Assembly (NCBI RefSeq): GCF_000420485.1
Contig: NZ_ATVA01000014.1
Span: 124,001-188,000 of the forward strand
Length of the DNA stretch: 64,000 nucleotides
Source: Paucidesulfovibrio longus DSM 6739
GTDB lineage: Bacteria; Desulfobacterota; Desulfovibrionia; Desulfovibrionales; Desulfovibrionaceae
Reading direction: 5' to 3'
The translations under genes and the position numbers were made by a program. This document shows, one piece after another, positions 1 to 64,000 of this stretch; within the stretch, counting starts at the first letter, position 1, and each line of letters starts with the position of its first letter. Below the pieces are notes generated by a model, which saw nothing but the letters and a program-made list of their open reading frames with translations, was not told where the DNA came from and ran no database searches.

Positions 1-1141
1 CCACGCGGTCGTACTCGCGGGCCTGGGCGCCGTCCGGGTCCATCTGCGGGCAGCGCCGCATCAGGGCCGCGGATTCGCGCATGACCCGCTGGTATTCCTT
101 CGCGGACATGCAGATTCCCAGGCTATCCGACTGGGACATGAGCCGCTCGATCTCGGCGGTGAGCGCGGCTTCGCCCTGCTCGCAATCCGCGGGAATCGCG
201 GACGGAGGCGCGGGGGCGGCCACGGGCGGCGCGGATGCTGGGGCGGGCGGCGCACCCGGAGCGGGCAGGGCGGAGGCCGGAGGAGCGGGGGCCGGGGCGG
301 GGGGCGGTCCCGGCGGATTGGGGGCGGCTTGGGCCTGGGCGGTGCGGACCGGGGCCTCCTGGATCTTGGCGGCCAGGAGGATGCTAAGCACGCCGTCCTG
401 GGCCAGCCCCTGGTTGCGCTGGAAATCGCGCAGGGCCTGCACGGTCCGCTCGCCCATGATCCCGTCCGCCGGGCCGGGGTCGTAGCCCAGGGAGGCGAGC
501 CCGGCCTGCGCGTCGTGAATCTGCGCGGCGGTCATGCCCGGAGCGTGGCGATCCGACAGTTCGCGCTGCCTGCGTTCCTGGTCGCGGGCCTGAGCCTTGC
601 GCGCTTCGGCCTGCTCCATGCGCGAGAGGATCATGCGCACCTGGGGGGAATCCTCGTAGCGCAGGCTTTGCCGATACAGCTCAGCCGCCTCTCCGGTCCG
701 GCCCTGGGAAGAAAGCGTAAAGGCCTGTCGGCGCAGCTCCCGCGCCGTTTCCAGGTTCGCGTCCCCTGCCGGAGGGGCTTTCGGCGCTGCCATGTTCGGT
801 TCGGCCATGTTCGGGGCGGGCGGGCGAGGGGCGGGCGACTGCTCCGGGGCCGGGGCGGTCTTGGCCTTTTCCAGTTGCGCTTCGAGCTTTCGGACAATGG
901 CGCGCACGGTTTCGTCGTCCTCGTGGCGCAGGCTGTCCCGGTAGGCGTCCAGGGCTTCCTGGGTGCGGTCCGCGCGCATCAGGGAGAAGCCCTTGTTGCG
1001 CAGCTCCCTGGCCTGCTCCGCACTTTGGGTGGCGGGGGGAGGCGTCTGGGCCGAAGCGGCAGGGCTATGCAGCATGGCCCGCAGCGGAAGCAGGGCCGCG
1101 AGGATCGCCAGGGCGAGAATAAAGGTATGCCGACGCAGCAC
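1..1141 (-). CDS. Secreted repeat protein with peptidoglycan-binding domain (partial)
   Basis: About 380 codons are visible; the 3' end lies outside the window. The GTG start at 1141 follows AAGGAGG (1148-1154) by six bases. A hydrophobic N-terminus (about residues 6-22) looks like a signal peptide or anchor. Two related TPR-like units (about 44-97 and 120-175) share the pattern EALDAYRDSLRHED / EAAELYRQSLRYED. A PG_binding_1-type domain follows (about 190-250, with GYDPGPADGIMG and a later FQRNQGL), then an Ala/Pro-rich linker and a polar tail. The PG_binding_1 family binds cell wall; an envelope role is inferred. The overall function is not recognised. Confidence 0.75.
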   Translation of the reverse strand, partial: MLRRHTFILALAILAALLPLRAMLHSPAASAQTPPPATQSAEQARELRNKGFSLMRADRTQEALDAYRDSLRHEDDETVRAIVRKLEAQLEKAKTAPAPEQSPAPRPPAPNMAEPNMAAPKAPPAGDANLETARELRRQAFTLSSQGRTGEAAELYRQSLRYEDSPQVRMILSRMEQAEARKAQARDQERRQRELSDRHAPGMTAAQIHDAQAGLASLGYDPGPADGIMGERTVQALRDFQRNQGLAQDGVLSILLAAKIQEAPVRTAQAQAAPNPPGPPPAPAPAPPASALPAPGAPPAPASAPPVAAPAPPSAIPADCEQGEAALTAEIERLMSQSDSLGICMSAKEYQRVMRESAALMRRCPQMDPDGAQAREYDRV

Positions 1142-1260
1142 GACGAACCTCCTTGCTGGGGTCGCAAACTAGGGCAGGGGGCCATTTCTGCATACCCGCG
1201 CGAAGCGAAAAAGGTCAATGGTTCAGTCTTGAGGAAGGGGGGGCGGGGGCGTCGCCTTGG

Positions 1261-1878
1261 TCAGTCCTGGCCTGGTTCCAGCAGGGCCAGGCCGCCTGTC
1301 AGGTCCGCGACGGCCCGGCGCAGCCCGGCTTCATGCTCGCGCGGGAGCCGCAGCGCGAAGGCCGCGTCCGCCGCGAATTCCTCGGAAACGACCTCGGCCT
1401 CGAAGACGGGCAGCAGGCGGCGGAAACCGTCCACGTGCTCGTAGGCCAGGAGCGCGTCCAGACGGATGCGCTCGACCTTTTCGCGCAGGGGCAGGCTCTC
1501 CAGCGCCAGCCGGGCCATGTCGCCGTAGGCCCGCACCAGTCCGCCCGTACCGAGCTTGACCCCGCCGAAGTAGCGGGTGACGACCACGGCGATCTCGCCC
1601 ACGCCGGAATGGAGCAGGGCGTTGAGCATGGGCCGTCCGGCGGTTCCGTGGGGTTCGCCGTCGTCGCTCTGGCCCATGCGCGCCGTGCTGCCCGGCGGTC
1701 CCGCCACAAAGGCCCAGCAATTGTGGGCGGCGTCCGGGAATTCCTCCTTGACCCTCGCCACGAAAGCCCTGGCCGCGTCCGTGTCCGGGGCGTGGCCCGC
1801 AGTGGCGATGAAGCGGCTGCGGCGAATGGTCTCCTCGACCCGGCAAATCCGGGCGGGAATGGGGTGGCGCGCGTGCAT
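1261..1878 (-). CDS. yigZ: YigZ/IMPACT family protein
   Basis: 205 residues, normal for the family. The N-terminal UPF0029/IMPACT domain (about 10-125) carries the typical segments AHNCWAFV, DDGEPHGTAGRPML and VTRYFGGVKLGTGGLVRAY. A C-terminal DUF1949-like domain (about 140-200) follows. Eukaryotic IMPACT regulates Gcn2; the bacterial role is unsettled, and some relatives have been called peptidases without firm proof. It stands alone between the PG-binding gene and the CULT-domain gene, all on the minus strand. No strong ribosome binding site is visible at the ATG. Confidence 0.92.
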   Translation of the reverse strand: MHARHPIPARICRVEETIRRSRFIATAGHAPDTDAARAFVARVKEEFPDAAHNCWAFVAGPPGSTARMGQSDDGEPHGTAGRPMLNALLHSGVGEIAVVVTRYFGGVKLGTGGLVRAYGDMARLALESLPLREKVERIRLDALLAYEHVDGFRRLLPVFEAEVVSEEFAADAAFALRLPREHEAGLRRAVADLTGGLALLEPGQD

Positions 1879-1953
1879 GTCCGGGGTGTAGCGGGCCTGC
1901 GGGGAGGGGTCAATGCTCCCGGAAATATCGCCGACGATGCAAATGATTGAAAG

Positions 1954-2433
1954 TTATTGCGGATCGGCGCTTTGCTCGCGGAGCATCGCGGGCAGCAGGC
2001 CGTGAAACCCGCTGCCGGAACGGGACGTGAAACGCCAGCCGAGGTGCGCGCCGCAACCGGAGCAGTTCACGATCTGCCAGGAGTGGCCCGGAAACCAGCT
2101 GAACTCCGCATAGATTCCGCCTTCGGGCGTCAGGCCGGACGCGAAAGCGAAGCAGGCCACCTCGTAGACCACGCCCGTGGGGTTGCAGAAGACGTGCACA
2201 TGCTTGCCTTCGACCACGGTGCGCGCTTCCGGGCGGGTGATGGGCCGGGCGCAGTCGCGGCAGACCAGGACGCGGCCGGACCGGTCCCCGGTTTCGCTGC
2301 CCGGTCTGCTGCCCGGTCTGCCGTCGGGAGCGCTGCCGGGCCGGACCTGGGAACGCGTCTTGTCCGTTCGGGGCTTGAGGTCGAGTCCGGGACTCCCGCA
2401 AGGGGGCCAAAGGGGCGTGCTAGGCGGCTGCAT
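1954..2433 (-). CDS. CULT-domain (cereblon-type) protein
   Basis: 159 residues from ATG 2433, with an AGGAG element two bases upstream; a longer in-frame start at 2652 exists but adds only low-complexity sequence. Residues 1-54 are Pro/Gly/Arg-rich. Residues 55-153 match the CULT domain of human cereblon: zinc cysteines C58/C61 and C124/C127, and the three cage tryptophans W113, W119 and W133 inside EFSWFPGHSW and HLGWRFT. Spacings W-6-W-14-W and W-5-C equal those I recall for CRBN W380/W386/W400 and C391. CULT domains bind cyclic imides and uracil-like ligands in a beta-tent pocket. The physiological ligand of bacterial single-domain CULT proteins is unknown, and the neighbours give no hint. 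Confidence 0.9.
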   Translation of the reverse strand: MQPPSTPLWPPCGSPGLDLKPRTDKTRSQVRPGSAPDGRPGSRPGSETGDRSGRVLVCRDCARPITRPEARTVVEGKHVHVFCNPTGVVYEVACFAFASGLTPEGGIYAEFSWFPGHSWQIVNCSGCGAHLGWRFTSRSGSGFHGLLPAMLREQSADPQ

Positions 2434-2675
2434 GGCTCCTGCATAGCGCAGGCACGCTCCCCTGGAAAGAAGCCGGACGTGATAAACCCGCGACGATCCG
2501 TGGCGCGGGCAGGGCCGCCCGGACAAGAACGGCGGCGTACGGGAATTCAGGCCGTCATGTTCGGGAATTTTGCGTTCATTGCCCGGCATTCCGCACCTGT
2601 TGCCCGCAGCCGGACAGCGGCGTTGCCGGAATGCCGCCGTGGCCGCATCCAAAGCCGAACAAGGGGCAAGCGTCC

Positions 2676-2750
2676 GCTCCGGGACGGTCGGCGGGCAAGT
2701 GCTCCGGGACGGTCGGCGGGCAGTTGCTCCGGGACGGTCGGCGGGCGTCC
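2676..2750. repeat. Three tandem 25-bp repeats
   Basis: Three head-to-tail units start at 2676, 2701 and 2726. Each contains GCTCCGGGACGGTCGGCGGG; only the last few bases differ. The third unit runs into an inverted complement (GCCCACCGTCC at about 2751-2761), so a GC hairpin can form just downstream of the AhpD-like gene. It could be part of a terminator, but no T run is present. The rest of 2434-2773 shows no gene. Confidence 0.85.
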
Positions 2751-2773
2751 GCCCACCGTCCGGAAGCGTCTCG

Positions 2774-3118
2774 TCAGATCAGCTCGCGCTCGCGCAGGTA
2801 GGCGACCACCCGGCAGGACTCCCCTGCGGCCATGGTTCCCCCCAGGCTGACGGCCACTCCGCAGGTTTCCAGTATTTCCGCCGCGCTCACGCCCAGTTCG
2901 AGGGCCTGGCGGGTCTGGAAGAGAATGCAGGCCCGGCAGCCCGAAACCAGGGCCGCGCAAAGGGCCATGAGCCGCTTGTCGCGGCCGCGCAATTCTCCGT
3001 CCTTGTAGACCTCGGCCGCGAGGTCCGCAGAGCCTTGCGCGACTTCCGGCTGATGCTCCCCAAAGACCACGTAATTCTCATGAATTTCTTTAAACAGCTC
3101 CAACTGCGATTCCGGCAT
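2774..3118 (-). CDS. Carboxymuconolactone decarboxylase / AhpD-like protein
   Basis: 114 residues from ATG 3118, chosen because GGAG sits five bases upstream; a longer frame to 3184 adds 22 unlikely residues. The family core is at about 45-105, with the redox pair C61-R-A-C64 in SGCRACILF followed by the helix ALELGVSAAEILE. AhpD-like members use CxxC for peroxide or disulfide chemistry; whether this one does is inference from the intact motif. It is divergent from a LysR-type gene across 164 bases, a usual arrangement for a regulator and its target. Confidence 0.85.
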   Translation of the reverse strand: MPESQLELFKEIHENYVVFGEHQPEVAQGSADLAAEVYKDGELRGRDKRLMALCAALVSGCRACILFQTRQALELGVSAAEILETCGVAVSLGGTMAAGESCRVVAYLRERELI

Positions 3119-3166
3119 GTTCCACTCCGTTGTTTTTATGTGTTTTCCCAAATGTCCCGGCGCGTG

Positions 3167-3182
3167 GAATCCGCACGGATTC
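3167..3182. promoter_or_regulatory. Palindrome in divergent AhpD-like / LysR intergenic region
   Basis: GAATCCG, CA, CGGATTC: perfect 7-bp arms separated by two bases, about 50 bases upstream of the AhpD-like start and 100 bases upstream of the LysR start. LysR-type regulators bind dyads in such positions, so this is a candidate operator; the regulator assignment is inference. Confidence 0.45.
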
Positions 3183-3282
3183 ACGCGGGCGCGGCTGCGC
3201 GGAAGTACTGTTCTTCCGTGTTCGGCCCTGGACGGGAGAAAGGATGCACCGCTGGAAATAATTAGACAAACGAATTGATTTT

Positions 3283-4188
3283 ATGCGATACATAAGCATG
3301 GCTAATGACAAGACCGGGTTGCAACTGCCCCTGGATCACCTGCGCACTTTTGTTGTCGCGGCGGAAACCGGCGGCTTCACGTCCGCGGGACGGATCGTGC
3401 ACCGGACCCAGGCCGCCGTGAGCATGCAGATCAAGCGGCTGGAGTCGGAACTGGGACAGGAGCTGTTTCACCGGGAAGGACGCGGCGTTCGCCCGACCCA
3501 GGCAGGGGAGCTGTTGCTCGGCTACGCCCGCAGGCTGCTCGGCCTGCACGACGAGGCCCTGGCCGCCCTGGTCAAGCCGGATGTGGCCGGAACCGTGCGT
3601 CTCGGAGCGCCCGAGGATTTTGCCGGGGCGCCCCTGGCGCAGGCTCTGGCCCGGTTCGCCAGGGCGCATCCGCGCGTGCTCGTGGAGCTGCACTGCGAAG
3701 CCACCCCGCGCCTGCTGGAATCGCTGGCCGCCGGGAGGCTGGACCTGACCCTGGCCACGGGCACGGACGGAGCCGCCCGCACGGAATCCGGCGGAAGAGC
3801 CATCCATCGCGCTCCCCTGGCCTGGGCCGTGGGACGCGGGTTCGACACGCACCTGACCCGCCCCCTGCCTCTGGCGGTGTTTCATCAGGGCTGCCCGTAC
3901 CGCCGCGCCGCGGAAAGCGCCCTGGACGCGGCAGGCATTCCCTGGCGGGCCGCATTTTCCACTCCCAGTCTTTCCGGGGCGCTGGCCGCCGTCCGCGCCG
4001 GGCTGGGCGTGGCTCCGGTGCCCCGATCCCTCGCGGCCCCGGATTGCCGGCTGTTGAAGGAGGACGAGGAGCTGCCCGCCCTGGTGGATGTCGATGTGAC
4101 CCTGCACTGCTGCCGGGGCGGAGCAGGCAGCCCGGCCGCGGCGCTGCTCGCGGATTTGCTGGCCGAGGCGTTTGCCGATCTGGGTTGA
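3283..4188 (+). CDS. LysR-type transcriptional regulator
   Basis: 301 residues. The N-terminal winged helix-turn-helix (about 17-76) reads LDHLRTFVVAAETGGFTSAG then QAAVSMQIKRLESELGQELF, classic for LysR proteins. The effector-binding domain (about 95-295) is of the substrate-binding fold. No convincing ribosome site exists for either ATG (3283 or 3298, which gives 296 residues), so the start is uncertain. It is divergent from the AhpD-like gene, which it probably controls together with itself. The ligand is unknown. Confidence 0.9.
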   Translation: MRYISMANDKTGLQLPLDHLRTFVVAAETGGFTSAGRIVHRTQAAVSMQIKRLESELGQELFHREGRGVRPTQAGELLLGYARRLLGLHDEALAALVKPDVAGTVRLGAPEDFAGAPLAQALARFARAHPRVLVELHCEATPRLLESLAAGRLDLTLATGTDGAARTESGGRAIHRAPLAWAVGRGFDTHLTRPLPLAVFHQGCPYRRAAESALDAAGIPWRAAFSTPSLSGALAAVRAGLGVAPVPRSLAAPDCRLLKEDEELPALVDVDVTLHCCRGGAGSPAAALLADLLAEAFADLG

Positions 4189-4325
4189 ACCCGTTTTCGC
4201 CCAGTGCGCGTTTTTACGGCCGAATACGGCTTCGGGCATTGCCTTGCGGGCCGATGCAGGGCATTATGAAGTTTCCGGCGGGAAGGCCCGTCACGATTCC
4301 ATGCTCAACCGATCAAGGAGAGTCC

Positions 4326-4877
4326 ATGACAAAGGCCATGAACAGCACTCTTTACAGCGGCGGCGCCCAGGGCGCGGAAGCCGAATTCGGCCGCATGGCC
4401 GAAAAATACGGTGTCGAAGAAGTCAACTTCACCTTTGAGGGTCACAAAATCGAGCACACGCGCGGTCTGCGCGTCCTGACCCAGGAAGAGCTCGTCCGCA
4501 AGGACGTGAGCCTTTCCTACGTTTCCAAGCTCCTGAACCGCAAGTTCACCAACGCCACGCTGATGCGCAAGGTGCTCCAGACCATCATGTATCAGGTCGA
4601 GGCCGGGCACGAGATCTTCGTCATCGGCACGGTGCAGGACGACGGCACGGTCAAGGGCGGCACAGGCTGGGGCGCGGAGTACGCCAAGATCTGCAACAAG
4701 CCGCTTTTCGTCTTCAGCCAGGCCAAGAACGCATGGTTCGCCTGGAAGGAGGAGAAATGGGTCGAAGTGGCCGACCCGGTCATTTCCCATGCGCATTTTT
4801 CCGGCATGGGCACCCGCTTCCTGGAGGAAAACGGCAAGAAGGCCATCGCGGACCTCTTTGCCCGCTCCTTCAAATAG
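4326..4877 (+). CDS. Conserved protein, possible SLOG/Rossmann-like fold
   Basis: 183 residues from ATG 4326, preceded by AAGGAG at 4315-4320; the same frame is open further upstream but looks non-coding there. The middle region (about 85-150) alternates strands and Gly-rich turns: EIFVIGTVQDDGTVKGGTGW, then AEYAKICNKPLFVFSQAK. This resembles nucleotide-binding SLOG/DUF2493-like proteins, including the GGTGWGAE turn. I believe close relatives occur in Desulfovibrio genomes as hypothetical proteins. Function unknown. A strong terminator follows, so it is probably a single-gene transcript. Confidence 0.75.
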   Translation: MTKAMNSTLYSGGAQGAEAEFGRMAEKYGVEEVNFTFEGHKIEHTRGLRVLTQEELVRKDVSLSYVSKLLNRKFTNATLMRKVLQTIMYQVEAGHEIFVIGTVQDDGTVKGGTGWGAEYAKICNKPLFVFSQAKNAWFAWKEEKWVEVADPVISHAHFSGMGTRFLEENGKKAIADLFARSFK

Positions 4878-4919
4878 GCTGACGCCTGGGCCGCGAGCGG
4901 CCTGATTACGTCGTATCCA

Positions 4920-4956
4920 GGCGGCGTCCGGAACCACTCCGGGCGCCGCCTTTTTC
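4920..4956 (+). terminator. Rho-independent terminator
   Basis: GGCGGCGTCCGGA pairs with TCCGGGCGCCGCC across a five-base loop (one mismatch), followed by TTTTT. It lies 43 bases after the preceding stop codon. Confidence 0.9.
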
Positions 4957-5418
4957 GTTCCACCGCGGAGGCGTCCGCAGGGCTTGCCGTTGCGCGCGCC
5001 GAAACGGGTCGAATCGAATCGGAATTGGGTTGAGGTGTTTTGATTACGTTATGGTGGACAATAACAAGTCAAATTGGAATCAAATTGTAAACATCTGGAG
5101 AGACGGAGCCTTGCGCATATCCTGCGCGGTGGTCTTGGAACGATCCAAAACGTTGCGTGAAGCGGCTCCCGGCAAAGTCGCGGTTGTTGCCAGGTGGTTC
5201 ATGGGATGCTTGCCGTCCGGAATCGCGCCGCGTCTGGGGCGGCGTTGTCGGCCCGCGTTCCTCCGGCGTGGCTGCGTGCGCAAATCGGATGATGGAGAAA
5301 TAACCGCACCAGGTTGTATCGACCGGGAATACAGGGTATATGATGGATGCTGCGGTGTACCTCTGGGAAAGCCGGGCGAATCTCGCACCCCTTGTTGCCG
5401 GATCGTTGGAGTTTTTCT
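4957..5418 (+). promoter_or_regulatory. Leader region of the sensor kinase operon
   Basis: No credible gene is seen in these 460 bases. Near its end TTGTAT (5314-5319), a 17-base spacer and TATATG (5337-5342) form a sigma70-like promoter for the kinase. The part around 5030-5100 is locally AT-rich, unlike its surroundings. I found no known riboswitch. Confidence 0.4.
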
Positions 5419-7560
5419 GTGCCGAACAGCATGAAGAAATTGAATATCCTTCTCCTCCTGCTGACGCTTGTCGCGGCGGGCGTGCTGCTCGTCATCCAGC
5501 TGTATTCGCAGGAGGGCTCGGAACTGCCGGAATACTCGCAGGAAGAGGTCGCCTGGCTCAAGGACCATGCCGAAAATATCGAGGTGCTCTTCGGATACCA
5601 GGCTCCGCCCAACGCCTTCACGGATGACAAGGGCCGGTACGTGGGGCTGATGGTGGACTATTTCCGTGAAATCGAGCGGAACATGGGCATCAGGATACGG
5701 TTCCGCAATTTCAAGACCTGGAGCGAGTTGATCGAGTATTCCAAGACCCACAGCGGATTCATCGTGGTCGGGATCGCCGAGACCGGGGACAGGAAGAGCT
5801 ATTTGCAGTTCACCCCGCCGTTCGTGAGAATTCCCTACACCATCGTCACCCAGGATTCCTCCGAGGTGCACGGGATTGCGGACCTTGCAGGCAAGAGCGT
5901 CTGCACGGTGCGCAATTACGCCGTGAACGATTATCTGCGGGAGAACCATCCTGCCGTCCGCATCCATGAGGTCGACGACAATCTGGAAGGACTGCGGGCC
6001 GTCGCCACGGGCAAGAGCGTGGCCATGATCCTGAACCAGGCCTATGCGTCCTACATCATCGAGACGGAAGGGCTGACGGGACTGCGGATCGCGGGCGCGA
6101 GCGGCTATATGAACTACCTTTCGGCGGCCTGCTCCCGCAGCGATTCGGTCTTGTTCGGGATTCTGGAAAAGGCCACGGCGAGCATCCCGGAAGCGCGGCA
6201 CAGGGAACTCTTTCGCAGATGGGTCTACCCGGAGGCCGGGTATGTCCACCTCAGCGAGCGCAGCGTCCGGCTGCTCTGGGCCCTTGCGGTCCTTGTCCTC
6301 ATGGGAGCGGGCGGGCTCTGGCTGCTGTTGCGGTCCCTGCGGGAAACGGTCCGGCGGCAGACCCTGACCATCCGCGAGGACTATGAACGCCTCAAGCGGG
6401 CGGAAACAACCCTGCGCATGAACCAGGAGAAGCTGAGCGCCGCCCTGGAACGCATCACCTTCCACGTGCACAACTCCCCGCTGGCCGTGGTCGAATGGAA
6501 CCACCGGGGGCGGGTCACGGGCTGGTCCCCCCAGGCCGAGGCCATCTTCGGCTGGCGCCTGGAAGAAGTGCTGGGCCGTTCTCTGGAAGAGTGGAGATTC
6601 GTCCACGAGGATGATCTTCCCAGGGTCCGGGCCGAGGCGAGCGACCTGCTTTCGGGGGACAAGACCCAGACCGTCAGCGAAATCCGCAACTACGACAAGA
6701 ACGGCGAGGTGGTCTATTGTCGCTGGTACAACTCGGTGCTGCGGAATACGGACGGCGAGGTGGTCTCGATTCTCTCCCAGGTGGAGAACGTCACGGAGAG
6801 CAAGCTGGCCGAGCAGGATCTGATCCGCGCCAAGGAGGCGGCAGAGGCCGCCAACCAGGCCAAGAGCGAGTTCCTGGCGAACATGAGCCACGAGATCCGC
6901 ACCCCCCTGAACGGCATCCAGGGCATGCTCCAGATTATGCAGACCACGACGCTGGACAGCGAGCAGCAGTCCTTCGTGGAAAAGGCCATCACGTCCACCC
7001 GGCGGCTGACCCGGCTGCTCAGCGACATTCTCGATCTTTCGAGCATCGAGTCCGGGCGGCTGGAATTGGCTTCGGAACCTTTTGATCCCCGGTCCGTCCT
7101 GGAATCGGTGCGAGCCTTGTTCGAGCCCTCGGTCGAGGACAAGGGCTTGCGGTTGACCACGGATTGCCACGACAGCGTGCCGCCGAGCCTTCTCGGCGAC
7201 GCGACGCGGCTTCGCCAGATTTTGCTGAACCTCGTGGGCAACGCCGTGAAATTCACGCATCAGGGCGGCGTCGTGCGTGTCTGGATGCGGGCTGGGACGA
7301 ACGGCCGGGACGGCGAGGTCGCGCTGTTGGTGCTTGTTGGAGACGACGGGATCGGCATGGAAGAAGAGCAGGTGGGCAACTTGCTCACAACCTTTGTCCC
7401 CGGTGAGGTCTCCTATCAGAGAAAGTATGAAGGTGCCGGACTGGGCCTCGCGGTGGTCGTGCGGCTCGTGCGGCTCATGGACGGCAGCCTTTGCATAGCG
7501 AGCGAACCGGGCGCGGGTACCGACGTGGGCTGCGTGCTGCGCCTTCGCCGCGCCGCCTGA
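5419..7560 (+). CDS. Sensor histidine kinase with periplasmic substrate-binding domain
   Basis: 713 residues from GTG 5419, chosen for GGAG at 5408-5411 with a seven-base gap; ATG 5431 has no ribosome site. Order: membrane segment (about 8-26), periplasmic SBP_bac_3 domain (about 45-270), second membrane segment (about 285-310), coiled coil, PAS (about 365-475), HisKA with H491 in [11 protein letters not shown], and HATPase with [15 protein letters not shown] and GAGLGLAV. This BvgS/EvgS-like plan suggests sensing of a small periplasmic solute, unidentified. There is no C-terminal receiver; the receiver gene 14 bases downstream is the probable partner. Confidence 0.93.
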
Positions 7561-7574
7561 AAACGGAGATGAAT

Positions 7575-7979
7575 ATGGAAATGAAGAAGATGCGGGTACT
7601 CTTGGCCGAAGACGACGAAGTGAACAGCATCACGGTCCGAAAGCTGCTGGAGCACAACGGCCATGTGGTGGACGCCGTGCCCGACGGGGCCGAGGCGCTG
7701 AAGCGTTTGTTGGAAGAGGAGTACGACGTGGTGCTCATGGACATCCGCATGCCCAGGATGGACGGCATCGAAGCCACGCGCCGCATCCGCTATGACGAGA
7801 AGTACGCGGCCCATTCCAAGGTTCCCATCGTGGCGCTGACCGCCCACGCCATGGTCGGCGACAGGGAGAAGTTTCTGGCCGAAGGCATGAGCGGGTATCT
7901 TTCCAAGCCCGTGGAATTGGGAGAGCTGCTGGAAGTCATGCGTCGCGTGGTGGCGGCGGCGGACCAGACCGAGGCCTGA
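7575..7979 (+). CDS. Single-domain response regulator (kinase partner)
   Basis: 134 residues from ATG 7575, six bases after GGAG; an in-frame ATG at 7569 is too close. A complete receiver domain: acidic pocket E12/D13/D14, phospho-acceptor D56 in LMDIRMPRMDG, a Thr in ALTAHA and the Lys in SKPVE. The sequence resembles receivers usually fused to hybrid kinases, which fits an origin by splitting from the upstream kinase. With no output domain, it acts by protein contact or in a relay. Confidence 0.93.
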   Translation: MEMKKMRVLLAEDDEVNSITVRKLLEHNGHVVDAVPDGAEALKRLLEEEYDVVLMDIRMPRMDGIEATRRIRYDEKYAAHSKVPIVALTAHAMVGDREKFLAEGMSGYLSKPVELGELLEVMRRVVAAADQTEA

Positions 7980-8007
7980 GCGCGCTTGCCTCGCGAGGCG
8001 GGCGCGC
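7980..8007. terminator. GC hairpin after the kinase-receiver operon
   Basis: GCGCGC and GCCTC pair with GAGGC and GCGCGC around a two-base loop, starting at the stop codon. There is no T run, so it may stop transcription only weakly or stabilise the 3' end. The remaining bases to 8155 hold a short duplication (CTGCGCGCCATG twice) and no gene. Confidence 0.4.
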
Positions 8008-8155
8008 TGGCCGTTCATGTCTGCGCGCCATGCCTGCGCGCCATGTCCGCACGGGAGGTCCAGGCAACCGGATTGCGTGTCCGCTCTGCGCGCGGTCTGC
8101 GCGTGCAAGGCGCGCATCCGAAACCAACACGCGGCAGGCGCGGACCCTTGCCGCC

Positions 8156-9298
8156 TCAGTTCTTGGACGCGGGGCCGGAAGCGTCGCCCGCCGGAGGGAA
8201 GACGCGGTTTCTCCCGCTCTGCTTGGCCTGGTAGAGTTCGTTGTCCGCCCGGCGAAGCAGACTGCTGAAGCGCTCGTCTTCTTCCGGAATCATGGTCTGC
8301 ACTCCGATGCTCACGGTCGCCTGAATCCTGGTCTTGCCGTCCATGAAAGGTTCCGTGCAAACGGCGGAACGAATCCTCTCGGCCACGGTCCGAGCCTGGA
8401 CCAGCCCGGAATGGGGCAGCAGCGCGGCGAATTCCTCGCCGCCGAGACGGCCGAATACGTCCACTTCGCGAAGATGGTTGCGGCAGCGCGTCGCCAGTTC
8501 CCGCAGGACCGCGTCCCCGGCGGCGTGGCCGTAGCGGTCGTTGATCTGCTTGAACCTGTCCACGTCGAGCATCAGAACGGAGAAGGGGGTTTCGTAGCGC
8601 CGCGCGCTCACGAAGAGGGCTTCCCCTGCTTCCAGCGTGCGTCTGCGGTTGCAGACGCCGGTGAGGTCGTCGAAGTCGGCCTGCTCCCGGAGCTGGCGCA
8701 TGGACTGGAATTCGCGCCGCCGGGAGCGTCCGAAATTGACCATGTAGTAGATGCCGAAAAGATTGGCGAGGGCAAAAAACAAGGCCGTGGAGAGCGCGCT
8801 GGAAGCCGGGGCGGGGGTGGCCAGGAAAAGCGTGGTCAGATAGGCGACGGTCCCCCCGACGCCCGCCACAAGGGGAACGAAGAGCCGGGGAGGGATGAAG
8901 AGATAGTAGGCCAGGACGATGAAGACCGTGCCGGGGATGCTCATGGGGCCGGCGTAGGAGGCCTTGAGGCCCAGTTCCAGGCATTCGCAGGCCATGATCG
9001 CGGACATGTAGCCGCAGAGCAGGACGTTCTGGTAATGGTTCGGCTTCTCGCGCCGGCACAAAAAACCGTAGCAGACAAGCCCGAAGAGGAAGACGCCGCT
9101 GCGGGCGCAAAGGAGCAGGCGGAACGCCGGACCCGGGCCGAGTTCGCCGTAGTCCGCGAGGGCCGCGAACAAATAGAGAACGCTGGTCACGAGGCAGATG
9201 AAGCGCATTCTCTTTCTGGCCGGAACCCAGTCCTCGGCGAGGAAGTCCCGTTCCAGCGCGGCGTCGGTGAATTCGCCCAGGTGGTTGAATCCGCTCAT
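8156..9298 (-). CDS. Membrane diguanylate cyclase
   Basis: 380 residues. The N-terminal half (about 30-190) has roughly six hydrophobic segments forming a membrane sensor of no family I recognise. The C-terminal GGDEF domain (about 205-365) opens with FDDLTGVCNRR, has the active site GGEEF and the inhibitory I-site RxxD (REVD) five residues before it, so active and product-inhibited synthesis of c-di-GMP is expected. It lies 92 bases downstream of the four-PAS cyclase on the same strand and may be co-transcribed with it. Confidence 0.93.
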   Translation of the reverse strand: MSGFNHLGEFTDAALERDFLAEDWVPARKRMRFICLVTSVLYLFAALADYGELGPGPAFRLLLCARSGVFLFGLVCYGFLCRREKPNHYQNVLLCGYMSAIMACECLELGLKASYAGPMSIPGTVFIVLAYYLFIPPRLFVPLVAGVGGTVAYLTTLFLATPAPASSALSTALFFALANLFGIYYMVNFGRSRRREFQSMRQLREQADFDDLTGVCNRRRTLEAGEALFVSARRYETPFSVLMLDVDRFKQINDRYGHAAGDAVLRELATRCRNHLREVDVFGRLGGEEFAALLPHSGLVQARTVAERIRSAVCTEPFMDGKTRIQATVSIGVQTMIPEEDERFSSLLRRADNELYQAKQSGRNRVFPPAGDASGPASKN

Positions 9299-9390
9299 GA
9301 GACGTGATTACCTCTCTTCGAGAGGCGCTTATCAGTTATCCCACGAGAGAACAATGCAAGAGAATCCGCCTTCGTGCCGGGGGGCGGCGA

Positions 9391-11535
9391 TCAGCTGCGC
9401 TCCACGCGGTTGCGCCCGTTCTCCTTGGCCTTGTAGAGCGCCTTGTCCGCGGCCTGGAGCAGGTTGTCGAGGGGGAGGTTCTCCGGGCTGTGGGCGGCGA
9501 CGCCCAGGCTCACGGTGAAGCGTACCCGGCCTCCCTGCTCCAGGGCGACGGAATCGGCCTCGATGGCCGCGCGGATGCGCTCGGCCACGAGCAGCGCCCC
9601 CTCCAGGTCGGTCTCCGGAAGCAGCACGGCGAATTCCTCGCCGCCGAGCCTGCCGAGGATGTCCACGTCGCGCAGGATTGCGCTGGTGGTGGCAGCGATG
9701 CGCTTCAGGACCAAGTCGCCCACGCCGTGGCCGTGGGTGTCGTTCACGACCTTGAAGCGGTCCGCATCGAACATGATCAGGGATACGCGATGCGGGTAGC
9801 GGCGCACCCGTTCCAACTCCAGCGCCGCCAATTCCATGAACCGTCCCCGGTTGAGCAGTCCGGTGAGGCTGTCGTGGTGGGCCAGCTTTTCCAGTTGGAC
9901 TCGCGCGAGGACGCTCTCCGTAATGTCCAGATTGATGCCGTACACGCGGTCGAGGCGGCCGTGCGCGTCGCGGACGGCCCTTGCCGCCGCCTGGATGTGC
10001 CGAACGTCGCCTTCCGGAAGGCGGATGCGGAAGCGGCAGTGCCATTCCTGGTCGGCGTTCATGGCCTTTCTGAGGCTGTCTTCCGCCATGGCGCGATCGT
10101 CGGGGTGCAATCTGGCTGTCCAGGCTTCGTAGAGCCCGCTGAATTCGTCGGCCTTGACCGCATACAGCCCGTACATGCGTTGATCCCAGGTCAGTTCGTC
10201 CGTGACCAGGTTCCATTCCCAGATGCCCACGCCGCCCGCGTCCGAGGCCAGGGCGATGCGCTCGGCAAAGGATTGCAGTTCGCGCTCGGCGTTCTTGCGT
10301 TCCGTGATGTCCTGCACAGTGCCGAAAAGCCCTGCCGGCCGGCCCTTGGGGTCGTAATCGACCCGTCCGGCTCCGTGAACGTACTTGATCCGGCCCGACG
10401 GCAGCATGATGCGATGTTCGAGGTCGTATTCGCCTTCGGTTTCCAGGGAGCGGGCGATGGTCTTGTCGATGTCCGCCTTGTCGTCCGGATGCTGGTACGA
10501 CATGTATTCGTCGTAATCGGGCGGCCCCTGGGCCGGGTCGCGCTCGAAAATGCGGAAGACTTCCTCGGACCAGTAGATTTCTCCGCTGTCCTTGTTCCAG
10601 GCCCAGCTTCCGAGCTTGGCCAGTTGCTGGGCCATGGCCAGCCGGGCCTGGGAACGCTTGAGATCCTCTTCGGCGCGCTTCTCCTGGGTGATGTCCGTGT
10701 GCGTGCCGATGATGCGCAGCGGCCTGCCTTCCGCGCTCCGTTCCATGGTCTTGGCCCTGGCCTGGATCCAGACCCAGCGCCCGTTTTTGGCCCGCAGCCG
10801 GAACGCTGTCTCGTAGTAGGGCGTCTCGCCCCGCATGTGCGCGTCGAGATCCGCGTAGACGCGATCCCTGTCGTCCGGGTGCAGCCGATTGTCCCATTCC
10901 TCAAAGGCGCTCGCAAGCTCATGGTCCTCGTAGCCGAGCATTTCCTTCCAGCGGCGGGAGAAGAAGACCTCGTTCGTGCCCACGTTCCAGTCCCAGACGC
11001 CGTCCCGGTTTCCTTCCAGGGCGAACTGCCAGCGCTCCTCGCTGCGGCGCAGGCTCTCTTCCATGCGGACCCGGTCCGTGATGTCCAGGATGTAGCCCAC
11101 GAACCAGACCGGGGAGCCTTCCCCATCCGGCACGATCACGGTGTGGTCCAGCAGCCAGCGCACTCTGCCGTCGCTGCGCCGGATTCGATAGGGGGCGTGG
11201 GTGAAGCTCGCGGCTGCGGAGGCGATGTTGGCCTTCGCTTCGGCAACCACGCGGTCGAGATCGTCCGGGTGAACCAGGCTGGAGTAGTCCAGGCCCTCCA
11301 GAAGAAACTGGTCCTGGGTGTAGCCCAGCAGTTCGTGGACGTTGGGGCTGACGTAGTTGACGGGCCAGCCCGGTCCGGTGCTCCATTTGAAAAGCACCAT
11401 GGGGCCGGAAAGAAACAAGGCGCTGTCCGAGCCGTACTCCGTGCAGACGTTCTGGAATTCCAGAATCTGGCGGCGAAGCAGGCGGTTTTCCGCCCGGAGC
11501 GATTGCAGCTCTTCGTCCCTGTTCTCTTCGCTCAT
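9391..11535 (-). CDS. Four-PAS diguanylate cyclase
   Basis: 714 residues from ATG 11535 (starting MSEENRDEE); an upstream frame to 11613 adds an unlikely leader. A short N-terminal coiled coil precedes four PAS/PAC units (roughly 35-155, 165-285, 295-410, 415-535), each ending in the DIT motif (DITDRV, DITQEK, DITERK, DITESV). The GGDEF domain (about 545-710) has GGEEF and an RDVD I-site. There is no membrane segment, so it is a cytoplasmic multi-input c-di-GMP synthase. Several PAS units have aromatic WxW segments, but ligands cannot be read from them. Confidence 0.93.
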   Translation of the reverse strand: MSEENRDEELQSLRAENRLLRRQILEFQNVCTEYGSDSALFLSGPMVLFKWSTGPGWPVNYVSPNVHELLGYTQDQFLLEGLDYSSLVHPDDLDRVVAEAKANIASAAASFTHAPYRIRRSDGRVRWLLDHTVIVPDGEGSPVWFVGYILDITDRVRMEESLRRSEERWQFALEGNRDGVWDWNVGTNEVFFSRRWKEMLGYEDHELASAFEEWDNRLHPDDRDRVYADLDAHMRGETPYYETAFRLRAKNGRWVWIQARAKTMERSAEGRPLRIIGTHTDITQEKRAEEDLKRSQARLAMAQQLAKLGSWAWNKDSGEIYWSEEVFRIFERDPAQGPPDYDEYMSYQHPDDKADIDKTIARSLETEGEYDLEHRIMLPSGRIKYVHGAGRVDYDPKGRPAGLFGTVQDITERKNAERELQSFAERIALASDAGGVGIWEWNLVTDELTWDQRMYGLYAVKADEFSGLYEAWTARLHPDDRAMAEDSLRKAMNADQEWHCRFRIRLPEGDVRHIQAAARAVRDAHGRLDRVYGINLDITESVLARVQLEKLAHHDSLTGLLNRGRFMELAALELERVRRYPHRVSLIMFDADRFKVVNDTHGHGVGDLVLKRIAATTSAILRDVDILGRLGGEEFAVLLPETDLEGALLVAERIRAAIEADSVALEQGGRVRFTVSLGVAAHSPENLPLDNLLQAADKALYKAKENGRNRVERS

Positions 11536-11787
11536 GAAATGCCTGTCCCGAAGTCGCAGATGGTTTCCGAAATCGCTCCACGCCATTGTCGATGCCGATG
11601 AACGGCGAAACACAAGATGAACCTACAGCAACAAATGAATGTACGTCAAAGAATTCGTTGCTGCACGATGCACGTTTGCCGGCAAGGAAATATATGAGTC
11701 GATGCGGATTGCAAAACGCCGTTGAATTGCTGTCGGGGAACGTGAAAATCTTTTGACGGCGCTTCGTGCGCAAGACCGGCGCGAGGG

Positions 11788-11828
11788 AAAAAAACGGGAC
11801 GGCGATCCCCGGACGGGTCGCCGTCCCG
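11788..11828 (-). terminator. Terminator of the D-lactate dehydrogenase gene
   Basis: On the minus strand CGGGACGGCGAC pairs with its complement and runs into seven T (11788-11794). It lies about 30 bases beyond the stop of the dehydrogenase. The interval 11536-11787 otherwise holds only the upstream region of the four-PAS cyclase. Confidence 0.92.
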
Positions 11829-11857
11829 CACAAGGGACGAAGGTTGCTCCGAAGCGG

Positions 11858-14677
11858 TCAGGATTTGGGCCAGCTGGCCTCGTCCAGCAGGAACATGAGG
11901 TTCTTGTAGGGCACGCCGCCGTGCAGGGAGAGTCCGATCTCGCAGGTGCGCGAGGTGGAGTAGCCCACGGTGCAGCCCTCGATCTGGCTGCGCAGCCCCT
12001 TGAGGGCCGCCTCGTTGAGTTCGGGGTAGTTGAAGCCCCGGTCCCCGGCGAAGCCGCAGCAGAAGACCTCCTCCGGAACCACGACCTCGCGGGCGCAGCG
12101 CCGGGCCAGCTCCTCGGCGGCCGGAGCCAGGCCGAGCTTGCGCGCGCTGCATGTGACGTGCAGGGCCACCCGCTTGTTCACCGGGGTGTATTCGAGCTTG
12201 TCCGCCAGGAGGGTGACCGCGAACTCGATGGGATCGTAGAGCTTGAGCCCCTTGATGTGCTCCTTCATGCGGTAGAGGCAGGGGCTGGTTTCGCAGAGGA
12301 TGGGGAATTCGCCGTTGTTGCTGGCGGAGCGCAGCGCGCATTCCAACTCGGCGAGCTTGGCGTCGGCCTGTTCGAGGAATCCCTTGGATTCCCAGGGCTG
12401 GCCGCAGCAGAGCTTCTTCAGCCCCTGCGGGAGCACGATTTCGTATCCGGCCTTGGCCAGGACGCTGCGGGTGTGTTCGCAGATGGTGCTCTTGTCCGTG
12501 TCGCGCTTTTCCGGGCCCATGTGCCGGGCGATGCAGCTGGGGAAGTAGACCACGCGCAGCCCGCCGCCGGGCCGGGAAGGTTCGCAGGCGCTGTTGCCCG
12601 CGCGCGGCATGGAGGTGTTCCAGCGCGGCATCCGCTTGCCGGAATACTTGTGCAGGCCGTTGCAGAGCCCGTCCATGATCCGGTCGCCGAGCAGGTCGTG
12701 CGCGGCTCCGGCGGACTTCAGGGCCGCGCGCACCGCTGTCGCGCTCAGGGCGAACTGTCCGGCCGCGGCCGAGGCCAGCCGGTTGCCGAACCCGCCGTGC
12801 TGCCAGGAGCGGTAGAGCTTGATGAACTTGCCCGTGTCGATGGTCACGGGACAGCGCAGGGCGCAGAGTCCGTCCGCGGCGCAGGTGGCGTCGCCGTCGT
12901 AGTCGTAGCGTTCCTTGAAGGCCTTGACGGCTTCCTCGGACGCGCCGCCCTGGCGCTGGCGGGAGATTTCGCGGAAGGCCACGATGCGCTGCCTGGGGGT
13001 CAGGGTCAGGGACTTGGACGGGCAGATGGGCTCGCAGAAGCCGCACTCGATGCAGCGGTCGATGAGGTCGTCGGCCTTGGGCAGCGGCTTGAGATCCTTG
13101 AGATGCGCCTGGGGGTCGTCGTTGAGGATCACGCCGGGATTGAGCAGCCCCTTGGGGTCGAACAGGTTCTTGACCTCCCGCATCAGCTCGAAGGCGGCGC
13201 GGCCCCATTCCAGCTCCACGAAGTGGGCCATGTTCCGGCCCGTGCCGTGCTCGGCCTTGAGCGAACCCTTGTACTTGTCCGCGACCATGTGGGTCACGTC
13301 CTCCATGAACGCCGCGTAGCGGTCGATCTCGGACTGGACGTTGAAATCCTGCGTGAAGACGAAATGCAGGTTTCCTTCCAGGGCGTGGCCGAAGATGATG
13401 GCCTTGTCGTAGCCGTGCTTGCGGAAGAGTTCCTGAAGTTCCAGGGTGGCGTCCGCCAGGTCCGCGATGGGGAAGGCCACGTCCTCGATGATGACCGTGG
13501 TTCCCGCGTCGCGCACGGCGCCCACGGCCGGGAAGAGTCCCTTGCGCACGTTCCAGAGCACGTTGTACTCGGCGGGCACGGGCGTGAAGCGGTGCGGCTC
13601 CAGCGGGGGGATGTCCTTGACCAGGTCCAGGGCGGCCTCGATCTTGGTTTGCAGCTCCGCGGCGGTTTCGGCGCGCACTTCCACGAGCAGGGCCGCGGCG
13701 TCCGGACCGAGCCCGGCCAGGCCTTCGGGCATGCCCGGCTTGGCCTCCACCGAGGCGATGGCCGCGCGGTCCATGATCTCGGCGGCGGCCACGGGCAGCC
13801 CGCGCAGGATGGTGGCGGCCCGGCAGGCGCTGCGGATGTCGGGAAAACGCATCAGGGCCGAGGCCTTGTGCGCGTGCTCCACCACGGTGCGGTAGACTAC
13901 GCGGGAAATGAAGGCCAACGTGCCCTCGGAACCCACGAGCAGGTGCTGGAGGATTTCGAAGGGGTCTTCGAAATCCACGATGGCGTTGAGGCTGTAGCCC
14001 GTGGTGTTCTTGATCTTGAATTTGTGGCGGATGAGCCCGGCCAGTTCCTCGTCGGCCAGCACGCGCGCCCGCAGGTCCGCGAGCCCGTCGAGGATCTTTC
14101 CGTGGGATTTGGCGAAAGCCTCGCGGCTGGCCGCGTCCCCGGTGTCCAGGGGCGTGCCGTCGGCCAGCACGATGCGCAGCGAGTCGAGGGTCTTGTAGGA
14201 GTTTTCCGCCACGCCGCAGCACATGCCGGAGGCGTTGTTGGCCACGATGCCGCCGATCTTGCAGGTGTCGATGCTCGCGGGGTCCGGGCCGATCTTCTTG
14301 CCGTGCGGCGCGAGAATCCGGTTGGCGTGGCTGCCGATGATGCCCGGTTCCAGGGCGATCCTGGCCGCGTTGTCCAGGATTTCATATCGGTTCCAGCCGT
14401 CGCCCAGGCGCACGAGGATGGAATCGCTGATGGCCTGGCCGGAGAGGCTGGTTCCCGCGGCGCGGAAAGTCACGGGAACCTGGTGCCGGTTCACGATGCG
14501 CAGGATCTCCACCACTTCGGATTCGCGGTCCGTGTCCGCCACGATCTTCGGGATCAGGCGGTAGAAGCTCGCGTCCGTGCCGTAGGCGAGCGTGCGGAGC
14601 GGGTCCGTGTAGAGTCTGTCTTCAGGGATGACCCTGACCAATTCCTTGTAGATTTCATCATACGGCGCGGGCAGCAT
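11858..14677 (-). CDS. dld: FAD/Fe-S D-lactate (2-hydroxyacid) dehydrogenase
   Basis: 939 residues, the usual length of the Dld-II type fused enzyme. FAD_binding_4 domain (about 40-270: AAGTSLSGQA, GGIVANNASGMCCG), FAD-oxidase C-terminal domain (to about 520: GHALEGNLHF, HGTGRNMA), ferredoxin-like region with CIECGFCEPICP starting near C542 and a second cluster CAADGLCALRCP, then a CCG cysteine-rich domain (LCCGQPW, CCGFAGDRGFN). The family oxidises D-lactate or related 2-hydroxyacids and passes electrons to Fe-S centres and onward acceptors; lactate is a main substrate of Desulfovibrio. 2-Hydroxyglutarate or glycolate cannot be excluded. Monocistronic with its own terminator. Confidence 0.88.
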   Translation of the reverse strand: MLPAPYDEIYKELVRVIPEDRLYTDPLRTLAYGTDASFYRLIPKIVADTDRESEVVEILRIVNRHQVPVTFRAAGTSLSGQAISDSILVRLGDGWNRYEILDNAARIALEPGIIGSHANRILAPHGKKIGPDPASIDTCKIGGIVANNASGMCCGVAENSYKTLDSLRIVLADGTPLDTGDAASREAFAKSHGKILDGLADLRARVLADEELAGLIRHKFKIKNTTGYSLNAIVDFEDPFEILQHLLVGSEGTLAFISRVVYRTVVEHAHKASALMRFPDIRSACRAATILRGLPVAAAEIMDRAAIASVEAKPGMPEGLAGLGPDAAALLVEVRAETAAELQTKIEAALDLVKDIPPLEPHRFTPVPAEYNVLWNVRKGLFPAVGAVRDAGTTVIIEDVAFPIADLADATLELQELFRKHGYDKAIIFGHALEGNLHFVFTQDFNVQSEIDRYAAFMEDVTHMVADKYKGSLKAEHGTGRNMAHFVELEWGRAAFELMREVKNLFDPKGLLNPGVILNDDPQAHLKDLKPLPKADDLIDRCIECGFCEPICPSKSLTLTPRQRIVAFREISRQRQGGASEEAVKAFKERYDYDGDATCAADGLCALRCPVTIDTGKFIKLYRSWQHGGFGNRLASAAAGQFALSATAVRAALKSAGAAHDLLGDRIMDGLCNGLHKYSGKRMPRWNTSMPRAGNSACEPSRPGGGLRVVYFPSCIARHMGPEKRDTDKSTICEHTRSVLAKAGYEIVLPQGLKKLCCGQPWESKGFLEQADAKLAELECALRSASNNGEFPILCETSPCLYRMKEHIKGLKLYDPIEFAVTLLADKLEYTPVNKRVALHVTCSARKLGLAPAAEELARRCAREVVVPEEVFCCGFAGDRGFNYPELNEAALKGLRSQIEGCTVGYSTSRTCEIGLSLHGGVPYKNLMFLLDEASWPKS

Positions 14678-14794
14678 GAATTGCTCCTTGGTTATGGGAA
14701 ACGGCGCACAGGCCGGAGAAGGACCAAACCTAGCACGGCGCGCGGTACGAGTACACCCGGCGGCCCGGAAAACAGGTTAAAATGTAACGCGCGC

Positions 14795-14861
14795 GGCGCA
14801 ATGGTCCGTGCGCGATGGTTCGTGCGGATGTTCTCGGCGCAATGGTCTTGGCGCAATGGTC
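14795..14861. repeat. Degenerate short repeats GGCGCAATGGTC
   Basis: GGCGCAATGGTC occurs at 14795, 14836 and 14850, with a variant GCGCGATGGTTC near 14810. Spacing is about 14 bases or multiples. They lie in the 324-base gap between the divergent dehydrogenase and quinone oxidoreductase genes, which otherwise shows nothing I can name. Confidence 0.7.
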
Positions 14862-15001
14862 CAGGCGCGCGCAGCCCGGATGCGCAGCCCGTCCGGGACA
14901 GAACCCCGTCCGCGTGATATGGTCGCGCCAGAGCGCGGACGGTCCGGACAACAAAGGGCCGGGCGCGTTTTTTCGCAACACGTGAGCAAAGGAGTTCAGC
15001 A

Positions 15002-15979
15002 ATGGGCAAGGCGGTCGTATTGCACGCCACAGGCGGGCCGGAAGCGCTCTCCTGGGAGGATTTCGAACCCGGAACCCCTGGTCCGGGCGAAGCGCTGGTG
15101 GCTCACGAGGCCGTGGGCGTGAATTTCATCGACATTTATCAGCGGACAGGGCTTTACCCCCTGCCGAAACTGCCTGCCGTGCTCGGCCTGGAAGGGGCGG
15201 GAGTTGTCGAGGCCGTGGGCGAGGGCGTGACCGAGGTCGCGGTGGGCGACCGGGTCGCCTATGCGGGCGGGCCTCCGGGCGCGTATGCCGAAAAACGGCT
15301 CATCCCGGCGCACCGCCTCGTGCCGCTGCCCGCTTTTCTCTCCTTTCACGACGCCGCCTCAGTCATGCTCCGGGGCATGACCGCGCGCTACCTGCTCAAG
15401 GGCTGCTACCCGGTCGGTCCGGAGAGCGTCATTCTCGTGCACGCGGCCTCCGGGGGCGTGGGCACGCTGCTGACGCAGTGGGCGCATTCCCTCGGCGCAA
15501 CGGTCATCGGCACCGTGGGCAGCGAGGCAAAGGCCGTCCAGGCCAGGGAAAACGGCTGCGACCATGTCATCCTCTACCGCGAGGAGGACTTCGTGGCCGG
15601 AGTGCGGGAGTTCACGCGGGGCCGGGGCGTGGACGCGGTCTACGATTCCGTGGGACAGGCCACGTTCCTCAAGTCCCTGGACTGCCTGCGGCCCATGGGC
15701 ATGATGGTTTCCTTCGGCCAGTCCTCCGGCAGCGTGGAGCCGTTCAGCCCGGGGCTGCTGGCCTCCAAGGGCTCCCTGTTCCTGACCCGGCCCAGCCTGA
15801 TGGAATACACCCGCAAGCGCGAAGACCTGCTCGCGCACGCCGAGGATCTCTTCGGAGTGCTGGAACAGGGCGCGGTCAAGGCCAAGATCAATCAGGAATA
15901 CCCCCTGCGCGAGGTGGGACTGGCCCACTCGGATCTGGAATCCCGCCGCACCAGCGGCTGCACCGTATTGCAGGTCTAG
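15002..15979 (+). CDS. qor: NAD(P)H quinone oxidoreductase, zinc-independent MDR family
   Basis: 325 residues, standard length. AAGGAG lies eight bases before the ATG. Features of the Qor branch: GVNFIDIYQRTGLYPLP, LGLEGAGVVEAVGEGV and the nucleotide motif HAASGGVGTLLTQWA, and no zinc-ligand cysteines. It reduces quinones with NAD(P)H as electron donor; physiological substrates are usually unclear. It is followed after nine bases by the phosphoesterase gene and probably shares its transcript. Confidence 0.93.
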   Translation: MGKAVVLHATGGPEALSWEDFEPGTPGPGEALVAHEAVGVNFIDIYQRTGLYPLPKLPAVLGLEGAGVVEAVGEGVTEVAVGDRVAYAGGPPGAYAEKRLIPAHRLVPLPAFLSFHDAASVMLRGMTARYLLKGCYPVGPESVILVHAASGGVGTLLTQWAHSLGATVIGTVGSEAKAVQARENGCDHVILYREEDFVAGVREFTRGRGVDAVYDSVGQATFLKSLDCLRPMGMMVSFGQSSGSVEPFSPGLLASKGSLFLTRPSLMEYTRKREDLLAHAEDLFGVLEQGAVKAKINQEYPLREVGLAHSDLESRRTSGCTVLQV

Positions 15980-15988
15980 GCGAAGCCA

Positions 15989-17089
15989 TTGTTTCACACC
16001 ATTCTCGCCCTCGTGGTCACGGCTTTGCACGGCTATCTGTTCTGGCGGCTGTCCTCGATTCCGGTTGTCCGGCGGCACGTGCCGCGAGCGGTTCTGTTCG
16101 CACTGGCAGCGGCGCTCTGGGGCTGCTTCTTCCTGGACCGTCTTCTCGCTCCGGAAGCGGCGAGCGCCCTGGGCGTGTTTCTGGAACTCTGGAGCATGTC
16201 CTGGATGGCCATGCTTTTTCTCATGTTCGTGGCGGTCTTTGCCGTGGATGCGGCGACCTGCTTCGGGCTGCTTCTGCGGCGGCGGGCTCCGACCCTGCGC
16301 GGCGCGGCGTTCCTGGTCGGGATCGCCTTTTCCTGCCTGGCCCTGATCCAGGGACTCCGGCCGCCCGAGGTCGAGGAATACGACGTGAACCTGCCGGGGC
16401 TGCCCGCGGAACTGGACGGCACCGTGCTGGTCGCGCTTTCGGACCTGCACCTGGGTACGCTGCTGGGCCGGGAATGGCTGGATGCGCGCGTCCGGCAGGT
16501 CGAGGCCCTGCGCCCCGACCTGGTGGTGCTCACGGGAGACGTCTTCGAGGGGCACGGCGTTCCCGGAGAAGATCTGATCGCGGGGCTGCGCGGGCTTTCC
16601 GCGCCGCTCGGCGTCTGGGGGGTGCTGGGAAACCACGACCTGCACATGCCCGGCATGGACATCGGACCGGTCTTTGCCCGGTCCGGGGTGCGCCTTTTGC
16701 GCAACTCCCGCGTGCAGCTCGCGCCCGGATTGGTCCTGGCCGGGGTGGACAATCTCTCTTCGCGCGGGGACCAGCGCAACATTCCGGCATATTTTTCCAG
16801 GACGCTGGACGGCCGTCCCCAAGGAGCCGCCATTCTGCTTTCGCACGCGCCCGTGGGCGCGAAACTGGCAGAGGCCAAGGGCATCGGGCTGATGCTCGCC
16901 GGACACACCCACGGCGGACAGATCTGGCCCTTCGGCTATCTCGTGAAACGGCAATTCCGCTATTTCACGGGCGCCTATCGCCTCGGTCCCATGACCCTGA
17001 TCGTCTCGCGCGGGACCGGAACCTGGGGGCCGCGCATGCGGCTCTGGCTGCCGGGCGAGATTCAGCGCATCGCCCTGCACCCCGGATGA
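15989..17089 (+). CDS. Membrane metallophosphoesterase
   Basis: 366 residues from TTG 15989, with AGGCGA just upstream. The N-terminus (about 1-120) has four hydrophobic segments; the C-terminal calcineurin-like domain has every metal motif: SDLHLG, LTGDVFEG, GNHDLH, LSHAP and GHTHGGQIW. YkuE/YaeI-type relatives act on phospholipid-linked or similar phosphoesters at the membrane; the substrate here is unknown. Nine bases after qor, so probably an operon. Confidence 0.9.
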   Translation: MFHTILALVVTALHGYLFWRLSSIPVVRRHVPRAVLFALAAALWGCFFLDRLLAPEAASALGVFLELWSMSWMAMLFLMFVAVFAVDAATCFGLLLRRRAPTLRGAAFLVGIAFSCLALIQGLRPPEVEEYDVNLPGLPAELDGTVLVALSDLHLGTLLGREWLDARVRQVEALRPDLVVLTGDVFEGHGVPGEDLIAGLRGLSAPLGVWGVLGNHDLHMPGMDIGPVFARSGVRLLRNSRVQLAPGLVLAGVDNLSSRGDQRNIPAYFSRTLDGRPQGAAILLSHAPVGAKLAEAKGIGLMLAGHTHGGQIWPFGYLVKRQFRYFTGAYRLGPMTLIVSRGTGTWGPRMRLWLPGEIQRIALHPG

Positions 17090-17329
17090 GGGGGCGAATT
17101 CGCGGCAGCGGGTCACGCCGATTCGTATCCATGCTTATGCAAATCATAATCATCTAGTAATACGAATTAAAAATAGGAAATTGATAGAATTTTGTCAGCT
17201 CTTTTGAGACTCAAAAAGCGGCTTTTGGGCAGAAATTGGGACGAAGGCGGCGCAGGATTCAACCCTCCTGGGAGTCGATGCGTTGAAATGGGGGGAGAGG
17301 AAACCAACCGGTTTTGCTGGGAGGTACAT

Positions 17330-17704
17330 CTGAAGGCTTTGTCGGTACGCCAGCCATGGGCGCAGCTCATCGCTCAAGGTGATAAAACTATCGAGGTGCG
17401 CAATCGACCGTGGTCCTACAGGGACCAGCTGGTGATCTGCGCGACGGCTCGGCCGATTGAACTCGACGACGACGGGGAGCCGCTGCCCGTGGGGTGTGCC
17501 GTCGCCATAGTGGATATGGTTGACTGCCGACCACTGCGGCCAGACGATGCTTTCCCGGCTTGCATGGATGGAGATTGTGGCGATTTCACGAGTGACGAGT
17601 GCGCAGGCAAATGGGCATGGGTGCTTTCCGGCTCCCGCATGGTGGAAAATGTTCCGGTCAAGGGGCAATTGCAGCCGTGGGATTGGAAAGGAAAACCGCT
17701 TTAG
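17330..17704 (+). CDS. ASCH-domain protein, possible CTG start
   Basis: 124 residues if it starts at CTG 17330. The family usually begins with MKALSVRQPWA; here the sequence reads L-KALSVRQPWA with GGGAGG (17319-17324) placed five bases before the CTG. The next in-frame ATG upstream is 17288, has no ribosome site and adds 14 atypical residues. The fold carries the expected GDKTIEVRNRPW. ASCH domains bind RNA or modified nucleosides; some are amidohydrolases on N4-acetylcytidine. The 240 bases before it hold an AT-rich, promoter-like stretch and no gene. Confidence 0.8.
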   Translation: MKALSVRQPWAQLIAQGDKTIEVRNRPWSYRDQLVICATARPIELDDDGEPLPVGCAVAIVDMVDCRPLRPDDAFPACMDGDCGDFTSDECAGKWAWVLSGSRMVENVPVKGQLQPWDWKGKPL

Positions 17705-17741
17705 TCCTCGCGGTCGAAACAGGGAAGAGGGCCAAGGGCGC

Positions 17742-17775
17742 AAAAAAAGGCGGCTAGATTCTGGATCTAACCGCC
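17742..17775 (-). terminator. Terminator of the tRNA operon
   Basis: On the minus strand GGCGGTTAGAT pairs with its near complement ATCTAGCCGCC around a short loop, followed by seven T. It lies 11 bases past the tRNA-Glu gene. Confidence 0.93.
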
Positions 17776-17785
17776 TGATTTCTCG

Positions 17786-17861
17786 TGGCGTCCCCAAGGG
17801 GATTTGAACCCCTGTTAACGGCGTGAGAGGCCGTCGTCCTAGGCCACTAGACGATGGGGAC
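17786..17861 (-). tRNA. tRNA-Glu (CTC)
   Basis: 76 bases including an encoded CCA. Acceptor GTCCCCA pairs with the GGGGAC end. The anticodon arm ACGGC-CTCTCAC-GCCGT gives anticodon CTC, which reads GAG. The T arm AGGGG-TTCAAAT-CCCCT is intact. It lies ten bases downstream of tRNA-Lys in the same transcript. Confidence 0.97.
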
Positions 17862-17871
17862 ACAGCTTAAC

Positions 17872-17947
17872 TGGTGGGCCGTATTGGGCTCGAACCAATG
17901 ACTCTCTGCTTAAAAGGCAGATACTCTACCATCTGAGTTAACGGCCC
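17872..17947 (-). tRNA. tRNA-Lys (TTT)
   Basis: 76 bases with encoded CCA. Acceptor GGGCCGT pairs with ACGGCCC. The anticodon loop CTTTTAA between TCTGC and GCAGA gives anticodon TTT. The D arm (GTTAACTCAGATGGTAGAG) and T arm (TTGG-TTCGAGC-CCAA) are canonical. First gene of the two-tRNA operon. Confidence 0.97.
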
Positions 17948-17979
17948 ACTTTGGAACGGCCCCGTTAAGGGAACGCTTT

Positions 17980-18007
17980 GATATACGTTTGCCCTTGTGC
18001 GTGTCAA
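17980..18007 (-). promoter_or_regulatory. Sigma70 promoter of the tRNA operon
   Basis: Minus strand: TTGACA (18002-18007), 16-base spacer, TATATC (17980-17985). The predicted start is about 25 bases before tRNA-Lys. Confidence 0.85.
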
Positions 18008-18083
18008 GCACGAACTTCAGAAAAATAATCAGCAAACGACGAATCTCTAATACTTTAGTATGATTGACGAAAAAAGATAATGC

Positions 18084-18112
18084 TTGAAATAGGGCATTGC
18101 TTGGTGTATAGA
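18084..18112 (+). promoter_or_regulatory. Sigma70 promoter of the PaaK-like gene
   Basis: TTGAAA (18084-18089), 17-base spacer, TATAGA (18107-18112), about 55 bases before the ATG, inside an AT-rich divergent region shared with the tRNA promoter. Confidence 0.75.
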
Positions 18113-18166
18113 ACAAATCCCATTTACCCCCAAAAAACCCTCCTGAGTCGAAAGGGAGATATGAGA

Positions 18167-19432
18167 ATGACCCGAAAAGACCGCACCGAAGGCATCTACT
18201 CCAGGCGCGAAGTCCTGGACGAATCCGAAAGGCGGCAATACTACCAGCTGCAGCTTAAGGAGCTTCTGAGCTACGCCTACCGGTATTCGGAGGACGTGAA
18301 GAAGCGTTTCGACAGGGCACAGTTCAACGTCGAGAAGTTCAAGACCCTGTCCGACCTCAAGCATATCCCCATCATCAAAAAGAAAGAGCTGATCTTTTTG
18401 CAGTCCATGGGACCGCGCCTGGGCGGACTGCTGACCAAGGATCTCGGCGAGCTTCGCCGCGTGTTTCTCTCCCCCGGACCGATCTTCGACCCCGAAGACC
18501 GCACCGAGGACTACTGGGGCTGGACCGAGGGCTTTTATGCCGCCGGCTTCCGCTCCGGCGACGTGACCCAGATCACGTTCAACTACCATCTCGCCCCGGC
18601 GGGCCTGATGTTCGAGGAGCCGCTCAAGGCGCTTTCCTGCGCCGTGATTCCGGCCGGCCCCTCCAGCACCGCCAGCCAGATCGAGATCATGCAGAAGCTG
18701 CGCGTCACCGGATACGTGGGCACGCCCAGCTTTCTCATGCACCTGGCCCAGAAGGCCGAGGAGATGGGACTTTCCCTGCGCAAGGATCTCTTCATGGAAG
18801 TGGCCTTCGTCACGGGCGAGAAATTCTCCGAGAAGATGCGCACCACCCTGGAGAAGAAGTTCGACTGCATCATGCGCCAGGGCTACGGCACAGCGGACGT
18901 GGGCTGCATCGGCTACGAGTGCTTCCACAAGTCCGGCCTGCACCTGAGCAACCGCGCCTTCGTGGAAATCTGCCATCCGGACACGGGCATCCCGCTCAAG
19001 GACGGCGAAGTGGGCGAGATCGTGGTCACGGCCTTCAACAAGACCTACCCGCTCATCCGCCTGGCCACGGGCGACCTCGGCTACCTGGACCGCAGCTCCT
19101 GCCAGTGCGGGCGCACCAGCCCCCGCCTCGGCGGCATCGTCGGCCGGGTGGACACCACGGCCCGCATCAAGGGCATGTTCGTCTACCCGCACCAGGTCGA
19201 GCAGGTCATGGCCCAGTTCGACGAGATCAAGCGCTGGCAGATCGAGGTCACCAACCCCGGCGGCGTGGACGAGATGGTCCTGAACATCGAGTCCGGCTCC
19301 TTCAAGCGCGAGGACGAGCTGCTGCATACCTTCCGCGAGAAGATCAAGCTGCGCCCCGTGCTCAAGGTGCTTGCGCCGGGAACGCTGCCGCCGCAGATCC
19401 GTCCCATCGAGGACAAGCGCACCTGGGATTAG
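18167..19432 (+). CDS. PaaK-like (phenylacetate-CoA ligase family) protein
   Basis: 421 residues from ATG 18167, eight bases after AAGGGAG; ATG 18161 is too close. Overall fold and length match PaaK-type adenylate-forming enzymes: RQGYGTADVG, RLATGDLGYLD, CQCGRTSPRLGGIVGRVD and the C-terminal lid domain. The usual Ser/Gly/Thr-rich ATP loop (SSGTTG) is absent; RRVFLSPGPIFDPED stands there. I recall a family branch in anaerobic Desulfobacterota with this SPGPI form, so it may use a different phosphate-binding mode or substrate. The acid substrate is unknown. Own promoter and terminator. Confidence 0.82.
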   Translation: MTRKDRTEGIYSRREVLDESERRQYYQLQLKELLSYAYRYSEDVKKRFDRAQFNVEKFKTLSDLKHIPIIKKKELIFLQSMGPRLGGLLTKDLGELRRVFLSPGPIFDPEDRTEDYWGWTEGFYAAGFRSGDVTQITFNYHLAPAGLMFEEPLKALSCAVIPAGPSSTASQIEIMQKLRVTGYVGTPSFLMHLAQKAEEMGLSLRKDLFMEVAFVTGEKFSEKMRTTLEKKFDCIMRQGYGTADVGCIGYECFHKSGLHLSNRAFVEICHPDTGIPLKDGEVGEIVVTAFNKTYPLIRLATGDLGYLDRSSCQCGRTSPRLGGIVGRVDTTARIKGMFVYPHQVEQVMAQFDEIKRWQIEVTNPGGVDEMVLNIESGSFKREDELLHTFREKIKLRPVLKVLAPGTLPPQIRPIEDKRTWD

Positions 19433-19456
19433 TCCCGGCTGCGAACGGCATCTCCG

Positions 19457-19488
19457 ACCCCCTGAAAGGCCTTCTTTCAGGGGGTTTT
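19457..19488 (+). terminator. Rho-independent terminator
   Basis: CCCCCTGAAAG pairs with CTTTCAGGGGG around a short loop, followed by TTTT; 25 bases after the PaaK-like stop. Confidence 0.95.
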
Positions 19489-19589
19489 CGTTTGCATTGC
19501 CCTGTGCTGCCGCGTTGTGGGAAAACAAGCGCACGGAGCCGCGACGACTGCCCGCGCAGGGCGGCCGCGAAACCTGAGGAGGGCATGGA

Positions 19590-20438
19590 ATGAAGTTGCC
19601 GCATGGACTGAAGACGCCGCAGGGGCGCGCATACATCGGCGTGGACGGCTGCCGGGGAGGATGGCTGGCCGCGGCGATCGGTCCGGACGGCCTTCGGTTC
19701 GAGCTGCACCGGACCGTTGCCGGGCTGTTCGGAGCGCACCGGGACACGACCATGCTCGTGGACATGCCCATGGGCCTGCCCCATGCCGGGGAGCCCGTTC
19801 GGCGCTGCGACGCCGAGGCGCGCAGGCTGCTCGGGCCCCGCCGTGCCAGCGTGTTTTCCCCGCCCTGCCGCGAGGCGCTCGCCGCAGGGGACCATGCCGA
19901 GGCCTGCGCCGTGAACCGTGCCGTCACGGGGCGCGGCCTGTCCATCCAGGCCTGGAACATCGCCCGGCGCATCCGGGAGCTGGACGAGCTGCTGCGGGCC
20001 GAGCCGGGAGCTTCCGGGCGGCTGCTGGAGTGCCATCCGGAGCTGTGTTTCGCCGCGCTCCTGGGAGCCCCCGCGACCCACCCCAAAAAAACCCGCGCCG
20101 GACGCGAGCAGCGGCTGAAAACCCTCCTTGGCTTGTGCCCGGAGGCCAAAGACCGTATCGTGCAGGGGTTGAAAAACTACGCCGGTCTCTGCGCGCACGA
20201 CGATTTTCTGGATGCGCTGGTCCTGGCTGTCTGCCTCGCCCTGGCCGAACCGCCGGGAGACGCGAGGCCGAACAGGGGGCCGAGGAGCGGGCTGGCCCGG
20301 CTGGGCCTGGACCCGCTGAGCGGGAACGCGCCTTGTGACGCGGCGGGGCTGCCCATGGTCATTCACGTTCCGCCGGGCATGGGCGGGGCGCCCCAGCCCC
20401 GCGATCCGTCACCGGAGGCCGGGCCGTCAGGGAGATGA
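19590..20438 (+). CDS. DUF429 protein (predicted RNase H-like fold)
   Basis: 282 residues. DUF429 signatures: YIGVDGCRGGWLAA at the start, LVDMPMGLP, the FSPPCREAL segment, ECHPELCFAAL and HDDFLDALVLAV near residue 215. The acidic residues in the first strand and the DDxLDA segment fit an RNase H-like active site. Activity has not been established for the family to my knowledge. First of a run of close forward genes (next start 3-6 bases on). The tail after about residue 230 is Pro/Gly-rich and probably disordered. Confidence 0.85.
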   Translation: MKLPHGLKTPQGRAYIGVDGCRGGWLAAAIGPDGLRFELHRTVAGLFGAHRDTTMLVDMPMGLPHAGEPVRRCDAEARRLLGPRRASVFSPPCREALAAGDHAEACAVNRAVTGRGLSIQAWNIARRIRELDELLRAEPGASGRLLECHPELCFAALLGAPATHPKKTRAGREQRLKTLLGLCPEAKDRIVQGLKNYAGLCAHDDFLDALVLAVCLALAEPPGDARPNRGPRSGLARLGLDPLSGNAPCDAAGLPMVIHVPPGMGGAPQPRDPSPEAGPSGR

Positions 20439-20441
20439 TGG

Positions 20442-21614
20442 ATGATGAAAACGAAGCGAATCTTGCTGTTGGCCGTGTTATTGCTTTCCGCGTGCGCCGC
20501 GCAGCGCACCGCGCCGCAGAGCCCCATGGGCATGGACTTCCTCCCGCAGAGCGGCGAATTCATCACCGTGGACGGTTCCAAGGCCGCGCCGGGAGAGGTG
20601 CTCGCCCTGGCCAAGTCCGCGGACTATCTGCTCCTGGGCGAGGGGCACCGCAATGCCTGCGACCATTCGGTGCAGCAGCTTCTCGTGCGGGAACTGGCCG
20701 AGGGCGGGCGGCCGCCCGCCGTGGGGCTGGAAATGGTCGGCACGGATCTTCAGCCCGTGCTGGACCGGTTCAACTCCGGCGAGCTGCCGCCCTCGGAAAT
20801 GGGAAAGGCGCTGGATTGGCAGGAGAACTGGGGCTACCCGTTTTCGCTCTTCGAGCCGCTGTTTGAAATCGCCCGGCGCTACGCCCTGCCCGTGGGGGCG
20901 TTGAACGCGCCCCGCGCCCTGGTCAAGGCCGTGAGCGAAAAGGGGCTGGACGCGCTCAGCCCCGCCGACCGCGAGCGGCTGCCCCGGGTCATCGTCCCCC
21001 CCATCCCCGAACAGCGGGACGAGCTGAAGAGCGTCTATGAGGAACATGCCCGCCAGGGCCGGAGTTCCGGAGATCTCGACCGCTTCCTCCTGGTGCAGTC
21101 TCTCTGGGACACCTCCATGGCCGAAAACGCTTTCGGCCTGCGCAAGAGCACCGGGCGTCCGGTCGTGATCATGGCCGGAGCCGGACATGTGGAGCGGGGC
21201 TGGGGAATCGCCTCCCGCCTGCGCACCCTGGACCCGCAGGCCCGCATCGTGCTCCTGCTGCCCCTGCGCGACAGCGCGGACTTCGACCGCCGCGACGGAG
21301 ACGGATTCTTCTACTGCCCGGAAACGTACCGCAGCCGCATGGGCATGACCCTGGAAGCGCGCGAGGGCCGCATCGTGGTCCGCGCGGTGGAGCGGGGCAG
21401 CCGAGCCGACACGGCGGGCATCCGGCCCGGCGACGTGCTCGAAGTCGCGCAGGGCCTTGCCGTGAAGTCGCTGCTCGACCTGCACTTCGCGGGCAAGCGG
21501 GCCCACGACCGGGACGAGTCTCTCGTATTCACCCTCTCCCGGCGCGGGGAGCCTGTTGTTGTCGATCTCGGAAAACTCGGAAAATCTGGTACGTCCGGAG
21601 AGGAAAAGCAATAA
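20442..21614 (+). CDS. ChaN/Tiki-like lipoprotein with C-terminal PDZ domain
   Basis: 390 residues (ATG 20445 is an equal choice; GGGAG at 20430-20434). Lipobox LLSAC predicts a lipoprotein with mature Cys near residue 18. The ChaN-like domain (about 45-275) has LLLGEGHRNACDH, VGLEMVG and late Gly/His in MAGAGHVERGWGIA; the family binds haem or, as Tiki-type proteins, may be a metalloprotease. A PDZ-like unit (about 300-375) follows with VERGSRADTAGIRPGDVLEV. The fusion suggests a substrate- or partner-recognising envelope protein. It abuts the next lipoprotein gene with no gap. Confidence 0.85.
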   Translation: MMKTKRILLLAVLLLSACAAQRTAPQSPMGMDFLPQSGEFITVDGSKAAPGEVLALAKSADYLLLGEGHRNACDHSVQQLLVRELAEGGRPPAVGLEMVGTDLQPVLDRFNSGELPPSEMGKALDWQENWGYPFSLFEPLFEIARRYALPVGALNAPRALVKAVSEKGLDALSPADRERLPRVIVPPIPEQRDELKSVYEEHARQGRSSGDLDRFLLVQSLWDTSMAENAFGLRKSTGRPVVIMAGAGHVERGWGIASRLRTLDPQARIVLLLPLRDSADFDRRDGDGFFYCPETYRSRMGMTLEAREGRIVVRAVERGSRADTAGIRPGDVLEVAQGLAVKSLLDLHFAGKRAHDRDESLVFTLSRRGEPVVVDLGKLGKSGTSGEEKQ

Positions 21615-22118
21615 ATGAAAGCTGGATATTTCATCTCCTTGCTCGTTTGCGGTTTGTTGTTGTTCAGCGCTGGCGGCTGCGGGGAGCAGCGCGACCTGGC
21701 CGCGCTCTTTCCCGAAAACATCGCCGGAGCGGAGCGCACGGAATTCCTGCTCGGAGAGGATGCGCTCCGCGCCGTGGACAAGCTGCACGGCAAGAGCATC
21801 CAGGCGCGCGACGCGGCGGTTGCCGTGTACGGCGCGGGCCACCCCCCGGCGGCCCAGGTCTGGGTGTCCACCGCGTCCAACGGCGCGGCCGCCCGCGAGC
21901 AGCTGGCGGTGATGGTCAACCGGATGCTCACCGGCAAGGCCACGCCCTTTGGGAAGCCTGCGGAGGAACGCCGGGCCGGGGTCGATCTCTACCGGACCGA
22001 GGGCCTGGGGATGGTGCATCTGATCTGGAGCCGCGACGAGCTGGTCTGGTGGCTGGCCGTGCTGCCGGGGCAGGAGGAAGCTTACCTGAAGGTCTTCCTG
22101 GAGCCGGGGGAAAAGTGA
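21615..22118 (+). CDS. Small lipoprotein of unknown function
   Basis: 167 residues; the ATG directly follows the stop of the ChaN-like gene. Signal peptide about 1-21 with lipobox-like SAGGC. Mature part of mixed character with AAAREQLAVMVNRML and VHLIWSRDELVWWLAV. No family recognised. Tight coupling to the ChaN-PDZ gene suggests a shared envelope task. Confidence 0.8.
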   Translation: MKAGYFISLLVCGLLLFSAGGCGEQRDLAALFPENIAGAERTEFLLGEDALRAVDKLHGKSIQARDAAVAVYGAGHPPAAQVWVSTASNGAAAREQLAVMVNRMLTGKATPFGKPAEERRAGVDLYRTEGLGMVHLIWSRDELVWWLAVLPGQEEAYLKVFLEPGEK

Positions 22119-24106
22119 TGCGCGAAGCAGGGGGAAGCGAGGTGCGGGAACTGCTGGAGCGCGCCGCGGCGGAGCACCGGCTCGACCGTCTGGACCAGGC
22201 GCGGCTGCTTTGCCGCAAGGCCCTGGAGCTGGAACCCGACCAGCCGGACGCGCTGCGCCTGCTCGGAGCGGTGGCGCTCCAGTCCGGACGCCATCGCCGC
22301 GCCGAAACCCTGCTGCGCCGCGCCGTGGAGCTGCTTCCGGAGAACGCCCAGGTCCGTCTGCACCTGGGCATGGCCCTGGAGGGCTGCGGCAGGCTCGGCG
22401 AAGCCGTGGAAGCCTACAAGGCCTGCATGGCCCTGGACCCGGACGCGGCCGAACCGTATGCCCGCTTCGGCAACCTGCTCAAGGACAACGGCCAGCTGCG
22501 CGAAGCCCTGGCCTGCTATGCCGGGGCGCTTCGCCGCGACCCGGACCACTTCGCGTCCCTGGTGAACATGGGCGGCGTGCTGCTGGAGTTGGGCCGGGGG
22601 CGCGACGCGGTGGATATTTCACGCCGGGCTGCGGAGCTGCGGCCCCTGGCCGTGCGCGCGCATCTGCATCTGGGCGCGGCCCTGCACGACGCTTGGCGCA
22701 CCACCGAGGCCGAATCGGCCTATCTGGCCGCGCTGGAGCTGGAGCCGGGCCATAGCGGGGCCATGAACAACCTGGGCGTGCTCAAGCGGGACCAGGGCCG
22801 CATCCGGGACGCGGTATCCTGGTTTCGCAAGGCCTGGAAAGCCGACCCGGACTTCGCTGCGGCGCGCAGCAATTACCTGCTGACCCGGCATTACCTTGCG
22901 GACGAGCAACGCGAAACGTTTCTGGAAGAGGCGCTCGCCTTCGGACACGACCTGGCCGATCCCCTGACTTCGCGTGCCAGGAGCCACGACAACGACCCGG
23001 ACCCGGACCGTCCCCTGCGCGTCGGCTATCTTTCCGGCGATCTGCGCCGTCATGCCGTGAGCAGTTTTCTCGTTCCTCTTTTGGCCGAGCATAATCCTGA
23101 AAATGTTGAGTTTTACTGTTACGCGAACAATCCGTATTCAGATGGTACTACAGATCATTTACGGTCAATTTGCAGTCTCTGGCGTAATATCCGTACAACC
23201 GGAGATATTGAAGCATCCGAAATAATGCGAGAAGACAAGATAGACATTCTCGTGGACCTCAGCGGGCATTCCTCGCACAACCGACTCCTGACCACGGCCA
23301 GAAAGCCCGCTCCGGTGCAGGCGCTCTGGCTCGGATATTTCGACACCACGGGAATGCGGGCGGTTGACTGGATCATCGCGGATCGGCACGTTTGCCCCGA
23401 GGAACAGGGAAAATTCTATTCGGAAGGGGTCTGGCGGCTGCCGGTGAGCTTCTGGTGCTATGGTCCGCCGGACGTTGAAGTGGAGCCTGTGGAAACTCCC
23501 TTCTTCGAGAGAAAAAGCATTACGTTCGGGTGCTTTAACAATACCGCAAAAATCAACAATACGGTTGTGGATGCCTGGGCCGCGATCCTTCGCCAAGTAC
23601 CGGAATCGGAGCTTCTGCTCCAGTCCGGCTCCTTTGCCGACAAGGACGTGCGCGCCCGCTATCAGAGCATGTTCTCGGACCGTGGCGTGGGGGATCGCGT
23701 GGCGTTTCGGCCACATATGGAGCTTCGCGGCTATCTGGCCTCGTATCAGGAGGTGGATCTGGCCTTGGACCCCTTCCCGTACGGCGGCGGCGCCACCACG
23801 GCGGACGCCCTCTGGATGGGCGTGCCCGTGGTCAGCCTGCGCGGCGGGCGCTTTTCCGGCCGCCTGTCCACCTCCCTCCTGGAGGCGGCGGGCCTCGGAG
23901 AGCTTGCAACTCGGACCCTGGACGACTATATCGCGTGTGCCGTGGGTCTTGCGCGCGAGCCCGAGCGCCTCGCCCTGCTGCGCAGCGATCTGCGCGGACG
24001 TCTGCTGGCCTCTCCGCTCTGCGACGCGAAACGCTTTGCCCGCGACATGGAAGCGGCCTACCGGGGCATGTGGTCCCGTTGGTGCGGAACATCCCGCCGT
24101 CATTAG
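22118..24106 (+). CDS. TPR protein with O-GlcNAc transferase (SPINDLY-type) catalytic domain
   Basis: 662 residues from ATG 22118, overlapping the upstream stop by one base. About seven TPR units (8-290) precede a glycosyltransferase-41 domain (about 300-655): RVGYLSGDLRRHAVSSFL with the His typical of OGT, LVDLSGHSSHNRL, PVQALWLGYFDTTGM, ITFGCFNN and DPFPYGGGATTADALWMGVP with the UDP-binding region. The family transfers GlcNAc or other sugars to protein Ser/Thr; bacterial members often modify flagellin or surface proteins. Bases about 23075-23560 are clearly less GC-rich than the flanks, hinting at a mosaic history. Confidence 0.9.
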   Translation: MREAGGSEVRELLERAAAEHRLDRLDQARLLCRKALELEPDQPDALRLLGAVALQSGRHRRAETLLRRAVELLPENAQVRLHLGMALEGCGRLGEAVEAYKACMALDPDAAEPYARFGNLLKDNGQLREALACYAGALRRDPDHFASLVNMGGVLLELGRGRDAVDISRRAAELRPLAVRAHLHLGAALHDAWRTTEAESAYLAALELEPGHSGAMNNLGVLKRDQGRIRDAVSWFRKAWKADPDFAAARSNYLLTRHYLADEQRETFLEEALAFGHDLADPLTSRARSHDNDPDPDRPLRVGYLSGDLRRHAVSSFLVPLLAEHNPENVEFYCYANNPYSDGTTDHLRSICSLWRNIRTTGDIEASEIMREDKIDILVDLSGHSSHNRLLTTARKPAPVQALWLGYFDTTGMRAVDWIIADRHVCPEEQGKFYSEGVWRLPVSFWCYGPPDVEVEPVETPFFERKSITFGCFNNTAKINNTVVDAWAAILRQVPESELLLQSGSFADKDVRARYQSMFSDRGVGDRVAFRPHMELRGYLASYQEVDLALDPFPYGGGATTADALWMGVPVVSLRGGRFSGRLSTSLLEAAGLGELATRTLDDYIACAVGLAREPERLALLRSDLRGRLLASPLCDAKRFARDMEAAYRGMWSRWCGTSRRH

Positions 24107-24115
24107 GAATCCAAG

Positions 24116-24946
24116 ATGCCTGAACTCCCCGAAGTGGAAACCATCGCTCGCGGGCTGCGCGAAACCCTGCCGGGGCTCGTCTTTGCCGATGTCGCGGTCT
24201 ACGATCTGCGGGCCGTGCCCGGCCACGAGCCGGAGGAGTTCGTGCGCCGCACGCGGGGCCGCACCGTGGCGAGCGTCCGTCGCCGGGGCAAGCTGCTGCT
24301 CCTCGACCTGGAGTTCGACGCCGCGCCGCAGTCCGTGCTCACGGTGCACCTGCGCATGACGGGCCGGGTCGTGCACGGACCGGACCGCGCGCCGGAATCC
24401 CACGAGCGCATCCGTTTCTCCATGAACGACGGCAGCGTATTGACCTTTTCGGACGTGCGGCGTTTCGGCGGTTGCCGGGTTTTCACCCCGGCGGAGCTGG
24501 AGCGATGGACCTTCTGGAACGTCCTGGGGCCGGAACCCCTGGAGATCGGCGAGTCCGAATTCGTCGCATTGTTCCGGGGCCGCAGGGCGAAGATCAAGGG
24601 ATTGCTCCTGGACCAGCGCGTCATCGCCGGCGTGGGCAACATCTATGCGGACGAGAGCCTGTTTCGCGCGGGAATCCGCCCGGATGCCGTGGCTTCCGGG
24701 CTTTCGGCGGCCCGGCTGAAGCGTCTGCGCAAGGTGCTCTGCGAAGTGCTGCGGCAGGCCATTGCGGAAAACGGCAGTTCCATCAGTGACTATAGAAATG
24801 CGCGGGGAGACGCTGGCGCGTTTCAGAATTCATTTCAGGTCTATGGGAAAGCCGGAGAACCCTGCGGGCGCTGCGGGCGCACCCTCTGCGGCTGCCGGGT
24901 GGCCGGACGTTCGTCCACATATTGCGACAATTGCCAAACAACCTGA
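24116..24946 (+). CDS. mutM: Formamidopyrimidine-DNA glycosylase
   Basis: 276 residues, standard. The N-terminal catalytic Pro2/Glu3 is in MPELPEVET; VHLRMTGR, DVRRFGG and VGNIYADESLFRAGI are canonical. The C-terminal zinc finger has four Cys in CGRCGRTLC and YCDNCQ. It removes 8-oxoguanine and fapy bases and nicks the strand. Nine bases after the glycosyltransferase gene. Confidence 0.97.
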   Translation: MPELPEVETIARGLRETLPGLVFADVAVYDLRAVPGHEPEEFVRRTRGRTVASVRRRGKLLLLDLEFDAAPQSVLTVHLRMTGRVVHGPDRAPESHERIRFSMNDGSVLTFSDVRRFGGCRVFTPAELERWTFWNVLGPEPLEIGESEFVALFRGRRAKIKGLLLDQRVIAGVGNIYADESLFRAGIRPDAVASGLSAARLKRLRKVLCEVLRQAIAENGSSISDYRNARGDAGAFQNSFQVYGKAGEPCGRCGRTLCGCRVAGRSSTYCDNCQTT

Positions 24947-25024
24947 AATGCTTGGTTATAGTCGTTATTGCGAACGTATGGGCACTCGAAAGATAAACAG
25001 TGTTCAATTTCAATATGTAGAAAG

Positions 25025-25045
25025 TCTCTAGTCATTTTCTAGAGA
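25025..25045 (+). other. Small hairpin in the murJ leader
   Basis: TCTCTAG pairs with CTAGAGA across a seven-base loop, 12 bases before the murJ ATG, in an AT-rich stretch. No T run follows, so it may affect translation or be incidental. Confidence 0.4.
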
Positions 25046-25056
25046 ATCGAGCAATA

Positions 25057-26724
25057 ATGAATACGACAGGTTGCAAGGCAGCCCCGGAATCGGGCGGAAA
25101 GGCCTCCAAAGAGGCGGGAAGCGGGGGCGGGCTGGCCAGGAACACCATGGTGGTGGCCGCTGCCACGTTGATATCGCGCGGGCTTGGATTCGTGCGCGAC
25201 GTGATCGTGGCCTTCGCCCTGGGCGCGGGAGCCTCGGCGGACGCCTTTTTCGTGGCCTTCCGCATCCCCAACCTGATGCGCCGCCTTTTCGGCGAGGGCT
25301 CGCTGACCATGGCCTTCATCCCGGTCTACGCCCGCGTGCGCGAGGAGCAGGGCGAGGCCGCGGCAAGGGAGATGGCCCGCTCCGCCATGATCTGGCTCTG
25401 CCTGATCCTCGGAGCGCTCACGCTGCTGGTGGAGGTGTTCGCCGGGCCTCTGACCTTTCTCATCGCGCCCGGATTCGCGGACAATCCCGAACTCTTCGCG
25501 CTGACCGCGAAGCTCCTGCGGATCTGCTTTCCCTATGTGCTCATGATCTGCGGCGTGGCGCTGTGCATGGGCATCCTCAACGCCCACGACCACTTCATGG
25601 CCCCGGCCTTGTCGCCCGTGATGCTCAACATCGCGCTCATCGCGGCGGCCCTGGCCGGGTATTACTCCGGGGGCGACGTGGCCCTGTGCATGGCCGTTGG
25701 CGTGCTCGCGGGCGGTCTGCTCCAATGGTGGCTCCAGCAGCCCTACCTGCGCGCCCAGGGCTTCACGTGGCGGGGGGCCTGGTCCTGGCGGGACGCGGGC
25801 GTGCGGCGCATGGCCCTGCTCATGCTGCCGACGGTCTTCGGCGCGGCGGTCTATCAGGTCAACATCCTGCTCGGCACCCTGCTGGCCTCGTATCTGCCCG
25901 AAGGCAGCGTCTCCTATCTCTACTACGCGGACCGGCTCGTGCAGTTCCCCCTGGGCGTTTTCGGCATCGCCGTGAGCACGGCGGCCCTGCCCAGCCTCTC
26001 GGTGCTGGCGGCCAAGGGACGCATGCCGGAATTCAACCGGACCCTGCGCACGGCAGTGGGCCTGACCATGTTCATTTCCCTTCCGGCCACCGCCGGATTG
26101 CTGGCCCTGTCCGAGCCGGTGATGCGCCTGCTCTTCCTGCGCGGCGCGTTCACCGCCGAGGCGGTGCAGGCCTCGGCCTCGGCCCTGGTGGCCTATTCCG
26201 CGGGCCTGCCGTTCATCGCGGCCCTGCGTCCTCTGGTGGCGGCGTATTACTCCCTGGAAAACACGCGCACCCCCGTGATTGTGGCCGTGGTCAGCCTGGT
26301 GGTCAACGTGGGCCTCGGCGCGTATTTGATGCAGTATTTCGCGCATGTGGGTCTGGCGGTGGCCGTGAGCGTTTCCGCGGCGGTCAACTTCGGGCTGCTG
26401 CTGACCTTTCTGCGCAAGAGGCTCGACCGCGCGCCTCTGCCCCTGGCCAGCTTCGCCAAGTGCCTCGGCCTTTCCGCCGTGGTCTACGCCGGAGCCTGGG
26501 CCAGCGCCCTGGGGCCGTCCCTGCTCTGGTTCGGGCTGATTCCGGTCTGGATCGTCTTCTACGTCGCCGGGGCCGTGGCCTTGCGCGTGCCCGAGGCGGA
26601 CCTCTTCCTGGGGGCGCTGCGCAGGCGCGTGCGCCGCAACAGGCCGGAAGGCGCTGAACCCGCAAAGGAACAGCCCGGCAGCGCCAACGCGGAAGGCGGC
26701 GGCAAGGGGGAAGACCGGGGATGA
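25057..26724 (+). CDS. murJ: Lipid II flippase MurJ (MviN)
   Basis: 555 residues with about 14 hydrophobic segments. Typical N-terminus NTMVVAAATLISRGLGFVRD then GAGASADAFFVAFRIPNLMRRLFGEGSLTMAFIPVY, including the conserved Arg and acidic pair. Middle: VYQVNILLGTLLASYLPEGS and YYADRLVQFPLGVFGIAVST. It flips lipid-linked peptidoglycan precursor to the outer face. The last 25 residues are polar and variable. No clear ribosome site before the ATG. Confidence 0.97.
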   Translation: MNTTGCKAAPESGGKASKEAGSGGGLARNTMVVAAATLISRGLGFVRDVIVAFALGAGASADAFFVAFRIPNLMRRLFGEGSLTMAFIPVYARVREEQGEAAAREMARSAMIWLCLILGALTLLVEVFAGPLTFLIAPGFADNPELFALTAKLLRICFPYVLMICGVALCMGILNAHDHFMAPALSPVMLNIALIAAALAGYYSGGDVALCMAVGVLAGGLLQWWLQQPYLRAQGFTWRGAWSWRDAGVRRMALLMLPTVFGAAVYQVNILLGTLLASYLPEGSVSYLYYADRLVQFPLGVFGIAVSTAALPSLSVLAAKGRMPEFNRTLRTAVGLTMFISLPATAGLLALSEPVMRLLFLRGAFTAEAVQASASALVAYSAGLPFIAALRPLVAAYYSLENTRTPVIVAVVSLVVNVGLGAYLMQYFAHVGLAVAVSVSAAVNFGLLLTFLRKRLDRAPLPLASFAKCLGLSAVVYAGAWASALGPSLLWFGLIPVWIVFYVAGAVALRVPEADLFLGALRRRVRRNRPEGAEPAKEQPGSANAEGGGKGEDRG

Positions 26725-26742
26725 GCGCGGAGGAGGAGCGCC

Positions 26743-27531
26743 ATGAAGGATTTTGAGGTCGCGCTGGCCCGGCAGCGGTTTCCGCGCGGACTGCGGCAGC
26801 CGGAGGGGGGCTATCGCTTTTCCGGGGATTCCCTGCTCCTGGCCAGCTTCGCGCGCTCCTTCGCCTCGGGCCCGGGGCTGGACCTGGGCACGGGCTGCGG
26901 CGTGGTGGGGCTGGCCTATCTTCTGCGCCACCCGGACGCGGACCTGCACGTGACCGGGGTGGACCGCGAGCCGGAAATGACCCGCGCCGCGCGGGAAAAC
27001 GCCAGGCTCCTCGGCTATGAGGATCGCTTCGCGGTCAAGCTCTCCGACGTCGCGGACTATGATTTCCAGGGCAACCACTTCGAGTTCGCCCTCTGCAACC
27101 CGCCGTTCCGGCCCCGACACAGGGGCCGCGTCAGCCCCAACTCGGCGCGCGCCTCGGCCCGCTTCGAAGGCTCGGACGGGCTGGAGCCCTTTGCGGCTGC
27201 GGCGCGCGTCAGCCTCAAGGACAAGGCCCCGCTCTACCTCGTGCACATCCCGGAGCGCCTGCCGGAAATCGTCGAGGTGCTGCGGAGCAACGGCCTGGAG
27301 CCGAAGCGGATGCGCTTCGTGCACGGGCACGCCGAGGCCGAGGCGCGGGTGGTGCTGCTGGAGGCGCGCAAGAACGGCAAGCCCGGCATGAGCGTGGAGC
27401 CGCCCCTGGTGCTCTACGAGGGCCGGAGCGCCCGCTCCGGGGTGACCGCGAGCGCCCTTGCGTTTTGCCCGTATTTGCAGTGCAATGCCCGCGGGGACGA
27501 GGCAAAGGGAGGAAGCGGACATGGAGCGTGA
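26743..27531 (+). CDS. TrmN6-like tRNA adenine-N6 methyltransferase
   Basis: 262 residues; GGAGGAG lies about nine bases upstream. SAM motif I LDLGTGCGVVGLAYLL, acidic GVDREPEM, and the N6-amino methyltransferase motif NPPF (in LCNPPFRP) as in YfiC/TrmN6, which methylates A37 of tRNA-Val. The N-terminal GGYRFSGDSLLLASF is also typical. It overlaps the DUF3795 gene by 11 bases. Confidence 0.88.
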   Translation: MKDFEVALARQRFPRGLRQPEGGYRFSGDSLLLASFARSFASGPGLDLGTGCGVVGLAYLLRHPDADLHVTGVDREPEMTRAARENARLLGYEDRFAVKLSDVADYDFQGNHFEFALCNPPFRPRHRGRVSPNSARASARFEGSDGLEPFAAAARVSLKDKAPLYLVHIPERLPEIVEVLRSNGLEPKRMRFVHGHAEAEARVVLLEARKNGKPGMSVEPPLVLYEGRSARSGVTASALAFCPYLQCNARGDEAKGGSGHGA

Positions 27532-27970
27532 GCAATTGCTGCGACGGCTGGCCCCGTGCGGATTGAACTGCGGAGCCTGCGTCGCGTTTTCGGATGGCCC
27601 GGTCCGGGCGCACGCCCAGGCCCTGCGCGGCCTGCTCGGCCCGAATTTCGCGAGCTATGCCGAGCGGTTCGCGGGCATGAATCCCGTGTTCGAAGGCTAC
27701 GGGCAATTCGAGGCGCTGCTGGACTGGCTGGCTTCCGGTTCCTGCGAAGGCTGCCGGGGCGAGGGCTGCCTGTTCACGGCCTGCAAGGTCGGCCTTTGCG
27801 TGCGGGAACAGGGAGTGGACTTTTGCTTCCAGTGCGCGGAATTCCCCTGCGGGCGGCACGGCATGCCCGAAATGCTCGCAGCGCGCTGGAAGGCGAACAA
27901 CGAGCGCATGAAGTCCGTTGGAGTCGAGGCCTACCACGAAGCCGTCAAGGACAAACCCAGGTATCCGTAG
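27521..27970 (+). CDS. DUF3795 cysteine-rich protein
   Basis: 149 residues from ATG 27521, preceded by GGGAGG. Cys-rich in the DUF3795 pattern: APCGLNCGACVAF, GSCEGCRGEGCLFTACKVGLCV and FCFQCAEFPCGRH. Probably binds metal; no function is established. The start lies inside the end of the methyltransferase gene, so translation is likely coupled. Confidence 0.85.
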   Translation: MEREQLLRRLAPCGLNCGACVAFSDGPVRAHAQALRGLLGPNFASYAERFAGMNPVFEGYGQFEALLDWLASGSCEGCRGEGCLFTACKVGLCVREQGVDFCFQCAEFPCGRHGMPEMLAARWKANNERMKSVGVEAYHEAVKDKPRYP

Positions 27971-28021
27971 GGCGCGGCTGCGGCCACGGCCACAACGAAA
28001 CCGCCACGACGATAAAACGTT

Positions 28022-29296
28022 ATGATACAACGCATCATCCTCGACGACTTCCTGGCCCACAAGCACACGGAACTGGCCCTCGGACCCGGGGTGACCGTGC
28101 TGACCGGCCCCAACAACAGCGGCAAGTCCGCAATGGTCGAGGCCCTGCGCTGCGTGGCCACCAATCCGCCCCCCCGCCACGTCATCCGGCACGGCGCGAC
28201 CCTGGCGCGGGTGGAGGTCGTGCTGGAAGACGGAACCTCCGTGGCCTGGTGCCGCAAGAAGAACACGGCCTGGTACGAGCTGAAGCCGCCGGGAGCCGAA
28301 GAACCCGAATATTTCCGCAAGCTCGGCCGGGGCATGGTTCCCGATGAAATCCGCGAGGCCCTGCGGCTCGATCTCGTGGACCTGGAAAGCGGCGTGTCCG
28401 TGGACGTGCACGTGGGCGACCAGAAAAAGCCGATATTTCTTTTGGATATGGACGGTGCGGACGCGCGCATGGCCGAGTTTTTTGCCGCGTCCAGCGAGAG
28501 CGCGCATCTCATGGCCATGCAGAAAAGCCTGCAAAGCCGCAACCGCGAGGCCAAGACCCGCGAGCGCACGCTCCGGGTCCGTCTGGAGCAGCTCGCCCAG
28601 GGTCTGGATCGGCTCGCGCCCCTGCCGGAAATCACTCGGCGCGGAATGCTCGCCAGGGAAAGCGGCAAGGCCGCGCAGGCCCTGGAAAAGGCGCTGCCCG
28701 AGCTGGAGCGCGCCCTGTCGCGGGGACGGTCGTTGCGCACCGGGCTGCGCGCGGCTGCCAGGCGCAGCGCCGCCACAAAGCCGCTCGCGGCTCCCCCGCA
28801 GCCCTGGGACGCGCCCGGACTGGAACGCCGCATCGTGGAGATGGCGCGTCTGCGCGTTCGGCAGGATCGCAGCCGCGCGCTTGCTCAGGCGCTCGCGACC
28901 TTGACCGCAACCCCGTCCCCGGCATCCACAACCGAGCTCAAGCAGCTTGTGGACAGCATCAACATGCTGAATAAATTAATGAAAGCTACAAATGGGAAGG
29001 CTGCGTCCCTGACCGGACTGCAAGCGCCGCCGGAACTCTTCAACCAGGATCCCCTGTCCGGGCTTCTGGGCGAATTGGCTCTGGCCGGGCAACGGCTCGA
29101 GGCGGGCGTCAAGGTCGCCGGGGCGCGCGCCGAGCGGCTGGCCGCCGTGCGCGAGGACATTCGGCGGAAGCTGGACAGCATCGGCTCCTGCCCGCTCTGC
29201 GGCGGCAGGCTCGACGCCGAGGCCTTCACCGGGGGCGGCGCGTCGGAAGGCTGCGCCGGGGCCTGCGCCGGAAGCGGGGAGGAATCCCAGCCATGA
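28022..29296 (+). CDS. Rad50/SbcC-like ATPase, N-terminal half with hook
   Basis: 424 residues. Starts like an SMC/Rad50 head: MIQRIILDDFLAHKHTEL, then Walker A G29-PNNSGK-S36. A Q-loop-like region is near DQKKPIFLL. From about 160 to 380 it is rich in charged heptads (coiled coil), ending in C390-PLC-393GG, a CxxC like a Rad50 zinc hook, followed only by a 29-residue tail. There is no Walker B, signature or D-loop: those are in the fourth gene of the operon. Its stop overlaps the next start (ATGA). Inference: this protein and the product of 30644-31342 build one split Rad50-type head. Confidence 0.82.
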   Translation: MIQRIILDDFLAHKHTELALGPGVTVLTGPNNSGKSAMVEALRCVATNPPPRHVIRHGATLARVEVVLEDGTSVAWCRKKNTAWYELKPPGAEEPEYFRKLGRGMVPDEIREALRLDLVDLESGVSVDVHVGDQKKPIFLLDMDGADARMAEFFAASSESAHLMAMQKSLQSRNREAKTRERTLRVRLEQLAQGLDRLAPLPEITRRGMLARESGKAAQALEKALPELERALSRGRSLRTGLRAAARRSAATKPLAAPPQPWDAPGLERRIVEMARLRVRQDRSRALAQALATLTATPSPASTTELKQLVDSINMLNKLMKATNGKAASLTGLQAPPELFNQDPLSGLLGELALAGQRLEAGVKVAGARAERLAAVREDIRRKLDSIGSCPLCGGRLDAEAFTGGGASEGCAGACAGSGEESQP

Positions 29297-30300
29297 GCGC
29301 GACGAACGTCCCGGAGCACGGCCTCGGCTGCGCCGCGCCCGTTGTTCACGATTTGCCGGAGGTCCGGGGCGAGGGCCTGTTCTTCGTGGGCGACCCGCAC
29401 GTGGCGGACGCGCCTCCCGGACACCGGCTGCCCGGCTACCGGGAGCAGATCCTCGACAAGCTGGAGAGATGCCTCCAGGAGGCCGCCGGACGGTCCCTGG
29501 TGCCCGTTTTCCTGGGCGACCTGTTCCACTGGCCGCGCGACAACTCCAATGCGCTCCTGGTGGCCCTGATGGAGCTTTTCCGGCCCCATCGGCCTTTCGT
29601 GCTCGTGGGCAACCACGACAAGCACCTGGCCCGCTGGACCCGCGACGTGTCCCTGGCCGTGCTGCACGAGGCCGGGGTCGTCCGGCTCATGGGCGAGCCG
29701 GGTCCGCAGTTCGTGCTCAAGACCCCGGCGGGCCGCGTGCTCGTGGGCGCGACCCCGGACGGCGGGCGGCTGCCCACGGGGTTCATGCCTGCCGAGGGCG
29801 ACCCGGAGACCGTGCTCTGGTGCGCGCACCACAACATCAGCTTTCCCGATTTTCTGGACCGGGCCGGGCGCATCAAGGAGCTGCCCGGCATCGACTGGCT
29901 GATCAACGGGCACATCCACAGGCCGCAGCCCCAGGTGCGCGCGGGCCGGACTCTCTGGGCCAATCCCGGCAACATCACCCGGCTGACGTTTTCGCGCCGC
30001 TCCCTGAAGCGGGAACCCGCCGCCGCCATCTGGACGCCGGGCTGCGCGGAGCTGGAACGCTGGGTCGTGCCGCATCTGGATTTCTACGAGGTTTTTCCGC
30101 GCCAGGAGTTCCCGCCGGAGGAACAGGAGAGCGAAGGCGAATCGCGTTTTCTGGCCGGACTGGAGCGCCTTGCCTGGCGGCGCAGCCGGGAGGGCACTGG
30201 TCTGAGGGATTTCCTGAGCGCCAACCTGAACCCGGAGCGGCCCGAAACAGGATTGATCTGGGAATTGTACGAGGAGGTCGTCAAGAATGAGCGTGAATAA
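29293..30300 (+). CDS. Mre11/SbcD-like metallophosphoesterase
   Basis: 335 residues. All calcineurin-type metal motifs are present: D34-P-H36, GD76 in FLGDLFHW, GN107-H108D in LVGNHDK, His in CAHHNIS and GHIH in INGHIHRP. The C-terminal third (about 235-335) is acidic and helical, where Mre11 family proteins carry the Rad50-binding part. Four-base overlap with the ATPase-half gene upstream, 14-base overlap with the next. This supports nuclease work with a Rad50-like partner in DNA end processing; the exact substrate is unknown. Confidence 0.87.
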   Translation: MSATNVPEHGLGCAAPVVHDLPEVRGEGLFFVGDPHVADAPPGHRLPGYREQILDKLERCLQEAAGRSLVPVFLGDLFHWPRDNSNALLVALMELFRPHRPFVLVGNHDKHLARWTRDVSLAVLHEAGVVRLMGEPGPQFVLKTPAGRVLVGATPDGGRLPTGFMPAEGDPETVLWCAHHNISFPDFLDRAGRIKELPGIDWLINGHIHRPQPQVRAGRTLWANPGNITRLTFSRRSLKREPAAAIWTPGCAELERWVVPHLDFYEVFPRQEFPPEEQESEGESRFLAGLERLAWRRSREGTGLRDFLSANLNPERPETGLIWELYEEVVKNERE

Positions 30301-30640
30301 CCGCAACGGCTCCGCTCCCGGAACCGGCGGAAACGCGGACGCCCGGCTCCAGCAGGAGCTGGCCGAGCTGAAGCGCGAGTACGAGCGGCTGCGCGACGAG
30401 AAGATCCGTGCGGACAGGGACGTGGAAACCCTGACCCGGCAATTGGAAGAGCTCAAGCTCCAGGCCGAGGCCGAGTACGGCACCTCGGACCCGGAGCGGC
30501 TGCTCGCCCTGCTGGAGCAAAAGCGCGAGGAAAACGCGCGCCTCGTGGCGGACTACCGCGAACACCTTCGGGCCATCCGGGCGGACCTGGAAGCCGTGGA
30601 AAGCGCCGAGCGCAACGCGGGCGACGAAGGAACATTCTAG
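30287..30640 (+). CDS. Small coiled-coil protein of the split Rad50/Mre11 operon
   Basis: 117 residues, nearly all predicted helix with heptads (LQQELAELKREYERLRDEK, RQLEELKLQAEAEY). No catalytic motif. The start overlaps the phosphoesterase by 14 bases; the next gene begins three bases after its stop. It may supply the returning coiled-coil strand missing from the ATPase halves or bridge the subunits; this is inference. Confidence 0.75.
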   Translation: MSVNNRNGSAPGTGGNADARLQQELAELKREYERLRDEKIRADRDVETLTRQLEELKLQAEAEYGTSDPERLLALLEQKREENARLVADYREHLRAIRADLEAVESAERNAGDEGTF

Positions 30641-30643
30641 GCT

Positions 30644-31342
30644 ATGGATTTCAGCGAGCTGGACGAATTGGCGGAACGGGCCGCGCGTCTTTCCGGATTG
30701 GCCCAGGCCCGCCACGAGGAATTCGTGCGCGCCCGGCGCGAGCTGTGCGGGGTGGAGTCGTTTCTGGCCCTGGCGCCCCAGGCGGCAAAAACCCTGGAGG
30801 AGCTTTCCTCCGCGCTCTTCGGCGAGGTGCTCGACGAGATCGAGGCCAACCTGACCCACGCCATCCGCGAGGTGCTCGGCCAGGACCGCACCGTGACCAG
30901 CGAGCGCAGCACCAAGAACAACAAGCTCCAGGTCCATTTTTCCATCTACAGCGGGGGCGACGAGGAGCGGCAGGAGGACATCCTCTCCGGCCAGGGCGGG
31001 TCCGTGGCCAACATCCTTTCCGTGGGCCTGCGGCTCATCGCGCTTTCCCAGCTCGATCCCCGGCGGCATCGCCCCTTCCTGGTCCTCGACGAGCAGGATT
31101 GCTGGCTCAAGCCCGAACTGGTTCCCCGGTTCATGAAGCTCATCGCCCAGATCGCCCGCCGGCTGGAACTTCAGCTGCTGGTCATTTCCCACCATCCCGT
31201 GGACGCCTTTGCCTCGGCCGCGGACCGCGTCTGCCAGCTTTCGCCGGACGCGGAAACCGGGCCGCGCCTGAGCGTGACCCGGATCCGGGGCGTCGAAGAC
31301 GCGGACGGCCGCGCCGAGCCGGATGCGCCGGACGGGGAATGA
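30644..31342 (+). CDS. Rad50/SMC-like ATPase, C-terminal half
   Basis: 232 residues. A helical N-terminal part (about 1-75) precedes the C-lobe of an ABC/SMC head: signature S115-GQGG in LSGQGGSVANILSVGLRL, Walker B with D149-E150 in FLVLDEQD, and an H-loop His183/His184 in VISHHPVDAF. There is no Walker A anywhere, so it cannot be a complete ATPase by itself. It is the missing complement of the protein from 28022-29296. Ends 24 bases before the convergent Fic-like gene. Confidence 0.85.
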   Translation: MDFSELDELAERAARLSGLAQARHEEFVRARRELCGVESFLALAPQAAKTLEELSSALFGEVLDEIEANLTHAIREVLGQDRTVTSERSTKNNKLQVHFSIYSGGDEERQEDILSGQGGSVANILSVGLRLIALSQLDPRRHRPFLVLDEQDCWLKPELVPRFMKLIAQIARRLELQLLVISHHPVDAFASAADRVCQLSPDAETGPRLSVTRIRGVEDADGRAEPDAPDGE

Positions 31343-31366
31343 CGGAGGGCGGGCGCGTGCCCACGG

Positions 31367-32491
31367 TCAGCCCAGGCAGCGGTCCTGGAAGGTGTAGCTG
31401 GTCCCGTCCTTGGCGAGCAGGCCGAGTTCCAGGAGCCGGTTCAGGTCGCGCCGCGCCGTGTGCTCGCTGACTTTGTCGTAGAGCAGCTTGTAGGGCGTCT
31501 TCAGGAACAGATCCTTGAGCTGGAAGGGCAGGGGGCTTCCGCCCTTGTGCAGCCCGGTCGATTCCGCGCCCAGTCCGGTCTTCCATTCCGCATCCGGAAC
31601 CGTTTCCCGGTCCAGGAGCAGCACCAGCAGGTCGTGGCTGCGCCTGTTGATTTCCCTCGCCTCCAGAAGCAGCCGGAAACGTTCGGTCAGGGCCAGGCGC
31701 CGGAGCGGCGCGGTCAGCCGTTCCCGCAGCACCTCCAGGCTTTCCAGCAGCCCTTCGAGCATGAAGACCAGAAACGAGGTCAGGTCGGCGTTGTCCGCCG
31801 GGGAGTCGTCTAGGGGGAAGAAGCGCAGATACTCGTCCGTGTGGCGGCGGTAGTACATGGGCAGCATCATGCAGGCGAAGCGGAAGCCGCCCACGGCCAG
31901 GATGGAGCTTTCGAAGAAGCGGGCCACCCGTCCGTTGCCCTCGTTGAAGGGGCGCAGCCGGAAGAGATGGTAGTGGAAAAGCCCCGCCCGGACGGCCTGT
32001 TCCAGGTCGTAGAGATCCTGCGCGTTGGTGCGGGTGATCAGGTCCAGAACCCTGTTCTGCACCTCCTTGGCGTATTCGCCCATGCCGCCGGACACGGTGC
32101 CCTGGACCATGACCGCATGGACCTTGCGCATGAAGCCCTCGGAAACGCCGAACACGCCGGATTCGACGCGCCGTTTGGGCAGGGGCGCGTAGGCCAGTCC
32201 CAGGTTGGTTATTTCGCGGCGGGCGCGGGCCACCGTGGGGCCGGCGGGCACGTCCGCCTGGGCGTAGTCCAGGGCCAGCAGCTCGCGGACTTCGTCGAGG
32301 CGCATGGGGTTTCCCGCGATGGCGGCGGTGGCGTGGATGGACAGCTCCACGAGTTCCTGTTCCAGCTGGTCAGCCAGGGCCGGGAGCATCGGAAGCTTGT
32401 TCAGGGCGTCGTTCAGTCCGCGTGCGCGTCCGGCCAGGGGCAGGACGCGGGACGGATCGAAATGCATGGAAAAAGTGTTGTCGATCGTCAT
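31367..32491 (-). CDS. Fic-fold protein lacking catalytic His and inhibitory Glu
   Basis: 374 residues; AGGTGG precedes the ATG. The Fic core at about 170-190 reads LRPFNEGNGRVAR: everything of HPFx(D/E)GNGR is kept except the catalytic His, which is Arg180 (codon CGC). The N-terminal inhibitory motif (S/T)xxxE(G/N) reads TAAIAGN, with Ala59 for Glu. The C-terminal part (about 290-374) looks like a winged helix (HTARRDLNRLLELGLLAKDG), as in Fic-HTH regulators. AMP transfer is therefore unlikely, and a regulatory role is inferred. Convergent with the split Rad50 operon. Confidence 0.88.
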   Translation of the reverse strand: MTIDNTFSMHFDPSRVLPLAGRARGLNDALNKLPMLPALADQLEQELVELSIHATAAIAGNPMRLDEVRELLALDYAQADVPAGPTVARARREITNLGLAYAPLPKRRVESGVFGVSEGFMRKVHAVMVQGTVSGGMGEYAKEVQNRVLDLITRTNAQDLYDLEQAVRAGLFHYHLFRLRPFNEGNGRVARFFESSILAVGGFRFACMMLPMYYRRHTDEYLRFFPLDDSPADNADLTSFLVFMLEGLLESLEVLRERLTAPLRRLALTERFRLLLEAREINRRSHDLLVLLLDRETVPDAEWKTGLGAESTGLHKGGSPLPFQLKDLFLKTPYKLLYDKVSEHTARRDLNRLLELGLLAKDGTSYTFQDRCLG

Positions 32492-32502
32492 TTTGCACCA
32501 CC

Positions 32503-32553
32503 TACCATGCTGAAATTATGAGTTTATACTAATAGGCATGGTATGTGTTGCAA
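32503..32553 (-). promoter_or_regulatory. Promoter and operator-like inverted repeat of the Fic-fold gene
   Basis: TACCATGC (32503-32510) and GCATGGTA (32536-32543) form perfect 8-bp arms 33 bases apart centre to centre. A promoter-like pair on the minus strand, TTGCAA (32548-32553) and TAGTAT (32526-32531) with 16-base spacing, lies across them. One arm abuts the ribosome site. The gene's own winged helix makes autoregulation plausible. Confidence 0.5.
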
Positions 32554-32562
32554 AAGAACATG

Positions 32563-33744
32563 TCAACCCCCGGCCCCGGACGGACCCGGCATGGGCTTAT
32601 GCGCATGGTACCATTGCAGAAAAGGTTCCGCGTTTCCCTTGAAATCGATGCCGGTGAGCTGTTCCCAGGTGCGCACCAGGGCGCGGTGCGAGGCCGAGTA
32701 GTCCGGGTGGTTGCGGTTGAGCAGGGCGTGGGCCAGGGCTTCCAAGCTGGGGCCGTGCTCCGGGAAGCGGGCCAGCAGCGCCACGAGCCTGTCCTGGGGC
32801 TGCGCCCAGGCGTGGCGAAGCCCGTCGGCCAGGGTGTTCAGGACGTCGGCGGGCAGGCCGCGCACTTCCTTTTCCAGCGACTGGACAGGGTAGTCGCGGG
32901 CCAGTTGGGCCAGAACCAGGGCGGCGTCCGCGCCGGGAAAGGAGCGGCCCGTGGCCGAGGCCAGGAGCAGGCCCAGGCAGCGCGCGTCCACAAGGACCGG
33001 GTCCGAGGCGAGCCGCGCAAGGGCCGCGTCCAGTCCGGGCAGGTCCGCTCCCTGGGCAAGGCGGGCATACAGCGGCAGCGGGCGCAGCGCGCGGGCGTAG
33101 GCGCGGGTCATGGACGGCAGGGGCTCGCGCAGGAACGCCTTGAGCACGGCGAGCGCCTGTTCCCCGTTTCCGGGATACTCCGCGAGGCAGGAAAGCACAT
33201 ACCAGCGCACGGCGTAGCGCTCGTCCGCAAGGCCGCGTTCGGCCAGTTCCGGGGTGATTCTTCCCGGCTCCGTCCATTTCAGGATCAGGTCCGTATCCGT
33301 CTCGTCGCCCGGTGCGGCACCCGGTTCGGGAGCCGGCCGGAAACGCTGGTCCGGTCCGAGGGTCAGGGGCGCGGCGTCGAAATCATAGGGCAGCATGGGG
33401 TCGGTCCAGCCGTCGCCGCGAAGCCGTTCAATGACCTCGCGGGGGGTGAAGCCGCGCAGTTCCTGCGGGCCGTGCACGGCGGTGACGGCGTCCAGCGCGC
33501 GGGTGAACTCGTGCGCGGCCAGGGCCGAGGCGCGTGCGGACGCCCGGCGGACAAGCTCCCCATAGTCGTCCAAAGGCGCGGGAGCGGCGGCGGGACGGGA
33601 AAAAGCCGCCAGAGCGGGCGCTGCCAGGAGGAGGAGCAGCGTCAGCGCCGAGAGCAGAAGGGCGCTCCTCCGGCGCAGGGTGTCCGTTGCGGCCCGATGG
33701 ACGGCCGGGTTCCCTTGGCCGTTGGCTTGCGGCGCTCCGTTCAT
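32563..33744 (-). CDS. Exported helical-repeat protein of unknown function
   Basis: 393 residues from ATG 33744, with AAAGGAGG six to seven bases upstream; the frame open to 33999 is not likely coding there. Hydrophobic segment about 28-47 (LLLSALTLLLLLAAPALA) is a signal peptide or anchor. The rest is alpha-helical with Ala/Leu-rich repeats of about 35 residues (for example ERGLADERYAVRWYVLSCLA), like HEAT or similar solenoids. Not recognised as a named family. Divergent from the CheY-like gene. Confidence 0.75.
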   Translation of the reverse strand: MNGAPQANGQGNPAVHRAATDTLRRRSALLLSALTLLLLLAAPALAAFSRPAAAPAPLDDYGELVRRASARASALAAHEFTRALDAVTAVHGPQELRGFTPREVIERLRGDGWTDPMLPYDFDAAPLTLGPDQRFRPAPEPGAAPGDETDTDLILKWTEPGRITPELAERGLADERYAVRWYVLSCLAEYPGNGEQALAVLKAFLREPLPSMTRAYARALRPLPLYARLAQGADLPGLDAALARLASDPVLVDARCLGLLLASATGRSFPGADAALVLAQLARDYPVQSLEKEVRGLPADVLNTLADGLRHAWAQPQDRLVALLARFPEHGPSLEALAHALLNRNHPDYSASHRALVRTWEQLTGIDFKGNAEPFLQWYHAHKPMPGPSGAGG

Positions 33745-33895
33745 GGATTTCCTCCTTTGAAGCAGATGGTCTTGAAAGCGGTCCGGATTGCGAAGCCGCC
33801 GGATATCAAGTAGGCTCCTGAGGCATGTCGGGGCGCGTTTTCGCCTGCCGACGCAGCCCCTTCGCGCCGCAACGCAATTTTTCCGGAGTGCAGCA

Positions 33896-34276
33896 ATGGC
33901 CGTGGACAAGAACATTCGCATCCTCGTCGTGGACGATTCCAGCGCGATCCGGCGCATCGTCACCTCCGCCCTGAAGCAGATCGGCTTCAAGAACATCACC
34001 GAGGCCGCGGACGGCGCCCTGGCCTGGGAGGTCTTGCAGGCCGAAACGATACAGTTGATCCTCAGCGACTACAAGATGCCGCGCATGAGCGGCATGGAAC
34101 TCCTTGAAAAGGTCCGCGAGAGCCGGGAGCACCGCAACATCCCGTTCGTGATGGTCACTGCGGAGGCCCAGAAGGAGGCCGTGGTGGAGGCCGTGCAGAA
34201 ACGGGTCAGCGGCTACATCGTCAAGCCCTTCAAGCCCGACGACCTGGGCAGGAAGATCCTCAAGGTCGTGTCCTGA
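33896..34276 (+). CDS. CheY-like response regulator
   Basis: 126 residues from ATG 33896; the open frame before it lacks a ribosome site. Receiver only: D13/D14, phospho-acceptor D58 in LSDYKMPRMSGME, Thr in VMVTAE and Lys in IVKPFKP. The sequence is of the chemotaxis CheY branch (SSAIRRIV, MSGMELLEKVR). No kinase or chemotaxis operon is next to it; the chemoreceptor at 43963-46200 is the nearest chemotaxis gene. Confidence 0.93.
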   Translation: MAVDKNIRILVVDDSSAIRRIVTSALKQIGFKNITEAADGALAWEVLQAETIQLILSDYKMPRMSGMELLEKVRESREHRNIPFVMVTAEAQKEAVVEAVQKRVSGYIVKPFKPDDLGRKILKVVS

Positions 34277-34300
34277 GCCGATTTCGCGCCGCGCCGCGCA

Positions 34301-34328
34301 AAGGGGCCGCTCCACGGAGCGGCCCCTT
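34301..34328. terminator. Bidirectional terminator
   Basis: AAGGGGCCGCTCC pairs with GGAGCGGCCCCTT between the convergent CheY-like and CBS genes. Confidence 0.85.
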
Positions 34329-34336
34329 CGTCGTGT

Positions 34337-35020
34337 CTAGTCGTCCAGGCAGGTGACCTGGCCGTCGAGTATGTAATAGATCAGGTCGTGCTCACCGCTG
34401 AGATAGGCCACCAGCGAACCGAGGCTGTGGTCGCCCATGTGTTCCACGCGGATGTAGGCGTGGCGGTAGCCGGCCTGTTGCAGGTCGTGGGAGGTCAGCA
34501 CGCTGGAGAAATGCACGTTCTGCGCCCGCAGGTCTTCCAGCAGGGAGGCCAGGGGGCCGGGCTTGGCCTCCAGGCGGAAGGCGAACTGGGCTCCGCCCCG
34601 GGCGAGTCCCGTGGCCGAGACCAGGAAGCGGAAGACGTCCACTTCGGTGATGATGCCCACGAGCTTGCCTGCGGCGTCCGTGACGGGCAGCGCGCCGACC
34701 TTGTGCTTGGCCAGCAGGTCGGCCACGGTGTCCATGGCCGTTTCCGGGCTGACGCAAAGGGGATCCTCGGTCATGATCGAATCGACCTTGAGGTCGGCGA
34801 GGCCGTGGCCCTGCTCCGCGGCCATGCCGCCGGGCAGATATTTGGATGGCATGGCGTCGCGGATGTCCCGGTCGGAAAGGATGCCCACGACCGTTCCGTC
34901 CTTCTCCACCACGGGGAATTGCCGGATGTGCTGTGCGCGCATCACTTCCGCCGCCGCCACCACGTTTTCGTTTCTGCCGAGCGTCATGGGCTTGTCGGTC
35001 ATCCAGTAACGTACCAGCAT
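34337..35020 (-). CDS. CBS-pair protein with C-terminal ACT-like domain
   Basis: 227 residues. CBS 1 (about 5-65: VRYWMTDKPMTLG, IRQFPVVEKDGTVVGILSDRDI) and CBS 2 (about 80-135: SIMTEDPLCVSPETA, VGALPVTDAAGKLVGIITEVD). The remainder (about 145-220) has the strand-helix pattern of ACT domains. CBS pairs bind adenosine nucleotides; the protein is likely a small-molecule sensor. Follows the lipoprotein gene on the same strand by 29 bases. Confidence 0.9.
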   Translation of the reverse strand: MLVRYWMTDKPMTLGRNENVVAAAEVMRAQHIRQFPVVEKDGTVVGILSDRDIRDAMPSKYLPGGMAAEQGHGLADLKVDSIMTEDPLCVSPETAMDTVADLLAKHKVGALPVTDAAGKLVGIITEVDVFRFLVSATGLARGGAQFAFRLEAKPGPLASLLEDLRAQNVHFSSVLTSHDLQQAGYRHAYIRVEHMGDHSLGSLVAYLSGEHDLIYYILDGQVTCLDD

Positions 35021-35049
35021 GTGCAGACTCCTGTTCTCGTCGCGTTGGT

Positions 35050-36126
35050 TCAGTTCGTGCCGCGGACCAGCACCACGACCCGTGCATTTTCAAAAATTCG
35101 TTCCTCGGCGTCGGCCCTGCGCAGGGCGGCCGCGCCTTCCCGGCTGAGCACCAGCGCGCCGTCCGCTGTCGCCCGCAGGCACTGCACGGTCAGGGCTCGG
35201 TGGGCTCCAAGGGCGCGGATCAGGGATTCGGCCTTTGCCGGCGTGGTCGTGAACCCGGCCATGCCGCGCCGCACGATGACATCGGCGGCGACCATCTCCG
35301 GCGCGTAGAGCGCTTCTCCGTCCTGGTCCACCAGCCGCAGAACGCGGCCGGGCGCAAAGCCGCAATCCCGCGCGTCCACCACGACGCCGTCGATGGGCGG
35401 TTCCCGCGGCCCGCTGTTGGGGCTGAGCAGAAGGCGGCAGCGCAGTCCCTGGGGAACAGGCTCGAAGGACGCCTCGACCACGCGCAGTCCCGCGATTTCG
35501 GACCTGGGATCGCTCCAGTCGGGCAGGGGAAAGCCGGGATCAAGACGCTCCAGGCGTCCAGATACGGTGACCAGATAGGCATCGCCGCTCTTCACGAGGA
35601 TCACGTCCGTGAGGGGCTGCGCGCCGCAGGATGCCCGCTGCCTCCAGACCGTGAACTCCCCGGCCTTTCCGGAAAGAGTCTCGGCCAGGATGCCGCTCGG
35701 AGCGTCCGCTTCAAGGGAGTCCGGCCGCGCGACCGAGGCCAGGGCGTCGGCCAGGGCGGCCGCAAAGGCGGCCTTGCGGACGTCTGCCTGCGAAGCGTTG
35801 CCGCCGAGAAGAGGAGCGAACCCGACGCCGCTGCGGACATGGGAGGCGAAATCCGGCGCCAGGGCGGGTTCCGGCCCTGGACGTTCCGTCGGAAAGGAAG
35901 GCAGGGACGCTCCCGGCGCGGGAGGTTCCGGGGTCTGGGCGGCGCAGCCGCCCAGGAGCAGCGCGGCCAGAACAGCCGTGAGCAGAATGTGGCGCAGCGA
36001 CGCGGAGCGCGGGCCGCAGAGCAGCGAGAGGAGCTGGACGCGCCGTGGGGGAAGGGTCGAGGCGCGGTTGCCGCGCAGCGCATTGTTCATGGCTCTGATG
36101 TAAAACATATTCGGCTGCATTTCCAT
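35050..36126 (-). CDS. Lipoprotein resembling the LPP20/FlgT group
   Basis: 358 residues from the outer ATG, or 346 from ATG 36090; neither has a good ribosome site. Lipobox LLLGGC near residue 61 of the long form follows an unusually long leader, so the true start may be further in. The C-terminal domain (GVVVDARDCGFAPGRVLRLV, then DGEALYAPEMVAADVIVRRG, ending ENARVVVLVRG) is like that of flagellar-associated LPP20/FlgT-type surface lipoproteins; that link is tentative. Confidence 0.65.
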   Translation of the reverse strand: MEMQPNMFYIRAMNNALRGNRASTLPPRRVQLLSLLCGPRSASLRHILLTAVLAALLLGGCAAQTPEPPAPGASLPSFPTERPGPEPALAPDFASHVRSGVGFAPLLGGNASQADVRKAAFAAALADALASVARPDSLEADAPSGILAETLSGKAGEFTVWRQRASCGAQPLTDVILVKSGDAYLVTVSGRLERLDPGFPLPDWSDPRSEIAGLRVVEASFEPVPQGLRCRLLLSPNSGPREPPIDGVVVDARDCGFAPGRVLRLVDQDGEALYAPEMVAADVIVRRGMAGFTTTPAKAESLIRALGAHRALTVQCLRATADGALVLSREGAAALRRADAEERIFENARVVVLVRGTN

Positions 36127-36391
36127 AGGGCAGTACGAGCTGAAGGAAAATCAAGCCAATACAATTGGTGAATATACATTAGATTGATTTCGAATTATGC
36201 ATTAAGGCAGCATTATACTGTTGTACAATAGCAAAAGCAAAAATATTAAATGTTATTTGAAGTCATATCCAAACACAAATGTCTGATATAGCATCAAAAT
36301 ATAGCGTTAACGATTGACAATGCTGTATGCTGCATATAGAAGATGTCCCGTAAAACCGTATCGAATCAGTCGATGGAAGGGGGGCATTACC
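36127..36391 (+). promoter_or_regulatory. AT-rich intergenic region with promoter-like sequence
   Basis: About 265 bases of AT-rich sequence, strongly unlike its GC-rich flanks. TTGACA (36314-36319) and TATAGA (36335-36340) with a 15-base spacer form a possible promoter for the small gene at 36392. No gene, repeat or named RNA is seen. Confidence 0.5.
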
Positions 36392-36583
36392 ATGAATTAT
36401 TACATAATCAAAAGGGATGAATGCGGTCGCCTGGTCAGCGCCGAGGAATTGTCGAACCTGGGATTTCAGGTGTCAGAGGCGTGCGCAGTCGCTCCGCGCG
36501 GGCGGAATGAAGGCTGTCCAGATGAAGAGGAATTCGAGAATTCCCGCTCCGAACCGCTGCCGGTCCGGTCGGAGGAGGCTTGA
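36392..36583 (+). CDS. Small protein of unknown function
   Basis: 63 residues from ATG 36392, preceded by AAGGGGGG. Begins MNYYIIKRDECGRLVSAEEL, followed by a Cys/Arg stretch and an acidic tail. No family recognised and no signal peptide. The strong ribosome site and the AT-rich promoter region support a real gene. It precedes the HDOD gene by 84 bases. Confidence 0.6.
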   Translation: MNYYIIKRDECGRLVSAEELSNLGFQVSEACAVAPRGRNEGCPDEEEFENSRSEPLPVRSEEA

Positions 36584-36667
36584 GGCGCGGTCATTGACAG
36601 CACACACGGCAGCGCTTAATCCATATGTGGAAGAAGAGGTCACAAACCGAGGAATATTCGTTCAACA

Positions 36668-37915
36668 GTGTCCGATATTACGCATTTCACAAAATCCTTT
36701 CTCGCGCGGCAGCCGATTTTTGATGCGACTCTGAACACTTGGGGGTACATGCTCCTGTTCAGGGCCTGCGGGGAGGATACCTGCGCGGAGATCGACAATC
36801 CCTTCGAGGCCACCACGGACGTGCTCTCCACGCTGCCCATGGTCACGGAGGGGCTGCCGGAGCACGCCAGGGCCATGATCCGCTTTCCCGCCAGGGCCAT
36901 CCGCGAGGAAATGCCGGTGACGCTGCGGCCCGAATCCACGGCCATGATCATGGCCCGGCTGTCCTGCTCCAGCCAGGAGGACATCCTCGTTCTCGAGCGG
37001 CTCAAGGAGGAAGGCTACCTCGTGGCCGTGGACGATCTTTCCCCTGGTTGCGAAGGCGACAAGCTCGTGGGCATGGCGGACATCCTGGTGCTCGATTTCG
37101 CCACCCAGAGCGAGGATCAGCTGCGTGCGCTGGCGCGGGTGGCTGTGCGCGGCGGACTGACGCTGATGGCCAAGAAGGTCGAGACGCGCGAGGGGATGGC
37201 CCTGGCTCGCGAGCTGGGCGTGCAGCTTTTCCACGGCTATTTCTACCAGCAGCCGGACATCCACGAGGGCCGCAAGCTGTCCACGGTCCGGGCGGCGCGC
37301 ATGCGCCTCTTCGAGCTGCTCAGCCAGGACGAGCCGGATTTCGACGTCATCGCCACCGCCATCGAACCGGATCCCGTGATCAGTTTCCGGCTGCTGAACT
37401 TCCTGAATTCGCCGCATTTCGGATTCGCCAGGGAAATCTCCTCGGTACGGCAAGCCATTGTACTCGCGGGCTGGCACAAGGTCCGCAACTGGCTGCGCCT
37501 GATCCTGCTCTCGGACATCACCCCCCAGGAAAAAACCAGCGAACTGCTCTACCTCTCCGCGCACCGGGCAAGGTTCCTGGAGCTGCTGGCCACGTCGGCG
37601 GGGCAGGCGGAACAGGCCCAGAGCCTGTTTCTCGTAGGCCTTTTCTCCCTTCTGGACGCGCTGCTGGACATGCCCATGTCCGAGGTCGTGCGGCTCGTGC
37701 ATCTTTCTCCCGAGATATCCGAGGCGCTGTGCGGAGACGAGAGCGCGTTCTCCCCCTGGCTGGCCCTGGCGCGCACCATCGAGAACGGGGAGTGGGACGC
37801 CATGGGGCATCTGGCCCTGAATCTCAATCTGCCCACGGGCTCGGTGTCCGAGGCGTACGTGGAAGCCTACGAATGGGCGGACGGTTTTTTCAAGACTTCT
37901 TCGATTCCGGGCTGA
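36668..37915 (+). CDS. YuxH-type HDOD protein with degenerate EAL domain
   Basis: 415 residues from GTG 36668. The N-terminal EAL-like domain (about 5-195) retains FLARQPIFDA and GVQLFHGYFYQQP, but the catalytic Glu of the usual YELLFR is Met28 (YMLLFR), and the metal-binding acids are mostly gone: no phosphodiesterase activity is expected. The HDOD domain (about 200-400) has ELLSQDEPDF, DPVISFRLLNFLNS and SVRQAIVLAGW. Such proteins act as signalling scaffolds, some still sensing c-di-GMP. Confidence 0.9.
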   Translation: MSDITHFTKSFLARQPIFDATLNTWGYMLLFRACGEDTCAEIDNPFEATTDVLSTLPMVTEGLPEHARAMIRFPARAIREEMPVTLRPESTAMIMARLSCSSQEDILVLERLKEEGYLVAVDDLSPGCEGDKLVGMADILVLDFATQSEDQLRALARVAVRGGLTLMAKKVETREGMALARELGVQLFHGYFYQQPDIHEGRKLSTVRAARMRLFELLSQDEPDFDVIATAIEPDPVISFRLLNFLNSPHFGFAREISSVRQAIVLAGWHKVRNWLRLILLSDITPQEKTSELLYLSAHRARFLELLATSAGQAEQAQSLFLVGLFSLLDALLDMPMSEVVRLVHLSPEISEALCGDESAFSPWLALARTIENGEWDAMGHLALNLNLPTGSVSEAYVEAYEWADGFFKTSSIPG

Positions 37916-38019
37916 GCCTTCAGCGGGTCCGGCACGCGGCTCCGCCCTCTTTCCCCCTGCACGATGATGATGTAAGCTGCGCCGCGAAACTCATCGCAAC
38001 CTCGCAGACCGGAGCATAC

Positions 38020-38625
38020 ATGCGCCTGACTCGTACCATCGGCCTGGCCGTCCTTTCTGGACTTCTGCTTGCCGCGCCCGCCGTCGCGCAATGCGTCGAG
38101 GGCAACTGCATCAACGGCTCGGGAACCAAGATCACCCGCGGGCACAAATATTCCGGCGAGTTTGTGGACAACCATCGCCAGGGCTACGGCACATATGAAT
38201 TTCCCAACGGCGACACGTACACGGGCGAATTCGTGCAGGGCGACATGGAAGGACAGGGCGTCTACCACTACGCCAACGGCGACCGCTACAAGGGCGAGTT
38301 CAAGGACAACCTGCCCGACGGCGTGGGGGAATTCACCTATGCGGACGGCAAATCCGTGAAGGGCGTTTTCGAAAAGGGCGTGCTCGTCCGGCCCGATGAG
38401 CAGGTCGTGTCGCATGATCTTCCCGAACCCGGCCAGAGCGCGGGCGCGGGCGGCGCGGACGAAAGCTATCCGGACAGCGTGGGCGTGCGCCCGTGGGATA
38501 CGGACGCGGACCACGCCGGGAGCGAGCCTGCGCCGGACGACGCGAGAGACGCCGGACACTACGGAGGCGGGTCCGGGGCTGCGGACGACTACGCGGCCGA
38601 GCCCGGACAGGAGCCTGCGTTCTAG
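38020..38625 (+). CDS. Secreted MORN-repeat protein
   Basis: 201 residues from ATG 38020, with GGAG five bases upstream. Signal peptide about 1-23 ending AVAQ. Three to four MORN repeats (about 43-115): HKYSGEFVDNHRQGYGTYEF, NGDTYTGEFVQGDMEGQGVY, NGDRYKGEFKDNLPDGVGEF, and a degenerate last unit. The acidic Gly/Ala/Asp-rich tail (about 130-201) is probably disordered. Bacterial MORN proteins act in envelope or surface contexts; the partner is unknown. Confidence 0.88.
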   Translation: MRLTRTIGLAVLSGLLLAAPAVAQCVEGNCINGSGTKITRGHKYSGEFVDNHRQGYGTYEFPNGDTYTGEFVQGDMEGQGVYHYANGDRYKGEFKDNLPDGVGEFTYADGKSVKGVFEKGVLVRPDEQVVSHDLPEPGQSAGAGGADESYPDSVGVRPWDTDADHAGSEPAPDDARDAGHYGGGSGAADDYAAEPGQEPAF

Positions 38626-38661
38626 CGCGGCGTCCGGTGGGATTGAATGGATTTTCGGCAC

Positions 38662-38697
38662 GGGGCCGGCGCAAGGGGAAACCCGTGCGTCGGCCCC
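38662..38697. terminator. GC hairpin between convergent genes
   Basis: GGGGCCGGCGCA pairs with TGCGTCGGCCCC (one G-T pair) around 12 bases, between the MORN gene and the polyferredoxin gene. No T run, so rho-independent stopping is unproven. Confidence 0.55.
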
Positions 38698-38709
38698 GCG
38701 CGTTTGCGG

Positions 38710-39738
38710 CTACATGCCCAGGGCGCGCCGGGTGATGCCCCGCAGCATTTCGCGGGGCATGTCCGCGTCCCAGTGTCCGCTGGCCCGGCCCCAGGCGTAG
38801 AAGCCGAGCAGCACGGCCACGGCCCCGGCTCCGGCCAGCCAATACGGCACGCGCCGATTCCCGGCACGCAGGCTCAGGCAGCCCGGCACGGGACACGCGC
38901 CCACGCATTCCCCGCAGCCCACGCATTCCGGCGTGTTCACCCGTTCGGCCTTGTCCACGGCGATGCCGTTGGGGCAGGTCCGGGCGCACTTGCCGCAGGC
39001 GATGCAGGAATCCGGCTCGCGCTGCACGGCCACGGGCGAGCAGAGCGCGACGAGCCCGAGCAGCGCGCCGTACGGACAGAGAAAGCGGCACCAGAAATTG
39101 CGCACGAGCAGGGAAGCGAGGACCAGCCCGGCCAGGACCGCGAGCAGGAGCAGGGACGGCCGGGCAAAGAACATCAGCATGCGCGAATCCGCCGCGAAAT
39201 AGTACGGCGTGGTGCGGAACTGCTCGATGGCGGGCAGGGTCAGCAAGACGACGAAGGCCGCAAGCGCTCCGGCCAGGAGAAGGTATTTCGGAACCCAGAG
39301 CAGGTAGCGCGTGCGCCCGGAAACGCGTTTGGCCAGGCCCAGCCTGCGGCCCAGGCGGTCGAGCAGGTTGGAGAGGAACCCCAGGGGACAGATCCAGCCG
39401 CAGAAGCCGCGCCGGAAGACCATGCACATGGCCACCAGGGCCAGGAGAATGGTCAGGGCGGCGGGGTGCACCGTGTCCCATTGCCCGGTGAGCAGCCAGC
39501 GCTTCAGGCTCATGAGCGAGACGATGGGCAGAAAGCCCTCCACAGCGGCGGGCTTGGCCGCATAGACGTCTCTTGCTCCCAGCGCCCAGGCCACATGCAG
39601 GGCCAGCTCCCAGGCCAGATAGACGTGGAACAGGGCGAACGCGCCCTGCACGGCAAGGCGCAGGCGGATGGGCGATCCAAGAATGCGAGTCTTAATAATA
39701 TGCGTGAGTTTTCCACTGGATGAAGATTCGGTAGGCAT
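38710..39738 (-). CDS. NapH/CcoG-like polyferredoxin membrane protein
   Basis: 342 residues, about five or six membrane segments. Two membrane CxxxCP motifs (GFCGWICPLGFL and NFWCRFLCPYGALLG) and two soluble 4Fe-4S clusters (CIACGKCARTCP and CVGCGECVGACP) match the NapH family, which moves electrons between quinones and periplasmic or cytoplasmic acceptors. No nitrate or other reductase is adjacent, so the acceptor is unknown. The N-terminus is Ser-rich. Confidence 0.9.
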   Translation of the reverse strand: MPTESSSSGKLTHIIKTRILGSPIRLRLAVQGAFALFHVYLAWELALHVAWALGARDVYAAKPAAVEGFLPIVSLMSLKRWLLTGQWDTVHPAALTILLALVAMCMVFRRGFCGWICPLGFLSNLLDRLGRRLGLAKRVSGRTRYLLWVPKYLLLAGALAAFVVLLTLPAIEQFRTTPYYFAADSRMLMFFARPSLLLLAVLAGLVLASLLVRNFWCRFLCPYGALLGLVALCSPVAVQREPDSCIACGKCARTCPNGIAVDKAERVNTPECVGCGECVGACPVPGCLSLRAGNRRVPYWLAGAGAVAVLLGFYAWGRASGHWDADMPREMLRGITRRALGM

Positions 39739-39888
39739 TCGATAACCTTTCGGACGGTCGACCTCGAAGAGCGGGACGGAGCCGGGATTGGGGCGAAGCG
39801 GGGAAGCGCATCTTGGCCCTTGGGCCTGCGGAGATCAAGCCCGGAAAGCGTCGGCTGGCCGACAGTTCCGGCGCGCGCGAGGGGGGCC

Positions 39889-40638
39889 TTAGTCCAGGTG
39901 CCTGTCGAGGATTTGCTGGTACAGGAGGCTGGCGCGGATTTCGTCCAGCGCCTTCTGAAAACGCTCCACCAGGGCGGGATCCGTGTCCTTGTGGAAGGCG
40001 TAGTACACGTCCATGTCCGTGAGCACGAACACGGTTTCGAAGTCCGAGGGGCTGAAGCCGTGGCGGATCAGGTAGCGGTGCATGGCGCCCTCCTCGTAGG
40101 AGATGAGGTCGATGCGTCCGGCCACGAGCTTCTTGAGGTTGTATTCCATGCTCGTCACGGGTTCCACCTGGATGCGGTCCTTGTACGGGTCGAGCAGCAG
40201 GTCGGAAATGTCCTTGATCACGGTGCCCACCGAGTAGTTCCGAAGCTCTTCGATGTCCCGGACCTGCAAGTGGCGGTGGCGCAGTCCCGTGAGCACGAAC
40301 CGCGCCTGGGAGATGGGACCGGCCCAGCGGAAGAGCGTTTCGCGCGAGTCGTTGCGGGCCATGGCGAAGAGGACGGTGTTCGGCTCGGTCTGAACGATGT
40401 CGTAGGCGCGGGCCCAGGGCAGCAGCTGGATGGGCTGCTCGGCCACGCCCATGCGTTTCCAGGCTTCCTTGAGCAGGTCCACGGAGAGTCCCTGGAGTTT
40501 TCCGTCGCGTTCGTAGTTGAAGGGGAAATAGTCTTCGGTGAGGTAGGTCAGGTCTTCCGGGCCCGCGGCCAGTGCCGGGGCGTGGCCCGCGGCGAGGCAG
40601 AAAATCCACAGGGCGAGGAACAGGGACGGTATCCGCAT
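39889..40638 (-). CDS. Periplasmic solute-binding protein (SBP_bac_3), stand-alone
   Basis: 249 residues from ATG 40638, with GGAG six bases upstream. Signal peptide about 1-24 ending ALAA. The SBP_bac_3 fold covers the rest: TYLTEDYFPFNYERDGKLQG, LPWARAYDIVQ and GRIDLISYEEG. The sequence is of the branch often not paired with a transporter. The ABC operon upstream on the same strand has its own binding protein and a terminator before this gene, so it is probably separate. Confidence 0.88.
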   Translation of the reverse strand: MRIPSLFLALWIFCLAAGHAPALAAGPEDLTYLTEDYFPFNYERDGKLQGLSVDLLKEAWKRMGVAEQPIQLLPWARAYDIVQTEPNTVLFAMARNDSRETLFRWAGPISQARFVLTGLRHRHLQVRDIEELRNYSVGTVIKDISDLLLDPYKDRIQVEPVTSMEYNLKKLVAGRIDLISYEEGAMHRYLIRHGFSPSDFETVFVLTDMDVYYAFHKDTDPALVERFQKALDEIRASLLYQQILDRHLD

Positions 40639-40702
40639 GCGTGTCTCCAGCGTCGGCATTGTTGCCTGAGAGAATAGCATGGGGAGCACCGCAACGGCAA
40701 CA

Positions 40703-40740
40703 AAACGGGGCCGGGCGACCGGAAGGGGACGCCCGGCCCC
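40703..40740 (-). terminator. Terminator of the amino-acid ABC operon
   Basis: On the minus strand GGGGCCGGGCG pairs with CGCCCGGCCCC across 12 bases and is followed by GTTTTGTTG. It lies 26 bases after the ATPase stop. Confidence 0.85.
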
Positions 40741-40766
40741 GCAAGGGGCGCGAAGCCGCCAAGGGA

Positions 40767-41531
40767 TCAGAGCATCTTGTCCAGGAACGAGCGGATGCGC
40801 TCGTTGTCCGCGCCTTCGGAAAAGAAATTGGCGGGCGCGCCCTTGGCCAGGAACTTGCCGTTCTCCATGAAGATGACCGTGTCCGCGACCTCGCGGGCAA
40901 AGCCCATGTTGTGGGTCACGATGACCATGGTCATGCCTTCCTCGGCCAGGGAGCGGATCGTGTCGAAGACCTCGCCGACCAGTTCGGGATCCAGGGCCGA
41001 GGTGGGCTCGTCGAAGAGCATCAGCTTGGGCTGCATGGCCAGGGCGCGGGCAATGGCCACGCGCTGCTTCTGGCCGCCGGAAAGGGTGGCGGGAAAGCGG
41101 TTCTTGCGGTCGCCCATGCCGACCTTGTCGAGCATGGCCAGGGCGATGCTTTCCGCTTCGGCGCGGGGCATGCCCTGGACCGTGAGCGGACCTTCCATGA
41201 CGTTGCCGAGGGCGGTCATGTGCGGAAAGAGGTTGAACTGCTGGAAGACCATGCCGATTTCCGCGCGCAGCGCGCAGAGCTGGGCAAGGGGTGCGGGGAC
41301 GCGGCGGCCCTTGCGCTCGACCCAGCCGCGCTCGCGGCCCTCGAAGAGCAGGGCGCCTTCGTCCATGCTTTCCAGGAAGTTCATGGTCCGCAGCAGGGTG
41401 GACTTGCCGGAGCCGGAAGGCCCGACGATGACGACCTTTTCGCCGCGCTGGATGTCCAGGTCGATGTGGTCCACGGCCAGGGTCCGTCCGAAGCGCTTGA
41501 CCACGCCTTTGAGCTGTAGGATGGGCTGCAT
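40767..41531 (-). CDS. Polar amino-acid ABC transporter ATPase
   Basis: 254 residues from ATG 41531. Walker A GPSGSGKST, Q-loop FQQFNLFPHM, signature LSGGQKQR, Walker B LMLFDEPTSALD and H-loop VTHNMGFA are all intact; closest to GlnQ/ArtP-type ATPases. A 15-residue insertion-like stretch (RERGWVERKGRRVP) lies before the Q-loop. Third gene of the operon, 14 bases after the permease. Confidence 0.95.
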   Translation of the reverse strand: MQPILQLKGVVKRFGRTLAVDHIDLDIQRGEKVVIVGPSGSGKSTLLRTMNFLESMDEGALLFEGRERGWVERKGRRVPAPLAQLCALRAEIGMVFQQFNLFPHMTALGNVMEGPLTVQGMPRAEAESIALAMLDKVGMGDRKNRFPATLSGGQKQRVAIARALAMQPKLMLFDEPTSALDPELVGEVFDTIRSLAEEGMTMVIVTHNMGFAREVADTVIFMENGKFLAKGAPANFFSEGADNERIRSFLDKML

Positions 41532-41545
41532 GCGGATTCTCCGGG

Positions 41546-42598
41546 CTAGCGCCGTTCGTACACGCCCACGCGCCGTTCGATCCACTCGAAGGTCACGGTG
41601 AAGACCGTGGTGATGGCGAGATAGATGAGCGCCGCGAAGAAGAGCACGCTGACGTTGAAGTAGGCGTTGAACATCTGGTCCGCCGCGCGCATCAGCTCGA
41701 CCATGGCGATGGTCGAGACCAGGGCGGTGTCCTTGATCAGCGCGATGAACTCGTTGGCGAAGGGCGGGATGATCCGCTTGTAGGTCTGGGGAATGATCAC
41801 CCGGCGCATGGTCTGGCGGTAGGTCATGCCCAGGGCCTTGGCGGCCTCGGTCTGGCCGTCGTCGATGGATTCGATGCCGGCGCGGATGATCTCCGCCAGA
41901 TAGGCCGAGTAGTTCAGGGTCAGGCCCAGGAGCGCCGCGGTCAGGGGATCGAAGGTGATGCCCACGGCGGGCAGGCCGTAGTAGATGAAAAAGAGTTGCA
42001 GAAGCAGCGGGGTGCCCCGGAAGATCCAGATGTCCATCCAGCAGAGGGTGGACAGGGGCTTGAAGCGCGAGAGCCGCCCCAGGGCGATGAACAGCCCGCC
42101 CACAGGGGAGACGAGCATGGTCACGAAGACGAGCAGCAGGGTCATCAGCGTGCCGTGGAGCAGGGCGGGCAGGAAGCGCCGCGCGTCCTGCAGGAGTTTC
42201 TTCCAGGCCGGGAGCCGGGCCTCGTGAATGGACCGCAGCAGCGTCCTGGCCTCGATGTTGTCCGGAAACACCCGCAGCACGTCGTTGACGTAGGCCTCGG
42301 CCGCGTCCATGTCCTTTTCGGCCCAGGCGATGCGCGCAAGCTGCATCCGGGCGAAGAGGTACACGCCGCCGGTCTCGGCGCTGTCCGGCGCGGGAACCCC
42401 GGAAAAAAGCTCGCGGGCCGCGTCCATGTCGCCCTGGTTCAGGGCCTGTTTGGCCTGCCCCACCAGCTCGGCCGGGTCGGCGGGAGCGGCCGCGGTGTTT
42501 GCGGCCAGGGGCCATGCCCAGCTAAGAAACACGATCAGGAGCGGGACCAGCACGGCCCCGCTCCGCTTCATCGCGTCGCTGTTCGCGCGCGTTTTCAT
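41546..42598 (-). CDS. Amino-acid ABC permease with N-terminal TPR-like domain
   Basis: 350 residues, about 120 longer than normal HisM/GlnP permeases. Order: signal or membrane segment (about 11-33), helical TPR-like domain (about 40-125: LVGQAKQALNQGDMDAAREL, AEAYVNDVLRVFPDNIEART), then the permease (about 145-345) with EAAKALGMTYRQTMRRVIIP as the EAA loop. The extra domain is predicted periplasmic, where it could contact the binding protein. Second gene of the operon, 13 bases after the binding-protein gene. Confidence 0.92.
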   Translation of the reverse strand: MKTRANSDAMKRSGAVLVPLLIVFLSWAWPLAANTAAAPADPAELVGQAKQALNQGDMDAARELFSGVPAPDSAETGGVYLFARMQLARIAWAEKDMDAAEAYVNDVLRVFPDNIEARTLLRSIHEARLPAWKKLLQDARRFLPALLHGTLMTLLLVFVTMLVSPVGGLFIALGRLSRFKPLSTLCWMDIWIFRGTPLLLQLFFIYYGLPAVGITFDPLTAALLGLTLNYSAYLAEIIRAGIESIDDGQTEAAKALGMTYRQTMRRVIIPQTYKRIIPPFANEFIALIKDTALVSTIAMVELMRAADQMFNAYFNVSVLFFAALIYLAITTVFTVTFEWIERRVGVYERR

Positions 42599-42611
42599 CG
42601 ATCTGAACCGC

Positions 42612-43400
42612 CTAGAAGTTCTCGGGGTTGGTGATGTCCTCGCCGAACCACTTGATGGAGATCTTGGCCATGGTGCCGTCGGCGATCATGGCGTCGATGG
42701 TCTCCTGAATCTTGTCGCGCAGGGAGACGTCGTTCTTGCGGAAAGCCACGCCGAAAGGCTCCTTGGTGATGAAGCCGGGCAGGGACTTGTACTTGCCGGG
42801 CTGGGCCGCGGTGAAATAAAGGCCGGAGAGGTTGTCCGCGACCACGGCGTCAAGACGGCCGGACTCCAGGTCCAGGAAGGCCTTGGGGTTGTCGTCGTAC
42901 TCGCGGACCTGGGCCGGGGCAGCGGGCAGGGCCTTGGCGGCCTCGACAGCGGAGGAGCCGGCCTGGACGCCGATATTCTTGCCGCCGAGATCCGTGAGCT
43001 GCTTGAGATTCTTCTCGTCCATGCGCACCAGGGCGATCTGGCCGTCCATCATGTAGGGCTTGGTGAAGAGCACCTGCTTGGCGCGGTCCTCGGTGATGGT
43101 CATGCCGTTCCAGATGGCGTCGAACTTGTTGCTGTTCAGCGAGTTGATCACGCCTTCCCAGGCGGTCGGCTGCCAGACGATCTTGATGCCGAGGCGGCGT
43201 CCGGCCTCTTCGGCGGCGTCGATGTCGAAGCCGACCAGCTTGCCGTCGTCGGTGCGGAAGCCCATGGGCGGGAAGGCATCGTCAAGGCCGATGACCATTT
43301 CGCCCTTGGCCTGGACTTTCTGCCAGGAATCCTCGGCCTGGGCCGTGACGGCCAGGCACATGGCCGCTAGCACAAAAAGCACGATAAGGCTACGTTTCAT
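42612..43400 (-). CDS. Amino-acid ABC transporter substrate-binding protein
   Basis: 262 residues. Signal peptide about 1-22 (VTAQA). SBP_bac_3 fold: MVIGLDDAFPPMGFRTDDGK, GFDIDAAEEAGRRLG, FDAIWNGMTITEDRA and LDAVVADNLSGLYF. GGAGG precedes the ATG. First gene of the three-gene importer operon. The glutamine/lysine-arginine type is likely, but the ligand cannot be fixed from sequence. Confidence 0.94.
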   Translation of the reverse strand: MKRSLIVLFVLAAMCLAVTAQAEDSWQKVQAKGEMVIGLDDAFPPMGFRTDDGKLVGFDIDAAEEAGRRLGIKIVWQPTAWEGVINSLNSNKFDAIWNGMTITEDRAKQVLFTKPYMMDGQIALVRMDEKNLKQLTDLGGKNIGVQAGSSAVEAAKALPAAPAQVREYDDNPKAFLDLESGRLDAVVADNLSGLYFTAAQPGKYKSLPGFITKEPFGVAFRKNDVSLRDKIQETIDAMIADGTMAKISIKWFGEDITNPENF

Positions 43401-43497
43401 AGCTCCCTCCGGTCTCTGCGGGGTTGTTGTGACAAAATGGGCCTAGCCCAAGGCCGGGCAACATGCAAGGAGAGAATCCCTGTGCAAGGCCGGGGGG

Positions 43498-43794
43498 CTA
43501 GGTCATGTCGCGCATGGAGGAGAAAAAGCTCTCCGCGTCGAAAGCCGGGTGCTTTTGTTCCAGCTCTGGCAGGGCCGCGAAAAAATCGTCCCAGCCCGCT
43601 ATTTCCGGCAGCTTTTTCTTGTCGGCGTACGGCTTGAAGGTGGTTCCGTCCGGGCACTTCGTCATCACGATCTCGAAGACGCCCCCGGCGTTCTGGTCCA
43701 TCCAGTGCGCGGACCAGGAGCTGCGGTCTCCCTCGGTCTTTTTATATTTTTCGAAGTAGGCCTCGAAAGCGGCGCGGATTTCCTCGTTCGTCAT
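43498..43794 (-). CDS. Small conserved-looking protein of unknown function
   Basis: 98 residues from ATG 43794, preceded by GGGAGG; the longer frame to 43836 is unlikely. Mixed helical and charged, with a Trp-rich start ([14 protein letters not shown]). No signal, membrane or catalytic motif seen, and no family recognised. Upstream of the ABC binding protein on the same strand by 97 bases. Confidence 0.65.
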
Positions 43795-43962
43795 TTCGCC
43801 TCCCTGGTTGGAATGAGATGTTTCAGCAATAATCATACCTCATTGAACAGCTTCTTCCAAGGCGCTTGTGCCATCTCTCACAAGAGCCGGGAGGCGTTCC
43901 TCTGCGCGCAAAAAGCTGGTAACCAGTCTGCCAATCCCCTGTTTTGCATTTGGAGGATTCCC

Positions 43963-46200
43963 ATGAAGTTGAATCGCATCAGCATCCGCTGGAAAATGAT
44001 CGCGCCCTTCGCGATCTGCGTCCTGCTGCTCGGACTGGCTTCCATGCTCTTCGTGCGCTCCGAGCTGGACAGCCTGCATGTGGCCTCGCTGCGCGCGCGG
44101 GCCGAGGCCAAGGCCGAGTCCATACGCGAGGAGATCGACCTCTCTTCCGGACTCGCCAGGGACACGGCCGCGCTGTTCAGCTCGCGTCCCGTCGTGGTCC
44201 GGCCGTTTGAGACGGCGCGCAGCGGAAACATGGACGACGAAAACGACGCCATGGGCCAGGCCGCGCGCGAAATGCTCCGGCGCGAACTGGCGCAGGATCT
44301 CGCGGGCTTCAAGCAGGTGACAGGAAAAGCGCTCAAGCTGCATTTCCACCTGCCCAACGGCCGCAGCCTGGTGCGCCTCTGGCGCAAGCAGCAGGTCAAG
44401 CGGGACGGCAAGTGGCTGGACGTCTCCGACGACATCTCTTCCTTCCGCCAGACCGTCCTGGACGTGAACCGCACGGGCAAGCCCGTGCAGGGCATCGAGC
44501 TGGGGCGCGGCGGGTTCGTGCTCCGCGGGCTGGCCCCGGTGCAAGACGAGAACGGAACGCAGCTCGGCTCCGTGGAGGTGCTCGTCGATTTCCAGCCCAT
44601 CCTGGACGCGGCCCAGGACGAGGACGGCTCCAGCGTTCTGCTCTACATGAACGCGGACAGGCTGAACATCACCCGCCAGCTTCAGGACCAGGCCAAATTC
44701 CCGCACCTGGGCGAGTTCGTGCTCGTGGCCGGCGACAAGGCCAAGGCCGAGGAACAGGGCATCGACGAGGCGCTGATCGCAAGCGGCAAGCAGCAGCTCG
44801 CCGTGCGCTGGGACGGCGAGCGCGCCCTGGCCGCGTTTCCCGTGCTCGACTATCGCGGAGAGCAGATCGGGGTCATGGCTTACGTGATGAACGCCGAGGC
44901 GCAGCGCGCTTCCATGACCGAGCTGTTCACGACCCTTTCCGGCGCGTTCGTGCTCGTGCTGCTTCTGCCGGGCCTGCTGGTCCTCGTGGCCCTGCGCTAC
45001 GCGGTCCTGCTGCCCATGCGCGGCCTGCGCGACACCATCCACCGTCTCTCCCTGGGCGACCTGACCTGCGGGGAAAGGATGTGCACCGGGGACGAGCTGG
45101 AGGAAATGGACAGCGCCCTGGGCGAACTGATCGAGGCGCTGTCCGGCCGGGCCGCCTTGGCCGGGCGCATTGCCAAGGGCGATTTGACCGAGGATGTCGT
45201 ACTAGCATCTGAGAATGATACTCTTGGAAAATCATTAAAGGAAATGACGAATAATCTGCAAAATCTGATAACGCAGGTGCAGACGGCTTCCGACCAGATC
45301 GCGGCGGGATCGACCCAGGTTTCCGACTCCAGCCAGCAGCTTTCGCAGGGGGCGACCCAGCAGGCTTCCTCCGTGGAGGAGATCACCAGTTCCGTGACCG
45401 AGATCGCCAACCGCACCCGCATCAACGCCGAGAACGCGGGCGAGGCCACCCGCCTTGCGGGCGAGGCGCGCGACCAGGCCCAAGAGGGCCAGAAGCGCAT
45501 GAGCGGGATGATCCAGGCCATGGAGGAGATCAGCGCGTCCAGCAAGGCCGTGGCCAAGATCAACAAGGTCATCGACGAGATCGCCTTCCAGACCAATCTC
45601 CTGGCGCTGAACGCGGCCGTGGAGGCGGCGCGGGCGGGCAGCCACGGCAAGGGCTTCGCCGTGGTGGCGGAAGAGGTGCGCAACCTGGCCTCGCGCAGCG
45701 CCAAGGCCGCCCAGGAAACCACCCAGCTCATCGAGGAGTCCCTGGGCAAGGTCGGCGTGGGCAGCGAGATCGCCGCCCAGACCAGCGAATCCCTGGCCAG
45801 CATCGTGAGCGCCGCGTCCAAGGCCGCGGATCTCGTGGACGAGATCGCCCTGGCCAACAGGGAGCAGGCCGAGAGCGTGGGGCAGGTCAACCAGGGCCTG
45901 ACCCAGGTGGAGCAGGTCACCCAGGCCAACACGGCCAGCGCCGAGCAGACCGCTTCCGCAGCAGAGGAGCTTTCCTCGCAGGCGGGCTGGCTGCGCAATG
46001 TCTTGGCCCGGTTCCGGACCAGGGCGGCGGCCGAGGCCCTGCCCGGCGGCTACGCGAACGGGCACGGCGCGGACGCGGATGACGCGGACTTGCCGGGCCG
46101 GGACGGGGAATATGCGGAAGAGGAACCGAATTCCCCGGACGGGGAGTGGGGCGCAGCTCCGCGGAAAGGGACGGCGCGGCGCAAGCTGGATACCTTCTAG
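43963..46200 (+). CDS. Methyl-accepting chemotaxis protein with periplasmic cache domain
   Basis: 745 residues from ATG 43963, eight bases after GGAGG. Membrane segment about 12-30, dCache_3-like periplasmic domain (about 35-305: [29 protein letters not shown]), second membrane segment about 320-345, HAMP, and signalling domain with the hairpin tip [20 protein letters not shown] and [11 protein letters not shown]. The C-terminal 60 residues form a disordered acidic tail ending KLDTF, which is not a clear CheR pentapeptide. The ligand is unknown. Confidence 0.95.
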
Positions 46201-46221
46201 CGGGGGCCGCAAGGCGAAATG

Positions 46222-46255
46222 AAACGGGCCGGACTTGTCCGGCCCGTTTTCGTTT
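46222..46255 (+). terminator. Rho-independent terminator
   Basis: AACGGGCCGGAC pairs with GTCCGGCCCGTT around TT, followed by TTCGTTT; about 20 bases after the chemoreceptor stop. Confidence 0.93.
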
Positions 46256-46267
46256 CCGGGCCGGAAC

Positions 46268-47716
46268 TCAGGCCGGGGAGCCGCCCCCGGCCAGGTCCGA
46301 AGCCAGCGCGCCCAGGGTTTCCAGGGCGCGTTCCAGCTCCTCGGACCAGACCCCGCCGCAGCTCAGGCGCAAACAGTTGTCGAAGCCTTCCTGGGTGGTG
46401 AAGATCGGACCGGGCGCGATGCCGATGCCCTCGGCCTTGGCCCGGTAGAACAATTCCACGGCGTCGGCCTCGCCGGGCAGCTCGACCCAGAGGACCACGC
46501 CGCCGCGCGGCTCGGTGACGCGGGTGCCGCGCGGAAAGCAGCGCCCCAGGTGGGCGCGCATCAGGCGCATCTGTTTTTCCACGGCGCTGCGCAGGCGCTT
46601 GAGCTGGCGCTCGTAGAGTCCGGCCGCCAGGAACTCGGCCAGGGCCATCTGGTTCGGGCTGGCCGTGCAGACGTTGGTCGTGGCCTTGACCTCAAGGGCC
46701 TTGTCCCGGAAGCGGCCCGGCGCGAGCCAGCCCACGCGCCAGCCCGGACAGACCGTCTTGGAAAAGGACGAGCAGAGCAGCACCAGCCCCTTGTCGTCCA
46801 GGGCCTTGAAGCTGCCGGGCCTGGGGCCGGTGAAGTGCAGGTCCGTATAGACGTCGTCCTCCACAAGGGGGATGTCGCGGGCCTCCAGGAGTCTCAGGAT
46901 GTCCTTCTTGGCCGCGTCCGGGGTCCACGCGCCGTCCGGATTGTTGAAGTTGGGACAGAGGATGCAGACCTTGACCTGGTATTTGTCCAGGGCCGCGGCC
47001 ACGTCCGCCGGGTCCACCCCGGAGCCGGGGCAGGAAGGCACCTCCACGGCGCGCAGGCCGAGGTTCTCGATGAGCTGGAGAAAGCAGTAGTAGGTGGGCG
47101 ACTGGATGAGCACGTTGTCGCCGGGGCGGGTCAGGGCGCGCAGGCAGATGGAGAGTCCTTCCATTGCTCCCGACGTGATGATCAGATCATCGGGGGCGAG
47201 GCCGGCTTCCGGGTCCGTGCAGCGGAAGGAGATCTGGCGGCGCAGTTCCGCGTTGCCGGGAATGCTTTCGTAGCTCATGGCCTGTTCCGGCCGCTCGCGC
47301 AGCACGCGGGAGAGGATGCGTCCCAGGGCCTTGGTGGGCAGCAGCTCCTCAGTGGGGCAGATCACGCCGAGCGGGGCCAGACGGGGGCTGCCCACGGCTT
47401 CGAGCACGGTCTGGATGAGCTGGCCCCGGCTCACGGCGCGCGGGGCCGAGTCCGCCGGACGCGCCTGCGGCGTTTCCAGGGTTCGGAACGAGCGGCGCAC
47501 GAAGAATCCGGATCGCGGCCTGGACTCGATGACCCCTTTGGTCTCCAGCTCCAGATAGGCCTGGTTGACCGTGGACAGCGACAGCCCGGTGCGCACGCGC
47601 ATGGCCCGCAGGGAGGGCAGCTTTTGCCCGCGCAGGAGCGCGCCGCTTTCGATCATCTCCATGATCTGGCGCTCCACGGCCTGATAGAGAAACGGTTCCT
47701 GCCAGTTCGTCTGCAT
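46268..47716 (-). CDS. MocR-type (GntR-HTH plus aminotransferase) regulator
   Basis: 482 residues. N-terminal GntR winged helix (about 10-75: LPSLRAMRVRTGLSLSTVNQ), linker, then a fold-type I aminotransferase domain (about 115-475) with the PLP lysine in SSFSKTVCPGWRVGW, Asp in LVEDDVYTDL and NFNNPDGAW. These regulators bind PLP and an amino-acid-related ligand. Divergent from azlCD, which it probably controls. Confidence 0.94.
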   Translation of the reverse strand: MQTNWQEPFLYQAVERQIMEMIESGALLRGQKLPSLRAMRVRTGLSLSTVNQAYLELETKGVIESRPRSGFFVRRSFRTLETPQARPADSAPRAVSRGQLIQTVLEAVGSPRLAPLGVICPTEELLPTKALGRILSRVLRERPEQAMSYESIPGNAELRRQISFRCTDPEAGLAPDDLIITSGAMEGLSICLRALTRPGDNVLIQSPTYYCFLQLIENLGLRAVEVPSCPGSGVDPADVAAALDKYQVKVCILCPNFNNPDGAWTPDAAKKDILRLLEARDIPLVEDDVYTDLHFTGPRPGSFKALDDKGLVLLCSSFSKTVCPGWRVGWLAPGRFRDKALEVKATTNVCTASPNQMALAEFLAAGLYERQLKRLRSAVEKQMRLMRAHLGRCFPRGTRVTEPRGGVVLWVELPGEADAVELFYRAKAEGIGIAPGPIFTTQEGFDNCLRLSCGGVWSEELERALETLGALASDLAGGGSPA

Positions 47717-47753
47717 GGTCGCTCCGTAAACTGTATTGCTTCAATTCGGTTGA

Positions 47754-47790
47754 ATCTGTATCTGTACTGGTGACAGGTTATCTGTTCCAG
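47754..47790. promoter_or_regulatory. Candidate MocR operator: direct repeats two turns apart
   Basis: TATCTGTACTGG (47759-47770) and TATCTGTTCCAG (47779-47790) start exactly 20 bases apart, with a partial third ATCTGTA at 47754. MocR regulators typically bind direct repeats about two helical turns apart between divergent genes. Confidence 0.55.
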
Positions 47791-47884
47791 TGGCCAAAAG
47801 CAAACGAACCCCGTCCTCCGGGCTGCGAAAATCGCGCGGGCCGGAAGTTCCGCGGACGCGGGACCGGGGAGCAAAGGAGCCGCC

Positions 47885-48631
47885 GTGCAGCAGACAGAAA
47901 CAGCCACATTGGAGAGCGCCATGCCGGGCCATGTTTTTTCAGGCATGCGACAAGCCCTTCCCGTGGTCCTGGGCTACATCCCCGTGGGCTTCGCCTTCGG
48001 AGTGCTCGGGGCCAAGGTGGGCGCGTCCGTGTTCAACGTGGTGCTCATGTCCGTGCTGGTCTACGCGGGCTCGGCCCAGCTCATCGCGGCGGGGCTGCTC
48101 GCGGCCGGGGCAACGCCCCTGACCATCGTTGTCACCACCTTCATCGTCAATCTGCGCCACCTGCTCATGTCCGCGGCGCTGTCCCCGCACCTGCGGAGCT
48201 ACGGCAAGGTGCAGCAGGCCCTGTTCTCCTTCGAGCTGACGGACGAGACCTTCGCTTTGCATTCGGGCCGCTTCGCGGAGCCCGGAACGGACCCGGCCGG
48301 TCCCGGAGCCAAGGCCGAAACCTTCGCCCTGAACGTCACGGCCCATTGCGCCTGGGTCTTCGGATCCTGGCTGGGCGTCACGGCCAGCACGCTCATCGCG
48401 GACGTGCGGCCCATCGGCCTGGACTACGCCCTGCCCGCCATGTTCATCGCCCTCATCGTGGGGCAGATGAAGAGCCGCCTGCACATCTTCATCGGCCTGG
48501 GCGCGGGCGCCCTTTCCACGGGCCTGCTGCTCGCGGGCGTGGATCAATGGAACGTCATCTTCGCGACCGTGGGCGCCGCCGCCCTGGGCGCCTATCTGGA
48601 GGAAAAATGGACCAGCGCACGCTCTTTCTGA
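47885..48631 (+). CDS. azlC: Branched-chain amino acid exporter subunit AzlC
   Basis: 248 residues from GTG 47885, six bases after AAGGAG. About seven hydrophobic segments; the AzlC signature includes ALPVVLGYIPVGFAFGVL, SAQLIAAGLL and VVTTFIVNLRHLLMSAAL. With AzlD it exports branched-chain amino acids or analogues. It overlaps azlD by 25 bases. Confidence 0.94.
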   Translation: MQQTETATLESAMPGHVFSGMRQALPVVLGYIPVGFAFGVLGAKVGASVFNVVLMSVLVYAGSAQLIAAGLLAAGATPLTIVVTTFIVNLRHLLMSAALSPHLRSYGKVQQALFSFELTDETFALHSGRFAEPGTDPAGPGAKAETFALNVTAHCAWVFGSWLGVTASTLIADVRPIGLDYALPAMFIALIVGQMKSRLHIFIGLGAGALSTGLLLAGVDQWNVIFATVGAAALGAYLEEKWTSARSF

Positions 48632-48936
48632 CCATTCTGGGCATGGCCCTGGTGACCTACGTGCCGCGGGCGCTGCCTGCCCTGGCGCTCTCCTCGCGCA
48701 CCCTGCACCCCGCCGTGCGGCGCTTCCTCTCCTTCGTGCCCGTGGCCGTGCTCTCGGCCCTGCTCCTGCCCTCGCTGGTCGTCACGGACGCGCGCCTGGA
48801 CTTTTCCATCGGAAACGTCTTCCTTTGGGTCAGTCTTCTCTTGCTGCCGTTCTGCATCAAGACGCGCAGCTTTTTCGGCACGGTGGCCGTGGGCATGTTC
48901 CTGGTCGCCGGGGCGCGCTGGTGGCTCGGCGCGTAA
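48607..48936 (+). CDS. azlD: Branched-chain amino acid exporter subunit AzlD
   Basis: 109 residues from ATG 48607, preceded by GGAGG within azlC. Three to four hydrophobic segments; typical TLFLTILGMALVTYVPRALP and SFVPVAVLSALLLPSLV. Small partner of AzlC. Confidence 0.92.
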   Translation: MDQRTLFLTILGMALVTYVPRALPALALSSRTLHPAVRRFLSFVPVAVLSALLLPSLVVTDARLDFSIGNVFLWVSLLLLPFCIKTRSFFGTVAVGMFLVAGARWWLGA

Positions 48937-49141
48937 GCCAAAGCGCCCGCGCGGCGATAAATCGCGAAAACGCCTCTGGACGTGCCGTTCAGGGGCGTAT
49001 TGTGCTTTGGGCAGGGGAGAAGCGCCTTGACTCCGGTTCGCGCTCTTCACATAAGAGAGGAGAGGATGCGGGGCGCTCTCCCCGCGCAAGCGAATGCCGC
49101 GCCGCACCGGACCATTTCCGGCGCGCCGGGGCGGAGGTGCC

Positions 49142-49543
49142 ATGTATAAGCGTTTTCTTCCTTACGCCATCGGGTTGGCCCTGGTTCTGACCGTGCTGCT
49201 GCTCTTCCGGACCTGTTCCGGGCGTCCGGCCGAGGGGCTGGAGCAATCCCTGCTCGGCCATTGGCGCACGGCGGACGGCATGGAGATCTACTACGCGCCG
49301 GGCAAGGCCGTGGGCGTCAGCTCCGAGGGAACCCGCAGCTACCACCCCTGGCGGGTGCTGCTGGTCAACGAGGAGGATTCCTGGATGAAGATCCTCATCG
49401 GCAACAGCGACGGCGAGAACGTCACCAGGGTTTTGCAGTTCAACGAGGACCGCACGGTCTACCGTGCCAGCCGCGCGCCAGGATTCGCGGGCGGGGCCGG
49501 GCTGTCCGAGGCGCAATACCTCGACGACAGCCAGAGCCCCTAG
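49142..49543 (+). CDS. Membrane-anchored protein of unknown function
   Basis: 133 residues from ATG 49142, with GGAGG five bases upstream. One N-terminal membrane segment (about 6-24), then a soluble domain, probably periplasmic, that reads like a small beta-rich lipocalin-type module (LLGHWRTADGMEIYYAPGKA, NVTRVLQFNEDRTVYRAS). Not assigned to a family. Confidence 0.75.
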   Translation: MYKRFLPYAIGLALVLTVLLLFRTCSGRPAEGLEQSLLGHWRTADGMEIYYAPGKAVGVSSEGTRSYHPWRVLLVNEEDSWMKILIGNSDGENVTRVLQFNEDRTVYRASRAPGFAGGAGLSEAQYLDDSQSP

Positions 49544-49584
49544 CCGGGGCGCGGCTCCGGGACGAGACGGAGCCGCCGACGCGC

Positions 49585-49632
49585 GACAAGACAAGGCCCC
49601 GCACGCCGTATGGTGCGGGGCCTTGTCTTGTC
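49585..49632. terminator. Long perfect hairpin between convergent genes
   Basis: GACAAGACAAGGCCCCGCAC and its exact 20-base complement flank an eight-base loop. Lies between convergent genes, so it can stop transcription in both directions. Confidence 0.85.
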
Positions 49633-49658
49633 GGGGCCGCGGGCGGAAAGGGCGGCGG

Positions 49659-50057
49659 CTAGAGCAGCTTTTCGGAATCCGCGGGCAGCAGGGAGACGCG
49701 GACCCTGCCGGAGTCGCACGCGAAGCGGATGCGCTGCGGTTCCGCGAGGTCGGAAACCTTTTCCGTGCGGAACTGCTTGCGCACGCTCATGCGCTGTTCG
49801 CGGACCAGGGTATGGGTCGCCTCGGCGAGCACGTTGCCTTCCGGTCCCAGGAACTGGGTCTTGACCGTCACGAACATGTCGCCGTCGAGGTAGTCGATGC
49901 AGTAGGCGTATTCGCCCGGAGCGAGCGGATGCTCCCAGACGCCTCCCTGGCTGATGACGCTTTGGCTGGGTTCCGCGCCCTGCACGGCGAAAGCCGCGCC
50001 CGCAAAAGCCAGGATAAGAATCAGGCTTTGAGCGTGTTTAAAGAGAATAGTACGCAT
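49659..50057 (-). CDS. Small exported protein of unknown function
   Basis: 132 residues from ATG 50057; an upstream ATG (50099) gives a longer, less signal-like start. Signal peptide about 1-25 (AVQGA). The mature part alternates strands: PGEYAYCIDYLDGDMFVTVK and RIRFACDSGRVRVSLL, with two Cys that may bond. Not recognised. It follows the large PAS kinase on the same strand by 87 bases. Confidence 0.7.
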   Translation of the reverse strand: MRTILFKHAQSLILILAFAGAAFAVQGAEPSQSVISQGGVWEHPLAPGEYAYCIDYLDGDMFVTVKTQFLGPEGNVLAEATHTLVREQRMSVRKQFRTEKVSDLAEPQRIRFACDSGRVRVSLLPADSEKLL

Positions 50058-50144
50058 AATCAGTAGGCTATCGTTTTTTTGACGTTGAGGGAAAGGCATA
50101 GGTATGCGTTCTGGCCCGAAATGTCCACTCCCGACCCCGGAGGC

Positions 50145-53027
50145 TCACGCCTTGGGGAGAGAAACGATCAATTCCACGGCCGCGCCGCCGAGGGGGCTTT
50201 CGTCCACGAGCAGCTCCCCGCCGATGCAGCGGCTGATCTGGCGGGCGATGCCCAGGCCAAGGCCCGCGCCGCCGTGCCGCCGGGTGTAGGAGCCGTCCGC
50301 CTGCACAAAGGGGTCGAAGACGGATGTGCGCGATTCTTTGGGAATGCCCGGCCCGCTGTCCTCGACACGGAACGTGGTCCGCACGATGCCGGTCTTGCCC
50401 GGTTCCGGCTCCTGGCTGACGAGCACCGCCACGGTGCCTTCCTCGGTGAACTTGATGGCGTTGTCCATGAGCTGGTTGAGGATGCGGCGAATCATGCCTG
50501 CGTCGCCTTCCACGTCCTTCAGCGTGCTGCCGTGATCGATGCGGAGTTCGAGATTTTTTTCCTCGGCGAGCGGGGCGTAGGCGGATTCGAGCCCCCGCAG
50601 CAGGTCGCGCACGCTGAAGGGCATGTTCTGCAGATTGCTTTCGCAGTCTTCCAGATCGACGTATTCGAGCAGGCGGTCGAGCAGGCCCTGGAGGGTGCGC
50701 GCGGAATGCGCCGCCTCCGCGGCCCGGCCGGCATCGTCCTTGTCGAGGCGTCCGCCGATCTCGAGAAGCTGGAGCATGCCGAGAATGCCGTTGAGCGGCG
50801 TGCGGAATTCGTGGCCCATGCGCGAAAGGAATTCGCTCTTGACGTGGTTGGCCCTTTCCGCCGCGTCCCTGGCCTCGCGGATGGTGTTCACGGCCTCGGT
50901 GTAGGCCGTGACGTCCTGGGCCACTCCGGCGGTGCGCACGACAACGCCGTCGCGGACCACGGGGAAGGTTCGCGCGCGCACCCAGCGGACGCCCTGTTCC
51001 GGGTCCAGCACGCGCAGGGTCACGTCCTGGAAGGCCCAGAGGCTCCTTTTGCCGTTCCAGAGAGAATCGGCGATGGGCCGGTCTTCTGGATGGATCACTT
51101 CGAGGAGACGTTTCGGGTCCGTGTGCAGCGATTCTCCGGAAAGGCCGAAGATGGGCTGGAAACCGGGGCTGGCGTAGATCAGGCCCTGTCCGTCGTGGAG
51201 CCAATAGGCTTCCTCGATGGCCTTGACCAGCTCCCGGAAGCGCTCCCGGCTTTCCTGCAACTCCTCGGTCATGCGCCGCCGTTCGGTCATGTCGCGGACC
51301 ACGCCCACCACCTGCGTCAGCTTGCCGTCCTGATCCACGATCCCGGAAAAACCGACCACGAGCCAGATGACGGCGCCGTCCTTGCGGCAGCCGCGCAACT
51401 CCAGCTTGAGGGGGGATTCTTCGCCCCGGCGCAGTTGTTCCAGGCTCCGCTCGCAGGCTTCCACGTCGTCGGGGTGGGTGAGCAGGGAAAAATGACGCCC
51501 CTCCGCCTCGGAAGGCTCGTAGCCGAACATTTCCCGGACCGCAGGGGACATGTAGATGAAGCGTCCGGAAGGGTCGAGGCTGAAGACGATGTCGGCGATG
51601 TTGTCCACGATGACCTTGAGGCGCTGCCGATTCTTGTCCAGGTCGGCCTTGAGCCGGATATGCTCGCTGGTGTCCACGGCCATGAACACGAGTCCGTCCG
51701 GGTTTCCGGCGGGGTCGCGCATCAGGGTCATGGTGGTCAGGGCGGTGAAGCTGCTCATGTCGCTGCGCAGGTGCAGCATTTCCGCCTGGACGCCTCCCTT
51801 GGTGCGGACCTGGCCGAGCATCTCGGCCAGGCGCAGGCCCTCGGCCATGGGGTCGAAGCTTTCTCCGATGTTTTCCATGGGCTCAAGCCCGTCAGGTTCC
51901 AGGCCGTGCATCGCGTCCCAGGCCGGGTTGGTGAAGCGGATGCGCCCGTCCAGTTCGGTGACGGCCATGCCGTTGCCGGATTGGTTCAGCGCTTCGCGCA
52001 GCCCTTCCATTTCGCGCCGGCTCTTTTCCAGGGGGGTGATGTCGTTGCCGATGCAGAGCACCTCGGAAATCTTGCCGTTCTCGTCGCGCAAGGCCCGGTT
52101 GCTCCAGAGCATCCAGACCCGTTCCCCGCTTTTCTTGATGTTTTCGTTCTTGTTCAGTGCGAACTTGTCGATGTCCGCGAGCACGTCGGACCACATGCGC
52201 CGCAGATTGCGCCCCTCGGAATCCGTTTCCGGCAGGATGAGTCCGAGCAGGTGTCTGTCTTGGATTTCCTCCTGGGTGTAGCCGAAAAAAGCGAGCCCGT
52301 AGCTGTTGATGAAGTTGATGCGTCCTTCCGGATTGACGCGCAGGATGACGCTGTTGGCCCCTTCCACCAGCGTGGAGTAAATGTTTTCGCGCTCCCGCAG
52401 CGCCGTTTCCGCCTTCACGCGGCGGGTCGCGTCCAGCAGGAATGCCGAGGCGTAGCGCACCTGCCCGTTGCGGACCACCGGATTGTAGACGACCTCGATG
52501 TATCGGCCCTTCATGGAAGGGAGAGGAACCACGGCCCGGCCGTAGACCGTTTCTCCGGCGAAGCAGCGGTTCAGGTTCGGACGGATGATCTGCTCGTGGA
52601 TGTCCCGGCCCCAGATCTCCGAGACGTGCTTTCCGGCGATCCTTTCCGGCGGGATGTCCAGCATCCGGCCGTAGGCGTCGTTCACGGCGACGTAGACATG
52701 CCTTTCATTGATCAGGGCCATGGCGTCGCCGCAGGAATCCAGTCCCAGTCCCAGAAGCTGGACGCGGCGATAGCGTCTGATCCACAGGGTCAGCCACCAG
52801 ACGGCGAAGACCAAAACCGGAGCCACGGCAAGGAAGAGCCAGCCGAAGATTTCTTCGGTCTGCAAGGGGCCGAGGGGGGCCGCGTTCGCCGTGGCCGCCG
52901 CGAGCAGGAGCGCGCAGACGGCGGCTGCGCCCGCGCGCAGGAAACCCGCCGTGCGCGGCTTCCCGCCTGGGACCGCAAGGCTTGCCGGAAAAGGGATCCC
53001 GCCGATGCGCTGTTTGGAAACGTTCAT
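50145..53027 (-). CDS. Multi-PAS membrane histidine kinase
   Basis: 960 residues. Two N-terminal hydrophobic segments (about 30-50 and 60-83), then about five PAS units (roughly 95-205, 215-335, 340-460, 465-590, 600-715), several ending in DIT/DMT motifs (NDITPLE, DMTERR). HisKA with His in [11 protein letters not shown], HATPase with [18 protein letters not shown] and GAGLGLGIA, all intact. No receiver attached and no response regulator next to it: an orphan kinase. The first PAS units may see redox or small ligands. Confidence 0.93.
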
Positions 53028-53094
53028 TGCGGATTCTTATACTTGATTCGACTCGCGCCGTCAGCCTTTGCGGGCGGAACGCGAAACGCCGCCG

Positions 53095-53119
53095 AAAAAA
53101 AAGGCCCCTTGCGGGGCCT
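53095..53119 (-). terminator. Terminator of the small heat-shock operon
   Basis: On the minus strand AGGCCCC, GCAA and GGGGCCT, then a run of eight T; about 35 bases after the stop. Confidence 0.95.
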
Positions 53120-53154
53120 GGAGGGTGAGGGAATGTCGGAACAGACGGGAGGGG

Positions 53155-53523
53155 TCAGCCCGCCTGGATTTCGATCTTGCGGGGCAGGGCCTTGTCCGCC
53201 TTGGGCAGGTCCAGTACCAGGACGCCGTCCTTGAGATTGGCGGAAATCTTTTCGCGGTCCACAAGGTCGGAGATGGAGATGGTTCGTGCGAACTCCACGG
53301 GACCGAACTCCACTTCCGCGTAGCGTTCCTCCGCGCCCCCGAACTCGCCGGTCTTGCCGCTGACGAGCAGCTCGTTCTCCCGCAGGTCCAGGACCAGGTT
53401 TTCCTTGCGCACGCCGGGCACGTCCATGATCACGTGGAACCCGTCCTCGCGCTCGAAAATGTCGGTGGCGGGGCGGACCCGGGGCAGCGCTCGCGCTTCG
53501 TTCTTTTTGATCTCATTGCTCAT
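53155..53523 (-). CDS. Small heat-shock protein (Hsp20), second of pair
   Basis: 122 residues with a ribosome site AAGGAGG. Alpha-crystallin domain about 20-110: PATDIFEREDGFHVIMDVPG, LVLDLRENELLVSG, FARTISISDLVDREKISANL and DGVLVLDLPKA. The C-terminal IxI-like motif appears as IEI. ATP-independent holdase; usually oligomeric, probably also with its neighbour. Eleven bases after the first Hsp20 gene. Confidence 0.95.
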   Translation of the reverse strand: MSNEIKKNEARALPRVRPATDIFEREDGFHVIMDVPGVRKENLVLDLRENELLVSGKTGEFGGAEERYAEVEFGPVEFARTISISDLVDREKISANLKDGVLVLDLPKADKALPRKIEIQAG

Positions 53524-53534
53524 GCCGCACCTCC

Positions 53535-53948
53535 TTAGGACGCTTCGATGCTGATCTTGCGGGGTCTGGCTTCTTCCGCGCGCGGCAGGGTGACGCTGAG
53601 CACGCCGTCCGCGAGCGAAGCCCTGACCTTGTCCCTGTCCACGGGAACATTGAGCCGGACAACGCGCTGAAACGAGCCTGCCGGCCGTTCCTGGCGGTAG
53701 TACTTCCCTTCGGGAGCCTTGCGCTCGCCCTTGATGACCAGGCTCTTGTCCGTGAGGGTCAGGTCGATGTCGTCCAGGCTCAGGCCGGGAGCCTGGCAGC
53801 GCACGAACACGGTGTGTCCGTCTTCGCTGAGGTTCAGCGGGGGATAGGCCATCTGCCGGAACTCCGGGAACGGGTTTTTGAACAGATCCTCGAAAACCCG
53901 GTCGAAACGACCCGGAAACGGGTATAACGTATTGAAGTCCAACACCAT
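53535..53948 (-). CDS. Small heat-shock protein (Hsp20), first of pair
   Basis: 137 residues from ATG 53948, five bases after AGGAGG; the frame open further upstream is not coding. N-terminal part of hydrophobic and aromatic residues (YPFPGRFDRVFEDLF) typical of class A sHsps; crystallin domain about 40-130 (VFVRCQAPGLSLDDIDLTL, FQRVVRLNVPVDRDKVRASL, DGVLSVTLPRA). Ends with IEAS. First gene of the operon. Confidence 0.95.
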   Translation of the reverse strand: MVLDFNTLYPFPGRFDRVFEDLFKNPFPEFRQMAYPPLNLSEDGHTVFVRCQAPGLSLDDIDLTLTDKSLVIKGERKAPEGKYYRQERPAGSFQRVVRLNVPVDRDKVRASLADGVLSVTLPRAEEARPRKISIEAS

Positions 53949-53982
53949 GTCATACCTCCTTTGTTGTAATCTCACGAGCAAA

Positions 53983-54010
53983 GAAATAGGTACGCGCATG
54001 GAATTGTCAA
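53983..54010 (-). promoter_or_regulatory. Promoter of the small heat-shock operon
   Basis: Minus strand: TTGACA (54005-54010), 16-base spacer, TATTTC (53983-53988). The same bases read ACCTATTT 13 bases after TTGACA, 6 of 8 matches to the sigma32 -10 (CCCCATTT), so heat-shock sigma use is also possible. Confidence 0.65.
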
Positions 54011-54075
54011 CAGGGTGTGCAAAAAAATGAGGGCGGGGGTGAAGCTGTTTGGAAAGCTGGTGAAAAACAAGAGAA

Positions 54076-54101
54076 AGGCCCCGGTCCGGAAGCCGGGGCC
54101 T
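54076..54101 (-). terminator. Terminator after the Trm112-like gene
   Basis: On the minus strand AGGCCCCGG pairs with CCGGGGCCT around eight bases and is followed by TTCTCTTGTTTTT, 11 bases after the stop. Confidence 0.9.
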
Positions 54102-54111
54102 GGGTGCGCGA

Positions 54112-54300
54112 TCAGCGGCTGCCCTGCCATTGCGCTTCGGGCACGCTTTCTTCCACCAGCATGACGGGGATGCCGTCTCTGACGGGGTAGACCACCTCGC
54201 AGGCCGCGCAGAGCAGCCCGTCGCGGTCCGGGCAGGGAAGCAGTCCGCCCTTGCATTTCGGGCAGGCCAGCAGTTTGAGCATTTCCTCATCCAGGGGCAT
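54112..54300 (-). CDS. Trm112/YcaR-like zinc protein
   Basis: 62 residues from ATG 54300, five bases after AAGGAG (GTG 54306 lies too close). Four Cys as two pairs: LACPKCKGG and LLCAACEVVYP, then VRDGIPVMLVEE, as in Trm112 family proteins, which in eukaryotes activate methyltransferases; the bacterial role is unknown. Its start overlaps the end of the GGDEF-EAL gene region, so it is co-transcribed with it. Confidence 0.9.
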   Translation of the reverse strand: MPLDEEMLKLLACPKCKGGLLPCPDRDGLLCAACEVVYPVRDGIPVMLVEESVPEAQWQGSR

Positions 54301-54302
54301 GT

Positions 54303-57300
54303 TCACTCCTTGTCGCTTTCGTTGTCTTGCTCCGGGGCTGCGTCCGCGTCTTTCTCGACCACGGCGCCGGCCCGGATGGCGGAAATGTATTCCTCGAGCA
54401 GGTCCGCCGCCTTGGCGCTCTCCACGGGGCGGGAAAACATGAAGCCCTGCACGTCGTCGCAGTGCATGTCCCGGAGCATTTCGAACTGGCCCATTTCCTC
54501 GACGCCCTCGGCCACCACGCGCAGGCCCAGGTTGCGGGCCAGGGCGATGATGGTGCCCACGATCTCGCGGTTTTCCAGTTCGTTCCTGCCGCCGCTGATG
54601 AAGGAGCGGTCGATCTTGAGATAGTCCACCGGGAAGCGCTGGAGGTAGGAAAGGGAGGAATATCCGGTGCCGAAGTCGTCGATCATGAGCTTGATGCCCA
54701 GCTCCTTGAGTCTGCGGAGCTTCGCGGAAGCGCCGTCCGCGTCTTCCATGAGCACGCTTTCGGTGATCTCCAGCTTGAGGAAACAGGGGGAGAGCCCTTC
54801 CTCTTCCAGGGTGCCGCGGATGAATTCCACGAGATCGGACTGGGCGAACTGGCGCGCGGAAATGTTCACGCTCACGCTGACGTCGTCGGAGCAGGTCGCG
54901 CCCGTGCGCCAGGCGGCCATCTGCCGACAGGCTTCCCGCAGCACCCAGCGGCCCAGGGGGATGATCAATCCCGTCTCTTCCGCCAGGGGGATGAACTCCA
55001 GCGGGCCGATAAGGCCCTTTTCCGGATGGTTCCAGCGCACCAGGGCCTCGAAGCCCTGAATTTCGCTGCTCATGGCGGAGTAGATGGGCTGGTAGTGCAG
55101 GACGAACTGGCCCTCGTCCAAGGCCCGGCGCATCTCCGCCTCCATGCGGCCCAGCTCCGCGGCCTGGGTGTGCATGCGTCTGTTGAAGACCAGACGGGGG
55201 CGGTTGCGCTCCTTGGACTGGTACATGGCGATGTCCGCGTCGCGGAGGATGTCGTCGGCGCTCTCGTAGTCGCGGGTGTCCAGCACGATGCCGATGCTGG
55301 CGCTGGTGTGCAGCTCCTGGCCTTCCAGCAGCACGGGCTCGTCGAGCATCTTGGTGATCCTGTCCGCCACCTGGATGACCTCGCGCGGGCTTTCGAATTC
55401 CTCCAGGAGCACGGCGAACTCGTCCCCGCCGAGGCGGGCCACGGTGTCCACGGTGCGGATGCAGGAGAGCAGCCGCAGGGCGATGGTCATCAGCAGCTGG
55501 TCGCCGATCTGGTGGCCGTGGGTGTCGTTGATGCGCTTGAAGCGGTTCAGGTCGATCATCATGGCCGCGAAATGGTAGTCGTCCCTGCGCTTGAGCCGTT
55601 CCAGGGCGTGGGCCAGCCGTTCCATGTACAGGCTGCGGTTGGGCAGGGACGTCAGGGAGTCGTGGAAGGCCTGGTGCGAAAGCTGGCGTTCGAAGCTCTT
55701 GCGCTCAGTGATGTCCTGGTAGATGTAATAGGCGCCGGCGATCTGCTCCCCGAAACGCAGCGGGTAGCCCACGATGGAAACGGGGACGTGCTTGCCGTCC
55801 GCGTGGCGGCGGACGCTTTCCTTGTGGATGGACCGGCCCATGAAGATGGTCCGGTGGAAGGCCTCGCCTTCGCTGATGAGCTTTTCCGGCACGAGGAGGC
55901 TTCGCCCGCGCCTGCCCTTGGTCTGTTCGGCATCGTAGCCGAACATGGCCGTGAATCCGGGGTTCACGTCGAGAATCAGGCCGTCCGGGTCCACGAGCAT
56001 GATGGCCAGCGGCGAGCTTTCGAAAAGCTGTTGGAAGTAGGCGCGCTGGCGTGCCAGCTCCAGCTCTGCGGCGCGGCGCTTGGTGATGTCCACGGCGGAG
56101 CCTTCGAAGCAGACCGGATTGCCGCTCTCGTCGCGGTGGACCCGCACGTTTCCGGAAATCCAGATGGTTTCACCGTCCTTGCGGCGGACCATGACCTCGT
56201 AGTCCGAGAGCGAGGCGTTCTCATCAAGCGCGAGCATGGACCGCTCGCGCGCTTCCGTCGTGAGGTAGATATCCTTGCCGATGTCCGTCACGGAGTTCAT
56301 GAGTTCCTCGGCGCTGTCGAATCCGAGCATCCTGGCCATGGCGGGGTTGGCGGTCAGGAACCGGCCCTCCGGCGTGGTCTGGAACAAGCCCTCCACGGCG
56401 TTCTCGAAGATTCCGCGATAGCGCTGCTCGGCGTCGCGGATCTTCTGCTCGGCCAGCAGCCTGTCCGTGACGTCTTCGAACATTTCGATGGCCGCGGTGA
56501 CTTCGCCCGTGACGTTCTTGACCGGGCTGGCGACCACGCGGAAGTGCCGCAACTCGCCGCGCACGGCGAGCAGCGCGGTCTTTTCGTGGCTTTGGCCGTC
56601 TTCGAAGGTCTGCTGCACGGCGCAGACCTCGCAGGGCAGCGAGCCGGGGGCCAGCAATTGATGGCAGGCGGGCTTGCCCGTGGCGTCCAGGTCGGGAAAC
56701 CATTGCAGCATCTGGCGGTTCAGGGCCGCGATTTCCTTGTCCGGCTTGATCAGGGCCACGCCCGTGGTGATGTTGTCCACGAGGCTGCGGTAGAGCCGTT
56801 CCTGTTCGCCGAGCGCACGGATCAGAGATTCGCGGTGCTGCCAGATGTCCTGGCGCTCGCGCCCGGCGGCCCGCGCCTGGAAGATGATGTATCCGGCAAG
56901 GGCCAGCCCCGCCGCGAGAATGCCGAGGGAAGCCAGGGTCATGTCGCGGCGCACCGAGTTCAGCTCGGAGTGCACGTCGTCCACGTAGACGCCCGTGCCC
57001 ACGATCCAGCGCCAGGGGGCGTATCCCTTGACGTAGGAGATCTTGAGCCGTTCCCCGCCGGGCTTGTCCTTCCATTGCCAGTAGTATTCGGCGAAGCCCT
57101 CGCCCCGGTTGCGGACGATGTCCGCGAAGAGGGCGAAGACCTGGGTGCCCTCGCGGTCGTGGAAGTCGGAGAGGTCGCGGTTTTCCAGGTCCGGGCGATA
57201 GGGGTGCATGACAACCCGCCCATCGTAGTCGCTGATCCAGAAATAGTCTTTGTTCTCCGGTCCGTAGCGCATGGTCCGCAGCTGCCGCATGGCGGCCTCG

Positions 57301-57551
57301 CGGGCTTCGGCCCCGGTCATGCGCCCGGTCTGCTCCATGGCTCCGTAAGAAGAGAGAATGGTGTAGGCGGCTTCTGTCAGGCGGCGGCAGGATTCCCGCT
57401 TCTGGTTCATGAAGCCCTGCTCGAAGGCGGGCAAGAAATAGAAGTGCATGGCGCCCACGAAAAGAGCCACCGTGAGAAGGGCGGGGAGTGCGATGCGGAG
57501 TTGCAGGGTTTCCGGCGACCTGCCCTGCCGGAGAGTGTTCGTCATAGGCAT
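54303..57551 (-). CDS. Cache-PAS-GGDEF-EAL bifunctional c-di-GMP protein
   Basis: 1082 residues. Membrane segments about 20-42 and 205-225 flank an sCache_2-like domain (YGPENKDYFWISDYDGRVVMHP, KGYAPWRWIVGTGVYVDDV). Three PAS units (about 255-370, 380-500, 505-625); the first has a Cys group (LPCEVCAVQ) possibly binding metal or a cofactor. GGDEF with RLGGDEFAVL and RTVD I-site, then EAL with FEALVRW, ITESVLM, DDFGTGYSSL and RSFISG. All catalytic residues seem present, so both synthesis and breakdown are possible. Sensor for an external signal. Confidence 0.94.
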   Translation of the reverse strand: MPMTNTLRQGRSPETLQLRIALPALLTVALFVGAMHFYFLPAFEQGFMNQKRESCRRLTEAAYTILSSYGAMEQTGRMTGAEAREAAMRQLRTMRYGPENKDYFWISDYDGRVVMHPYRPDLENRDLSDFHDREGTQVFALFADIVRNRGEGFAEYYWQWKDKPGGERLKISYVKGYAPWRWIVGTGVYVDDVHSELNSVRRDMTLASLGILAAGLALAGYIIFQARAAGRERQDIWQHRESLIRALGEQERLYRSLVDNITTGVALIKPDKEIAALNRQMLQWFPDLDATGKPACHQLLAPGSLPCEVCAVQQTFEDGQSHEKTALLAVRGELRHFRVVASPVKNVTGEVTAAIEMFEDVTDRLLAEQKIRDAEQRYRGIFENAVEGLFQTTPEGRFLTANPAMARMLGFDSAEELMNSVTDIGKDIYLTTEARERSMLALDENASLSDYEVMVRRKDGETIWISGNVRVHRDESGNPVCFEGSAVDITKRRAAELELARQRAYFQQLFESSPLAIMLVDPDGLILDVNPGFTAMFGYDAEQTKGRRGRSLLVPEKLISEGEAFHRTIFMGRSIHKESVRRHADGKHVPVSIVGYPLRFGEQIAGAYYIYQDITERKSFERQLSHQAFHDSLTSLPNRSLYMERLAHALERLKRRDDYHFAAMMIDLNRFKRINDTHGHQIGDQLLMTIALRLLSCIRTVDTVARLGGDEFAVLLEEFESPREVIQVADRITKMLDEPVLLEGQELHTSASIGIVLDTRDYESADDILRDADIAMYQSKERNRPRLVFNRRMHTQAAELGRMEAEMRRALDEGQFVLHYQPIYSAMSSEIQGFEALVRWNHPEKGLIGPLEFIPLAEETGLIIPLGRWVLREACRQMAAWRTGATCSDDVSVSVNISARQFAQSDLVEFIRGTLEEEGLSPCFLKLEITESVLMEDADGASAKLRRLKELGIKLMIDDFGTGYSSLSYLQRFPVDYLKIDRSFISGGRNELENREIVGTIIALARNLGLRVVAEGVEEMGQFEMLRDMHCDDVQGFMFSRPVESAKAADLLEEYISAIRAGAVVEKDADAAPEQDNESDKE

Positions 57552-57581
57552 CTGCTCGGTGCGGTCTGAAATCTACCCCAA

Positions 57582-57596
57582 TTAGCTTTCAAAGCT
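57582..57596. promoter_or_regulatory. Palindrome upstream of the Cache-PAS-GGDEF-EAL gene
   Basis: TAGCTTT, one base, AAAGCTA: perfect 7-bp arms 31 bases before the ATG at 57551. Possible operator; the regulator is unknown. Confidence 0.4.
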
Positions 57597-57826
57597 AGCG
57601 AAGCGGCTGAAAGAGGGCAAGCAGAATGTGACGATGACGTTGCCGGCCGCGCAGGCCGGAAAAACGGCGGGCGCAGGCGCATGGGCGCGGGCCGCCGCCG
57701 CATGGCCGCCCGGCCGGGGGATTCGCAGGCGGGGACGGCGCAGGAAAGCGGTTATCGGAAAGTTCTCGATATTTTGTGCAACGTGCTGGAATTGCATTGA
57801 GCTTATGCACGAATGCTATTCGATCG

Positions 57827-57855
57827 TTGACCCGTTCGGGGGATTGGTCTATGCT
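57827..57855 (+). promoter_or_regulatory. Sigma70-like promoter
   Basis: TTGACC (57827-57832), 17-base spacer, TATGCT (57850-57855), 67 bases before GTG 57922. The remainder of 57597-57826 shows no gene. Confidence 0.7.
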
Positions 57856-57921
57856 TGCTGCAAATTCGGCGCGCTGCCGTGGCCTGGGGGGAACGGCGCT
57901 GCGCCGCCATGGGGGTGGTCT

Positions 57922-58422
57922 GTGGACGGGTATAAGAAAATCATTGTATTCGGATGCCTGCTCCTGGCGGGCGGGTACTTCCTGCCGTGGACCCTGGCCC
58001 AGGGGGAACCGCAGACCGGGTTCAGCCTCGTGGCCGAGGGATTTTCCACGCTCCGGCCCATGTACGAAGCGGGAATCTACGACCAGAGCTATGTTCTCGA
58101 CTTCGCGGCGCTGGCCCTGCCGGGTTTGGCGGCGATCCTGGCCTTTCTTTACTGCATGGTCAAGCCGCTGAACAGGAACGGCTCCCTGGCGACCCTGGTC
58201 TTTCTTCTGCCCGCGCTGACGCTCGCGGCCGTGCACGGCTATCTGTTCGCGGCCGAGGGGAGCGCCTCGCACCCCCTGCTTCGGGAGCTCTACGGCTCGT
58301 TGCACACGATGGTCTTCGACCTGCGCCAGACGGGCGGCCTCTGGCTGGTCCATTTCGGCGCGCTTTTGATGTTCCTCGGCCGGGCGACCCGCAGGCCGGC
58401 CCAGCGCGGCGGGCTGCGCTAG
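57922..58422 (+). CDS. Four-helix membrane protein of unknown function
   Basis: 166 residues from GTG 57922, following a GGGGGTGG ribosome site; the frame open to 57628 is probably not coding there. Four hydrophobic segments (about 5-24, 55-78, 85-108, 135-155). N-terminal signal-like VFGCLLLAGGYFLPWTL. No family recognised. Confidence 0.65.
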   Translation: MDGYKKIIVFGCLLLAGGYFLPWTLAQGEPQTGFSLVAEGFSTLRPMYEAGIYDQSYVLDFAALALPGLAAILAFLYCMVKPLNRNGSLATLVFLLPALTLAAVHGYLFAAEGSASHPLLRELYGSLHTMVFDLRQTGGLWLVHFGALLMFLGRATRRPAQRGGLR

Positions 58423-58661
58423 GCTATTCGTGCCGTCTCCTTTCCGGGCTCCATGGCCTTGCCCCGGCGGCGTCCGTTTCGGCCGGGAACCCTTGCGTAC
58501 TCCGGGGAGCATGATGTACTGCCCGGAGAAGCGGTTCCCGACGAAACAGGGTCGTGCCGACTCCGCATCCTTCCAGGCTACGCCGTGCGCGGCGCCCATT
58601 TCCGCGTCCGGGCGGTCCGGCCCATAACCGCACGGCGGCAACCCCGCAAAGGACATCATCC

Positions 58662-59516
58662 ATGACCATTGATCTGCACGCGCATACAACGGCCTCCGAC
58701 GGCACGCTCAGTCCCCGCGAGCTGGTGGCCCTGGCCAAGAAGACCGGCCTGAAGGCCGTGGCCGTCACGGACCACGACACCGTGAGCGGGCTGGCCGAGG
58801 CCCTGGAGGCCGGACGCGAACTTGGCCAGGAAGTCATTCCGGGCTGCGAGCTGTCCGTCGGTGAAGGACGGCAGTCCATGCACATCGTGGGGCTCTGGCT
58901 CACGCCCGAGGCCCCGAAGCTGCGCGAGGCCCTGGAGTTCGTCATCCGCGAGCGCGGCAACCGCAACCACAAGATCATCGCCAAGCTCAACGAGCTTGGG
59001 CTGGACATCACCTATGAAGAGGTCGCGGAACGGGCCGGGGGAACCGTGGGCAGGCCGCACATGGCCCAGGCTCTGATGGCCAGGGGCTTGGTTTCCAGCG
59101 TGAACGAAGCCTTCGAGAAATACATCGGCAACAGCGGCGCGGCCTACGTTCCGCGCACCCGGCTGAGCCCGGCCCAGGCCCTGGAGGTTCTGCGCGCCGA
59201 AGGCGCGACCCCGATCCTGGCCCATCCCTACCTCCTCCAGCTGCCCCTGAGTCAACTGGAAGTGCGCCTGCGCGAGCTCATGGACCTGGGCCTGGAAGGC
59301 ATGGAGGTCTATTACACCGAGCATTCCAACGACATCCGCCGGGCGTATCGCGCCCTGGCCGACCGTTTGGGCCTGCTGGTCAGCGGCGGCTCGGACTTCC
59401 ACGGCTCGGTCAAGCCGGGAATCCACCTCGGACGGGGCAAGGGCGATCTTTACGTGGACGACAATCTGCTGGAGGCCATGAAGGCCCATCGCAGGGAGCG
59501 GGGACAATGGGTCTAG
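58662..59516 (+). CDS. PHP-family phosphoesterase (RNase AM-like)
   Basis: 284 residues from ATG 58662. PHP metal ligands: DLHAHTTASDG, VTDHDTVSG, PGCELSV, HIVGLWL, LAHPYLL, and the late SGSDFHG. Length and motifs fit the YciV/TrpH-type group, of which E. coli RNase AM degrades 3'-phosphate mono- and oligonucleotides and matures rRNA ends. The stop overlaps the U32 gene start by ten bases. Confidence 0.93.
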   Translation: MTIDLHAHTTASDGTLSPRELVALAKKTGLKAVAVTDHDTVSGLAEALEAGRELGQEVIPGCELSVGEGRQSMHIVGLWLTPEAPKLREALEFVIRERGNRNHKIIAKLNELGLDITYEEVAERAGGTVGRPHMAQALMARGLVSSVNEAFEKYIGNSGAAYVPRTRLSPAQALEVLRAEGATPILAHPYLLQLPLSQLEVRLRELMDLGLEGMEVYYTEHSNDIRRAYRALADRLGLLVSGGSDFHGSVKPGIHLGRGKGDLYVDDNLLEAMKAHRRERGQWV

Positions 59517-60811
59517 ACGCAGCCGAGCGCGGGCCGGAGCTGCTGGCTCCGGCGGGCAACCTGGAAAAGCTGGAAACCGCCGTGCTGTATGGCGCGGACG
59601 CGGTCTATCTCGGAGGCAAGGCGCTGAACCTGCGCACGGGAGCGGGCTTCGACGAGGAGCAGCTCAAGCGCGGCATCGGCCACGCCAGGGCCAACGGGGT
59701 CAAGACCTATTACCTTCTCAACGCCTACCCGCGCGAAAACCAGCTCCGGGCCGTGGAGGCCCAGCTGGATCTCGTCCAGAAGCTCTGCGCGCTGGGCAAG
59801 GGGCCGGACGCGGTCATCGCGGCGGACCTCGGCGTGATCCGGCGCGTGCGGCGGCGTCTGCCGGACCTGCCGCTGCATGTGAGCACCCAGGCCAACACCA
59901 TGAACAGCCAGGCCGCGCTCTTCTGGCGCGACTTCGGCGCGGCGCGGGTGAACCTGGCCCGCGAGATGCGCTCCGAAGAGCTCAAGGAGATGCTCGCGGT
60001 CTGCCGCCGCCTGGACCCGCCCCTGGAGCTGGAAGTCTTCGTGCACGGAGCGCAGTGCATGGCGCTTTCGGGCCGCTGCTACATGTCCGCCTATCTCAAC
60101 GACCGTTCCGGCAACTCCGGGCGCTGCTCCCACCCCTGCCGCTACGAGTACCGGGTCACGGGGCTGCGCGTGGAGGAGGAAACCCGCAAGGGCAAGCCCA
60201 TGTGGGAACTGGAGGAGCTGGAAGACGGCGCCGGGGAGAACTTCACCCAGTTTTACGCCGCGGAAGACCTCTGCCTGCTGCATTATCTCGACTGGCTGCG
60301 GCGCATGGGCGTGGCCGCCTTGAAGATCGAGGGCAGGAACAAAAGCTCGGCCTATCTGGCCCAGGTCACGGACGCCTACGCCTCGGCCCTGCGCGATCTG
60401 CGCGAGGCCAAAGCGCCTTTTCACCCGGAAACCTATCTCGCCGAACTGGTCAATGCCTCGTCCCGTCCGCTCACGCGGGGGTTTTTCGACGCCGGGGAAA
60501 AGCAGCCCATCGCCCAGCCGCCCGCGGCGGAATATGCCCGGCCCGTGCTCGCGCGGATCGAGGAGGAGCTGAGCGACGGGCGCTGGCGGGTGGAGGTCAA
60601 GCACCGCTGGGACGTGCTCGGCTTTCCGGTGGAGATTCTCGTGCCCGGCCTGGAGCGGCCCGGTCTCCCTCTGGAGGACTTCGGCCTGGAGGACGAGAAC
60701 GGAGAGGCGCTTTCCGTGGTCCATCCGGGGCAGCGCGCCGTGTTCATCAGCGAGCGGCCTGAATTCCGCAAGGGCATCTTTCTGCGCAAGGCCTGGACCT
60801 TCGACATCTAA
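59507..60811 (+). CDS. U32 peptidase-family protein (TrhP/RlhA-like)
   Basis: 434 residues, translationally coupled to the PHP gene. Typical start ELLAPAGNLEKLETAVLYGADAVYLGGKALNLR; the U32 signature ELEVFVHGAQCMALSGRCYMS and Cys set in GNSGRCSHPCRYEYR, which in YegQ/TrhP binds an Fe-S cluster. Family members act in prephenate-dependent RNA hydroxylation (tRNA U34, 23S C2501). Which RNA is modified here is unknown. Confidence 0.93.
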   Translation: MGLDAAERGPELLAPAGNLEKLETAVLYGADAVYLGGKALNLRTGAGFDEEQLKRGIGHARANGVKTYYLLNAYPRENQLRAVEAQLDLVQKLCALGKGPDAVIAADLGVIRRVRRRLPDLPLHVSTQANTMNSQAALFWRDFGAARVNLAREMRSEELKEMLAVCRRLDPPLELEVFVHGAQCMALSGRCYMSAYLNDRSGNSGRCSHPCRYEYRVTGLRVEEETRKGKPMWELEELEDGAGENFTQFYAAEDLCLLHYLDWLRRMGVAALKIEGRNKSSAYLAQVTDAYASALRDLREAKAPFHPETYLAELVNASSRPLTRGFFDAGEKQPIAQPPAAEYARPVLARIEEELSDGRWRVEVKHRWDVLGFPVEILVPGLERPGLPLEDFGLEDENGEALSVVHPGQRAVFISERPEFRKGIFLRKAWTFDI

Positions 60812-60878
60812 GGAAGTATTCTGCCGCAAACCGGCAGCCCGTTCCCTTCATCCGTCTGCCACAGGGAGGAATCCGATC

Positions 60879-61358
60879 ATGTCCACGCCGCGCGCGACGA
60901 GCATCTTCCGCCGTCGAATCCCTTGCGTCCCCGTGCTTCTGCTCCTGCTCGCCCTGCCCGTGTGCGCTGCGCTGGCCGCGGAAGCGGGCAAAGGCGTGGA
61001 GCTGCACACCGGCTCGCCGGACTTTTTCGCCCAGGCCACCTCGGACGGAGTGCCGCCGGACTTTCTCTCCTCGCGCAGCGTGTCCGCGCGCATCGTGCAG
61101 TACAACCGCCCCCTGGTGGACATGCTCTCCGAGGCGGAAGGCGAACTGACCTACGTGCAGCTCAAGAACGGACACGCCCTGCACCGCAGCTACTATTCTC
61201 CGGCGGACGGCAGGATCAACCAGGTGGAGTACCGCTTCGTCTACCATCCCGAGACCAAGGAAGCCGAGCTGACGGATATTCTCGTCAACGGCAAGCTCCA
61301 GGACAATTACGATTTTTACGACTTCGCGGACGATCTTTGCCGTCCCGGCCGCCCCTAG
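60879..61358 (+). CDS. Exported protein of unknown function
   Basis: 159 residues; GGGAGG precedes the ATG by about nine bases. Signal peptide about 1-34 (ALPVCAALAA). Mature protein rich in Tyr/Asp: HRSYYSPADGRINQVEYRFV and a terminal DNYDFYDFADDLCRP. No family recognised. After the U32 gene by 67 bases and possibly in its transcript. Confidence 0.7.
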   Translation: MSTPRATSIFRRRIPCVPVLLLLLALPVCAALAAEAGKGVELHTGSPDFFAQATSDGVPPDFLSSRSVSARIVQYNRPLVDMLSEAEGELTYVQLKNGHALHRSYYSPADGRINQVEYRFVYHPETKEAELTDILVNGKLQDNYDFYDFADDLCRPGRP

Positions 61359-61636
61359 CGGGGCATGGGGGACCGCTGCCGCGCTCGCGCGGGCGGCGGC
61401 TGCAAGAAGGTGAAGAACGCGGACGTGCATGGGGGCTGCCTGAGCGCGAGCCGGGCAGGCATGGACGGGAAACAGCGGGCCGATGAGGCCGGATTGCGAT
61501 TCGGAAGGAAAGGGCGGGCGCGGCGGCCCGTTCGGCAGGATTCCTGAAGACAAAAGAGTTGCGCAGCTGGCCGGTTTTCCCGGCGGTTCCCCGGCTTATC
61601 GCCCTGGAGACTGATGCTGCGCATTCATGTGTTGTG

Positions 61637-61766
61637 TGGGGCGGCTCCATCCGCCAGTATGTTCTGCTCGGTTTCTATTTCTTTCTACCCTCCGTTGCGG
61701 TTGGCGACCTGTTCCTCAGCCTCGATTACATGATAAGCCCGCCAGCCTGGAAGTCAAGATTCCAGG
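61637..61766. repeat. Unidentified diverged repeat, copy 1
   Basis: Shares with copy 2: a GGGG-led hairpin (GGCGG, CTCCAT, CCGCC at 61640-61655), the block TCTATTT/CTACCCTCCGTTG (61673-61697), a GATT/CAT stretch (61724-61733) and a TTCCAGG end (61760-61766). No protein or known element is recognised. Lies in the 61359-62407 gene-poor stretch. Confidence 0.65.
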
Positions 61767-61786
61767 GGCGGAAAATCGCATTTTTT
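61739..61786 (+). terminator. Terminator-like hairpin inside repeat copy 1
   Basis: CCTGGAA pairs with TTCCAGG across seven bases, flanked by a CCGCC/GGCGG-type outer pairing; TTTTTT follows nine bases later (61781-61786). The long gap before the T run weakens the call. Confidence 0.4.
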
Positions 61787-61906
61787 GAGAGAAAAAGTGA
61801 ATGATGGCGGGCAAATAAAAGTGCGCGGGGTCCGGTGACCGGCTTGCCGTGACCGCTGGTTTTCGGGTCTCGGCTGGTTTACCGCGCACAGCTCATGGTA
61901 GCAGCT

Positions 61907-62069
61907 TGGGGCGACTCAATTCGCCACATGTCGAGAAAAGCTTCGGTGTCTATTTCCTCCTACCCTCCGTTGATGTTCTTGCAGGCATCTCCGGCGAGGC
62001 TGCCGAAGCGCTCTCCAAGTTTGATTCCATCATATTCCCCTCATGGTTTCGTGTCCAGAATATTCCAGG
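61907..62069. repeat. Unidentified diverged repeat, copy 2
   Basis: Second copy, 270 bases after copy 1. Its hairpin is GGCGA, CTCAAT, TCGCC (61910-61925): both arms changed together relative to copy 1, preserving pairing. Shares TCTATTTC/CTACCCTCCGTTG and the TTCCAGG end. 33 bases longer than copy 1. The surrounding 62070-62407 shows no credible gene. Confidence 0.65.
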
Positions 62070-62407
62070 AACCCGCACCAGTCGTATCCGCATGGTGAAC
62101 AGGCAGTTGCGCGAGCGCGCGAAAAAAAGTTGCGTTGTCGGAGCAGGCAGGGGGTCGAAAACGGCATTCGGGCGCATGATTCGGCCCGTGCGCGCAGCCG
62201 GGAGCGCAAAGGCTCGATTTGTCCGGCGGCGCTGGGATGGGGCGCTCCTGCGGCGCAGGTTTTCCCAATGTTCGCAGGAGAATGCGAAGCGCCTGGTCCG
62301 CAGGCGCAATAGACAGGGCACGGCCAAGACTCCGGCGGCCCGCTTCAGAGCCGTCGGCCCGTGGCCGGCCGCCTGCTTCCCATTGTTCGTCGGGCGACGC
62401 GAGCGGT

Positions 62408-62626
62408 CTATTCGTCGCCGAAGGGATCCGCGATCAGGCTGGCGACCCTGTCCGCGTTCAGGCTGTGCATTTCGCCGAGTCCTTCGAGATCCATGCCCAG
62501 GCTGTCCGAGGGAGCGGCGCTTTGCTGGGCTTCTTCGGGGACGGCCACGCGCGCGGCGCGGGCTTCCTGCATCTTCTGCGGGGCCAGGTTTTCCAGGGAA
62601 AGACGGTCGATGTTGCTGATCTGCAT
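62408..62626 (-). CDS. Small protein of unknown function, weakly FlgM-like
   Basis: 72 residues from ATG 62626, with AAAGGAGG seven bases upstream; the frame to 62689 is not needed. MQISNIDRLSLENLAPQKM start, Ala/Glu-rich middle, and end LNADRVASLIADPFGDE. The last part recalls the (D)xxRVAxI segment of anti-sigma28 FlgM, but the match is short and no flagellar gene is adjacent. Unrecognised otherwise. Confidence 0.65.
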   Translation of the reverse strand: MQISNIDRLSLENLAPQKMQEARAARVAVPEEAQQSAAPSDSLGMDLEGLGEMHSLNADRVASLIADPFGDE

Positions 62627-63109
62627 GAGCGTTCCTCCTTTGCGTTGCCCGGAATGAAGCAAGGAACGTGCTGTAGGGAATGAATGCAATTATTTCATAT
62701 GGTTGATATTCAGAAGACGGCAACTCCTGCCGGGTTCGCGCCTGCGCGCCGCAGATTCGGGCCGCGCGCCCGGCAACACAGGGACGAAATCAAGCACGTA
62801 TCAGGGGGCTGTCCCGACTTCGGGTCCGAAACGCATGGCGCCTGCGTGCGCAAGCGGCCCCTTCGCGGCGTGTCGCGCAAGCTATTTTTGGGACCGGGCA
62901 AGGGCTGCGTTGCCCGCATGGAGCGCACGGTCCGCGGCATGCATAAATGAAGTCCATTCAAAATCGTCTGTCATTATTATTTGTATTTCAGTTGCATGCG
63001 AAATCGTCGCTTGTCGGTTGGCGTATGGTGTCGGCATGTGATCTCGGCCTGGGATGTCGCCCGGCGGAGCGGCGTGTCGCGTGCAAGACTGGTGCGGACT
63101 GGTGCAAGG
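62627..63109. other. Gene-free interval
   Basis: About 480 bases with no credible gene on either strand. Local AT-rich patches at about 62680-62705 and 62940-63010 and a short hairpin (CCCGACTTCGGGTCCG near 62813) are all I can see; probably the upstream region of the 72-residue protein and the end of the hydrolase transcript. Confidence 0.4.
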
Positions 63110-63994
63110 TCAGCGCGCGGCAGTGCCGGACGCCCCTGCGAGCACGTCCGCGAAGAAGCGCTGGAGCGCGTCGTCGTACACAGGTCCGGAGAGCAGAAAC
63201 CCCTCATTGTGCCCGCCCTGGAGTTCCTGGAAGACCTTGGGCCCCTGGTAGCTTTCATAGAGTTCCCGGCCCAGGGCAAAGGGCACGATCTCGTCTTCCG
63301 GGCTGTGGATGAAGAGGATGGGCAGGCCCATGCGCGCCAGCGCGTCCAGGCGGGAGAGCGTGTCGTACCGGAAGCGGGAGAGCGCCCGCACGGGCAGAAA
63401 AGGATAGAGGCGTGCGCCCATGTCCGGGACGGAGGTGAAGGTGGATTCGAGCACGAGCCCGACCGGGCGGACCGTTTCCGCAAGCTGCGCGGCTACGGCT
63501 CCTCCCAGGGAACGGCCCATGACCACCACGCGGCCGGGCTTCTCTCCGCGTTCGTTCAGAAGCCAGTCCCAGCAGGCGCGCGCGTCCGCATAGGTTCCGG
63601 CCTCGGAGGGGCGGCCTTCGCTCTCGCCGTAGCCCTGGTAGTCGAAGAGCAGCACGTTCATGCCCAGGCGGTGCAGGATCAGCGCGGTTTCCAGGCGATG
63701 GCCGAGGTTTCCCGCGTTGCCGTGGCAGAAGAGCGCGGTGCCGCGTCCGCCCGGCCCCAGGTCCGTCGTGGGCATGCGGTCCGGCTCGGCAGGGATGAAC
63801 CAGGCTTCGATGCGCGCGCCGGAATCGGAAGAAAGCCGGAGCCGTTCATAGGCGAGGCCCACGTCCGAAGGCGTGGACTGCACTCCCCGCATGGGTTGGT
63901 AGATCAGCCGGGATTGAAAGACCGCCAAAAAAGCAGCCAGCCCGATCCAGAGCGCGGCGGCCAGGGCGAATGCACCGCCGAGGCCCCATTTCAT
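63110..63994 (-). CDS. Membrane-anchored alpha/beta hydrolase
   Basis: 294 residues. N-terminal membrane segment (about 5-27), then an ABHD13/BEM46-type hydrolase: oxyanion LFCHGNAGN, DYQGYGESEG, nucleophile elbow MGRSLGG (Ser), acid near HSPEDEIVP and catalytic His in LQGGHNEGF. Esterase or peptidase-like; substrate unknown. Stands alone at the window end. Confidence 0.92.
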   Translation of the reverse strand: MKWGLGGAFALAAALWIGLAAFLAVFQSRLIYQPMRGVQSTPSDVGLAYERLRLSSDSGARIEAWFIPAEPDRMPTTDLGPGGRGTALFCHGNAGNLGHRLETALILHRLGMNVLLFDYQGYGESEGRPSEAGTYADARACWDWLLNERGEKPGRVVVMGRSLGGAVAAQLAETVRPVGLVLESTFTSVPDMGARLYPFLPVRALSRFRYDTLSRLDALARMGLPILFIHSPEDEIVPFALGRELYESYQGPKVFQELQGGHNEGFLLSGPVYDDALQRFFADVLAGASGTAAR

Positions 63995-64000
63995 GATCGA

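Follow-up and report, generated by a model that had tools for sequence, protein, structure and literature searches.

In many sulfate-reducing bacteria and planctomycetes, Rad50, the motor of DNA break repair that is elsewhere a single protein, appears to be made as separate pieces from a conserved four-gene cassette that also encodes its partner nuclease, and in the sulfate reducers this cassette appears to take the place of the usual version. We identified the cassette in a 64,000-nucleotide window of the genome of Paucidesulfovibrio longus DSM 6739 (GCF_000420485.1, contig NZ_ATVA01000014.1, positions 124,001 to 188,000), where the genes are tied together by overlaps of 4 and 14 bases and a gap of 3 bases (Table 1). 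The initial annotation of this locus, a split Rad50-Mre11-like system encoded by four coupled genes, was correct in its coordinates, lengths, junctions, and motifs, and remains the best reading. However, its description of the arms as very short does not hold uniformly: gene 1 carries about 230 arm residues, only the return arm on gene 4 is short (about 50 residues), and gene 3 adds two helices.

Table 1. Features of the four-gene cassette and its upstream neighbors, with predicted roles (window positions; motif positions in residues)
Feature	Coordinates	Strand	Length	Description	Support
Gene 1	28022..29296	+	424 aa	N-terminal half of a Rad50-type ABC ATPase: Walker A 29-36, Q-loop-like H130..Q134, helical arm of 39-residue repeats, zinc-hook motif CPLC 390-393 near the C-terminus; no C-lobe motifs	Pfam AAA_23 5e-9; profile hits to Rad50 N-lobes and to Rad50 zinc-hook structures 6zff (3.7e-4) and 1l8d (0.002); aligns to SbcC residues 16-165
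Walker A of gene 1	28106..28129	+		GPNNSGKS	G29, N31, N32, G34, K35, S36 invariant in 20-21 relatives
Zinc hook of gene 1	29189..29200	+		CPLC	CPxC lies 14-38 residues from the C-terminus in relatives
Gene 2	29293..30300	+	335 aa	Mre11/SbcD-type calcineurin-like phosphoesterase with all metal-ligand motifs (D34/H36, D76, N107/H108, H180, H207/H209) and a conserved C-terminal tail (residues about 260-330) that may bind the arm base	Metallophos 5e-8; the only PDB profile hits below 0.01 are all Mre11 (E 0.006-0.009)
Gene 3	30287..30640	+	117 aa	Two-helix coiled-coil protein, probably the detached return arm or a brace of the arm base	Helices at about residues 17-64 and 69-110 in the model; weak coil match to SbcC 690-753; 40-64% identical in relatives
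Gene 4	30644..31342	+	232 aa	C-terminal half of a Rad50-type ABC ATPase: signature SGQGG 115-119, Walker B DE 149-150, H-loop HH 183-184; no Walker A	SMC_N 0.0026 over the C-lobe; best placement on SbcC 1009-1070, weak; motifs invariant
mutM, murJ, methyltransferase, DUF3795	24116..27970	+		Upstream syntenic genes (context, not part of the system)	Conserved next to the cassette in related genera

To investigate whether this arrangement is conserved, we examined related loci in the family and in sequence databases. All 20 relatives first examined in the family, and 67 of 80 database loci (Desulfobacterota, Planctomycetota, and a Bacillota bin), carry the four genes in the order 1-2-3-4, and most of the remaining database loci are cut by contig ends. 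Natural fusions of gene 1 with gene 4 were looked for in 126 loci, and none was seen. In an alignment of 21 relatives, the Walker A, the CPxC, the GQGGSV signature, the DE, and the HH are all invariant or nearly so, and none of the bacterial relatives of gene 1 or gene 4 is a complete ATPase. Although Rad50 is elsewhere one chain, a degraded or frameshifted single-chain Rad50, whether a pseudogene or a sequencing split, is refuted, as the same split point, order, and intact frames recur in dozens of independent assemblies across several phyla, with an intact gene lying between the halves and invariant catalytic motifs in both. Conservation over several phyla likewise excludes chance.

The two halves are obligate partners. 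Gene 1 occurs in 45 of 46 family genomes with gene 4, the 46th having a contig-end remnant, and in 0 of 73 without it (Fisher p 3e-32), and this co-presence holds in four genomes in which the halves are unlinked. Gene 1 ends just after a CPxC zinc-hook motif in 95 of 96 relatives; therefore, Rad50 is cut at its hook, with gene 4, probably together with gene 3, supplying the return half. The order of the halves also follows that of SbcC (Table 1), although the placement of gene 4 and the match of gene 3 to the SbcC coil are weak and the position of gene 3 in the complex is a guess. The length of the arm is quantized in 39-residue repeats, and a leucine-rich repeat (YopM) hit to these repeats was judged to be compositional.

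Whether the two halves fold together was addressed with an AlphaFold model of a read-through chain based on 87 alignment rows. The N-lobe (pLDDT 90-98) and the C-lobe (pLDDT 83-98) were confident, the linker was disordered (pLDDT about 30), and the pTM of 0.51 was higher than either part alone should give by our estimate. The best PDB hit was a Rad50 chain aligned over 1214 columns, while the rmsd to 7zr1 was large because the arms and linker are included. This favors co-folding but is supportive only, as it is indirect evidence from one linked chain with a nonsense linker of about 340 residues, without coordinates or PAE. Foldseek comparisons with head-only PDB entries aligned only part of the chain because of the long insert between the lobes, and the resulting TM values (about 0.3-0.4 of the target) do not test assembly.

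Carriers of the cassette in the family lack ordinary SbcCD and, almost always, the YhaN/YhaO pair, while non-carriers nearly all have one. In the family, SbcC above 100 bits was found in 24 of 119 genomes and SbcD above the cut-off in 21 of 119, none of them in a carrier, and any SbcD-family hit was found in 4 of 46 carriers against 61 of 73 others (p 1e-16; genus level p 4e-7). A weak SbcD hit in one carrier is a generic YaeI-like phosphodiesterase, not Mre11, whereas another carrier has both the cassette and a YhaO-type hit. The genome of P. longus itself has neither SbcC nor SbcD, with no SbcD match (TIGR00619) and only an unrelated C-terminal fragment matching SbcC (TIGR00618). This mutual exclusion is partly confounded by the shared ancestry of the genomes. 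The cassette is also distinct from YhaN/YhaO, in which YhaN is one chain (frames of about 1200-1360 codons in two loci), as gene 1 is a half chain and scores below the PF13514 cut-off (20.4 against 22).

Two other roles were considered, and both appear unlikely. Rad50-like folds are recurrent in defense, and gene 1 hits the PADLOC LmuB profiles at 1e-9 across the N-lobe and coil, as well as many other defense ATPases through the P-loop; the complex could therefore be an antiphage system related to Lamassu, Gabija, or similar SMC-like ATPase systems that senses phage DNA ends and cuts. However, the PADLOC hits to gene 4 are weak, the LmuB similarity is only partial and on a split chain (LmuA itself was not searched for), and the locus shows conserved chromosomal synteny with mutM-murJ-methyltransferase in 12-16 related loci with no recurring defense or mobile neighbors. 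In addition, the cassette is nearly exclusive with SbcCD and YhaN/YhaO and is the sole Mre11-Rad50 candidate found in the genome. Of the two roles proposed in the initial annotation, DNA-end processing is much better supported than defense. No Rfam RNA was found nearby. Alternatively, the cassette could encode a DNA-binding or structural (SMC/ASRP-like) complex in which gene 4 is an ATPase regulator and the phosphoesterase acts on another substrate: the best NCBIfam hit of gene 1 is the archaeal ASRP family (4e-13), gene 2 matches no nuclease equivalog above the cut-off, and the signature motif is noncanonical (GQGGS where LSGGx is canonical). However, the ASRP match covers only the N-half and, at 48.8 bits, is far below the NF045487 cut-off of 300 bits, ASRPs are single chains of about 600 aa (PMC9389158), the hook and order match Rad50, the PDB profile hits of gene 2 are only to Mre11, and the near-exclusivity with SbcCD and YhaN/YhaO also argues against this reading.

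Taken together, we consider it likely that the four genes encode one Mre11-Rad50-type DNA-end-processing complex doing the SbcCD job, in which the head is encoded by two genes rather than one, although this rests on sequence and modeling without biochemistry or genetics. In this model, a gene 1 chain and a gene 4 chain would together form one ATPase head, and two heads would close on two ATP molecules with the Walker A of gene 1 facing the signature of gene 4 across the dimer. The Mre11 dimer formed by gene 2 would sit at the arm base and cut DNA, the two gene 1 hooks would join through zinc, and gene 3 most likely supplies or braces the missing return arm. ATP hydrolysis, nuclease activity, zinc bridging, stoichiometry, and the repair role are inferred.

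We found no published description of a split Rad50 or SbcC, at least among open-licence papers. Rad50 N- and C-halves appear to have been combined as separate polypeptides forming one head in an artificial laboratory construct (PDB 1f2t, whose N-half chain is among the gene 1 profile hits), and Mimivirus R555-type Mre11/Rad50 proteins are fused rather than split (PMC3175470); here, the split is natural and conserved. Split proteins also occur in Microcystis phage Mvi-JY20 and Bacillus phage vB_BboS-125 (compare phrog_16465 and phrog_15167; profile probabilities 99.9% and 99.0%), where they are annotated only as exonuclease, ATPase, or hypothetical. These half-ATPases are strongly diverged and rare (about five phage genomes), and their N-half ends at CxxC. 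Microcystis phage Mvi-JY20 has all four genes in the same order, while the Bacillus phage vB_BboS-125 relatives have no Mre11 gene between the halves. Scans of IMG/VR with gene 4 and with the Mvi-JY20 proteins found no viral relatives.

More tentatively, splitting at the hook may make a mechanically different Rad50, in which the head is a reversible two-protein assembly, the hook sits on a free chain end, and the arm is a modular ruler whose length evolves by gain and loss of exact 39-residue units (258, 297, 336, 375, 414, 453 residues), so that the spacing between head and hook can be tuned. Under this possible reading, the subunit kit is old enough to be shared by several bacterial phyla and tailed phages. 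The quantized arm also offers a natural series for testing whether arm length matters.

Rad50 is taken to be a single chain across all domains of life, with its coiled coil continuous through the hook. A natural, conserved split would show that the covalent return arm is dispensable and would give a ready system for testing how head engagement is coupled to the arm and hook. It would also identify the likely Mre11-Rad50 machine of many sulfate reducers, and perhaps planctomycetes, that would otherwise be scored as lacking SbcCD.

The four open reading frames, their junctions and every motif on which the initial annotation had based a split Rad50-Mre11-like system were confirmed in the sequence. 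Gene 1 has a Walker A and, near its C-terminus, CPLC, but no Walker B, while gene 4 has the signature SGQGG, DE and HH but no Walker A. Gene 2 is a calcineurin-like phosphoesterase (Pfam, 5e-8).

To investigate how widely this arrangement is conserved, we first searched 119 sampled genomes of the family and found gene 4 in 46 of them. In all 20 loci fetched from that set, the four genes lie in the order 1-2-3-4. A scan of 84,980 species genomes then found 125 loci, 80 of which were read; 67 of these hold all four genes in order, never fused, in Desulfovibrionaceae, Syntrophobacteraceae, Desulfobacca, Desulfobacterales, Planctomycetota and a Bacillota bin. Missing members are mostly contig ends, and in one MAG (locus L090, Desulfovibrio sp. 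UBA4079), genes 2, 3 and 4 are broken over several frames, probably owing to sequencing errors. In another database locus, L039, a CPBP/Rce1-like protease gene (PF02517, 3e-17) sits between genes 3 and 4, and what looks like an out-of-frame reading of one was seen in three others (L046, L048 and L049), which probably carry it too. Within the alignment of 21 family members, the catalytic motifs of both halves, the phosphoesterase ligands and the CPxC are invariant or nearly so. A tree of gene 2 separates a planctomycete-rich clade from a Desulfobacterota clade, with four Desulfobacterales inside the former.

The partnership of genes 1 and 4 is obligate in the family sample: gene 1 was found in 45 of the 46 gene-4 genomes and in none of the 73 others (p 3e-32), and the one exception, genome G005, has a gene 1 remnant at a contig start. 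In a few genomes the cassette is broken up, with gene 4 lying apart from genes 1-2-3 in G031 and G058 and gene 1 lying apart from genes 2-3-4 in G190 and G222, yet the halves are both present. Six database loci show gene 4 without neighbors 1-3 in reach; of these, L077 is the G005 contig, and the others (L096, L097, L099, L115 and L125) are planctomycete loci. A second, partial gene 4 copy with two in-frame TGA codons in genome G046 is apparently a decayed duplicate.

Coordinates of features in the window and in related genomes and loci
Feature	Record	Coordinates	Strand
Fic/DOC family protein	Window	31367-32491	-
Gene 1 relative without a hook	L120	2380-4647	
CPBP/Rce1-like protease gene	L039	4944-5855	-
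Four-gene split Mre11-Rad50 cassette	L151 (Microcystis phage Mvi-JY20)	87229-90056	
Second, partial gene 4 copy	G046, C3	305739-305975	

In 95 of 96 gene 1 relatives, including one (locus L084) counted by eye, a CPxC or CxxC lies close to the C-terminus, and where it is CPxC, 14-38 residues follow it. The only gene 1 relative without a hook, that of locus L120, has after its repeats a strongly hydrophobic, membrane-helix-like segment and a new C-terminal region, and could be a membrane-anchored variant or a fusion. The gene 1 profile matches Rad50 N-lobe structures and, with its C-terminal part, the Rad50 zinc-hook structures 6zff (3.7e-4) and 1l8d (0.002). On canonical SbcC, gene 1 aligns to residues 16-165 and gene 4, weakly, to residues 1009-1070. 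Gene 1 is thus the outgoing half of Rad50 and stops at the hook, whereas gene 4 is the end of the returning half. Gene 3, a two-helix protein, is the best candidate for the rest, although this is an inference that rests on a weak coil match.

The arm of gene 1 is also quantised. From the Q-loop region to the hook, gene 1 arms measure 258-260, 296-301, 336-344, 374-383, 414 or 453 residues, overwhelmingly 258 + 39n, and the window's protein is in the shortest class. The 39-residue unit (about L-x-x-PP-x-L...) can be read directly in gene 1 relatives such as those of loci L064, L040 and L120, with several units per protein and a consensus of roughly LAxPPxLADTxxLAxLLxxLxxAxxxLxxxxxRxxALxx.

Genes 1, 3 and 4 of the window happen to share a frame, so the DNA read through the stops gives one 1106-residue chain with gene 2 as out-of-frame filler, and we used this chain to examine whether the two halves may fold together. 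With 18 alignment rows, the structure prediction had a pTM of 0.42; with 87 rows, most of the N-lobe scores 90-98, the C-lobe 83-98, gene 3 about 70-82 and the filler about 30, and the pTM rises to 0.51. By our estimate, either part alone would reach only about 0.4, because the filler and the unplaced part contribute little, so the model probably places the halves together, although neither this argument nor the structural comparison that follows is a direct measurement of the interface. The best PDB match is a full Rad50 chain (7zr1, E about 2e-9, 1214 columns), with a TM to target of 0.35, or about 273 residues' worth, against about 151 for the head-only construct of the same protein (5dac).

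The distribution of the cassette was then compared with that of SbcCD. In the 119 family genomes, real SbcC (above 100 bits) is in 24 and SbcD above cut-off is in 21, and none of these is among the 46 carriers. When every SbcD-family hit is counted, 61 of 73 non-carriers but only 4 of 46 carriers have one, and the one of those four examined is a generic phosphodiesterase. The lower-scoring hits in non-carriers were checked by domain search in two genomes and are YhaO-like proteins beside a YhaN-like chain of 1200-1360 codons. At genus level, the corresponding counts are 3 of 18 against 24 of 26 (p 4e-7). Across the phylum, 2 of 20 carriers against 226 of 375 others have an SbcD-family hit. The window's own genome, 99.99% complete, has none. 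These tests, which did not extend to planctomycetes, share the caveat of common ancestry.

In related genera, the cassette follows mutM, murJ, a TrmN/PrmC-like methyltransferase and a DUF3795 gene. No defense or mobile genes recur, and the Fic/DOC family protein that lies directly downstream in the window, in convergent orientation, is not conserved beside the cassette. This context, together with the exclusion pattern, favors housekeeping DNA-end processing over a role in defense.

Relatives of these genes also occur in phages. Microcystis phage Mvi-JY20 encodes, all as hypothetical proteins, 332-, 319-, 94- and 205-residue relatives of genes 1-4 in the same order, the first ending in CSQC; this is a complete, unannotated cassette in a tailed phage. 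Bacillus phage vB_BboS-125 has half-ATPases with an AP2 gene and a 78-residue coil between, the first ending in CPLC, and no Mre11 there. In addition, a metagenomic huge phage (LR745208) has relatives of genes 1, 2 and 4, Microbacterium phage Magritte has distant copies of both halves, and Tunturiibacter phage Tunturi_5 has a gene 4 relative. Profile comparison links them to the bacterial families at 99% or better. They are rare among the 50,697 phage records.

Full-text literature searches, which did not cover most subscription journals and bioRxiv preprints, found no description of a split Rad50 or split SbcC; the nearest are the archaeal ASRPs, which are single chain (PMC9389158), and Mre11/Rad50 fusions (PMC3175470). 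The cassette likely works like SbcCD, but it is not a standard SbcCD, as it lacks the single-chain head that is a defining feature. It is best described as a natural two-part (with gene 3, perhaps three-part) Rad50 with its Mre11, conserved and apparently the working Mre11-Rad50 machine of its hosts.
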